Positions 1 to 33,786 of a DNA stretch of 33,786 nt are shown here, piece by piece; position 1 is the first letter of the stretch, and each line of letters opens with the position of its first letter. The DNA is taken from contig JAFZPV010000023.1 in the NCBI GenBank assembly GCA_017552535.1, forward strand, positions 1-33,786, in the 5' to 3' direction. A program made the position numbers and the translations under genes. The stretch comes from Clostridia bacterium. Its GTDB lineage: Bacteria > Bacillota > Clostridia > Christensenellales > Aristaeellaceae. The notes below the pieces were generated by a model. It made no database searches, was not told the origin of the DNA, and saw only the letters and a list, made by a program, of their open reading frames with translations.

Positions 1-1
1 G

Positions 2-229
2 GACAAAACTGTGCTTTATATCTCTCAGTATACAGGTATCGCGCGCAGGTACAGTCTAAAAGCAGACGGCCTTTCCGGAGAATACCGTATGAGCATACGC
101 GCAGCAGATGATGTGCGAAACGACGAAGTGCTGGAGGAGCGCGTCTGCAGCTCAGATGGTGCGCTGGAATGTGAACTGTATCTGCGGCCATGCAGCGTGT
201 ACACGGTAGAGATCACGAAAACGGCTTGA
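2..229 (+). CDS. C-terminal end of an unidentified protein (cut by window edge)
   Basis: An open frame enters from the left edge and stops at a TGA at 227-229, giving about 75 residues. The start lies outside the window; the GTG at 11 is internal to the frame and has no ribosome binding site. The residues alternate charged and hydrophobic and end in SVYTVEITKTA, which looks like the last strands of a beta-sandwich. C-terminal beta domains of some glycosidases end this way, but no motif proves it, so the function is left open. It lies 34 nt upstream of the aminopeptidase gene on the same strand and could be in one transcript with it. Confidence 0.5.
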   Translation, partial: DKTVLYISQYTGIARRYSLKADGLSGEYRMSIRAADDVRNDEVLEERVCSSDGALECELYLRPCSVYTVEITKTA

Positions 230-263
230 CTGTTTCCGGGGAACGAATTTGAGGGAGGCTACT

Positions 264-1085
264 ATGAAGATTTATATCTCCGTAGATATGGAAGGCATCA
301 GCGGCATCAACCATCCGGACTATGTCATGCGAGAAGGCCGGCTCTATGCAACCGGCCAGCGCCTCATGACTGCGGACACCAACGCGGCCATTCGCGGCGC
401 ATTTGACGGCGGTGCAGATGAGGTTATCGTGGTGGACGCACATGGTATGTCCGGTAATCTTCTTGTTGAACAGCTTGATCCGCGTGCACTGCTGCTGGCA
501 GGTGAGCCGCATCAGCCTCGCTTCCCGTTCCTGGACAGGACAGTGGACGGTATGTTCCTTGTAGGCTATCATGCTATGGCTGGTACGCAGGGTGCAAATC
601 TCGAACACACGATGACCAGCGCTTCATGGCACAGGTTCTGCATCAACGGCAAACCCTATGGTGAGCTGGGCATCGATGCAGAAATCGCTGCTGAGTGCGG
701 CGTGCCTGTAATGATGGTCTCCGGCGATGACAAGCTTTGTGAAGAAGCGTGCACTTGGCTGGGAAATATCGAAACTGCCATGACCAAACAGGGCCTGGGC
801 CGTCAGAGTGCGTTCTGCCTATCGCCCGAATACGGCCAGAACCGCATTTATGCTTCGGCACGCCGCGCGGCAGAGCGGTTGACGCAGAGGGAGCCTTTCT
901 TCCTGCCGGAGATCCCCTCGCCGGCAAGTGTGGCTATCACATACAAAATGGTGCCTGACGCTGACAGGGCCAATGTGTTTGGCACAAAGCGGCTTGACGG
1001 CTACACTGTTGAAACTACCTATGCGCACCTGTCCGAGATGTACGGCGGCCTCTGGCAGGATTACGGTATCACAAAGAAGATCTAA
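264..1085 (+). CDS. dppA: Zinc D-aminopeptidase, M55 (DppA) family
   Basis: Predicted cytoplasmic metallopeptidase of 273 residues, the usual length for the M55 family, whose B. subtilis member releases N-terminal D-amino acids from short peptides. The N-terminus reads MKIYISVDMEGISG. The expected metal ligands are visible as D8, E10, H60 (VVDAHG), H103 (GYHAMAG) and E134 (GELGIDAE), and H115 matches the conserved catalytic-site histidine. The ATG at 264 is chosen because GAGGGAGG at 251-258 sits 5 nt upstream; a longer frame from the TTG at 249 would bury this ribosome binding site. No dipeptide transporter genes are seen beside it, so the link to D-Ala-D-Ala peptide recycling comes from family knowledge only. 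Confidence 0.9.
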   Translation: MKIYISVDMEGISGINHPDYVMREGRLYATGQRLMTADTNAAIRGAFDGGADEVIVVDAHGMSGNLLVEQLDPRALLLAGEPHQPRFPFLDRTVDGMFLVGYHAMAGTQGANLEHTMTSASWHRFCINGKPYGELGIDAEIAAECGVPVMMVSGDDKLCEEACTWLGNIETAMTKQGLGRQSAFCLSPEYGQNRIYASARRAAERLTQREPFFLPEIPSPASVAITYKMVPDADRANVFGTKRLDGYTVETTYAHLSEMYGGLWQDYGITKKI

Positions 1086-1223
1086 GTGGGAAACATCCAG
1101 AACCGTAATCATTGTTATGGAGCATTTATAGAACGCGACAGGATGGACATCTCCGTCATAAAAGGTTCTTATGCTGAAAACTGGTGTAAAGAACATGGAT
1201 ATTCATACTCTGTGGCAGAATGA
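1086..1223 (+). other. Protein-like 45-codon reading frame, possible gene remnant
   Basis: Directly after the dppA stop, the same frame stays open for 45 codons from a GTG at 1086 to a TGA at 1221-1223. Its composition is protein-like, with a stretch reading KGSYAENWCKEHGYSYS. No ribosome binding site precedes the GTG apart from coding sequence. I do not recognise the family. It may be the tail of a broken gene joined here by a deletion, which would agree with the integrase debris that follows, or it may be chance. Confidence 0.2.
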
Positions 1224-1296
1224 TAGGTAGATTCAAGCTATGGACGTCGAAACCGCAAAAGCATTTGTTCGCATCAACGCCCGGCCGCTGGATGTA

Positions 1297-1479
1297 GCGT
1301 ATCGTCTGCGGGGTAACGTACTTGCTCCGTCGTTTGCCGATCGTCGGCATGACAGTCTCGGTTTGCAGGAGCTGCTGATAGTAGCGCTCCATGACGCGCG
1401 TGTTGACCTCCGTCACTTTCAGCGTGCCTATGAGCGGGTTGATATAATTCTCTATAAGGGAGACAACCCTGTCGCAAAA
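1297..1479 (-). pseudogene. Remnant of a tyrosine recombinase (core-binding domain)
   Basis: About 61 residues in the minus frame resemble the SAM-like core-binding domain of Clostridia phage/ICE integrases. The pattern includes RVVSLIENYINPLIGTLKV, then TRVMERYYQQLL, then KYVTPQTIR. In intact proteins this last segment leads into the helix before the catalytic domain. Similarity ends after TIR, and no catalytic R/H/R/Y region follows. Upstream, the frame passes through hairpin sequence into a stop at 1546-1548. It has no start or ribosome binding site. This is probably debris of a lost mobile element, preserved between dppA and the sigma-factor operon. Recognition rests on remembered family patterns. 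Confidence 0.55.
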
Positions 1480-1482
1480 GAA

Positions 1483-1520
1483 TCGGGACCCGCTTCCTTT
1501 CCGGGCACTGCGGGTCCCGA
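1483..1520 (-). terminator. Intrinsic terminator hairpin after the sigma/partner operon
   Basis: TCGGGACCCGC at 1483-1493 and its exact reverse complement at 1510-1520 make an 11-bp perfect stem with a 16-nt loop. Reading the minus strand, the stem is followed by TTCTTTT, so it can end transcription of the operon whose last stop is at 1584. A second small perfect hairpin (TTCGGCG, 2-nt loop, CGCCGAA, 1527-1542) lies just before it. Confidence 0.55.
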
Positions 1521-1583
1521 CTGTCTTTCGGCGGACGCCGAATTCTCATTCAACGGTCTTTTGTATGCGGCATGGGCAAAGCA

Positions 1584-2687
1584 TCAGTAAGCATTTAACG
1601 TAACGCTGCTCAGATTGTCGCCCTCCACGATATCGAAAGAAAACGACGCTTCGCAGTAATACTGGGTGGCGAAGTCAAACCTGGCAGTCATGCATTCGCC
1701 GTAATGGAAGGTAAGGTACAGGGTCTTCATACTGTAGTATTCGCTGCCGGCAGGCATATGGCTTCTGGCAGAGTTATGGATCGCGGTCATGATGCCGCCG
1801 ATCAGCTCGTTTTTGCAGATCGCATACAGGTCGTTCAGCTTGTCGGACAGGGCATCCTCCTGCATGCAGGCCAGTATCTTTCCGCAGATCTCGACGTCGT
1901 TAAAACGGAAGGATACATTTTTCTCGTTCCCGTCAAATGCCACTTCGGCGACGGTAACGCCATTTGCCTCAAGCTCCACATAAACAACGCCGGAGCTGGC
2001 CGTAATGTCGGGGTAAAGCTGATCGATATTGTAATGACTCTTATATACTTCCGTGCAGCCCGGAAAAACATCCTCCAGCGCCTCCAGCGCTTTTTGACGG
2101 TAATCGTCCTGATCGACAGATCTGTCGCTCAGGCACACCGGGCAAGGCAATTTGCCGTTTGCCTTCGCGTCGCTTTCCATCCACTCGCCTGCGTTCTGCA
2201 TCCCGGAGCAGTTGGGATCGCTGTGGTAATACCTGCCGTTTGCTGTGGCGTAAACCGTTTCACCGATGCAGACTGGGCAGGGAAGCTTGTGCTCTTCCCT
2301 TGCTTCGCTTATGGGAACGAGCATCGCGTTTTGCATGCCCTGGCAAGCGGGATCATCGTGATACCAGATGCCGCGTTCCGTCATGTAGACCTTCTTTTCG
2401 TTGGTTTCAATGCCCGGCCATCCTGCGTTTTCAGGCGTAGGGCTGGGGGCGGCAATGCCGCTTGCGGCGGTCTGGCTGTCGCGGGGCTGACCTGCAGTCG
2501 TATCGATTCTGCCGCCAGTACCGGCTGCGAAGACGACGAATGCGACGCAGGCTATAAAACAAGCTGCGATGGACGTCAGTTTCAGTTTATGCGTAAGCTT
2601 CATTCGTTTTTCGCCCTTTCTGATCCCCTTTGGGATCGCGTCTTCGAAAGCCTGGGGCATTGGGGGAAACATACCGTCAAACTTCAT
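1584..2687 (-). CDS. Membrane-anchored ECF-sigma partner (putative anti-sigma) with two extracytoplasmic Cys/His repeats
   Basis: A 367-residue protein with a short charged cytoplasmic segment (1-36), one membrane helix (about 37-57) and a large outer part. Two tandem repeats (about 98-141 and 143-186) share the pattern VY-T-G-YH-DP-C-GMQNA, then A, K, LPCPVC. The candidate metal ligands are H110, C115, C137 and C140 in the first and H155, C160, C182 and C185 in the second. The spacing recalls the Ada-type zinc finger and similar repeats in secreted Firmicutes proteins. The C-terminal 180 residues are unfamiliar. The ATG at 2687 is chosen for GGAGGT at 2695-2700, 7 nt upstream. The gene overlaps the sigma-factor stop, so the two are translationally coupled. 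The anti-sigma role is inferred from order and topology; the usual HxxxCxxC zinc anti-sigma motif is absent from the inner segment. Confidence 0.65.
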   Translation of the reverse strand: MKFDGMFPPMPQAFEDAIPKGIRKGEKRMKLTHKLKLTSIAACFIACVAFVVFAAGTGGRIDTTAGQPRDSQTAASGIAAPSPTPENAGWPGIETNEKKVYMTERGIWYHDDPACQGMQNAMLVPISEAREEHKLPCPVCIGETVYATANGRYYHSDPNCSGMQNAGEWMESDAKANGKLPCPVCLSDRSVDQDDYRQKALEALEDVFPGCTEVYKSHYNIDQLYPDITASSGVVYVELEANGVTVAEVAFDGNEKNVSFRFNDVEICGKILACMQEDALSDKLNDLYAICKNELIGGIMTAIHNSARSHMPAGSEYYSMKTLYLTFHYGECMTARFDFATQYYCEASFSFDIVEGDNLSSVTLNAY

Positions 2688-3162
2688 ATCCGTCACCTCC
2701 CAGCAGGCGCCTCAATTCTGCCCGCGCCTGGCGCAGCCGCGATTTTACAAGTTCCTCCCGAAGAGACAGCATGCCGGATATCTCCCGGACCGAATAGCCG
2801 TCCTGATAGCGGAGAATGAGCAGCAGCTGATACTTTTCCGGCAGGCGTCTGAATGCGTTCCTGAGATCGATATCAGCCGCAGCGTCACGCTCCGGCGCCG
2901 GTATATCCTGATCGGGGGCGGTCCCGATACGCCTGCGTTTTCGCTTCAGCATTCTGCATTCGTTTATCAGTATCCGCATGAACCAGGTCTCAAAGTACTC
3001 CCCGGCTTCCAGCCTGAAGCGATGCATCCACGCTTTGGCGGCGGCTTCCTGCATGGCGTCTGCGCAGTCGGCGTCGTTCCAGAGTATGGAATACGCCACG
3101 CAATACAGTTTATACCGCATTCGGCTGACACGCTCGCTAAACTCTTTCTCGTTCAAACTCAT
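2677..3162 (-). CDS. ECF-type RNA polymerase sigma factor
   Basis: A 161-residue sigma-70 protein of ECF size. Region 2 covers about residues 10-75 (SILWNDADCADAMQEA then the ETWFMRILINECR helix). Region 4 covers about 100-155, ending in a helix-turn-helix (GYSVREISGMLSLREELVKSRL). There is no region 1 or 3. The ATG at 3162 is preferred over an in-frame GTG at 3231, because the extra 23 residues do not look like family sequence and the alternative has no clear ribosome binding site; even so, the site before 3162 is modest. The next gene overlaps its end by 11 nt and encodes a membrane protein, the usual sigma/anti-sigma layout. A candidate self-recognised promoter lies at 3252-3276. Confidence 0.88.
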   Translation of the reverse strand: MSLNEKEFSERVSRMRYKLYCVAYSILWNDADCADAMQEAAAKAWMHRFRLEAGEYFETWFMRILINECRMLKRKRRRIGTAPDQDIPAPERDAAADIDLRNAFRRLPEKYQLLLILRYQDGYSVREISGMLSLREELVKSRLRQARAELRRLLGGDGYEV

Positions 3163-3251
3163 CACCCCGGCTTTCACTAAATTAGATGCACGGAACGCCT
3201 CAAAAGGGTAATCGGCAGGGAGATTTAACACACATTTTTATGCATACCAAA

Positions 3252-3276
3252 TACGTTATACGAAAAACACCGTTCA
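3252..3276 (-). promoter_or_regulatory. Candidate ECF-type promoter for the sigma operon
   Basis: On the minus strand TGAAC (3276-3272) is followed after 16 bp by CGTA (3255-3252). This matches the TGAAC-N16-CGT layout typical of ECF sigma factors that transcribe their own gene. It lies about 90 bp upstream of the chosen ATG. Autoregulation is inferred. Confidence 0.5.
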
Positions 3277-3351
3277 CACTTTATGATATGGCAGAATCAA
3301 ATGTAAACATAAGAAGGCAAGCCGGTATGCGTTAACAGGATGGAAATCCAT

Positions 3352-3391
3352 AAAAAACGAGCGCCTCCTCCATAGCGGTGGGGGATCGCTC
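3352..3391 (-). terminator. Intrinsic terminator of the small RNA
   Basis: A GC-rich hairpin runs from CGCTC/GAGCG ends (plus-strand 3359-3391) into six T residues on the minus strand (3357-3352). Confidence 0.6.
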
Positions 3392-3427
3392 TGGTAAGCG
3401 ACGCACCACAAAGGCCATTCACTTACA
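3352..3427 (-). ncRNA. Predicted small structured RNA with its own promoter and terminator
   Basis: A minus-strand transcription unit of about 76 nt holds no convincing ORF. It is preceded by TTGACT-N16-TATAAT and ends in a hairpin followed by TTTTTT. The transcript would fold into two hairpins: GTAAGTG/CGCTTAC (3426-3420 with 3400-3394, one G-U pair) and a long GAGCG...CGCTC stem (3391-3387 with 3363-3359) whose interior is also largely paired (CCCCCACCGC against GGAGGAGG with bulges). The layout resembles antitoxin RNAs of type I toxin-antitoxin loci in Firmicutes, but no hydrophobic toxin peptide was found on the opposite strand. Function is unknown. Confidence 0.5.
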
Positions 3428-3433
3428 GACACT

Positions 3434-3461
3434 ATTATACCAGAAAAGCTAAGAAAGTCAA
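3434..3461 (-). promoter_or_regulatory. Sigma-A promoter for the small RNA
   Basis: TTGACT (3461-3456), a 16-bp spacer and TATAAT (3439-3434) on the minus strand. The start point is expected near 3427. Confidence 0.6.
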
Positions 3462-3531
3462 GGACGCTCTTGATCTGTATTATTTCCTGTTTTCCCCGAA
3501 CAGGCAAATCTGCGGCGGAAAAGAAACGGGG

Positions 3532-3539
3532 TTTACACG
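3532..3539 (+). repeat. Left copy of the 8-bp direct repeat flanking element copy 1 (candidate target duplication)
   Basis: TTTACACG here is repeated exactly at 3858-3865, on the other side of the element. The last G is shared with the first base of the inverted repeat, so the duplication may be 7 or 8 bp. Confidence 0.65.
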
Positions 3540-3857
3540 GGACTGTTGCAGAAGCCTGAAATCATAAGCGGGGGGGGATTGGAGGGTTGCCCCTCCAATT
3601 TCAATCCGCAGGGCCGGCTTTGCCGGCACGAGGAAGAAAAATCACGAAGGGCAGCTTGCCGCCCGGAAGTGATTTTTCTTTCCTTACGGTTTTTGCGCCC
3701 GAAAAACCCGCAGGTTTTTTAGCAAAAACTGAAAACCTGTCACTGGAGCCGGAAACATGAGGCGTTTCGGATCTTAGTCAAGCAAACGGTTCCAAAGACC
3801 AAACCGCTGAAAATGAAATCCCATTTCGTTTTCAGCGAGGGGCTGTGCAACAGCCCC
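3539..3857 (+). mobile_element. MITE-like 319-bp structured repeat, copy 1 (complete)
   Basis: The left end GGGACTGTTGCA (3539-3550) is the reverse complement of the right end TGCAACAGCCCC (3846-3857) at 11 of 12 positions. Flanking TTTACACG repeats suggest insertion by transposition. Inside are serial hairpins: TTGGAGGG/CCCTCCAA (3579-3586, 3591-3598), AGAAAAATCAC/GTGATTTTTCT (3635-3645, 3669-3679), GTTTTTGC/GCAAAAAC (3689-3696, 3722-3729) enclosing AAAAACC-CGCA-GGTTTTT (3702-3719), a 15-bp stem at 3805-3837, and the terminator at 3839-3860. The same order recurs in copies 2 and 3 with different stem sequences. It encodes no protein. The ends resemble those of IS6/IS26-family elements, but no transposase is in the window. 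Confidence 0.75.
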
Positions 3858-3860
3858 TTT
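3839..3860 (+). terminator. Intrinsic terminator formed by the right end of copy 1
   Basis: GGGGCTG (3839-3845), a 5-nt loop, CAGCCCC (3851-3857), then TTT. It would insulate the aspartokinase promoter 13 bp downstream from upstream transcription. Confidence 0.55.
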
Positions 3861-3865
3861 ACACG
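3858..3865 (+). repeat. Right copy of the 8-bp direct repeat flanking element copy 1
   Basis: TTTACACG, identical to 3532-3539. It directly follows the right inverted repeat of the element. Confidence 0.65.
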
Positions 3866-3872
3866 CGCGACG

Positions 3873-3901
3873 TTGAAAAAAAACATCCGCTGGGGTATAC
3901 T
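3873..3901 (+). promoter_or_regulatory. Sigma-A promoter for aspartokinase
   Basis: TTGAAA (3873-3878), a 17-bp spacer and TATACT (3896-3901). Transcription would start near 3908, giving a very short leader with no room for a riboswitch. Confidence 0.7.
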
Positions 3902-3930
3902 GGCGTATATCTTTTTTCGCGGAGGCTCTT

Positions 3931-5241
3931 ATGGCCATCAAGGTTGCAAAATTCGGCGGCTCTTCCCTGGCGGACGCCGCGCAGTTCAGAAAAGTAAAAG
4001 ACATCCTCCTGGCGGACCCGTCCCGCCGCTACGCGGTGCCCAGCGCACCGGGCAAGCGCTTTAAGGACGACACCAAGGTTACGGACCTGCTGTACCAGTG
4101 CTACCGGCAGGTGGAAAAGGGCGACGACATGCAGGAGATCTTCTCCCTGATCGAGGAGCGCTACCGCTCCATCGCCTCCGACCTCAGCCTGGACATCGAC
4201 ATCGACGGGCTGCTGGACCAGACCTGCGCGGACATACGCCGCGTGGCCACCCCCGATTTTGCGGCCAGCCGCGGAGAGTACTTAAACGGCGTGCTGCTGA
4301 GTGCCTATCTGGGCTGGGATTTCATCGATCCCAGGGACTATGTGAAGTTCGACCGGCAGGGTGTTTTTGCCGAGGAGTGGACCAACGAGCTTTTGGGCCA
4401 GGAGCTTAAAAAGCACGAGTACGCCGTGATCCCGGGCTTTTACGGCTCGGTGCCCAACGGCGAAGTGCGCACGTTCTCCCGGGGCGGCAGCGACATCACC
4501 GGCGCGGTGGTGGCCCGGGCGGCAGGCGCCGACCTGTATGAAAACTGGACGGACGTATCCGGCTTTCTGATGGCCGATCCCCGCATCGTGGACCATCCCA
4601 AGGAGATCCGCTGCCTCACCTACGCGGAGCTTCGGGAGCTCAGCTACATGGGCGCCACCGTTCTGCACGAAGAGAGCATCTTCCCCGTGCACAAGGCGGG
4701 CATACCCACCAACATCCGCAACACCAACGATCCCGCCCACCACGGCACCATGATCCTGGACAAGCCCCAGGAGGCGACCGGCATCATCACGGGCATCGCG
4801 GGACACAAGAACTTTTCGCTCCTGTCCATCGAAAAAGCCATGCTCAACAGCGAAAAGGGCTTCTGCCGCAAGGTGCTCAGCGTCCTGGAGGATTTTGACA
4901 TCTCCATTGAGCACATGCCCACTGGCATCGACACCGTGAGCGTGGTGGTGGCGGACAGCGAGATCAAAAACCGCCAGAGCGAGATCATACACCGCATCCG
5001 TGAGCTCTGCCAGCCCGACCACATCGATATCTCCACGGGCATCGCCCTGATCGCCACCGTGGGCATCGGCATGGTGCGTTCCCCCGGTACCGCCGCACGG
5101 CTGTTCGGCGGGCTGCACAAGGCCGGCGTCAACGTGCGCATGATCGACCAGGGCTCCAGCGAGCTCAACATCATCGTGGGCGTGGATACCCAGGATTTCG
5201 AAAAGGCCGTGAAGGCCATCTACGAAGCCTTCAATTCGTAA
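3931..5241 (+). CDS. Aspartate kinase (monofunctional, with tandem ACT domains)
   Basis: Phosphorylates L-aspartate as the first step toward lysine, threonine, methionine and diaminopimelate. The protein has 436 residues, the size of a monofunctional aspartokinase. The kinase domain opens with VAKFGGSSLADA (residues 5-16). It contains SAPGKRFKDDTKVTDLL, the conserved RGEYLNG substrate segment, and FSRGGSDITGAVVARA followed by ENWTDVSGFLMADPRIV. The C-terminal 140 residues carry two ACT-type modules (around FSLLSIEKAML and IALIATVGIGM), which bind feedback amino acids in this family. Which amino acid regulates it cannot be read here, so no specific symbol is given. GGAGG at 3921-3925 fixes the ATG. 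It has its own promoter just past repeat copy 1, and the next gene begins 4 nt after its stop. Confidence 0.95.
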   Translation: MAIKVAKFGGSSLADAAQFRKVKDILLADPSRRYAVPSAPGKRFKDDTKVTDLLYQCYRQVEKGDDMQEIFSLIEERYRSIASDLSLDIDIDGLLDQTCADIRRVATPDFAASRGEYLNGVLLSAYLGWDFIDPRDYVKFDRQGVFAEEWTNELLGQELKKHEYAVIPGFYGSVPNGEVRTFSRGGSDITGAVVARAAGADLYENWTDVSGFLMADPRIVDHPKEIRCLTYAELRELSYMGATVLHEESIFPVHKAGIPTNIRNTNDPAHHGTMILDKPQEATGIITGIAGHKNFSLLSIEKAMLNSEKGFCRKVLSVLEDFDISIEHMPTGIDTVSVVVADSEIKNRQSEIIHRIRELCQPDHIDISTGIALIATVGIGMVRSPGTAARLFGGLHKAGVNVRMIDQGSSELNIIVGVDTQDFEKAVKAIYEAFNS

Positions 5242-5245
5242 GCGC

Positions 5246-6679
5246 ATGAATCCGTCTCAGCCGGATACGGCGGCGCGCCCCGATCCCGGCGGCAACAAAG
5301 CGGGAACGGCTGCCCCGGGCGGAAAAGACCGCCCGGGCATGCTGTCTGCCGCCGTGACGGGGGTTTGCGCCCTGGCGCTGGTGCTTTTGTTCCTTTGGCA
5401 CTATCTCACCCGCGGCATCGTTTTCGCCTGGTACGAATACGCCTGGGCGGCGCTGTATCTTACCCTTTTTATTGTTGTCGGCGCGCGCTTCGTGCCCGTA
5501 TGGCTGAAGGCCTGGTCGGGCAAAAGCGTTTCGCTTCCCCGCCGGGAGAAAGCCGGCTTCCGGGAATACGGCTTAGTTGCATTGGCGGTGCTCGCCGCGC
5601 ACGCCGCCGTATGGCTGTTCGCCTTCATCCATACCCGGCTCACGGGTGACACTTTTTCCGGTCCTTTTTCCTATCTGTACGCCTCCGACAGCCCCCATTA
5701 CCTGGATATCGCCGAAAACTGGTATGTAAACGACGGCCCCCGCGGCCAGGTGGTGCGGCTGGTGTTTTTGCCCCTGTATCCCCTGATCGTGCGGGCGGTG
5801 AGCTTCCTTACGGGCGACACCTATTCCGCCGCCATCGGCGTGAGCGTGATCTGCTCCTGCGGGGCGGGCTGCATGCTGTACCGGACGGCACTCGACAGCA
5901 TGGGCCGCAAGGCCGCCCGGCGCGCCGTAAAGTATTTCTGCCTGTTCCCGGGGTTTTTCTTTTATGGCTGCGCCCTGAGCGAAAGCCTGTTTTTGCTGCT
6001 GGGCCTTTGCTGCGTGTTCTTCTCCGCCCGGCGCCGCTGGCTGCCCGCCGCAGTATACGCAGGCTTTGCAGCCTTTACCCGCTCGCCCGGCGTGCTCTTT
6101 GCCGCGCCCCTTCTGTTTGAACTGATCGGTGCCGCCGCCCAGGCGGACAGGGCGGAAAGGCGCCGCCTGACACGGACGGGCGTTTTGTGCACTTTGATCA
6201 CCCTTTCCGGCTTTGCGGCATACCTGTACGTCAATTACCGCGTGTCGGGCTCCTGGTTCCGTTTTCTGGATTACCAGAAGGAAAACTGGTTTCAAAGCCC
6301 CGGCTGGTTTTTCGATACCCCGCGCTACCAGCTGGACTACTTTGTGCGCTATATCCGCGACAAAAGCGTGCCCAACGCCTTCGGCCTGTGGGGCGCAAAC
6401 CTCCTGTCTCTTCTGTCCGCGCTCCTGCTGATGGCCTTTACCGCCCGCACCCAGCGACCCTCCCACACGGCGTATTTCCTGGTGTATTTCGTCTTCACCA
6501 CAGGCGTCACCTGGCTTTTGTCCGGCCCCCGCTACATGCTGGCGTGTTTTCCGCTGGTGCTGGCCCTGGCCCTTCTTTCCCGGCGCAGGGCAGCTGACGC
6601 CGCTTTGACCGCGCTGTGCATCATTTTTTCCGCGCTCCTGTTTCTGGCGTATCTCTCCAACGGCGTGCCGGTATACTGA
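5246..6679 (+). CDS. Polytopic membrane glycosyltransferase, PIG-V (mannosyltransferase) type
   Basis: A 477-residue protein with a proline/glycine-rich cytoplasmic N-terminus (1-30) and about ten hydrophobic segments. Between the first segments is SDSPHYLDIAENWY (about 147-160), followed by FLPLYPL (174-180). These match the lumenal Asp-x-x-His-Tyr and FPLYP signatures of the PIG-V/GT-C family, which transfers sugars, usually mannose, from a polyprenyl-phosphate donor outside the membrane. Bacterial members often decorate cell-surface polymers, but the acceptor here is unknown. It starts 4 nt after the aspartokinase stop and so shares that transcript, although no pathway link is evident. The gene ends just before the next strong promoter. 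Confidence 0.75.
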   Translation: MNPSQPDTAARPDPGGNKAGTAAPGGKDRPGMLSAAVTGVCALALVLLFLWHYLTRGIVFAWYEYAWAALYLTLFIVVGARFVPVWLKAWSGKSVSLPRREKAGFREYGLVALAVLAAHAAVWLFAFIHTRLTGDTFSGPFSYLYASDSPHYLDIAENWYVNDGPRGQVVRLVFLPLYPLIVRAVSFLTGDTYSAAIGVSVICSCGAGCMLYRTALDSMGRKAARRAVKYFCLFPGFFFYGCALSESLFLLLGLCCVFFSARRRWLPAAVYAGFAAFTRSPGVLFAAPLLFELIGAAAQADRAERRRLTRTGVLCTLITLSGFAAYLYVNYRVSGSWFRFLDYQKENWFQSPGWFFDTPRYQLDYFVRYIRDKSVPNAFGLWGANLLSLLSALLLMAFTARTQRPSHTAYFLVYFVFTTGVTWLLSGPRYMLACFPLVLALALLSRRRAADAALTALCIIFSALLFLAYLSNGVPVY

Positions 6680-6685
6680 CCGCCG

Positions 6686-6714
6686 TTGACAATCCCCGTC
6701 AAACGGCTTATAAT
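6686..6714 (+). promoter_or_regulatory. Consensus sigma-A promoter of the mazG-hprK operon
   Basis: TTGACA (6686-6691), exactly 17 bp, TATAAT (6709-6714): a perfect match in both hexamers and spacing. It starts 6 bp after the preceding stop codon. The leader to the first ATG is about 80 nt. Confidence 0.85.
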
Positions 6715-6801
6715 CGGTTAAGATGCAGATTATCCGCCGGACGGACAGAAGTTGCCGGAAGCGCCCGTCTTTTCACACTCCGGATACATGAGGTAACGCA
6801 C

Positions 6802-7188
6802 ATGACCGACAGCCAGACCACCGTTGCCCAGCTCAAGCAGGCAATACATGAGCTTTGCCTTCAGAAGGGCTGGGGCGATCAGAACGGCATACAAAACCCG
6901 CAGCACGTAGCCATGGCTATGACCGTGGAAATGAGCGAGCTGCTGGAACGCTTTCAGTGGCTGGAGCCCGGGCAGGTCCAGGACCTGCTGGACGGCAAAG
7001 ATCCCGCGCGCGCCCGGCAGATCGGCGAGGAGTTCGCCGACGTGATGATGTACGGCCTGCAATTGATGTACTCTCTTGATATCGATGTGGCTCGTGAGAT
7101 CGAGCTCAAGATCGGCATCGTCTTAAAGCGCCCAAACGGCGTGCGAGGCCGGAATATACCGAAGGAGACTACCGAGCATGAACCCTAA
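6802..7188 (+). CDS. MazG-like nucleotide pyrophosphohydrolase
   Basis: A 128-residue all-alpha NTP pyrophosphatase of the short MazG/dCTPase group. These hydrolyse (d)NTPs to NMP and pyrophosphate, clearing non-canonical or excess nucleotides. The metal-binding signature is visible as E43 and E46 in VEMSELLERFQW and E76, E77 and D80 in GEEFADVMMYGL. The ATG at 6802 is chosen because GAGGT lies 7 nt upstream. The frame extends further upstream through the promoter, but that part is not protein-like. The next gene begins inside its last codons (11-nt overlap), so translation is coupled. Substrate specificity cannot be read. Confidence 0.85.
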   Translation: MTDSQTTVAQLKQAIHELCLQKGWGDQNGIQNPQHVAMAMTVEMSELLERFQWLEPGQVQDLLDGKDPARARQIGEEFADVMMYGLQLMYSLDIDVAREIELKIGIVLKRPNGVRGRNIPKETTEHEP

Positions 7189-7444
7189 GACCCTTCGCAT
7201 CGCGCTTCTGGCAGTTATATCCGCGCTGTGGATCGCGGGCATTGCCTTCATGTTCGCCGGACGCATGTCCGTTGGCGCTTTTCTGTGGGGCGCCTCGTTC
7301 CTGGCGGGCTTTGCGGTGTACCTGTACCAGCGGCATGTGAATACACTGAACGAAGTGCTGGAAGCCGAAAGGAAAGCCGCGCAGGCGCAAAAGGAAAAGG
7401 AAAACGCACAGACCGAACAGCCCGAAAGCGGAGAAACGCCATGA
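7178..7444 (+). CDS. Small two-helix membrane protein of unknown function
   Basis: An 88-residue protein with two membrane helices (about 8-27 and 31-51) joined by a short turn. They are followed by a highly charged, probably helical tail rich in Lys, Glu, Gln and Ala (52-88). I do not recognise a family. It overlaps the MazG-like gene by 11 nt upstream, and its stop overlaps the HAD start as ATGA, so it is translated as part of the operon. The topology suggests a membrane anchor with a soluble cytoplasmic or external tail. Confidence 0.75.
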   Translation: MNPKTLRIALLAVISALWIAGIAFMFAGRMSVGAFLWGASFLAGFAVYLYQRHVNTLNEVLEAERKAAQAQKEKENAQTEQPESGETP

Positions 7445-8256
7445 GATACCGCATGATCGCCGCCGATATCGATGGCACGCTGCTGAATCCCGCCCGGGAA
7501 CTGGAGGAAAGAACGATCTGCGCCGCAAGGGCCTGCATGGGCGAAGGCGCGTACTTCGTGCTGTCCTCCGGGCGCATGCCGCCGGCGTTGAAGGAGATCG
7601 GCATCCGCCTTCAGGTAAACGCCCCCGCCGTGTGCTTTAACGGCGGCGCGGTGGTGGACTTGAAAAGCGGCGAGACCCTGTACTCCACCCCCGTGCCCCT
7701 TCCCCTCGCCCGCGCCATCGCCCGGGAATGCGAAAACCTGGGCCTTTACCTGCACGCCTTCGTGCACGGGAGCTACATCGCGCCGTATTACTGCAGCCTC
7801 ACCCGTTCCTACGAGCAGCTGTGCGGTGTAAAGGCCCGCGTAGTGAACGGACGCATCAGCGAAAACCTGGACGAGGCGCCCATGAAGCTTCTGGTGCTTG
7901 ATTCTCCCGAAGGCGCTGCCAAAGCCCTGCCGCTGCTGAAGGCAAAGTTCGGCAATGAAGCCAACATGATGCACAGCCAGAAGCACATGATCGAATGCGT
8001 GGACAAAAACACCTCCAAGGCCGGGGCGCTGGAATTTCTGCGCAAACGCCTGAACGTGGACGAAAGCGAGACCTGCGCCTTCGGCGACGGGCAGAACGAC
8101 GTGGACATGCTCCTGTGGGCCCGCTATCCCTATGTGATGGACAACGCGCCCGACAGCGTAAAGAGCTTCAGTCCCCGCTTTCTGTCCGCGCCGCCCAATA
8201 CCGCCTGCGGCGTAGCCCAGGTTCTTGAAAAGGAGCTGAAGGGAGAAAGCGTATGA
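7441..8256 (+). CDS. Cof-type HAD-IIB phosphatase
   Basis: A 271-residue hydrolase that should dephosphorylate small phosphorylated metabolites, often sugar phosphates or flavin precursors, using an aspartyl-phosphate intermediate. Motif I is AADIDGTLL with nucleophile D9 and acid/base D11. Motif II is LSSGR (41-45). The C-terminal motif is FGDGQNDVDML (about 214-224), which binds Mg2+. The middle third is the C2-type cap. The ATG at 7441 overlaps the stop of the small membrane protein (ATGA), and its own stop overlaps the hprK start (ATGA). Substrate is unknown. Confidence 0.9.
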   Translation: MRYRMIAADIDGTLLNPARELEERTICAARACMGEGAYFVLSSGRMPPALKEIGIRLQVNAPAVCFNGGAVVDLKSGETLYSTPVPLPLARAIARECENLGLYLHAFVHGSYIAPYYCSLTRSYEQLCGVKARVVNGRISENLDEAPMKLLVLDSPEGAAKALPLLKAKFGNEANMMHSQKHMIECVDKNTSKAGALEFLRKRLNVDESETCAFGDGQNDVDMLLWARYPYVMDNAPDSVKSFSPRFLSAPPNTACGVAQVLEKELKGESV

Positions 8257-9170
8257 TCACCGAAAAAGAACTGGTACAGGCGCTGGGGCTGGACATCATT
8301 GTGCCCTCCAGGACCGGCGAACTGCCCATCGAGGAATCGGACATCTGCCGTCCCGGCCTGCAGCTCACGGGCTACTGGGACTTTTTCGCTTTCGAGCGCC
8401 CGCAGCTGTTCGGCAAGGTGGAGATGGCCTACTTAAACACCCTGGACGAAAAGACGCTGGGCACCCGGCTCAACACATTTTTCTCCTTCAGCCTGCCCTG
8501 CGTGATCGTGTGCCGGGACCTGCCGATCCCCGAGCTCATGCTCACCCTGGCCCGGAAGCGCGGCATTCCCGTGTACCGCACCAAAGAAATCACCGTGAAG
8601 CTGGAGATGGACATCATCAACTACCTGAACACCGCCCTGGCGCCCGTGCGCACCATGCACGGCGTGCTGGTGGACGTGTACGGCGTGGGCCTGCTCATCA
8701 CCGGCAAAAGCGGCGTGGGCAAAAGCGAGGCCGCACTGGAGCTGGTAAAGCGCGGGCACCGGCTGGTGGCCGACGACGTGGTGGAAGTGCGCCGGGTGAG
8801 CCAGACCCGCCTGACCGGCACCGCACCCGCCAACATCCGCCATCTGATGGAGATACGCGGCATCGGCATCATCGACGTATACACCATGTACGGCGTAGCG
8901 TCTGTGATCAAGTCCAAGTCCATCGACCTGGTGGTGCACATGGAGCTGTGGCAGGAGGGCCACTCCTACGACCGGCTGGGACTGGGTAGCCAGACTACAC
9001 AGATTTTGGGCGTGAACGTGCCCTACCTGCTTTTGCCCATCCATCCCGGCCGCAACATCGCCATCGTTCTGGAAGTGGCCGCCCGCAACCTGCGCCTCAA
9101 GCAAATGGGCTTCAGCGCCGCGGAGCAGTTGCTCAGACGTCAGGAAGGCATCCAGGACGAAAGCGTCTGA
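8253..9170 (+). CDS. hprK: HPr kinase/phosphorylase
   Basis: Phosphorylates and dephosphorylates Ser46 of HPr (and Crh), setting carbon-catabolite repression through CcpA in Firmicutes. The 305-residue protein has the N-terminal domain (1-125), the conserved HGVLVDVYGVG segment (H136), the Walker A GKSGVGKS (151-158), VADDVV with the adjacent aspartates, and the family signature around MEIRGIGIIDVYTMYG. It is the last gene of the four-gene operon that starts with MazG, and a strong bidirectional terminator follows. In many Firmicutes hprK sits beside lgt or other genes, so this neighbourhood is not the classic one. Confidence 0.96.
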   Translation: MITEKELVQALGLDIIVPSRTGELPIEESDICRPGLQLTGYWDFFAFERPQLFGKVEMAYLNTLDEKTLGTRLNTFFSFSLPCVIVCRDLPIPELMLTLARKRGIPVYRTKEITVKLEMDIINYLNTALAPVRTMHGVLVDVYGVGLLITGKSGVGKSEAALELVKRGHRLVADDVVEVRRVSQTRLTGTAPANIRHLMEIRGIGIIDVYTMYGVASVIKSKSIDLVVHMELWQEGHSYDRLGLGSQTTQILGVNVPYLLLPIHPGRNIAIVLEVAARNLRLKQMGFSAAEQLLRRQEGIQDESV

Positions 9171-9206
9171 TCTTTTTGCATCCGTTTCTTTCGGGATTGT
9201 TGCAGC

Positions 9207-9243
9207 AAACGGGAGAATATGCCGGCGGCATATTCTCCCGTTT
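9207..9243. terminator. Bidirectional terminator between hprK and the nitroreductase
   Basis: AAACGGGAGAATATGCC and its exact reverse complement form a 17-bp perfect stem around a 3-nt loop (GGC), with T-rich tails on both strands. It serves the converging genes on either side. Confidence 0.85.
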
Positions 9244-9265
9244 TCCGCAGCATTCCTTTCCGACT

Positions 9266-9928
9266 CTATACGATCACCGCTTCGTGGCCGCTGGCGGCCT
9301 CGAAATGGTATTTCACGATGCCCAGATCGGTGTCAAGGTAAAACCCGAAGCCCTTTGCGCTGAGGAAGGCTTTGCCGTCTTTGAACGTGAAGACAAACTT
9401 CTGCTGGTTCACGGCTGTGGGCGCCAAAAGCGCGGCTTCCACGCCCGCTTTGAACCAGTCCGGCGGGTCATCGGCCCGCGCCGCGTCAGAATAGCCTTTT
9501 CCCCTGTGGGGCGTTCCTGCGCTTTCTCCATAGCCCAGGGCGATCACCATCAACAGGCTTTCGCCGCTTTGCAAAAGCGCCCGTACCTTCTTTTTGTTGA
9601 AGGTCAGCGCGGCCCAGCAGGTATTGAGCCCCAGCTGCTGGGCAAAGAGCACCAGCTTTTCGCCCATATAGCCGCAGTCTGTTTCAAAACCGTCCCGTTT
9701 TTTTCCGGCCAGCACGATATAGTTCTTCACGCCGCGAAAGCTGCCGTAGTGTGCCATGCGGGAATCGAAGCCGTCCGGATCGTCATAGCGGATAAAAATG
9801 CGCAGGCCCTTTTCGCGGCTGCATTCTTCCGCGAGTTTATCCAGCTTCTGCCGTATTTCGGCGGGAATAGGCTCGTCTTTGTACGCGCGCACCGAGTGGC
9901 GCACCTCCATAGCCTGCATGATCGTCAT
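9266..9928 (-). CDS. Nitroreductase-family flavoprotein
   Basis: A 220-residue protein expected to bind FMN and reduce nitro- or quinone-type substrates with NAD(P)H. The N-terminus shows the family pattern MEVRHSVRAYKDEPI, and a central GLNTCWAAL segment lies near the expected flavin-binding core. The C-terminal half contains APTAVNQQKFVF, the conserved segment near the flavin phosphate site. The substrate cannot be inferred. AAGGAAA lies about 6 nt before the ATG at 9928. It starts only 15 nt after the stop of the GTPase gene on the same strand, so the two are probably co-transcribed, and it ends at the shared hairpin terminator. Confidence 0.88.
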   Translation of the reverse strand: MTIMQAMEVRHSVRAYKDEPIPAEIRQKLDKLAEECSREKGLRIFIRYDDPDGFDSRMAHYGSFRGVKNYIVLAGKKRDGFETDCGYMGEKLVLFAQQLGLNTCWAALTFNKKKVRALLQSGESLLMVIALGYGESAGTPHRGKGYSDAARADDPPDWFKAGVEAALLAPTAVNQQKFVFTFKDGKAFLSAKGFGFYLDTDLGIVKYHFEAASGHEAVIV

Positions 9929-9943
9929 CGTTGTTTCCTTTCC

Positions 9944-11872
9944 TCAGTCGTATATGTCGCCCTCCAGCGCGCTGCGGGCGGCCAGGATGTATTTTGCGCT
10001 GTCCAGCGGGTCCACGCCGCGGCGCGGGCACTCGGCGCCCAGAGCCAGCGGGCAGTCCCTGTAGCTGTGCAATGACGCGCTCATGGAGCCCCGGCCGCCG
10101 GTAAGGGAGGCGAAGGTCTCGGGATAATCCATGCTGGAAGCCACCGGCACCAGGGCCGTAAGCGTCACCGCGTCCTCGTCCGATTCGGTCTGGGTCACTT
10201 CGCCGCGCATGAGCTGAACGTCACTCATCACCCGTCCGATGCATTCCGGCGGCATGACGAAGCGCATCTTCAGGATGGGCTCCAGCAGCACGCTGCCGCC
10301 CCTTTTCAGCCCGTCCTGTATGCCCATGGGCGTTGCCACGATGAAGTCCAGCGGGTGGGTGTGTATCAGGTGATGGTTTCCGCCCACCAGCGTGACGGAT
10401 ACGTCGGTGACCTCCCAGCCCAGGCGGCCCTGGCTGAGCGCCTTGGGAAGCGCCTGCTCCACCTGATGCTGGTAACGGGGCAGGATGTCCCTCGCGGGCA
10501 CCATAGAGGTATAGCTTACGCCGCTTCCCCGCGGGGCGGGACAAATATCAAATTCCAGTACCGCCCAGCAGGGCTTGGGCATGGTATAGGCCACAAAGCC
10601 CGTGGCGCGGGATGCGATCGTTTCCTTATAGATCACGCGGGGCTCGCCGAAAACGGCGCCAAGGCCGAATCGGGTCTCGAGCGTTTCCTTCAGGATCTCC
10701 AGCTGGATCTTTCCCATCACCTGCATGCGAAGTTCGCCGGTGGCCTTTTCGTAGCGGGCCTGCAGGAGAGGGTCTTCCAGGGACAGCGTGCGGCACGCTT
10801 CCCGCAGCGCCTGCATATCCTCTTTCCGCTGGGGAAGCACCTGCACGGTGATGAGCGGGGCTTTGAGCGTGCCCGGCCGGATCTGGCGGGGCAAAAGAGC
10901 CTCGTCGCCGAACACATAGCCGATCGTGAGGTCGCCCAGCCCGTACACCGTGCCAACTTCGCCCGCGTTCAGTACCCCGGTGTCCTGTCCCGAGGCGTCC
11001 CGGATCTGGCTGATCTTGTGCTGCGCCCAGACCTTTTCGCCCGTCACCGGGTCGGTGCCCCGAAGGACGTCCAAAGGCATGCGGTTTTCCAGCCTACCGC
11101 CGAACACGCGCACCCAAAGCCCCCGGCCCATCAGCCTGTCCTGGCAGGCCGCGAAGGCCACGGCGCACAGCCGCTCGGAAACAGCCGCGGGCGCGGGCAG
11201 AAAACGCACCATGGCGTCCAGCAGAGCCTCCACGCCCGTTCCCTTCAGCGCCGATCCGTACAGTACCGCATGCGCCTGTCCGCTGCAGGATAGGGCTGAA
11301 AAGCTTTCCAGGACTTCTTCCCTGTCCGGCCCCAGGCCGCTTACATACTTTTCCAGCATGCCGTCGTCCGCACCGCACACATACTCCGTGAGGGCCTCAT
11401 CGTCCCACAGGGACACGAAGGGTGCCTTGAGTCGCCTTTTCAGCTGGCGAAACACCTTTTCGGGGTCCGCTTCGGGGCGGTCGGATTTGTTGATAAACAC
11501 CAGGCATGGAAGGCCCTGATTCCGGAAAGCGGCAAACAGGGTCTCCGTCTGAGGCTGAACGCCCCGGCAGGCGTCCACCGCCAGTACCGCCGCGTCCAGC
11601 GCCCATAGGGAACGCTCGATTTCGGCTGAAAAATCAGTATGGCCGGGGGTGTCGATCAGGTGGATGCGTACGCCCTTCCAGGTGAGGGACACGCAGCTGG
11701 CGCGCACGGATATGCCCCGGCGCCTTTCCACGGGCAGATCGTCCGTGTGTGCCGTGCCCTTGTCCACGCTTCCCGCCTGCCGGATGCTGCCGGCCAGAAG
11801 CAGCAGCTGCTCGGTGAGTGTGGTCTTGCCCGCGTCCACGTGGGCAAAGATGCCGATGTTCCGGATGGACAT
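9944..11872 (-). CDS. TetM-like translation-factor GTPase (EF-G superfamily)
   Basis: A 642-residue GTPase built like EF-G and the Tet ribosomal protection proteins. The G-motifs are AHVDAGKTT (10-18), RRRGISVRA in switch I, DTPGHTDF and NKSD. Domain II, the EF-G III/IV/V folds and a C-terminal tail (PRRGVDPLDSAKYILAAR) follow. True TetM/TetW proteins end differently. This tail is the form I recall from chromosomal relatives in Clostridia with no proven tetracycline phenotype, so resistance should not be assumed. It probably acts on the ribosome. AGGA lies about 8 nt before the ATG. The gene leads a two-gene unit with the nitroreductase. Confidence 0.85.
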   Translation of the reverse strand: MSIRNIGIFAHVDAGKTTLTEQLLLLAGSIRQAGSVDKGTAHTDDLPVERRRGISVRASCVSLTWKGVRIHLIDTPGHTDFSAEIERSLWALDAAVLAVDACRGVQPQTETLFAAFRNQGLPCLVFINKSDRPEADPEKVFRQLKRRLKAPFVSLWDDEALTEYVCGADDGMLEKYVSGLGPDREEVLESFSALSCSGQAHAVLYGSALKGTGVEALLDAMVRFLPAPAAVSERLCAVAFAACQDRLMGRGLWVRVFGGRLENRMPLDVLRGTDPVTGEKVWAQHKISQIRDASGQDTGVLNAGEVGTVYGLGDLTIGYVFGDEALLPRQIRPGTLKAPLITVQVLPQRKEDMQALREACRTLSLEDPLLQARYEKATGELRMQVMGKIQLEILKETLETRFGLGAVFGEPRVIYKETIASRATGFVAYTMPKPCWAVLEFDICPAPRGSGVSYTSMVPARDILPRYQHQVEQALPKALSQGRLGWEVTDVSVTLVGGNHHLIHTHPLDFIVATPMGIQDGLKRGGSVLLEPILKMRFVMPPECIGRVMSDVQLMRGEVTQTESDEDAVTLTALVPVASSMDYPETFASLTGGRGSMSASLHSYRDCPLALGAECPRRGVDPLDSAKYILAARSALEGDIYD

Positions 11873-11904
11873 GTTATGTTCCTGCTTTACCGCGTATAAT
11901 ATGG

Positions 11905-11971
11905 AAAAGAGGAAGGTGGAAGCGGATCGGCCCGATTTCTCCGGGCTGTCCGGTTTTCACTTTCCTCTTTT
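11905..11971 (-). terminator. Terminator of the lysozyme-like lipoprotein gene
   Basis: A long inverted repeat: the arms AAAAGAGGAAGGTGGAA (11905-11921) and TTTTCACTTTCCTCTTTT (11954-11971) pair with a few G-U pairs. They enclose an inner CCCGGAGAAATCGGG hairpin on the minus strand. The transcript end is rich in T. It lies 34 bp after the stop at 12006. Confidence 0.65.
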
Positions 11972-12005
11972 GAAATATATAAACCCGCGCTTTGCGCGAC
12001 GGAGA

Positions 12006-12596
12006 TCATCTGCCTGCCAGGGGCGCCAGATCGTACCAGTACAGATTGCGGGCCAGTTCACCGCGCACGTCGCCGCGCCGGACCTTGTCCACGGGGCGCT
12101 GGTAGTTGATGCACCAGTAGTTGCCGGCGGAGTAGGCGCCGCGCCGGGTGTCCACGATGTTTTTGGTCATGCGCTTGTTGACGTAGGAAAAGTTGTTTTC
12201 CAGCTCGTATTTGATGTACCACAGCTGGGTCTCCAGCTGGGTATAGTCCATGCCGTTGGCTTCGCTCCAGGAGATCAGGGTATCGTAGCGCTTGTTGTGC
12301 CACTGACAGAGGCCGTAGCTGGTGCCGTAATCGCCCACGGCGGCGGGGTCAAAGCGGGATTCCACGGCAATGTTGGCGATCACGCCGCAGGCGGCGGCGT
12401 AGTTGAAGCCCAGTTCGTCCGTCAGAAAAGCGAAGATCGCCTGCTTGTTGGCGTTTACTTCTTCTTCGGTGAGCAGAAATACGTATTCCGGTTCGGCAGA
12501 GACCGGTTCGGTGGTTTCGGTACCGTCTTCGCTAATGCCGCACGCCAGCGTGAGCGCCAGCCAACAGCAAAGCAGTATCGCAAAAATTTTCCGCAT
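12006..12596 (-). CDS. Probable lipoprotein with phage-tail-lysozyme-like domain
   Basis: A 196-residue exported protein. The N-terminal signal sequence ends in TLAC, a plausible lipobox with C19 as the lipidated residue. It is followed by a Thr/Glu-rich linker (about 22-38) and a domain typical of phage tail lysozymes. That domain shows AACGVIANIAVESRFDP with a candidate catalytic Glu and then GDYGTSYGLCQWH, and later GAYSAGNYWCINYQRP. It probably cleaves or binds peptidoglycan at the cell surface. It stands alone, with its own promoter at 12662-12690 and its own terminator. No other phage genes are nearby, so it looks like a cellular protein rather than prophage debris. Confidence 0.78.
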   Translation of the reverse strand: MRKIFAILLCCWLALTLACGISEDGTETTEPVSAEPEYVFLLTEEEVNANKQAIFAFLTDELGFNYAAACGVIANIAVESRFDPAAVGDYGTSYGLCQWHNKRYDTLISWSEANGMDYTQLETQLWYIKYELENNFSYVNKRMTKNIVDTRRGAYSAGNYWCINYQRPVDKVRRGDVRGELARNLYWYDLAPLAGR

Positions 12597-12661
12597 ATAT
12601 CTATCCGTCCTGCCTTTTCATTCGGTTTGGATGCCAAAAGCTATCTATCATCTCTCATTTT

Positions 12662-12690
12662 ATTATACCGTATATGATACATGCAGTAAA
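12662..12690 (-). promoter_or_regulatory. Sigma-A promoter for the lysozyme-like lipoprotein
   Basis: Minus-strand TTTACT (12690-12685), a 17-bp spacer and TATAAT (12667-12662), about 65 bp before the ATG. Confidence 0.7.
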
Positions 12691-12749
12691 GAAAGCACAT
12701 TTGAACATTTCGTGACAGATTTTTCATATTTTTACTTTAAGGAAACCTG

Positions 12750-12786
12750 AAAAACATCCGCCGTGCGGAAGCTTTCGCACGGCGGA
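12750..12786 (-). terminator. Terminator of the ABC importer operon
   Basis: TCCGCCGTGCG (12757-12767) and its exact complement (12776-12786) form an 11-bp stem with an 8-nt loop. On the minus strand it is followed by TTTTT (12754-12750). It lies 33 bp after the permease stop. Confidence 0.8.
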
Positions 12787-12818
12787 CGCGGTATGAAATG
12801 CTTTGGAAAACGGGCCTG

Positions 12819-14765
12819 TTACGCCTCTTCTTCAGCCTGGGCGGCCTTGCGGCGGAACACGCCCGTAAGCTTCTGAAGGCGCTTTCTGCGCTTTTCGCGC
12901 AGGGCCAGCCGGTCGCCCAGGTCGCGGGCGCCCACGCCGTACACCAGATACAGGATCAGGCCGCTGACCACCATGATGAACACAGTGCTGGCGCACCTGC
13001 GGCCCGTGGCGTTCACGTTGTAGCCCTCGCGGCCTTCCTCAAAGCACATGTTCTGTATGACCATGGCGTAGGATTTGCCGTAGGAGGAGTGGAAGGTGGC
13101 GGACATGTCGTACTCAGTGAAGAGGGAGTTGAAGTTGAGCGCGAACACTGCCAGCACGCTCGGCAGCACGATGGGCAGCTTGACCCGCAAAAACGTGACC
13201 AGCGGCCCGGCGCCGAGGTTTCTGGCGGCGTCCTCCAGCTCTTCGTCTATGGCGTAGAAGGCCGCCTTGATCATGCGCAGGGCGAAGGGCAGCTTCACCA
13301 CCGTATAGGCCATCACGATCAGGAAGCGCACGTTTTCGCGGTAATAGAGGTTGAAGTCTGCGTTCAGAAGGGTATTGCCGCCCAGGCCGATGGAGAACCA
13401 GGTGGAGCTGTTGTAGAAGATGCGGTAGCTGTAGCAGATGAGCACCGTGGGCAAAAGCCAGGGCAGCAGCATGCAGTATTCCAGGGCCACAGAGCGTTTT
13501 TTGCCCTTGTTTTTGAATATGTAATTCACCACCACCACCACGATCACGCAGGCCAGCGCCGCGGCGATGGCGCTCAGGATAAAGCTTAAGCGGATGCCGC
13601 CCACGGTGTCGGCGTTGGAGAACAGGCCGCTGATGGCGCCTTCCCTGAGCTTCAGCTTGCCGCGGTTGGTCATATATTCAAAGTCCTGGGAGCCGAAGAA
13701 GTTGATGAAGGTCCAGCCCTTCAGGTCCAGGGCCTTGGAGCGGATGGCGGGATAGTTCTGGAAGGCGAACAGCACGATCATCACCACGGGCGTCATGTAG
13801 ATGACGAACAGTACGTAGGCGTAGATGTGCGCCAGCACGTTGGCAACGGGATTGGTGATCTTCTGCTTCTGCAGCTTTGCCTTGGTCTTGCTCACCGACA
13901 GATAATGGCCCTTGCGCTCGTAGGACGAAAGTACCGTGAGCAGCAGGATGGTGAACATGGCCAGTATCACGCTAAGCAGCGCGGCGCGGGCCTGGGGAAA
14001 GGCCTCGTCCGCCACGGAGGAGCCTGCCAGGCGCACGATCTCCGGGTTGATGGAATCGTAGCCCAGCAATGTCGGCGCGCTCATGGCGCAAAGGCCAGTG
14101 ATGAAGGTCATGACCGTGAGGGAAAACAGCGTGGGCAGGAGCGTGGGAAACACCACGCGGAACAGCACCTTGAAGGGGCGGGCGCCCAGATTGCGCGCGG
14201 CCTCCACGGTGTTGTAGTCTATGCTGCGTATGCCGTTTCGAAGGAACAGGGCGTGGTTGGAGGTGCAGGCGAAGGTCATGGTGAACAGCACCGCCCAGAA
14301 ACCCGAAAACCACTGCTTGTTCATGCCCGGGAACAGCTTGCTCAGCCAGGCGGTGAGCATGCCGTCGTTATCGTACAAAAACAGATAACCCGTTACCAGC
14401 GCCACGCCTGAATAGATCAGCGTGGTCATGTAGCCCAGGCGCAGGATCTTGGCGCCCTTGATGTCGAAGTATTCGGTCAGAAGCACGATGCTGATGCCCA
14501 CCACGTTCACGGTGATGGTGAGCAGCACGGCGAGCTTCAGGGAGTTGAACACATATTTGGGCATATTGCCCGCCAGGAAGAATTTGATCACCGCCATCGG
14601 ATCGCTTTCGTCCGCGGTGAACACCTTTGCGATGGTATTGATGCAGGGGATCACCATGAAGCATAAAAACAGCACTACGAAGAACGCCACGCAGAATACC
14701 TTGACGAGCGTCTTGGAGAGCTTTATGCCGTAGGAGTCCTCCTCGCCGATCTTATAGCCCGTCAT
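12819..14765 (-). CDS. ABC importer permease, two fused membrane domains
   Basis: A 648-residue inner-membrane protein with about twelve hydrophobic helices in two homologous halves. Each half carries the EAA loop that docks to the ATPase: EAARNLGARPFKVLFRVVFPTLLP near residue 188 (shown in the sequence as VEAARNLGARPF) and EDAARNLGAGPLVTF near 513. Fused permeases of this kind belong to the Fe3+/polyamine/thiamine/aminoethylphosphonate group. The gene starts 1 nt after the ATPase stop, with AGGAGG 7 nt upstream of its ATG. One polypeptide should form the whole channel, with two ATPase subunits attached. The C-terminus ends in a basic, then acidic tail. The substrate is not evident. Confidence 0.9.
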   Translation of the reverse strand: MTGYKIGEEDSYGIKLSKTLVKVFCVAFFVVLFLCFMVIPCINTIAKVFTADESDPMAVIKFFLAGNMPKYVFNSLKLAVLLTITVNVVGISIVLLTEYFDIKGAKILRLGYMTTLIYSGVALVTGYLFLYDNDGMLTAWLSKLFPGMNKQWFSGFWAVLFTMTFACTSNHALFLRNGIRSIDYNTVEAARNLGARPFKVLFRVVFPTLLPTLFSLTVMTFITGLCAMSAPTLLGYDSINPEIVRLAGSSVADEAFPQARAALLSVILAMFTILLLTVLSSYERKGHYLSVSKTKAKLQKQKITNPVANVLAHIYAYVLFVIYMTPVVMIVLFAFQNYPAIRSKALDLKGWTFINFFGSQDFEYMTNRGKLKLREGAISGLFSNADTVGGIRLSFILSAIAAALACVIVVVVVNYIFKNKGKKRSVALEYCMLLPWLLPTVLICYSYRIFYNSSTWFSIGLGGNTLLNADFNLYYRENVRFLIVMAYTVVKLPFALRMIKAAFYAIDEELEDAARNLGAGPLVTFLRVKLPIVLPSVLAVFALNFNSLFTEYDMSATFHSSYGKSYAMVIQNMCFEEGREGYNVNATGRRCASTVFIMVVSGLILYLVYGVGARDLGDRLALREKRRKRLQKLTGVFRRKAAQAEEEA

Positions 14766-14766
14766 G

Positions 14767-15777
14767 TTACGCCTCCTGAGAAACCGGATAGCTCATGATA
14801 TCCCTGGGGTGCATCGATACCTTCACGCGCTGGCCGGGCTCGTATATGCTGATGCCGTCGTTCTTTTCCACGGCTTTGAGCCGGCAGCCGTCCACATCTA
14901 TGTAGTACTTGAGATACAGGCCGTAGTATTCCACGCTTTCGATCACGCCATCCAGGCACATCTGGCTGTTCTCGTCCGGGCGGTTCACGCGCAGGCGCTC
15001 CAGGCGGATGAAGTGCTTTTTATCGCTGCCCAGCTGAAGCTTTTCGGCGAGCGGGCCGCTGAGCGGATTGATATCTCCGATGAAATTGCACACGAATTCG
15101 GTTTTGGAGTAATTGTATATCTCGTTGGGGGTGCCGATCTGCTCGATGTATCCTTTGTTGAACACGGCGATGCGGTCGGAGAGGGTAAGGGCCTCCTCCT
15201 GATCGTGGGTCACGTATATCGTGGTGATGCCGAACTGTTTCTGCATGGCCTTGAGCTCGTTTCTCAGCTGTACGCGCAGCTTGGCGTCCAGGTTGCTCAG
15301 CGGCTCGTCCATGCAGATGATGGCGGGGTCCGTGACCAGCGCGCGGGCGATGGCCACCCTTTGCTGCTGACCGCCGGAGAGCTGGCTCACCGCCTTGGCG
15401 AGCTGCTCGTCGGAAAGGTCCACCTTGCGGGCGATGTCCTTTACCTTCCGGTCGATTTCCTTGTGGGGGAGCTTCTGGATCTTCAGACCGAAGGCGATGT
15501 TGTTGTACACCGTCATGGATGGGAACAGCGCGTAGCTCTGGAACACGATGCCGATGTTGCGCTTTTCGATGGGCACGCGCGTGATGTCGTGTCCGTTTAC
15601 GAATACGTTGCCTGCGGCGGGCTCGATGAAGCCCGTAATGGTGCGCAGCGTGGTGGTCTTGCCGCAGCCGGACGGCCCCAGAAAGGTAAAGAATTCGCCC
15701 TCCTTCACTTCGACGTTGATCCCGTGCAGCGCCTCAAAATCGCCGAAGCGCACATAAATGTCCCTTAGTTCTATCAT
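14767..15777 (-). CDS. ABC importer ATP-binding protein
   Basis: A 336-residue ATPase that powers the adjacent permease. It shows Walker A GPSGCGKTT (34-42), the Q-loop region VFQSYALFP, signature LSGGQQQR (133-140), Walker B IICMDEP (153-159) and the switch histidine in YVTHDQEEA. The C-terminal third is a TOBE-like regulatory domain, as in the FbpC/PotA/MalK group. The ATG at 15777 is chosen because AGGAGA lies 8 nt upstream, and upstream frame sequence belongs to the intergenic hairpin and the preceding gene. It is the second gene of the operon, after the binding protein. Confidence 0.95.
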   Translation of the reverse strand: MIELRDIYVRFGDFEALHGINVEVKEGEFFTFLGPSGCGKTTTLRTITGFIEPAAGNVFVNGHDITRVPIEKRNIGIVFQSYALFPSMTVYNNIAFGLKIQKLPHKEIDRKVKDIARKVDLSDEQLAKAVSQLSGGQQQRVAIARALVTDPAIICMDEPLSNLDAKLRVQLRNELKAMQKQFGITTIYVTHDQEEALTLSDRIAVFNKGYIEQIGTPNEIYNYSKTEFVCNFIGDINPLSGPLAEKLQLGSDKKHFIRLERLRVNRPDENSQMCLDGVIESVEYYGLYLKYYIDVDGCRLKAVEKNDGISIYEPGQRVKVSMHPRDIMSYPVSQEA

Positions 15778-15803
15778 GCTGTCGTCTCCTTCAATCTGAA
15801 AGC

Positions 15804-15825
15804 GAGGCTGCCCTCGGGCAGCCTC
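15804..15825 (-). terminator. Intercistronic hairpin between binding protein and ATPase genes
   Basis: GAGGCTGCC (15804-15812), a CTCG loop and GGCAGCCTC (15817-15825) form a perfect 9-bp stem 20 bp after the binding-protein stop. No long T-tract follows on the minus strand, so partial termination or 3'-end RNA stabilisation is more likely than full termination. Either would give more binding protein than transporter. Confidence 0.6.
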
Positions 15826-15844
15826 ACTGTATTTGGAATAAAGA

Positions 15845-17044
15845 TTACTTTTTCTGGGTGAGCGTGGCCCAGTCGAGGTTCTCCCAGTCGGGCTCGGCGG
15901 GAGTGGAAGCGTCCGCCCAGTAGAAGCCAAGGTTGGTCATGATGTTGGTCCACTGGGAAGAATGGGCAGCCACGTACTCGGCATAGGTCATGTCTGTGCC
16001 TTCCACCTTGTTGAGGGCGAAGTTCTTGATCTGGTAGATCACGGGGATGTCGTCTCCGTAGATCACGGACGCCGCCACCTGGTTGCAGGGGAAGGAGTCG
16101 AATTCGTCGGCCCAGGCAGCCTGCACGTCGGCGGAGCCGAACCACTCGGCGAAGGCCTTCACGGCCTCGGTCTCTTTCTCGGTCCTGCCTTCACGGTCCA
16201 GGATGCCCAAATACTCGGCGATGTAGTAGGTACCGTCGGCGATGTCCACCAGCGCCCAGTTCTCGGGATCGGGAGCGCCCTTCACGGGATGCTCGGAGGA
16301 GTCGGCAGCCACGTCGATCATGCCGAACAGGGAGGAGGAGTAGAAGGTGGAAACCTGCACGTCGCCGCGGTTAAGGGGCGCGAAGCCGTAGCTGTCACCG
16401 GTGAACACGCCGCCGGCGCAGTAGGCCCACAGGGTCTTCCAGCCGTCGATGGAAATGCCGCCCGCCACGGATTCGGGATCGGTGAAGGCGTACAGCATGG
16501 AAGAGTTGATGTTGGCGTTGGTGGTGCCGCCTACCTTGCCCTGGCGATACCAGGTGTAGCCGCAGTTCACGATGTCCGCCCAGTGATCGAAGTGCAGTTC
16601 TTCGCCCTTGGTGCCGAACTCGTCGTTTCTGTAGAGCATGAGCACGTTCTGGATGACGATGCCGTAGGCCTTGCCGTCATACTTGTACTCGCCTACTTCG
16701 TCGGCCCAGGCGGGGGTCCAGTCCATGACCTTCAGATTCTCGTAGGTGCCGTTTACCAGCTGGCTCCAGCGGGTCTCGTTGAGGCCGAAGATCAGGTCGC
16801 CGTCTTTGTTTTCATTGGCAGCCTGGATGGCGGCGGTGTCGCCGGAAATGACCGAGTTGTCATCGATGGAGATGGAGAAACCGGCCTTCTTGGCGGCGTT
16901 CAGCAGCCAGGTGACGCGCTCGGTGGAATTGGAGTTGGAGTAGATGCGGATGGTATAATCCGAGTAGTCCTCGGCCCAGGCGAATCCGCTCATCACAGAC
17001 AGCGCCAGCACCAGCGCCAGCGCGACGGACAAAAGCTTCTTCAT
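15845..17044 (-). CDS. Extracellular solute-binding protein of the ABC importer
   Basis: A 399-residue type II periplasmic-binding-fold protein that should deliver a small solute to the neighbouring permease. The signal peptide (1-24) ends in GFAWA followed by ED, a signal peptidase I site. There is no lipobox cysteine, unusual for a Gram-positive binding protein, which normally needs a lipid anchor. The mature part begins YTIRIYSNSNSTERVTWL and resembles the iron/polyamine-type binding group. The sequence alone does not tell which ligand is bound. AGGAGG lies 7 nt before the ATG, and a TTTACA-N17-TAAAAT promoter precedes it. It is first in the operon, followed by a hairpin and then the ATPase gene. 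Confidence 0.9.
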   Translation of the reverse strand: MKKLLSVALALVLALSVMSGFAWAEDYSDYTIRIYSNSNSTERVTWLLNAAKKAGFSISIDDNSVISGDTAAIQAANENKDGDLIFGLNETRWSQLVNGTYENLKVMDWTPAWADEVGEYKYDGKAYGIVIQNVLMLYRNDEFGTKGEELHFDHWADIVNCGYTWYRQGKVGGTTNANINSSMLYAFTDPESVAGGISIDGWKTLWAYCAGGVFTGDSYGFAPLNRGDVQVSTFYSSSLFGMIDVAADSSEHPVKGAPDPENWALVDIADGTYYIAEYLGILDREGRTEKETEAVKAFAEWFGSADVQAAWADEFDSFPCNQVAASVIYGDDIPVIYQIKNFALNKVEGTDMTYAEYVAAHSSQWTNIMTNLGFYWADASTPAEPDWENLDWATLTQKK

Positions 17045-17091
17045 GCAGAAAGCCTCCTAATTGATTTTCCCGCACATACGGGTACAAGTAT

Positions 17092-17120
17092 ATTTTAGCA
17101 CAGATGGAAGATTTTGTAAA
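17092..17120 (-). promoter_or_regulatory. Sigma-A promoter of the ABC importer operon
   Basis: Minus-strand TTTACA (17120-17115), 17 bp, TAAAAT (17097-17092), about 48 bp before the ATG. No obvious operator was recognised around it. Confidence 0.65.
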
Positions 17121-17135
17121 GAGCCGGATGTCGCG

Positions 17136-17159
17136 AAAAGGGGCTGCTGCACAGCCCCT
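17136..17159 (-). terminator. Terminator of the GH116 operon, identical in core to the repeat-element end
   Basis: AGGGGCTG (minus strand, 17159-17152) and CAGCCCCT (17147-17140), followed by TTTTCG on the minus strand. It starts directly at the GH116 stop codon. The hairpin GGGGCTGTGCAGCAGCCCC is identical to the right-end hairpin of repeat copy 2. Confidence 0.7.
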
Positions 17160-19687
17160 CAGAAAGCTTCCGTCACCGCCACAGCGCTCTGGCGGATCTC
17201 GGTCTCGGCAAACAGCAGGCTGCCGTTTTCAAACGCAAAGGGCGTCTCTTTTCCGTCCAGCAGCAGTTTTTTGGGCTTTTTCAGATACGGCAGGGATAGC
17301 TTTTTCAGCTTCAGCGTGCCTTCCGAAATCAGCACCGAGCTGCGATCTTCGGTCTTTTCATAGGTCCCCCAGCCCGTGCCCAGGCTCCAGATGCAGCTAA
17401 AATCGCCCGGCGTCACGGGGTCAAAGCCGATCTCGCCGCGGGACAGGTCGAAGGTGAAGCCGCCGGATATGGGGATCAGCGCCCAGGCCGCCATGGAGCG
17501 GGCGTAATTGGAGCCGCATTCCATCTCGTTGTAAGGGTTGCGCCAGCGCCCGTCGTAGCGGTCTCTCACGGCCCGGACCACCTTCATCGCGTCGTCATAA
17601 AAGCCTTCCGCCAGCAGCAGGCCCGCAAACTGATACTCAAAGCCGTGCATGGTCTCCTCGCAGTAGGGCACGGGGATTTTGGGTTTTCTGGCGCCGGGCG
17701 GGTAGGCACATATCAGGGTGCCCGCCTCGCCGTTTAAGCAGAACAGCCGCCAGGGATTGGCGAAAAAGCGCGCGGAGGGCATAAAGTTGTATGTCATCAT
17801 GCTTCTGAGCGCCGCGTCCGTTTTGTCCTTGTCGAACAGGCGGCCAAGGCCCAGAATGTCCGCGTGCCACTGGGCGCACATCTGGTCGATGGAGCTGCCC
17901 TCGCCGATCTGGTATTTGATCTCGCCGGTCTCGCTGTTCCAGTAGTTCATGGCGTCGAACAGGCGGGGAATGCGCTCGTCCTCCAGGTCGATCTTCTGGC
18001 AGAAGTACCGGCCGTTGAACAGGTTTTCGTTTGTCCAGCGGCGCCCCTTTTCGTACAGCTCCTCATAACGGGAAGCGCTTTCGTTTTCGCCCAGTTCCCT
18101 CGCCATCAGCCCTCCGGCCTTCAGCGCCGCCAGGTAGAAACCCTCCAGCCAGCTGGACGGCCCGAACAGCTCCATGTCCAGCGTGTGGTGCTGGCGGCCC
18201 TCCAGCACGCCGTCCATGTCCCGGTCCCAACGGTCCGGGTTCTCGGGATGGAAGGCGTATTCCAGCGCCTTCTTTACCTGGGGGAATACGCCCCTCAGCC
18301 ATTCGGTGTCGCCGGAGATCTTCCATTCCCGCCAGGTTTTGATCACCGCGCCCATCTGCCCGTCCACGCAGGCGCGGAAAGGCGTATACTCCCTGCCCAG
18401 GGGCAGCTTCAGGCGGAATTCCATGCGGCCGTTTTCGTCCGTGGAATACCTGAATTCCAGGTCGCGTATGCTCCTTTCCAGTTTCGGAAACAGAAACGGC
18501 AGGGCGTAGGCGTAATTCCACACGTGCTGGCAGGTGCCTTCGCAGGAACCGCTTTTCTCGTTGCAGCCCTCAAAGCCGTAAAAGGAGCCGTCCTCCAGGC
18601 GCTTCACGGTGGCGCTCCTGAGCACGCACAGGCTGGAGGCCGCGGCGTCCTTCGCCGCGTCGTCAAGGCTGGAAGAAAACAGCGCGTCGTGGAAGGCCTT
18701 CGTGCGCTCGTCCAGGTCGGCCCAGTTCCACATCACGTAATCCGCCACGGACAGGGCGCTGTCAAACTGCGTGGCGTACCAGTTTTTCCAGGTAACGTCC
18801 CGGCCTTCTGCGTCCTTTAGCGGATTCCAGTAGTTTACGCAGTTCGGATGATACCAGCACAGCGCGAAGCGCACGGTCTTTACTTCTCCGGGCGCCAGGA
18901 CGAATTCCCTCATCACCGTGGCGTGGGGGTCGCCTTCTTCCCTGTCCCTCAAAGGCCCGCCGGATGAAAACTCGTTCCAGAAGGTGGCGATGGAATCCTT
19001 CCAGCCGCCCTTGTACCAGTACCGCTGCACCCGGGCGGAGGGGTCGTCCGTCACCAGTGCCATCTCGGCATAATCGGGGCTGCTTTTGTCCGCTTCACAG
19101 TAAAAGGCGGCGCCCGAAGCAAACATCTCATTCGTGCGGCTGTCCCCAAGCTCTGCCAGGGCGTTTACGGTATCCCCCGCGCAGGGATTCTTGCAGCTGA
19201 ACGCCACGGCGTAGCGGACGGGCTCACTTTCGGTGTTCACGATCCGCACCGCGAACAGGGCCGCGGGCAGGCTGGAATCGTGATCGTCCAGGGGAATGAA
19301 GGGGCTGAAAGCCTTGAGGCCCGCCTCTCCCGGAAAGCCGCCGTTTTCAAAGCTCACAAACGCGTAGGGGAATTCCCCGCGGAACACGGCGTTTTCAAAG
19401 TGGGGAAAACCCGCCATCGTGCGGCTGTCCGGCCCGTAGCCGTAGCTCTGCCCGTACTGCCCCATGCGGCTGTCCTGCAGGTCCGAGTTGAGCACCCGGG
19501 CCACGCATTCGCCGCCTTTCACCGCCCGCACCGCGATGTGGGTGTAGCCGTTCATGGAGCCCTTGTCGGGACGGTCAAATATTTCAAAGTCCTTGAGCCG
19601 TCCGTTGCCCGCGAGGCCGATGCAGCCTGCGCCGATTCCGCCCAGCGGGAAGCAGATCTCCCTGAGCTGCTCCTTCGTATAGACCAT
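17159..19687 (-). CDS. GH116-type glycoside hydrolase (glucosylceramidase/beta-glucosidase/xylosidase family)
   Basis: A large 842-residue intracellular hydrolase with no signal peptide. The first 300 residues form the beta-sandwich (FPLGGIGAGCIGL at 13-25). The rest is the (alpha/alpha)6 barrel with CEGTCQHVWNYAYALPFLFP, then DGQMGAVIKTWREWKISGD. The candidate acid/base aspartate is D504 in HHTLDMELFGPSSW, at the place of the T-x-D motif of TxGH116. SNYARSMAAWALI lies near the end. GH116 enzymes act on beta-glucosides, beta-xylosides or N-acetylglucosaminides; which one cannot be read. AAAGGAGG lies 5 nt before the ATG. It is the second gene after the 2-hydroxyacid dehydrogenase, facing away from GH36. 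Confidence 0.85.
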   Translation of the reverse strand: MVYTKEQLREICFPLGGIGAGCIGLAGNGRLKDFEIFDRPDKGSMNGYTHIAVRAVKGGECVARVLNSDLQDSRMGQYGQSYGYGPDSRTMAGFPHFENAVFRGEFPYAFVSFENGGFPGEAGLKAFSPFIPLDDHDSSLPAALFAVRIVNTESEPVRYAVAFSCKNPCAGDTVNALAELGDSRTNEMFASGAAFYCEADKSSPDYAEMALVTDDPSARVQRYWYKGGWKDSIATFWNEFSSGGPLRDREEGDPHATVMREFVLAPGEVKTVRFALCWYHPNCVNYWNPLKDAEGRDVTWKNWYATQFDSALSVADYVMWNWADLDERTKAFHDALFSSSLDDAAKDAAASSLCVLRSATVKRLEDGSFYGFEGCNEKSGSCEGTCQHVWNYAYALPFLFPKLERSIRDLEFRYSTDENGRMEFRLKLPLGREYTPFRACVDGQMGAVIKTWREWKISGDTEWLRGVFPQVKKALEYAFHPENPDRWDRDMDGVLEGRQHHTLDMELFGPSSWLEGFYLAALKAGGLMARELGENESASRYEELYEKGRRWTNENLFNGRYFCQKIDLEDERIPRLFDAMNYWNSETGEIKYQIGEGSSIDQMCAQWHADILGLGRLFDKDKTDAALRSMMTYNFMPSARFFANPWRLFCLNGEAGTLICAYPPGARKPKIPVPYCEETMHGFEYQFAGLLLAEGFYDDAMKVVRAVRDRYDGRWRNPYNEMECGSNYARSMAAWALIPISGGFTFDLSRGEIGFDPVTPGDFSCIWSLGTGWGTYEKTEDRSSVLISEGTLKLKKLSLPYLKKPKKLLLDGKETPFAFENGSLLFAETEIRQSAVAVTEAF

Positions 19688-19701
19688 GGGAAGCCTCCTT
19701 T

Positions 19702-19715
19702 GAAAAGCGCTTTTG
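19702..19715. promoter_or_regulatory. Palindrome resembling a CcpA (cre) site upstream of GH116
   Basis: GAAAAGCGCTTTTG contains the perfect 12-bp palindrome AAAAGCGCTTTT and agrees with the ideal cre TGAAAGCGCTTTCA at 10 of 14 positions. It sits between the dehydrogenase stop and the GH116 ribosome binding site. It could block the passing polymerase, but it may be chance. Confidence 0.3.
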
Positions 19716-20678
19716 TCAGTATCCTCTCCGGATATCCACCAGATGGGCGAGCCGTTCTCCCCGGCAGTAATGTTCCAGGTCCTCCAGAAACATCTGAACG
19801 ATGCGGTCTATGGTATACGGAAGGGTCATGTTTCCGGAAACGTGGGGCGTGAGGATCAGGTTCGGGCAGTCCCACAGGGGATCGTCCCTGTTCAGAGGCT
19901 CCTGCTTAAACACGTCCAGGGCAGCGTACAGCCGGCGCGATGCCAGCTCCCGCGCAAGGGCCTCCTCATCGATCACGCTGCCCCGGCCCACGTTCACGAT
20001 CACGGCGCCGTCCGGCAGAAGCCCCAGGCGGCGCTTGTCCAGCATGCGGAAGGTCCCCGGCGTGTCCGGCAGGGACAGCACAGCAAGCTCGCATGCGGGC
20101 AGAAGCTCGTCCAGTTTTTCTTCCGTTTCGGTGCGGTCAAAGAGCATGCGCGGGTTCCGCCCGGAGCGGTTCACGCCCACGATGCTCTCCGGCCCGAAAG
20201 CGCGCAGCCGCAAAGCAACTTCGCAGCCGATGTCGCCCGTACCCAAAAGCAGGGCCCGTATGCCGCGAAGGGAGCGCACGGCCAGGTCCCGCCGCCATTC
20301 ACGCCGGGTGACGATGGCTTCGTACTCCCTCTGGCGGCGCAGGATCTCCAGCGTCACCATGATCACGTGCTCGGATATCGTCACGCCGTACGCGCCGGAA
20401 GAATTGGTCAGCAGCGCGTTTGGATTTAAGAAGGCCCCTTCCCCCGTAAACTGGTTGATCCCCGCGGAGGGCGTGCACAGCCACCCAAGCTTCGGCGCGC
20501 TTTGCGCAAGACGACCGTCCTGGCCGAAAACGATCTCCGCGTCGGCGAGATGGGGCAGCGCCTGCGCGGCAGACTCAAAAAACAGCGCTTCGAATCCGTG
20601 CGCCCGGGCACAGGCTTCTATGCGGCCGCGGTATTCCTGTTTGAGCCCCGGTATTACCGTTACGAGTTTTCGGGACAT
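19716..20678 (-). CDS. D-isomer-specific 2-hydroxyacid dehydrogenase
   Basis: A 320-residue NAD(P)-dependent oxidoreductase that interconverts 2-hydroxy and 2-keto acids. The nucleotide-binding turn is LLGTGDIG (144-151), with NRSGR at the end of the second strand, where the cofactor preference is set. The catalytic triad is R232 (NVGRGSVID), E260 (KQEPL) and H279 (TPHVSG). It is the first gene transcribed leftward from the divergent promoter region, 28 nt before the GH116 gene. Its place in a glycoside locus suggests sugar-acid metabolism, but this is inference; the substrate is unknown. Confidence 0.92.
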   Translation of the reverse strand: MSRKLVTVIPGLKQEYRGRIEACARAHGFEALFFESAAQALPHLADAEIVFGQDGRLAQSAPKLGWLCTPSAGINQFTGEGAFLNPNALLTNSSGAYGVTISEHVIMVTLEILRRQREYEAIVTRREWRRDLAVRSLRGIRALLLGTGDIGCEVALRLRAFGPESIVGVNRSGRNPRMLFDRTETEEKLDELLPACELAVLSLPDTPGTFRMLDKRRLGLLPDGAVIVNVGRGSVIDEEALARELASRRLYAALDVFKQEPLNRDDPLWDCPNLILTPHVSGNMTLPYTIDRIVQMFLEDLEHYCRGERLAHLVDIRRGY

Positions 20679-20702
20679 AAAGTGCCTCCCGTTTTTGTGT
20701 TC

Positions 20703-20731
20703 ATTATATCAGCCGGGGCAGGCAGAGTCAA
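20703..20731 (-). promoter_or_regulatory. Sigma-A promoter for the dehydrogenase-GH116 operon
   Basis: Minus-strand TTGACT (20731-20726), 17 bp, TATAAT (20708-20703). It stands back to back with the GH36 promoter, with 18 bp between their -35 boxes. Confidence 0.8.
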
Positions 20732-20749
20732 ACGAAATCGCTTGTGCCC

Positions 20750-20778
20750 TTGATTTCCGCTGTGAAAACGTGTATATT
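20750..20778 (+). promoter_or_regulatory. Sigma-A promoter for the GH36 gene
   Basis: TTGATT (20750-20755), 17 bp, TATATT (20773-20778), followed by a run of eleven A residues where transcription should begin. Slippage on that run is possible. Confidence 0.75.
20763..20776 (+). promoter_or_regulatory. Candidate cre (CcpA) site inside the GH36 promoter
   Basis: TGAAAACGTGTATA fits the degenerate cre pattern TGWAANCGNTNWCA at all but two positions and keeps the central CG. It lies across the spacer and -10 box, where binding would repress. Confidence 0.35.
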
Positions 20779-20809
20779 GAAAAAAAAAAACGGCGCGGAG
20801 GGGATCGTC

Positions 20810-22756
20810 ATGAAGCTTTTTGACGCGGAAGTGATCGACTTCAAATACGGCGGCGTACCGCTGTCTTTACTGCCCTGCCGGCAAAAAACGGAAGCGGACG
20901 GCTGCCGCTTCGTGCGCACGCGCGCTTTTGAAAACGGCCTCGAAGCCGTCACTGAGGGCCGGTATATGGAAGCCTTCGGCGCGTACGAGTGGAAGACCAC
21001 TTTCCGGAACGGTTCTTCCGACCCCAGCGGCGTGATCTCAGAGCTTTGGGACTGCGCCGTGGACCTGCCCCTTCCCCACGACGGCGACCGCCGCCGCACG
21101 GCGTATATGCCCAGGCCCGAAGAATGCGCATACCTGTATTCGCCCTGCGGTTCCACCTGGACGGAGAAGGAGTTTTACGACGATCCCCGGGCCATAACGG
21201 GAGAAACCGAAAAAGGGATGCTGTTCCCGGGCTGGAAGAAGCGTGTTTCGGCGTCGGGCGGTCGTTCCTCGGAGGCCAACGCCCCGTTCTTTCATATCCG
21301 CAAGGGAAACACGGGCTACGTGATCGCGGTGGGCTGGAGCGGGCAGTGGACCTTCATGTGCGAGCGCACGAACGACAGCGTGAAGATATCGAGCGGTATA
21401 GAAGGCGTGCGGTTTTATCTGAAGCCGGGAGAGAGCGTTTCCACCTCTTCCGCGGTGATCATGCCCTATACGGGCAGCTTCATCGACGGGCAGAACAAAT
21501 GGCGGCGTTTGGTGAAAGAGCACTTTTCCCTCATCGGACAGCCGGGGCGCCTGCCCCATGGTCCCCTGTGCGCTGGTATCTGGGGCGGCATGTCCACCCG
21601 GGGCGTAATGGAACGCCTGGACATAATCGACAAAAGCGAACTGCCGTTTGAATATATCTGGATGGACGCCGGCTGGTACGGCGAGGGCGACAAGCCCTCT
21701 CCCGACGAGTTCGAAGGCGACTGGCCCGAGCATACGGGCGACTGGCGGGTGAACCTTCACTACCATCCGGACGGCCTCAAAGAGGTGAGCAGGCGCATCC
21801 ACGCGGGCGGGCACGGCTTTCTGCTCTGGTTCGAGCCCGAGCGCGTGCGGAAAAACACGCCCGTCGCCCGGGAACACCCCGAATACTTCCTGCGACTGGA
21901 AAACAGGAGCGACTGGCTGCTGAATCTCGGAAACGAGAGTGCTTTTCAGTACTGCCTGGATATGCTGTGCGAAAAGATAGAAACGCTGGGCATAGACTTT
22001 TTCCGGCAGGATTTCAACATCTCGCCCCTGGCATACTGGAACGCCGCCGACGAAGCGGACCGCTCGGGCATCACGCAGATCAAATACATAAACGGCCTGT
22101 ACCGCCTGTGGGACGAGCTGCTCAGGCGCTTTCCCCGCCTGATGATCGATAACTGCTCCAGCGGCGGCAGGCGCATAGATATCGAGACCCTGAAGCGCTC
22201 CGTGCCCCTGTGGCGCTCGGACGCCATGTGCCCCGCCGATTTCAGGGCCGAGACCGCCCAATGCCACGCCCTCACCTTTCCCATGTGGCTGCCGTATTCC
22301 GGCACCGGCGCAGGGCGGAGGTGCGACACCTACCTGGCCCGCAGCTGCTACAGCCCCGCCCTGACCACGAATTATACCTTTTCCGAGCGGGACGCTTTCG
22401 GCGACGACGAAAGCAAGCTGAAGTGGATAAAGCGCATGCTCTTAGAATACCGGAAGGTGCGGCCTTACTTGGATGGGGATTTTTATCCCCTGACCTCCCT
22501 GAGCACGCAAAACGACGTCTGGACGGTCGTGCAGTACGACAGGCCCGAAACGAAGGACGGCGTCGTGCTGGCCTTCCGCCGGGCGGAATGCGGCTTTTCC
22601 CGCGGCGAATTCGTCCTGGGCGGCAGCAGCGAACAAGACAGCTATACCTTTACCGACTCTGACAGCGGCGAAGTCGCGCACGTGACCGGAAATCTGCTCA
22701 CCATCGAGATCCTTGAAAAGCGCAGCTCGCGGCTGCTGTTTTACACAAAGGACTGA
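20810..22756 (+). CDS. Alpha-galactosidase-type glycoside hydrolase, GH36
   Basis: A 648-residue intracellular enzyme without a signal peptide. It has an N-terminal beta-supersandwich (1-270), a TIM barrel (about 275-600) and a C-terminal beta domain. Family marks are YIWMDAGWYG, the nucleophile D401 in FFRQDFN, NCSSGGRRID, and the acid/base D471 in WRSDAMCP. GH36 members hydrolyse alpha-galactosides such as melibiose and raffinose, or alpha-GalNAc; which one is not certain here. The ATG at 20810 is chosen for GGAGGGG 6 nt upstream; a longer frame begins inside the promoter. The gene diverges from the dehydrogenase-GH116 pair, and repeat copy 2 provides its downstream terminator. Confidence 0.9.
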   Translation: MKLFDAEVIDFKYGGVPLSLLPCRQKTEADGCRFVRTRAFENGLEAVTEGRYMEAFGAYEWKTTFRNGSSDPSGVISELWDCAVDLPLPHDGDRRRTAYMPRPEECAYLYSPCGSTWTEKEFYDDPRAITGETEKGMLFPGWKKRVSASGGRSSEANAPFFHIRKGNTGYVIAVGWSGQWTFMCERTNDSVKISSGIEGVRFYLKPGESVSTSSAVIMPYTGSFIDGQNKWRRLVKEHFSLIGQPGRLPHGPLCAGIWGGMSTRGVMERLDIIDKSELPFEYIWMDAGWYGEGDKPSPDEFEGDWPEHTGDWRVNLHYHPDGLKEVSRRIHAGGHGFLLWFEPERVRKNTPVAREHPEYFLRLENRSDWLLNLGNESAFQYCLDMLCEKIETLGIDFFRQDFNISPLAYWNAADEADRSGITQIKYINGLYRLWDELLRRFPRLMIDNCSSGGRRIDIETLKRSVPLWRSDAMCPADFRAETAQCHALTFPMWLPYSGTGAGRRCDTYLARSCYSPALTTNYTFSERDAFGDDESKLKWIKRMLLEYRKVRPYLDGDFYPLTSLSTQNDVWTVVQYDRPETKDGVVLAFRRAECGFSRGEFVLGGSSEQDSYTFTDSDSGEVAHVTGNLLTIEILEKRSSRLLFYTKD

Positions 22757-22774
22757 GCATCATCTTCAAAAAAC

Positions 22775-23093
22775 AGGGCTATTGCAGAAGTCGGGAAAAT
22801 CCAACGGGTGGTTTGGAGGGATTTACCTCTCCAATTTCATTCCGCAGGGCCAGCTATGCCAGCCAGAGGAGCGATTTTTGCGAAGGCGAGCTTGCCCACC
22901 GGGAACAGAAAATCGTTTCTTGCGGTTTTTGCGCCCGAAAAATCCCGCAGGATTTTAACAAAAACTGAAAACCTGTTGCACAAACCGGAGAAAGGTCCTC
23001 GTCTCGGATAGATTGGTTCTATTGTATTCAAAACTAAACCGCTGGAAATGAAATTATACTTCATTTCCAGCGAGGGGGCTGTGCAGCAGCCCC
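22775..23093 (+). mobile_element. MITE-like 319-bp structured repeat, copy 2 (complete)
   Basis: Same length and hairpin order as copy 1. The ends AGGGCTATTGCA (22775-22786) and TGCAGCAGCCCC (23082-23093) are inverted repeats at 9 of 12 positions. Stems: TTGGAGGG/CTCTCCAA with one G-U pair; AGCGATTTT/AAAATCGTT with a G-U pair; GTTTTTG/CAAAAAC (22925-22931, 22959-22965) enclosing AAAATCC-CGCA-GGATTTT (22939-22956); and CGCTGGAAATGAA/TTCATTTCCAGCG (23040-23072). No target duplication is seen (flanks CAAAAAAC and TTTTGCCT), so it may be older. It begins 18 bp after the GH36 stop and ends 9 bp before the -35 box of the next gene. Confidence 0.75.
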
Positions 23094-23097
23094 TTTT
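23075..23097 (+). terminator. Intrinsic terminator formed by the right end of copy 2
   Basis: GGGGCTG (23075-23081), a 5-nt loop, CAGCCCC (23087-23093), then TTTT. It probably ends GH36 transcription. Confidence 0.7.
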
Positions 23098-23102
23098 GCC
23101 TC

Positions 23103-23131
23103 TTGCGCCACGGAGCATGGAGTGGTATAAT
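23103..23131 (+). promoter_or_regulatory. Sigma-A promoter for the alpha/beta hydrolase
   Basis: TTGCGC (23103-23108), 17 bp, TATAAT (23126-23131). It begins 5 bp after the terminator tract of repeat copy 2. Confidence 0.6.
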
Positions 23132-23164
23132 CCATATACTGCAGCAAAATGGAGGGGAAGTGCT

Positions 23165-24148
23165 TTGAGCGTAAAAATGCGCGTGGACGTAAAAGTCCGT
23201 AAGCTGCGCTTCAAAAGTACCTATGTGTACTTTTGTGTCTACACGCCCGAAACGGTAAAGATCAAATACCGCGTCGCGTTCATCGGCTCTCCCGTGTGCG
23301 ATACCCTTGCGTTCAACCAGCTCTGCCGCGATATGGCGGGCAAAGGCTGCCTGTGCGTCAGCATCGATCTTCCCGGTTTTGGAAACAGCTCGGTCATGGC
23401 TGAGCAGACCAACGCCTACCGCGCCCAGATCATCTGGGGCATACTGGATGATGTGGACTTTGGCCGGAACGAAGATCTTGGCAAATGGCATCTGGTGAGC
23501 CACGGTTCCAGCTGCGGCACCGTGCTGGAAATGACGCGCACACAGCCAAACAGCGTGCTGAGCCGCACCCTCATCGCCCCGGTATCCCACCGCTTCGGCT
23601 TCACCAGCCACGAATACCGCATGAGCGGCCTGCGCAAGTGGTTTTACCGTCAGGTATACAACTATTATATCGAGGACAGAGGGCGCTTTAACGACAAGCT
23701 GAAAACCGTTTTCGGCTACGAGCTGCCCAGGGAACGTGCGGATAAACTGTACGAGCAGTTCAGCAGCCCGGGATTTCTGGAAACGATGATCAAGCTTCTG
23801 GAAAACGGGTTTTATATCAACGAAGGCGCTTTCGACGTGAAAGGCCCCCTGATCCTGATCTACGGCTCCAGAGACCCGTTCCGCGCCGATACGTATGCCA
23901 TGGTGCGGGCGCTGGACGACCCGGAACGGGCTCACGGCCACCGCCTGGACCAGCCGCTGGAAAACTATCAGCGCAAGCGCGAGTACATGGAAGTGCATCA
24001 GCTGCCTGCGGGCCACGTTCCCATGGGGGATAAATACAAAACCCAGCAGGCCGACAAAGATGCCACGTTCAACGCCGCCATCATGCAGTTCCTGCTGGGC
24101 CTGATGATGGAACTGGACGGAACGGTCAAGACCGTAAAAAAGAAATAA
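23165..24148 (+). CDS. Alpha/beta-fold hydrolase
   Basis: A 327-residue predicted serine hydrolase, cytoplasmic. The nucleophile elbow is HGSSCG with S116, an Asp is in IYGSRDPF and the His is in PAGHVPMG, giving a plausible Ser-Asp-His triad. Between strands lies DLPGFGNSS, typical of esterase/epoxide-hydrolase-like folds. The substrate is unknown. The start is taken as the TTG at 23165 because GGAGGGG lies 7 nt upstream. The next in-frame ATG is at 23177, and longer readings would include the promoter and repeat. It stands as a single gene between repeat copy 2 and the redox operon. Confidence 0.8.
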   Translation: MSVKMRVDVKVRKLRFKSTYVYFCVYTPETVKIKYRVAFIGSPVCDTLAFNQLCRDMAGKGCLCVSIDLPGFGNSSVMAEQTNAYRAQIIWGILDDVDFGRNEDLGKWHLVSHGSSCGTVLEMTRTQPNSVLSRTLIAPVSHRFGFTSHEYRMSGLRKWFYRQVYNYYIEDRGRFNDKLKTVFGYELPRERADKLYEQFSSPGFLETMIKLLENGFYINEGAFDVKGPLILIYGSRDPFRADTYAMVRALDDPERAHGHRLDQPLENYQRKREYMEVHQLPAGHVPMGDKYKTQQADKDATFNAAIMQFLLGLMMELDGTVKTVKKK

Positions 24149-24160
24149 AAAGGATCTGCT

Positions 24161-24219
24161 GCCGCGCTTTACTGCGCGGCGTTGCATATCAGGCGGCGCG
24201 CAGCTTAAAGACGCGCGCC
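24161..24219 (+). other. Two GC-rich hairpins between the hydrolase and the redox operon
   Basis: GCCGCGC/GCGCGGC with a 6-nt loop (24161-24180) and GGCGCGC/GCGCGCC (24195-24201, 24213-24219) with an 11-nt loop. Neither has a clear T-tract. The first may be a weak terminator or 3'-end stabiliser. A weak TTGCAT-N17-TTAAAG promoter overlaps the second. Confidence 0.4.
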
Positions 24220-24242
24220 ATATCACAGAAAGGAAAACACGT

Positions 24243-26000
24243 ATGAAAAAAGCATTCTTGTCTTTGCTTCTTGCTGTCGCCGTGCTGCTTTCGATGAGCG
24301 TTCTCGGCGAAATGAACGATCCCGAAGCTTTGCTCGGCGAGCCCATGCTGGACTTCACCGTGACTACCATCGAGGGTGAAGTGTTCACGCTTTCCGAAGT
24401 GCTTGCTTCCAAAAAAGCCGTGATGATCAACCTGTGGGCCACCTGGTGCGGGCCCTGTGAGATGGAGTTTCCCTTCATCCAGGAGGCCTATGAACTGTAC
24501 CAAAACGACGTGGAGATCATCGCCCTGTCCGTGGAAAAGAATGACACGGATGAGGTGCTTGCATCCTACGCGCTTTCCCATGGCATGACCTTCCCTGTTG
24601 CGGGCGGGACCGGGACCGGGCTGAGAGAGATGTTCGTCACGGAAGGCATACCGACCACTGTGCTGGTGGACCGTTTCGGCAATATCGTTCTCATCGAAGT
24701 GGGTGCACAGACCTCCGCCGATCCTTTTACCGCCGTTTTTGATGTACTGACTTCTGACAGCTACGATCAGACTGTGATTCTGAACGGCTTTCCCAGGCCG
24801 AAGCCGAGCGCGAAAGGCAGCGATGCAGGGCTTATGGCGCAGGCCGTCGGAATGCCCGTGTCCGTATCCGATGACGAGTATATGTGGCCCTTTGAGGTGA
24901 ACGAGAAAAACGGAAAGGCCTGCATCTCGGCCACGAACGCCGGCCGCAACGAAAGCTGCGCCGAAGTGCTTCTGATCACGGACGCCCGGGAGGGCGACGC
25001 CCTGCGCTTTGGCGCCTGCGTATCCAGCGAAAAGGCCTTCGACCGTTTCAGCGTATGGCTGGACGGGGAGCGCGTAAAGGGCTTCTCCGGCGAAACGGAT
25101 TGGTTCACCTACGCGATCAGGCTCCACGAGGGCGAGAACAGGATCGCGTTCCGCTATGAAAAGGACGCCATGGACGGACACGGGGATGACACTGTGTACC
25201 TGGCGGAATTCGAGCTGCTCTCGGGAGAAGACGCTTCAAAAGCGCTGGAAGAAATCTCCGCATATCCATATGCCGAGAAGACGGAGATCTTCCTTTTGAA
25301 CGAGAACGCCAGGGAGATCCGCTTTCTGGACGAAAACGGCTCCGAGGACACCATCGACATGCTGATCGGCGCGGACCTGAAATACTATATACTCAACGAC
25401 GACAGCGCCGTTCTGAACGCCGCCATCGCCGAAGGGACAGATCCGGAATATGTGCTGGTCTATTCCAACTGCGACGGCAGCAGCTGGAGTGCGGACGATT
25501 TTCTGAAAGGCCCCTTCGTGGGCATGGTTGATTCCATGGAAGCAAGCGGCTATCCCTACTCCATGTTCATCCTTTACAGCGACCTGGACGTGCTGGACGG
25601 CATCGTCGTGATGGTGGACGAGATGAACGCCAACGCGTTTGAGGAAGAGCTGAACGGGTACGGCGCGGAACTGCATTACGTGTACGCGGACGGCGCCGAA
25701 AGGGGTTCGGACGAACTGGCCGGCGGTTCGTTTGGAAAAGGGACGGTCACATATACCGCGGTGTTCGTGGACCAGAACGGAGAGCCCGTGCCGGGCTGCA
25801 TCGTCAATTTCTGTACGGACGAGATGTGCGTGCCCGCCATCGCGGACGAAAACGGATACGCCGTGTTTGAAGGCCTGCCCATCACCTATCACCTGCAGGT
25901 GATCAGGGTACCCGACGGATACGAATACGACACCGCCCAGGAGCTTTTCGTCTCCGCGGAAGAAGACGACAAGATCGTGTTCACGGTAACGAAGAAATAA
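24243..26000 (+). CDS. Secreted multidomain TlpA-type thiol-disulfide oxidoreductase
   Basis: A 585-residue exported protein. After a signal sequence (about 1-22) comes a thioredoxin-like TlpA/ResA domain (about 30-175) with the redox motif WCGPC (C69, C72) and the cis-proline segment EGIPTTVLVD. Residues about 200-335 look like a beta-sandwich. Then follows an alpha/beta-looking segment, and the C-terminal 85 residues resemble a prealbumin/Cna-B-type sandwich containing the cysteines GCIVNFCTDEMC. TlpA proteins usually end after the thioredoxin fold at 170-200 residues, so the tail is unusual. AAAGGA lies before the ATG. It opens the four-gene redox module and should exchange disulfides outside the membrane. 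Whether it is released or wall-bound is unclear; no LPxTG or lipobox is seen. Confidence 0.82.
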   Translation: MKKAFLSLLLAVAVLLSMSVLGEMNDPEALLGEPMLDFTVTTIEGEVFTLSEVLASKKAVMINLWATWCGPCEMEFPFIQEAYELYQNDVEIIALSVEKNDTDEVLASYALSHGMTFPVAGGTGTGLREMFVTEGIPTTVLVDRFGNIVLIEVGAQTSADPFTAVFDVLTSDSYDQTVILNGFPRPKPSAKGSDAGLMAQAVGMPVSVSDDEYMWPFEVNEKNGKACISATNAGRNESCAEVLLITDAREGDALRFGACVSSEKAFDRFSVWLDGERVKGFSGETDWFTYAIRLHEGENRIAFRYEKDAMDGHGDDTVYLAEFELLSGEDASKALEEISAYPYAEKTEIFLLNENAREIRFLDENGSEDTIDMLIGADLKYYILNDDSAVLNAAIAEGTDPEYVLVYSNCDGSSWSADDFLKGPFVGMVDSMEASGYPYSMFILYSDLDVLDGIVVMVDEMNANAFEEELNGYGAELHYVYADGAERGSDELAGGSFGKGTVTYTAVFVDQNGEPVPGCIVNFCTDEMCVPAIADENGYAVFEGLPITYHLQVIRVPDGYEYDTAQELFVSAEEDDKIVFTVTKK

Positions 26001-26006
26001 AACGAC

Positions 26007-26031
26007 GGCATCCGCGATTCCCGCGGATGCC
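26007..26031 (+). other. Perfect 10-bp hairpin after the multidomain TlpA gene
   Basis: GGCATCCGCG, a 5-nt loop (ATTCC) and CGCGGATGCC, starting 6 bp after the stop. The following TGTTC is a poor T-tract, so partial termination or a translational effect on the next gene is possible. It covers the ATG at 26027, making that start unlikely. Confidence 0.55.
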
Positions 26032-26044
26032 TGTTCAGCAGGAT

Positions 26045-26491
26045 ATGAAAAAAGAAAAAAAGGCGCCGAGTATCTGGAATACGGTCTTCAGTGTGCTTTT
26101 GGCGGCCCTGTGCCTCGGGCTCATGGGGGCGTGCGTATACATTTACCGGGCGGGAACGGCGCCCGGCGTGGACGTGCTTGACAGGCAGGCGCATTTTGCC
26201 CTGGCCGCGAAGAAGGTCTGCTCTGCCGCCCTGCCCTTTGCGCTTCTGACGTTTTTGTGCGCCCTGGCGGCGGGTTTCCTGGGCGGCAGGGCGAAGGAAA
26301 AGCGCTTTTCTTCCATGTCGGCGCGCACAAAAAAAATGCCGGGCCCGGAAAAGAAGCTGTCCGGGTACGCGTATGTTTTCGTGTACGCGCTCGCGCTGGT
26401 CCTGATCCTTCTGGGAATACTGAACGGCGGGCTTCGGGACGTTCTGATCAAAGCTGTAAATATCTGTACGGAGTGCATCGGCCTTGGCTAA
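26045..26491 (+). CDS. CD1871A-like CXXC membrane protein
   Basis: A 148-residue protein with three predicted membrane helices: about 14-34, a second near 60-85, and the last near 110-135. It ends in KAVNICTECIGLG. This CxxC-containing C-terminus is the mark of the CD1871A family of Clostridia, normally a much shorter protein; here an extra helix-containing N-terminal region is attached. The pair of cysteines at the membrane face is suited to relaying electrons. The start at 26045 is preferred over the ATG at 26027, which lies in a hairpin, though the ribosome binding site is weak for either. The downstream Fe-S gene overlaps its end by 8 nt. Confidence 0.75.
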   Translation: MKKEKKAPSIWNTVFSVLLAALCLGLMGACVYIYRAGTAPGVDVLDRQAHFALAAKKVCSAALPFALLTFLCALAAGFLGGRAKEKRFSSMSARTKKMPGPEKKLSGYAYVFVYALALVLILLGILNGGLRDVLIKAVNICTECIGLG

Positions 26492-27395
26492 GATCGCAGA
26501 CTGGTTCCGCCGCCACGCGCCGGACAAAAGAAAACTCATCCAGCTGTACGCAGCGGTTTTGTACAATGCCCATGTGAAGGGCTTTATCACGGGACAGATA
26601 TACACGGGCAGGCTGAAAAGCCTGTGCGTGCCGGGACTCAACTGTTATTCCTGCCCCGGCGCGGTGGGCGCCTGTCCTTTGGGCGCGCTGCAGAACGCTC
26701 TGGCCGCGTCCTCAAACCGCGCGCCCTTCTATGTGCTGGGCATCCTTCTGGTGTACGGCATTACGCTGGGACGCACGGTGTGCGGCTGGCTGTGCCCGGC
26801 GGGATGGATGCAGGAGCTTATTTACCGCCTGCCCACGCCAAAGACAGAAAAAAGCCGCTTCACGCGCGCGCTGAGCAAGCTGAAGTATTTCATCCTGGCG
26901 GTGCTGGTGATCGCTCTGCCCTTATGGAACGGCCTTAAGGGACTGCCCCTGCCCGCCTTCTGCAAGTACATCTGCCCCGCGGGCACGCTGGAAGGCGCGG
27001 TGGCGCTTCTGATCCATCCCGCCAACGGCGACAGGCTGTCCATGCTGGGGCTGCTGTTCACGGTGAAGCTGATCGTACTGATCGGCCTTATACTGTTTGC
27101 GGTTTTCGTGTACCGGGCGTTCTGCCGGTTTGTATGTCCGCTGGGCGCCATATACGGCCTGTTCAACCGCTTTTCCCTTCTGGGCGTAAAGGTGGAAACA
27201 TCAAAGTGCACCTCATGCGGAAGATGCGTGCATACCTGCAAAATGGACGTCGCGCACGTGGGAGACCGCGAATGCATCCAGTGCGGTGAATGCGTACGGC
27301 AGTGCCCTGAAAAGGCGATACGCTTTAAAGCCGGCAAATGGACGCCCATGGGCCCGGAGATAAAAACAGATGAAGAACAAATACAGAAAGCTTGA
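26484..27395 (+). CDS. Membrane 4Fe-4S electron-transfer protein (NapH/CcoG-like)
   Basis: A 303-residue membrane protein with about five helices and many cysteines. The N-terminal half has CYSCPGAVGACPLG (C54, C57, C64), CGWLCPAG, CKYICPAG and CRFVCPLG, the repeated CxxxCPxG pattern of NapH-type proteins. The C-terminus (236-303) is a soluble ferredoxin domain with two full 4Fe-4S motifs (C242, C245, C248, C252 and C264, C267, C270, C274). It should accept electrons in the cytosol and pass them through the membrane. The TTG at 26484 is the only reasonable start, overlapping the previous stop, with GGAG about 10 nt upstream. The following gene starts inside its end. Confidence 0.87.
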   Translation: MAKIADWFRRHAPDKRKLIQLYAAVLYNAHVKGFITGQIYTGRLKSLCVPGLNCYSCPGAVGACPLGALQNALAASSNRAPFYVLGILLVYGITLGRTVCGWLCPAGWMQELIYRLPTPKTEKSRFTRALSKLKYFILAVLVIALPLWNGLKGLPLPAFCKYICPAGTLEGAVALLIHPANGDRLSMLGLLFTVKLIVLIGLILFAVFVYRAFCRFVCPLGAIYGLFNRFSLLGVKVETSKCTSCGRCVHTCKMDVAHVGDRECIQCGECVRQCPEKAIRFKAGKWTPMGPEIKTDEEQIQKA

Positions 27396-27945
27396 ATTGG
27401 CTGCCTGGACGCTGGCCTTTGCCGTCCTGGCGCTTACGCTGGTGTTTGTCAATCTGCCGGGCACCGCGCCCACGTCCGCCCCGGACCCGCAGCCGGCGGA
27501 AGATGACGGCATACCCGTGGGGAGCCAGGTAGGCCAGCGGGCGCCGGACTTTGCCCTCTCCACCGTGTACGGAGAAAACTGGCAGCTGTCCGCTATGCGC
27601 GGCAGGGCGGTCATCATCAACCTGTGGGCCACATGGTGCAATCCCTGCGTAAAGGAACTGCCGTATTTCCAGACCGTGGCGGAAAAGTACCCTGACGACG
27701 TAGCGGTGCTGGCCATCCATTCGGACCTCGTCACCGACGACGTGAAGGCGTTTTTGGATAAACGGGATTTTACGCTGCCCTTCGCGGTGGACGAAAGCGG
27801 CGAAGTGATAACCTCCCTCGGCGGCTCGGTGATGCTGCCCCAGACGATCGTGATCGACAGAAGGGGCGTGATCACCTACAACCAGGCGGGCAGCGTTGAC
27901 CTGGAAAAGCTCACGCTGCTGGCGGAAGCGGCGATGGGAGAATAA
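27370..27945 (+). CDS. Membrane-anchored TlpA/ResA-type thioredoxin
   Basis: A 191-residue protein with one N-terminal membrane helix (about 10-30), a Pro/Ala linker (31-48) and an extracytoplasmic thioredoxin-like domain. The redox motif is WCNPC (C90, C93) in VIINLWATWCNPC, and the cis-proline segment is VMLPQTIVIDRRG. The C-N-P-C centre differs from the C-G-P-C of its larger partner, so the two probably have different redox potentials. The gene overlaps the Fe-S gene by 26 nt. It probably takes electrons from the CXXC/Fe-S membrane proteins and reduces disulfides outside. A family-level alternative is cytochrome c maturation, but no heme genes are near. Confidence 0.88.
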   Translation: MKNKYRKLELAAWTLAFAVLALTLVFVNLPGTAPTSAPDPQPAEDDGIPVGSQVGQRAPDFALSTVYGENWQLSAMRGRAVIINLWATWCNPCVKELPYFQTVAEKYPDDVAVLAIHSDLVTDDVKAFLDKRDFTLPFAVDESGEVITSLGGSVMLPQTIVIDRRGVITYNQAGSVDLEKLTLLAEAAMGE

Positions 27946-27977
27946 TGCCCGCAGAGAAGCAGGCGCCTGACCGGGGC

Positions 27978-28006
27978 TTGCCATTTGGCAGGGGACGTTG
28001 TATAAT
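27978..28006 (+). promoter_or_regulatory. Sigma-A promoter for the zinc-ribbon protein
   Basis: TTGCCA (27978-27983), 17 bp, TATAAT (28001-28006), about 65 bp before the ATG. Confidence 0.75.
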
Positions 28007-28071
28007 AAAAGCGGCTCAAACGGCGAAAAACGGATGCGTTTCAGTTTTGCCGGCAGCCGGGAGGTAAGAAT

Positions 28072-28419
28072 ATGAATTACTGCATGAAATGCGAACATGT
28101 TTTTGAAGGAGAAAGCGAATGCCCCTTCTGCGGCAGCAAAAAAGTGCGCGCGCCGCAAAACGAAGACCTTTGTTTTCTCACTGAGAAGGGCAGCATGTGG
28201 AGCGAGATGCTCTCCGACGTGCTTATGCAAAACGGCGTAAAGTTTTTAAAGCGCGGCAACCTCGGCGCGGGCCTGGCCACCATGGTGGGACGGGTGCTGG
28301 AAAGCGACCGCTTTTACGTGACGTACGAGGATTATGCGGCCGCCTGTGAGATCGTTAGCGAGCTGTTCAGCGGCGAGAGCGGCGAACCCGTGGAAAACGC
28401 GGACGAAACGGAAGCGTAA
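28072..28419 (+). CDS. Small zinc-ribbon protein, DUF2007-like C-terminal half
   Basis: A 115-residue protein. The first 22 residues form a zinc ribbon with CMKC and CPFC knuckles. The middle (about 33-95) reads like the small alpha/beta domain of DUF2007-type 'putative signal-transducing' proteins, around WSEMLSDVLMQNGVKFL and FYVTYEDYAAACEIVSELF. The last 15 residues are acidic. GGGAGGT lies 6 nt before the ATG. It is a single-gene unit with its own promoter and a strong terminator. A molecular role is not established for this group. Confidence 0.75.
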   Translation: MNYCMKCEHVFEGESECPFCGSKKVRAPQNEDLCFLTEKGSMWSEMLSDVLMQNGVKFLKRGNLGAGLATMVGRVLESDRFYVTYEDYAAACEIVSELFSGESGEPVENADETEA

Positions 28420-28442
28420 GCGCACGAATAAGCATCTGAATG

Positions 28443-28470
28443 AAAACGGAGGGGCTGTCCCCTCCGTTTT
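28443..28470. terminator. Bidirectional terminator between zinc-ribbon and acetyltransferase genes
   Basis: AAAACGGAGGGG, a CTGT loop and CCCCTCCGTTTT: a perfect 12-bp stem with A- and T-rich ends on both strands, between converging genes. Confidence 0.9.
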
Positions 28471-28490
28471 CGGTTGATGTCGTTTTGCGG

Positions 28491-29024
28491 CTATTGCTCC
28501 CGCCGCGCAAGGTATTCCTCCCGCAGCATGCCGTATACGATCACGTCGTCCGGGCCTTCGTCCGTATACAGGTGGCGGCGCAGAACGCCCTCCTTCACAA
28601 AGCCCGCGCGCTCGTACAGATGTACGGCGCGTTGGTTTTTGAAGGCGCATTTCAGGTACAGGCGCTGATAGCCTTTCTGCAAAAATGCGTAATCCAAAAG
28701 CAGCTTCAGGGCCTGAAGGGCGTATCCCCTGCCGCGGGCGCCCGGCAAAAGCACCAGGGCCAGCTCGGCCTTTTTTGCGCGCCCGTCCGGAAGCAGCAGG
28801 CTGCATTCGCCCAGATATTCGCCCGTGTCCGCAAAAGAAACGGCAAAGCGTTCCCCGGTGAATTCGCCGTCCAGCTGGAGGGCGATCCTCTCCTTTGCGT
28901 CTTCCAGACTTACGGGGTTTTCAAATCCCCCGCCGAGATAGCGCACGGTATCTTTGTCGTTCATCCAAAGGCACACGCGCGGCGCGTCCTCAAGGCGCAG
29001 GGGACGCAGAACGATGTCTGTCAT
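28491..29024 (-). CDS. GNAT-family N-acetyltransferase (RimJ/RimL-like)
   Basis: A 177-residue acetyl-CoA-dependent acetyltransferase. The N-terminus (IVLRPLRLEDA) and WMND match RimJ-like members. The acetyl-CoA pyrophosphate loop is LLPGARGRGYALQAL (about 92-106), and NQRAVHLYERAGFVKEG is the conserved C-terminal motif. The substrate may be a protein N-terminus or a small amine; it cannot be read. It begins 3 nt after the stop of the homocysteine-methyltransferase-like gene, so the two are co-transcribed. Confidence 0.88.
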   Translation of the reverse strand: MTDIVLRPLRLEDAPRVCLWMNDKDTVRYLGGGFENPVSLEDAKERIALQLDGEFTGERFAVSFADTGEYLGECSLLLPDGRAKKAELALVLLPGARGRGYALQALKLLLDYAFLQKGYQRLYLKCAFKNQRAVHLYERAGFVKEGVLRRHLYTDEGPDDVIVYGMLREEYLARREQ

Positions 29025-29027
29025 GCT

Positions 29028-30224
29028 TTATTCTGCAAGCAGCGCGCCGTACGCCGCGGCTGCCTTCGGGCAGCCCTTCACGGCGGCGCGGCCCGGGTAT
29101 ACCCGAAGCAGGGCTTCGGTCTTCTCCTCGTCGTGCCCTTCGATGCACAGCGGGAGCTTGGTATAGGAAGCCAACTCCAGGATCTGCTCGCAGGTGAATT
29201 CCTCGTCCGATACCGTGAGGATGGTTGTATCTTCGTCGGCATCGTACGCGTCCTCGGGATCGCTGATGGTCTCTGGACATTCGAGCGCGGAAAGGGCGTC
29301 AAAGCTTTCCCGGGCGGAAGAAAGATACTGCTTTTGCTCAATGGCGGCGGGCGGCGTTCTTTGGGTAAGCGGCTTCATCAGGCGGATATGCTCGGGGGTG
29401 GTGCCGCAGCAGCCGCCGATCAGTCCCGCACCCGCGTCCATGATGCGCTGCATGCCCGAAAGCATGCGCTCGGGGCCGAAGGGATAAGTCACACTGCCGT
29501 CCGGGTGCGTTACGGGCAGGCCGGCGTTTGGCTGCACGGCGATGGGCAGGCAGGTGATCTTCCGTGCGCGCTCCACGCAGGCCGTCAGTTCGTCCGGGCC
29601 CACGGAGCAGTTGAAGCCGAAAGCCGCCGCGCCCGCTGCCTGGACCGATACCGCGCAGGCCTCCAGGCTGGCGCCGGTGAGGGTGCGGCCCTTTTCGTTC
29701 ACGGAGAAGGAAACGATGGCCTCCAGGCCCGCCTTTCTGGCGGCGAGGCAGGCGGCGCGGGCTTCCGCCAGATCCGTCTGGGTCTCGATGAAAGCAAAGT
29801 CCGCGCCGGCTTCCTTTCCGATGGCGGCCTGGGCATAGAACCAGGAGAACACGTCCTCAAAGCTCCATTTGCCAACGGGGTGCATGAATTCGCCGGTAGG
29901 CCCCATGTCCAGTGCCACCAGCGCCTTGTCCCCGGCGGCTTCCTTTGCCAAAAGCACTGCCGCGCGGGTAAAGCGTTCGCCCTGGCCCGCTCTGCCCTTG
30001 TGGGACAGCACCGGTTCCGTGGAACCGAAGGTGTCGGCGATCAGGATGTCCGCGCCGGCGTCCAGGTAGGCCCGGTGGATATCCAGGATCACGCCGGGCT
30101 GCGTGACCGCCAGCTCGTCCGGACAGGGGGTGGGATAGCCCATGGACGAAAGCAGCGCGCCCATGCTGCCGTCTGATAAAAGGACGGATGCGGAAAGAAG
30201 GGAAGAAAGAGATTTTTTGTTCAT
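29028..30224 (-). CDS. Homocysteine S-methyltransferase-domain protein with a short extra C-terminal module
   Basis: A 398-residue protein. Residues 1-290 are the Hcy-binding barrel that transfers a methyl group to homocysteine, with the zinc ligands C206 (FNCSVGP), C272 and C273 (GGCCGTTP). After an acidic linker, residues about 335-398 (from VSDEEFTCEQI to the end, including PLCIEGHDEEKTEALL and YPGRAAVKGC) resemble the first part of the pterin-binding domain of cobalamin-dependent methionine synthase. The rest of that domain and the B12 domain are missing. It may be a shortened MetH relative working with separate subunits. AGGA precedes the ATG. The acetyltransferase gene follows. Confidence 0.82.
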   Translation of the reverse strand: MNKKSLSSLLSASVLLSDGSMGALLSSMGYPTPCPDELAVTQPGVILDIHRAYLDAGADILIADTFGSTEPVLSHKGRAGQGERFTRAAVLLAKEAAGDKALVALDMGPTGEFMHPVGKWSFEDVFSWFYAQAAIGKEAGADFAFIETQTDLAEARAACLAARKAGLEAIVSFSVNEKGRTLTGASLEACAVSVQAAGAAAFGFNCSVGPDELTACVERARKITCLPIAVQPNAGLPVTHPDGSVTYPFGPERMLSGMQRIMDAGAGLIGGCCGTTPEHIRLMKPLTQRTPPAAIEQKQYLSSARESFDALSALECPETISDPEDAYDADEDTTILTVSDEEFTCEQILELASYTKLPLCIEGHDEEKTEALLRVYPGRAAVKGCPKAAAAYGALLAE

Positions 30225-30293
30225 ACTCGTATCCTGCCGTTTTTTATTCTGATATCATGAACGGCCGCGCCGTGGGGGCGTACGACCGTACGT

Positions 30294-30893
30294 TTACAGA
30301 TCCAAACCAAACGCGGTCTTTATGTGTTCCACCGCGGCCAGGAGGCCTTTTGAGATATCGCCTACGCTCATGGCGAACGCGTCCGGGTGCCGGGCCGCCT
30401 GCTCGGTACAGAAAGGCACGTGGATGAAGCCCGCGGGAACGGAAGTATCCTTCAGTTCGTATAAAACGCTGTACATCACGTCGTTGCATACGAAGCGCCC
30501 CGCGCTTTCTGATACATAAGCAGGAATGCCCTTGCGCTGAATGGCTTTAGCGATAGCTTCTGCGCCGAAGCGGCTTTCGAGTTTTTCCGGCCCGCCGGAC
30601 AGCACGGGATCATCCAGGCAGATTTTGCCCGCGTTGTCCGGAGACGAAGACGAACGCAGGTTGAAGGCGTACTTTTCGGGCGTGATGCCCTTTCGTCCGC
30701 CCGCCTGGCCCGTGCAGATCACCGCGTGAGGCTGAAGGCGGCGGATCTCATCCGCCGCCATGCGCGCCGCACGGCCATATTCCACGGGAAGGATAAGGGT
30801 CCGGATGCTGCTTTCCTCCAGAGAACGCACGGCCAGCTCCGCGGGATTGACGCTTTCGCCCCCAAAGGGCTCAAAGGCGGTTAGCAGGATCAC
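30294..30893 (-). CDS. pcp: Pyroglutamyl-peptidase I (C15 cysteine peptidase)
   Basis: A 199-residue cytoplasmic peptidase that removes N-terminal pyroglutamate from peptides. The N-terminus [16 protein letters not shown] is typical. The catalytic triad is E73 ([10 protein letters not shown]), C136 ([11 protein letters not shown]) and H158 (GFIHVP). It starts at a GTG whose last two bases overlap the recA TGA stop (GTGA), so translation is coupled to recA, an unusual partner. About 70 bp separate it from the next gene, with small inverted repeats but no clear T-tract terminator. Confidence 0.93.
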
Positions 30894-31978
30894 TCCTCGA
30901 TGTCTCCGTCTTCGTCCTCTTCCTCGCCCAGTTCCATGGGAGCGGAGATGAGTCCGCCGCTGAAGGCCTCGCGGATCTTTTTGTCGATCACGTCGTATAC
31001 ATCGGGGTTGTCTCTCAGATACTGCACGGCGTTCTCGCGGCCCTGGCCGATGCGGTTGCCTTCATAGGAATACCACGCGCCGCTCTTTTTGATCAGGTCG
31101 CGCTCCACCGCCAGATCTAGCAGGCTGCCCGCCTTGGATATGCCTTCGCCGAAGATCATGTCCACCATGCAGGTGCGGAAGGGAGGAGCCACCTTGTTTT
31201 TGACGATCTTGATCTTGGTGCGGTTGCCGATGGTGTTTCCGCCTTCCTTGATGGGCTCGCCCTTGCGGATGTCCATGCGCACGGAGGCGTAGAACTTCAG
31301 GGCTTTGCCGCCGGTGGTCACCTCGGGATTGCCGTACATCACGCCCACCTTTTCACGCAGCTGGTTGATGAATATGGCCAGCGCGTTGGTCTTGGCGATC
31401 ACGCCCGCCAGCTTGCGCAGCGCCTGGCTCATGAGCCTGGCCTGCAGGCCCACGTGGCTGTCGCCCATGTCGCCGTCGATCTCCTGCTTGGGCACCAGCG
31501 CGGCTACGGAGTCGATCACCACCACGTCGATGGCGCCGCTGCGCACCAGCGCTTCGCAGATGTCCAGCGCCTGTTCGCCGTTGTCCGGCTGGGAAACGTA
31601 CAGTTCGTCTATATCCACGCCCAGGGCTTTGGCGTATACGGGGTCCAGCGCGTGCTCCGCGTCGATGAACGCGGCGGTGCCGCCCGCCTTCTGCGCTTCG
31701 GCCACCACGTGCAGGGCGACGGTGGTCTTGCCTGAGGACTCGGGGCCGTAGATCTCCACGATGCGTCCCCGCGGCAGTCCGCCCACGCCCAGCGCCATGT
31801 CGATGGGCAAAGAACCGGTGGAGATGACCTCCACGTTCATATTCGCGGCGTCGCCCAGCTTCATCACCGAGCCCTTGCCGAAATCTTTTTCTATTTTGGA
31901 AAGAACACTGGAAAGCGCTGCCTTGCGCTCTTCGCCTTCCGCCTGCCGGATCACCGCTTTTTCACTTGCCTTAGCCAT
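30890..31978 (-). CDS. recA: Recombinase RecA
   Basis: A 362-residue DNA-dependent ATPase for strand exchange and SOS induction. It has the P-loop GPESSGKTT (about 78-86), the MAW-type segment [37 protein letters not shown], and the L2 region [21 protein letters not shown], with an acidic C-terminal tail ([11 protein letters not shown]). GGAGGT lies 5 nt before the ATG, and a TTGACT-N18-TATAAT promoter precedes it. I found no Gram-positive LexA box (CGAAC-N4-GTTCG) around it. The pcp gene overlaps its stop. Confidence 0.98.
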
Positions 31979-32006
31979 ACGTTACCTCCTGCCAAATCTC
32001 TACTGA

Positions 32007-32036
32007 ATTATATCCCATGGCGGCGGCATAAGTCAA
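32007..32036 (-). promoter_or_regulatory. Sigma-A promoter for recA-pcp
   Basis: Minus-strand TTGACT (32036-32031), 18 bp, TATAAT (32012-32007), about 29 bp before the recA ATG. Confidence 0.75.
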
Positions 32037-32114
32037 TCACCGGGCGGTAAATTGCATCATGCCAAATTGCGGTTTCATGCTTCGGGACAGATGATAAAGC
32101 ACAGCATATTCAGT

Positions 32115-33434
32115 CTATTCATCGAGCAGCCAATCGATCAGGTTTTTCGATTCGATGCCTTCATAGCTCTTTTCAAAACCGGGATCAAGAGAAAGAACCG
32201 TTTTTTTGTAATTATCCTTCACCTTTTGCAGAGGAGTAAGTTCGCGTCTGCGGACGTCTTCGCTCATCATGGATTCCGTGACCTGGATATATATTCTTTC
32301 GTTCGTGTTTGCTGCAATAAAATCGATTTCCAAATTGTCAATCTTTCCGACAGCTACGTCATAACCGCGGCGCACAAGTTCGAAATATACAATATTTTCC
32401 AGTACATGTCCGATGTCGCGGTCCCGAAAACCAAGCAGAAAATTTCTCAGGCCGATATCGGCGATGTAGTATTTCCCGAGCGTTCGCAAAAGTTCTTTTC
32501 CCTTGATGTCGAAGCGCTTGACCTCATAAAAGATATAGGATTCCAGCAGAGCCGCCAGGTATGCCTGTACGGTATGGGCGCTCGGCGCATTTTTCCGCGT
32601 TCCTCCGGTCAGAAGACCTTCGTTTACCAGCGTGTTTCCGATGGAATTGGCCGAGACTGTACTTCCGATACTGTCCGCCAAAAACAGGATGATCTTCCGG
32701 AGAAGCACCGGATCAGCGATCTGCCGCTTGCCGCGTCGCTTTTCCCTTTCCAGAATATCCCGTATCACGACGGTGGAATAAATTCCGTCCAGAACAGTCA
32801 GTGCCCGTTCTTGTACCAGACCGACATCCGCAATTCCCGGCATTCCGCCAAATTGCAGATAGGCGTTAAAAATTTCGGAAAAACTGTACGGTATACCGTT
32901 CCGGTCAAGTGCCTGCCTTCGTGTGCCGCCTAAGGAACTTGCGGTTTCGGATATGCGAAAATCGTGGAAATCCAAGAATTCCCTGAACGATAGGGGAAGC
33001 ATTTTTATTTCGATGCAGCGACCGGACAGATAGGTGGCATATTCAGAAGAGAGAAGGTATGCATTGGAACCTGTAATATAGATATCACAGTCCAGATCTA
33101 CACGGAACGCATTCACAGCCTTTTCCCACGCGGGAACGCGCTGTATCTCGTCAAAAAAGAGATACATCCGTTTTCCGGGTATGGTCTGGCATTTTACATG
33201 GTCGTACAGCGTATCAGACGACACATCCTGAAAATCGTGGGATTCAAAATTCATTTCCAGGATCTGATCCCGAGTTACTCCAGTGCTGAGCAGATACTGT
33301 ATCATCAGCTTCAGCAGGGTGGATTTTCCGCAGCGCCGGATGCCCGTCACGATTTTTACTGGTTCTGTATCCCGAAAAGCGATCAGTTTATTCAGATAAA
33401 GATCTCGGCTTTTATATGTATCACGTGATGACAT
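32115..33434 (-). CDS. AAA-type ATPase with DUF4143 domain
   Basis: A 439-residue protein of the AAA_14/DUF4143 group. Walker A is GIRRCGKSTLL (about 30-40), Walker B is YLFFDEIQ, and TGSNAYLLSSE holds the sensor-like Asn. The C-terminal half has the nuclease-like fold often found in DUF4143, with EIDFIA and YIQVTES, reminiscent of the D-(D/E)xK pattern of restriction-like enzymes. Its role is unknown; members are numerous and vary in presence among gut Clostridia and Bacteroidetes. AAAGGAGG lies 7 nt before the ATG at 33434; a slightly longer frame begins at 33467. It has its own promoter and a palindrome directly upstream. Confidence 0.85.
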   Translation of the reverse strand: MSSRDTYKSRDLYLNKLIAFRDTEPVKIVTGIRRCGKSTLLKLMIQYLLSTGVTRDQILEMNFESHDFQDVSSDTLYDHVKCQTIPGKRMYLFFDEIQRVPAWEKAVNAFRVDLDCDIYITGSNAYLLSSEYATYLSGRCIEIKMLPLSFREFLDFHDFRISETASSLGGTRRQALDRNGIPYSFSEIFNAYLQFGGMPGIADVGLVQERALTVLDGIYSTVVIRDILEREKRRGKRQIADPVLLRKIILFLADSIGSTVSANSIGNTLVNEGLLTGGTRKNAPSAHTVQAYLAALLESYIFYEVKRFDIKGKELLRTLGKYYIADIGLRNFLLGFRDRDIGHVLENIVYFELVRRGYDVAVGKIDNLEIDFIAANTNERIYIQVTESMMSEDVRRRELTPLQKVKDNYKKTVLSLDPGFEKSYEGIESKNLIDWLLDE

Positions 33435-33457
33435 GGTTTTCCCTCCTTTGCCGTACC

Positions 33458-33486
33458 AGTATAGCAAAGAAGAAACAGTAAGTCAA
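33458..33486 (-). promoter_or_regulatory. Sigma-A promoter for the AAA/DUF4143 ATPase
   Basis: Minus-strand TTGACT (33486-33481), 17 bp, TATACT (33463-33458). It lies 24 bp before the ATG, so the leader is very short. Confidence 0.75.
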
Positions 33487-33487
33487 G

Positions 33488-33509
33488 TTTTTGCAATTGA
33501 TTGCAAAAA
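33488..33509. promoter_or_regulatory. Perfect palindrome next to the ATPase promoter, operator-like
   Basis: TTTTTGCAAT, TG, ATTGCAAAAA: two exact 10-bp arms around a 2-bp centre, one base upstream of the -35 box. It suits a dimeric regulator or an UP-like element. A terminator is less likely, since no gene ends here. Confidence 0.45.
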
Positions 33510-33567
33510 TAGTTTTGAATTCAGAATTTTTTGCAGTATAAATTCCATTCTCATCATATCATAAAAA

Positions 33568-33786
33568 GGAGCTGTTGCATAAGTAGGGAAAACCCACTCG
33601 GTGGTTTGGAGGGGTTTATCCCTCCAATTTCAATCCGCAGGGCCAGCTTTGCCGGCTCGAGGAGCGATTTTTGCGAAGGCGAGCTTGCCCGCCGAGAGCA
33701 AAGAATCGCTTCATTGCAGTTTTTTCGCCCGGAAATGCCCGCAGGCATTTCAGAAAAAACTGAAAACCTGTTGCACAAGCTGGTGA
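33568..33786 (+). mobile_element. MITE-like structured repeat, copy 3 (right part beyond the window)
   Basis: Left end GGAGCTGTTGCA (33568-33579). The first 219 bp align with copies 1 and 2. Stems: TTGGAGGG/CCCTCCAA; AGCGATTTTTGC paired with the GCAAAGAATCGCT region; CAGTTTTTTC/GAAAAAACTG (33717-33726, 33753-33762) enclosing GAAATGCC-CGCA-GGCATTTC (33732-33751). The right 100 bp, with the terminator and inverted repeat, lie outside. The left flank is CATAAAAA. Confidence 0.7.

What the first reader, a model, noticed from the sequence alone, without database searches (positions are those of the whole stretch)
3539..3857. A dispersed 319-bp inverted-repeat element family, three copies in 30 kb
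Copies at 3539-3857, 22775-23093 and 33568-window end share order, spacing and ends. The two complete ones are exactly 319 bp. All lie between genes in the same orientation and none encodes a recognisable protein. Three copies in under 34 kb suggests a high-copy family genome-wide. It matches no repeat family I know by name.
Basis: seen in the sequence. Interest (0 to 1): 0.82.

Follow-up and report, generated by a model that had tools for sequence, protein, structure and literature searches.

The report
Mosaic hairpin repeats in gut bacteria
The three copies belong to a large family of short, apparently mobile DNA repeats, built from exchangeable hairpins, that sits between genes and often at gene ends in many genomes of one bacterial family.

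Summary
Copies lie at 3540-3857, 22776-23093 and 33569-33786 (cut by the contig end); I count 53 places in the genome. The element is a chain of hairpins between 11-12 bp terminal inverted repeats. Its core (hairpins a-d) covaries strongly. A covariance model of the core matches 60 of 120 genomes of the same family (30 of 50 genera), 8 of 200 of the order and 1 of 398 in a phylum draw, each count including the window's own genome.

Best reading: a non-autonomous MITE/BOX-like mosaic element. Copy 1 has an 8-bp target duplication, and five orthologues of the next gene lack the element upstream. The gene at the right end faces the element in 64 of 84 cases. Modules are lost, swapped and nested.

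Against: 19 of 21 copies show no duplication of 7 bp or more; three transposase families were absent. Whether one strand is selected as RNA is undecided. No match in Rfam, or by the narrower searches of plasmids, phages and viral contigs. Unusual is the reach: one core, different outer parts, across a bacterial family.

The parts
3532..3539 (.). left copy of the 8-bp target-site duplication TTTACACG
   Evidence: direct reading
3540..3857 (+). complete element, copy 1 (318 bp)
3540..3550 (+). left terminal inverted repeat GGACTGTTGCA
3578..3599 (+). hairpin a
   Evidence: direct reading; in other genera the sequence differs and a hairpin is usually kept
3605..3634 (+). hairpin b: TCCGCA...GAGGA closing stem and internal loop, nearly invariant in the alignments
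3636..3678 (+). hairpin c, with AGCTTGCC top loop (3653-3660) conserved among copies of this hairpin type
   Evidence: other hairpin c types
3687..3731 (+). hairpin d, with GCCCG internal loop; site of the extra module X in other copies
3735..3804 (+). right linker; begins with an inner repeat of the terminal sequence (CTGTTGCACAAG in other copies), where the about 122-bp short form starts
   Evidence: L079, L082
3805..3837 (+). hairpin e; terminator-like on the - strand in copy 2 and many other own copies, but not flagged in copy 1
3839..3857 (+). right terminal hairpin GGGGCTGTGCAACAGCCCC (right terminal inverted repeat)
3858..3865 (.). right copy of the 8-bp target-site duplication TTTACACG
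22776..23093 (+). complete element, copy 2 (318 bp), no target duplication seen
33569..33786 (+). copy 3, cut by the contig end

Best explanation
A family of short, non-coding, non-autonomous mobile elements (MITE-like, modular in the way of BOX elements). An enzyme encoded elsewhere, not found here, recognises the 11-12 bp terminal repeats and pastes the element into a staggered 8-bp target, duplicating it (inferred from one exact and one near case plus vacant orthologous sites). The interior is a chain of palindromic modules that are lost, swapped, inverted and inserted into each other. Insertions survive mainly at the 3' ends of genes; in this genome hairpin e often looks like an intrinsic terminator for the gene that runs into the right end. 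Shown: copy number, ends, module exchange, covariation, gene-end bias, vacant sites for copy 1. Inferred: the transposase, the staggered cut, the selfish nature.
For: 53 places, 14 at contig ends, as near-identical repeats break assemblies. Copy 1 has TTTACACG on both sides and L020 a 7-bp repeat: 2 of 21 copies with 7 bp or more, permutation P = 0.019. Orthologues of the adjacent aspartokinase gene in G002, G004, G005, G006 (86-89% aa identity) and G007 (75%) have no element in 862-1500 bases upstream, by BLAST with four element queries and by motif (5 of 5). The joined flanks of copy 1 align across the junction with G005. One element begins inside another in L065 and L224. Shortened forms: L079, L082, L236. 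Module X lies on the host strand in hairpin d in this genome and G005, inverted in hairpin b in G006, and both ways in G002. Convergent gene pairs 29 of 79 against 25 of 167 in relatives' loci, P = 1.7e-6.
Against: 19 of 21 curated copies show no duplication of 7 bp or more, among them L018, L029 and L030 of a closely similar subfamily; counted at 5 bp or more the excess is not significant (P = 0.18). No transposase of three tested families: PF13751, PF12762, PF13610, each 0 of 13 genomes; others were not searched. No gene-bearing relative with these ends was seen, but only in the stretches I read. The gene on the far side of copy 1 is not syntenic, and the alignments of its flanks to G002, G004 and G006 are weaker across the junction than to G005. 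In L224 the outer element does not resume after the inner one, so that is a junction, not a clean insertion.
Confidence: 0.66

Rival explanations
1. Host-owned structured 3'-end element: copies serve the host as transcription terminators or mRNA 3'-end stabilisers and are kept for that.
For: Right neighbour runs into the element in 64 of 84 cases (P = 1.6e-6), its stop codon often in a narrow window at the right end. Terminator-like signal on the - strand in 26 of 43 own copies against 8 of 43 on the + strand. Strong covariation.
Against: The - strand signal is found in 0 of 22 copies in G012, 6 of 22 in G006, 3 of 14 in G002 and 2 of 5 in G005, and not in copy 1 itself. Left neighbours show no bias, 46 of 88. 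The five aspartokinase orthologues lack the element.
Confidence: 0.17
2. REP-like element moved as single-stranded DNA by a Y1 (HuH) transposase acting on the hairpins.
For: Palindromes throughout, no general target duplication; a Y1 transposase is present in the genome.
Against: Y1 genes in 3 of 9 genomes only, none found in G002, which has at least 24 copies. The one in this genome lies inside a copy of the element, which it splits, with its own end hairpins, like an IS200. Terminal inverted repeats with an 8-bp duplication are not features of that mechanism (general knowledge).
Confidence: 0.07
3. A conserved non-coding RNA family amplified in the genome.
For: Covarying stems with near-invariant internal loops (TCCGCA/GAGGA) and an 8-nt loop AGCTTGCC. 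GU against AC pairs: 21 to 4 in the alignment not fitted to structure (my count from the table; 7 of the 21 at one pair) and 30 to 6 in the model-fitted one. Hairpin a alone 29 to 12, P = 0.012.
Against: A strand-neutral count over all stems gives GT 135, AC 113 (P = 0.18), with hairpins b, d and e even; a cruder version 492 to 417. Folding energy does not differ between strands relative to shuffles. No promoter-like site inside copy 1, one weak one on the - strand in copy 2. Not in Rfam.
Confidence: 0.1

Closest known systems
BOX elements of Streptococcus (PMC3049150, passages read)
   Same: Modular with optional interior modules; terminal repeats and target duplications; over-represented between convergent genes; inserted into one another; some supply the stop codon of the neighbouring gene. 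In S. suis the same boxB interior occurs between two different pairs of end modules.
   Different: Here five or more hairpins instead of boxA/B/C, and one core in 30 of 50 sampled genera of a family; that paper finds BOX in S. pneumoniae and S. mitis, related elements in S. suis, and almost none in other streptococci. No sequence comparison with BOX was run.
SPRITE of S. pneumoniae (PMC3049150, passages read)
   Same: Terminator-like, close to gene 3' ends, between convergent genes.
   Different: A single long stem with a U-rich tract; here a long chain, terminator-like in part of the copies only.
REP/BIME and ERIC (recalled; PMC3733652 on REPs seen in a search listing only)
   Same: High-copy intergenic palindromes, mosaics, near gene ends.
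   Different: No tie to a Y1 transposase found here; longer, with terminal repeats.
IS6 and IS1595 insertion sequences (recalled)
   Same: 8-bp target duplication; IS6 ends contain CTGTTGCA, as here.
   Different: No transposase of either Pfam family in 13 genomes each.

Membership tests
MITE | short and non-coding | tested here: met
   318 bp; ORFs of 100 aa or more overlapping copy 2 have no counterpart in copy 1
MITE | intergenic position | tested here: met
   40 of 45 copies without a called gene across the assumed bounds; 5 rows (L005, L020, L072, L079, L082) list an overlap, at least L079 and L082 because the short form was given full length; some gene stops lie a few bases inside
MITE | terminal inverted repeats | tested here: met
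   GGRCTGTTGCA and its complement at the two ends of many copies; some copies have degraded ends
MITE | target-site duplication | tested here: inconclusive
   7-8 bp in 2 of 21 copies, P = 0.019; at 5 bp or more P = 0.18
MITE | cognate autonomous element with the same ends | tested here: inconclusive
   none seen; PF13751, PF12762, PF13610 0 of 13 genomes each; other families not searched, genome 77% complete
BOX | boxA/boxB/boxC sequence modules | not tested
   no BOX model was compared; filed as working alike, not as a member
BOX | modular, optional interior modules | tested here: met
   module X present or absent, short forms
REP with RAYT | co-occurring Y1 transposase gene associated with the repeats | tested here: not met
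   Y1 in 3 of 9 genomes; own gene is an IS200-like insertion in a copy
any Rfam family | score at or above the gathering cut-off | tested here: not met
   0 in the window; in six loci at E up to 5 nothing reached its cut-off; RF02937 gave 21.1 bits against 58.6 on the core of L050
ISfinder-listed element | match to a listed element | not testable with these tools
   ISfinder not on hand

The most novel reading that the evidence does not exclude
One structured core (hairpins a-d), older than the genera of this bacterial family, has been re-mobilised again and again with different ends in different genera, and its stems are kept palindromic by DNA-level arm exchange rather than by RNA selection: a long-lived chassis for non-autonomous elements, moved by an unknown enzyme that may recognise folded DNA.
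Probability: 0.2. Interest if true: 0.8.

Novelty: new variant of a known kind. Interest (0 to 1): 0.52.

Why it matters
Short bacterial repeats are usually known from a species or its near relatives (general knowledge; BOX is an example). A repeat whose folded core can be modelled across 30 genera, with dozens of copies in several genomes, lets one ask how such elements persist and who moves them. It also carries a caution: covariation in a bacterial repeat need not mean an RNA, since here stems appear to change in blocks. Practically, the repeats coincide with assembly breaks (14 of 53 places at contig ends) and deserve annotation in genomes of this family.

Tried and rejected
Y1/RAYT mobilisation: 3 of 9 genomes, and the local gene lies inside a copy. 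IS1182-, IS1595- and IS6-type transposases (Pfam PF13751, PF12762, PF13610; the match of Pfam to IS family is partly recalled): 0 of 13 genomes each. RNA-strand selection: alignments favour it (21:4:6), strand-neutral counts do not (492:417; 135:113). The control on 147 terminator-like hairpins gave 94:57, P = 0.003, but its ratio does not differ significantly from the element's (Fisher P = 0.14), so the question stays open. A regex search for both ends mis-registered them, so I curated 21 copies by hand; the others were left out for truncated, degraded or unread ends. The first genome contigs pattern found nothing, a second found 54 stretches. A conserved terminator role is not upheld outside this genome. 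Literature: searches listed no paper whose title or abstract start describes this repeat; two papers were looked into by passages (PMC3049150; PMC2267715). The library lacks most subscription journals.

Limits: gene calls are my own codon-score calls. The background for convergent pairs comes from 30 relatives' loci that themselves hold elements. Model searches over many genomes used strict filters and capped candidates (24, 7 and 14 scored per genome), so copy counts are lower bounds and misses are possible. R1 was built partly from genomes that it then matched.

Full report
What is there. The three copies are real, in register and on one strand. Read from the terminal repeats, copies 1 and 2 are 318 bp (3540-3857, 22776-23093); copy 3 starts at 33569 and is cut by the end of the contig, which is the window itself. 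The genome (2.39 Mb, 62 contigs, 77% complete) gave 48 BLAST pieces. Adding 13 stretches found by end pattern, by model and in fetched loci, I count 53 separate places, about one per 45 kb, 14 of them within 100 bp of a contig end. A lone end hairpin (L225) is not counted.

Anatomy. From left to right: terminal repeat GGRCTGTTGCAnAAG; hairpin a; the nearly invariant TCCGCA, hairpin b, GAGGA; hairpin c with the top loop AGCTTGCC in its commonest type; hairpin d; a linker that starts with a second copy of the terminal sequence (CTGTTGCACAAG in many copies); hairpin e; and the right end, itself a hairpin, GGGGCTGTGCAACAGCCCC. Variants: a form of about 402 bp with a three-hairpin module (X) in hairpin d; a form of about 122 bp beginning at the inner terminal sequence (L079, L082); in G006 a copy lacking most of b-d (L236); a lone end hairpin (L225). 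Hairpin c occurs as at least three types. Module X lies on the host strand in hairpin d in this genome, in G005 and in G002, and inverted in hairpin b in G006 and G002. So modules move within the family.

Structure. On 30 chosen diverse cores, 96.3% of cells in 22 pairs form standard pairs, 122 cells are changed on both sides (shuffled mean 40), and the covariation score is 0.530 against 0.183 in shuffles (0 of 500 reach it) and at most 0.119 in slid versions. Two measures are weaker: 14 pairs with a change on both sides against 12.1 in shuffles (24 of 500 reach it), and 30 further pair types against 29.7 (274 of 500). This fits change in blocks: in hairpin c the arms GAAAAATCAC/GTGATTTTTC of some copies look swapped as GCGATTTTTGC/GCAAAAATCGC in others, so there are far fewer independent events than 122 (my reading). 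Is one strand selected as RNA? GU to AC is 21 to 4 in the unfitted alignment (counted; 7 of the 21 at one pair) and 30 to 6 on 58 rows of the model-fitted one, which favours it. A strand-neutral count over 398 distinct stems gives 135 to 113 (P = 0.18); hairpin a 29 to 12 (P = 0.012), the others even or not significant. A control on 147 terminator-like hairpins gave 94 to 57 (P = 0.003), but the two ratios do not differ significantly (Fisher P = 0.14). The question stays open; that palindromy is kept at the DNA level is inference.

Distribution. In the order 8 of 200 match: five of the same family, own included, and three in two other families. In a phylum draw 1 of 398 matches, the own genome, with only 7 candidates scored per genome. 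In G012 and G016 the order a-b-c-d-e is kept while the outer parts differ (by reading). Named records with an exact hairpin-b pattern include Christensenella sp. UBA4379, Candidatus Faecaligallichristensenella faecipullorum and rumen or gut Clostridia assemblies (54 stretches). Equal contig lengths suggest that G012 is UBA4379 and G005 is RGIG1533 from goat abomasum. Copy 3 as a blastn query found nothing in plasmids and phages; one exact pattern found nothing in viral contigs.

Mobility. Copy 1 has TTTACACG on both sides. Among 21 hand-curated copies two have a repeat of 7 bp or more (8 and 7 bp; permutation P = 0.019); at 5 bp or more the same two count and P is 0.18. The gene to the right of copy 1 is an aspartokinase (Pfam AA_kinase and ACT; the name is my reading). 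Its orthologues in G002, G004, G005, G006 (86-89% identity; that of G002 is split in two pieces) and G007 (75%) have no element upstream: four element queries hit only the own locus, and neither the core nor the end motif occurs in the 1500 (G005: 862) bases before the start. The joined flanks of copy 1 align through the junction with the promoter region of G005, less well with the others. The gene on the other side (sigma-70-like) was not found in those loci. One element begins inside another in L065 and L224; in L224 the outer one does not resume. I take this as transposition of a non-autonomous element. The enzyme is unknown: PF13751, PF12762 and PF13610 are absent from 13 genomes each, and Y1 transposases occur in 3 of 9; the one in this genome belongs to an IS200-like element that has landed in a copy.

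Place among genes. Over 95 copies in four sets (own 40, G012 20, G006 20, G002 with G005 15), the gene at the right end runs towards the element in 64 of the 84 cases with a called gene (P = 1.6e-6), the gene at the left in 46 of 88. By set the right-hand figures are 23 of 31, 12 of 20, 16 of 19 and 13 of 14. The stop codons of these opposing genes cluster: measured from the core start, 17 of 23 lie at 235-272 bases in the own genome, where the element ends at about 253; 15 of 16 at 223-264 in G006; 8 of 13 at 243-267 in the G002 set; 9 of 12 at 166-194 in G012. Convergent pairs are 29 of 79, against 25 of 167 adjacent pairs in 30 relatives' loci (P = 1.7e-6) and 13 of 103 pairs not spanning an element in the same loci plus the window. 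In L006 the stop codon of the neighbouring gene lies inside hairpin e (read). Terminator-like signals on the - strand of the right part occur in 26 of 43 own copies (+ strand 8), 6 of 22 in G006 (5), 3 of 14 in G002 (2), 2 of 5 in G005 (0) and 0 of 22 in G012 (4); copy 2 has one, copy 1 does not. A terminator role is plausible here, not general.

Comparison. The nearest kind is the BOX/SPRITE type of Streptococcus: modular, terminal repeats, duplications, excess between convergent genes, mutual insertion, stop codons supplied to neighbouring genes, and in S. suis one interior module between two kinds of ends (PMC3049150, passages read). This family works like it but is not filed as a member; no sequence comparison was run. 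It differs in the number of hairpins and above all in its reach over a bacterial family with a common core and different outer parts. Literature searches listed no description of this repeat; ISfinder could not be searched.

Verdict. A real, high-copy family, not found described in what I could search; a new variant of a known kind; interest 0.52. The boldest reading not excluded is a family-wide structured chassis re-mobilised with different ends (0.20).

Noticed in passing
L075 (G000:C6, about 1285-2010 of the locus): An IS200-like element with a Y1 transposase of about 160 aa and its own GC-rich end hairpins is inserted in a copy of the repeat.
   Followed up: partly
L030, L016, L081, L224, L234, L235, L239, L207: Module X (about 95 bp, three hairpins) appears in two positions and two orientations inside the repeat, as if a second, nested mini-element.
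   Followed up: partly
L078 and L247 (G005): Another dispersed repeat: several units around GGCGGCAGATTGCCGCCGCTACG near each other.
   Followed up: no
L176, L179 (G012); L225 (G000): Lone hairpins made of the same end sequence (GGCTGTTGCA...), two followed by T-rich stretches like terminators; possibly collapsed elements or the source of the ends.
   Followed up: no
window 9194-9256: An inverted repeat with 31-nt arms, 87% complementary, one base between them; not part of this family.
   Followed up: no
flanks of L001, L010, L012, L063, L064, L081: TTTCACG or TTTACACG-like words recur beside the ends of several copies; a possible target preference.
   Followed up: no
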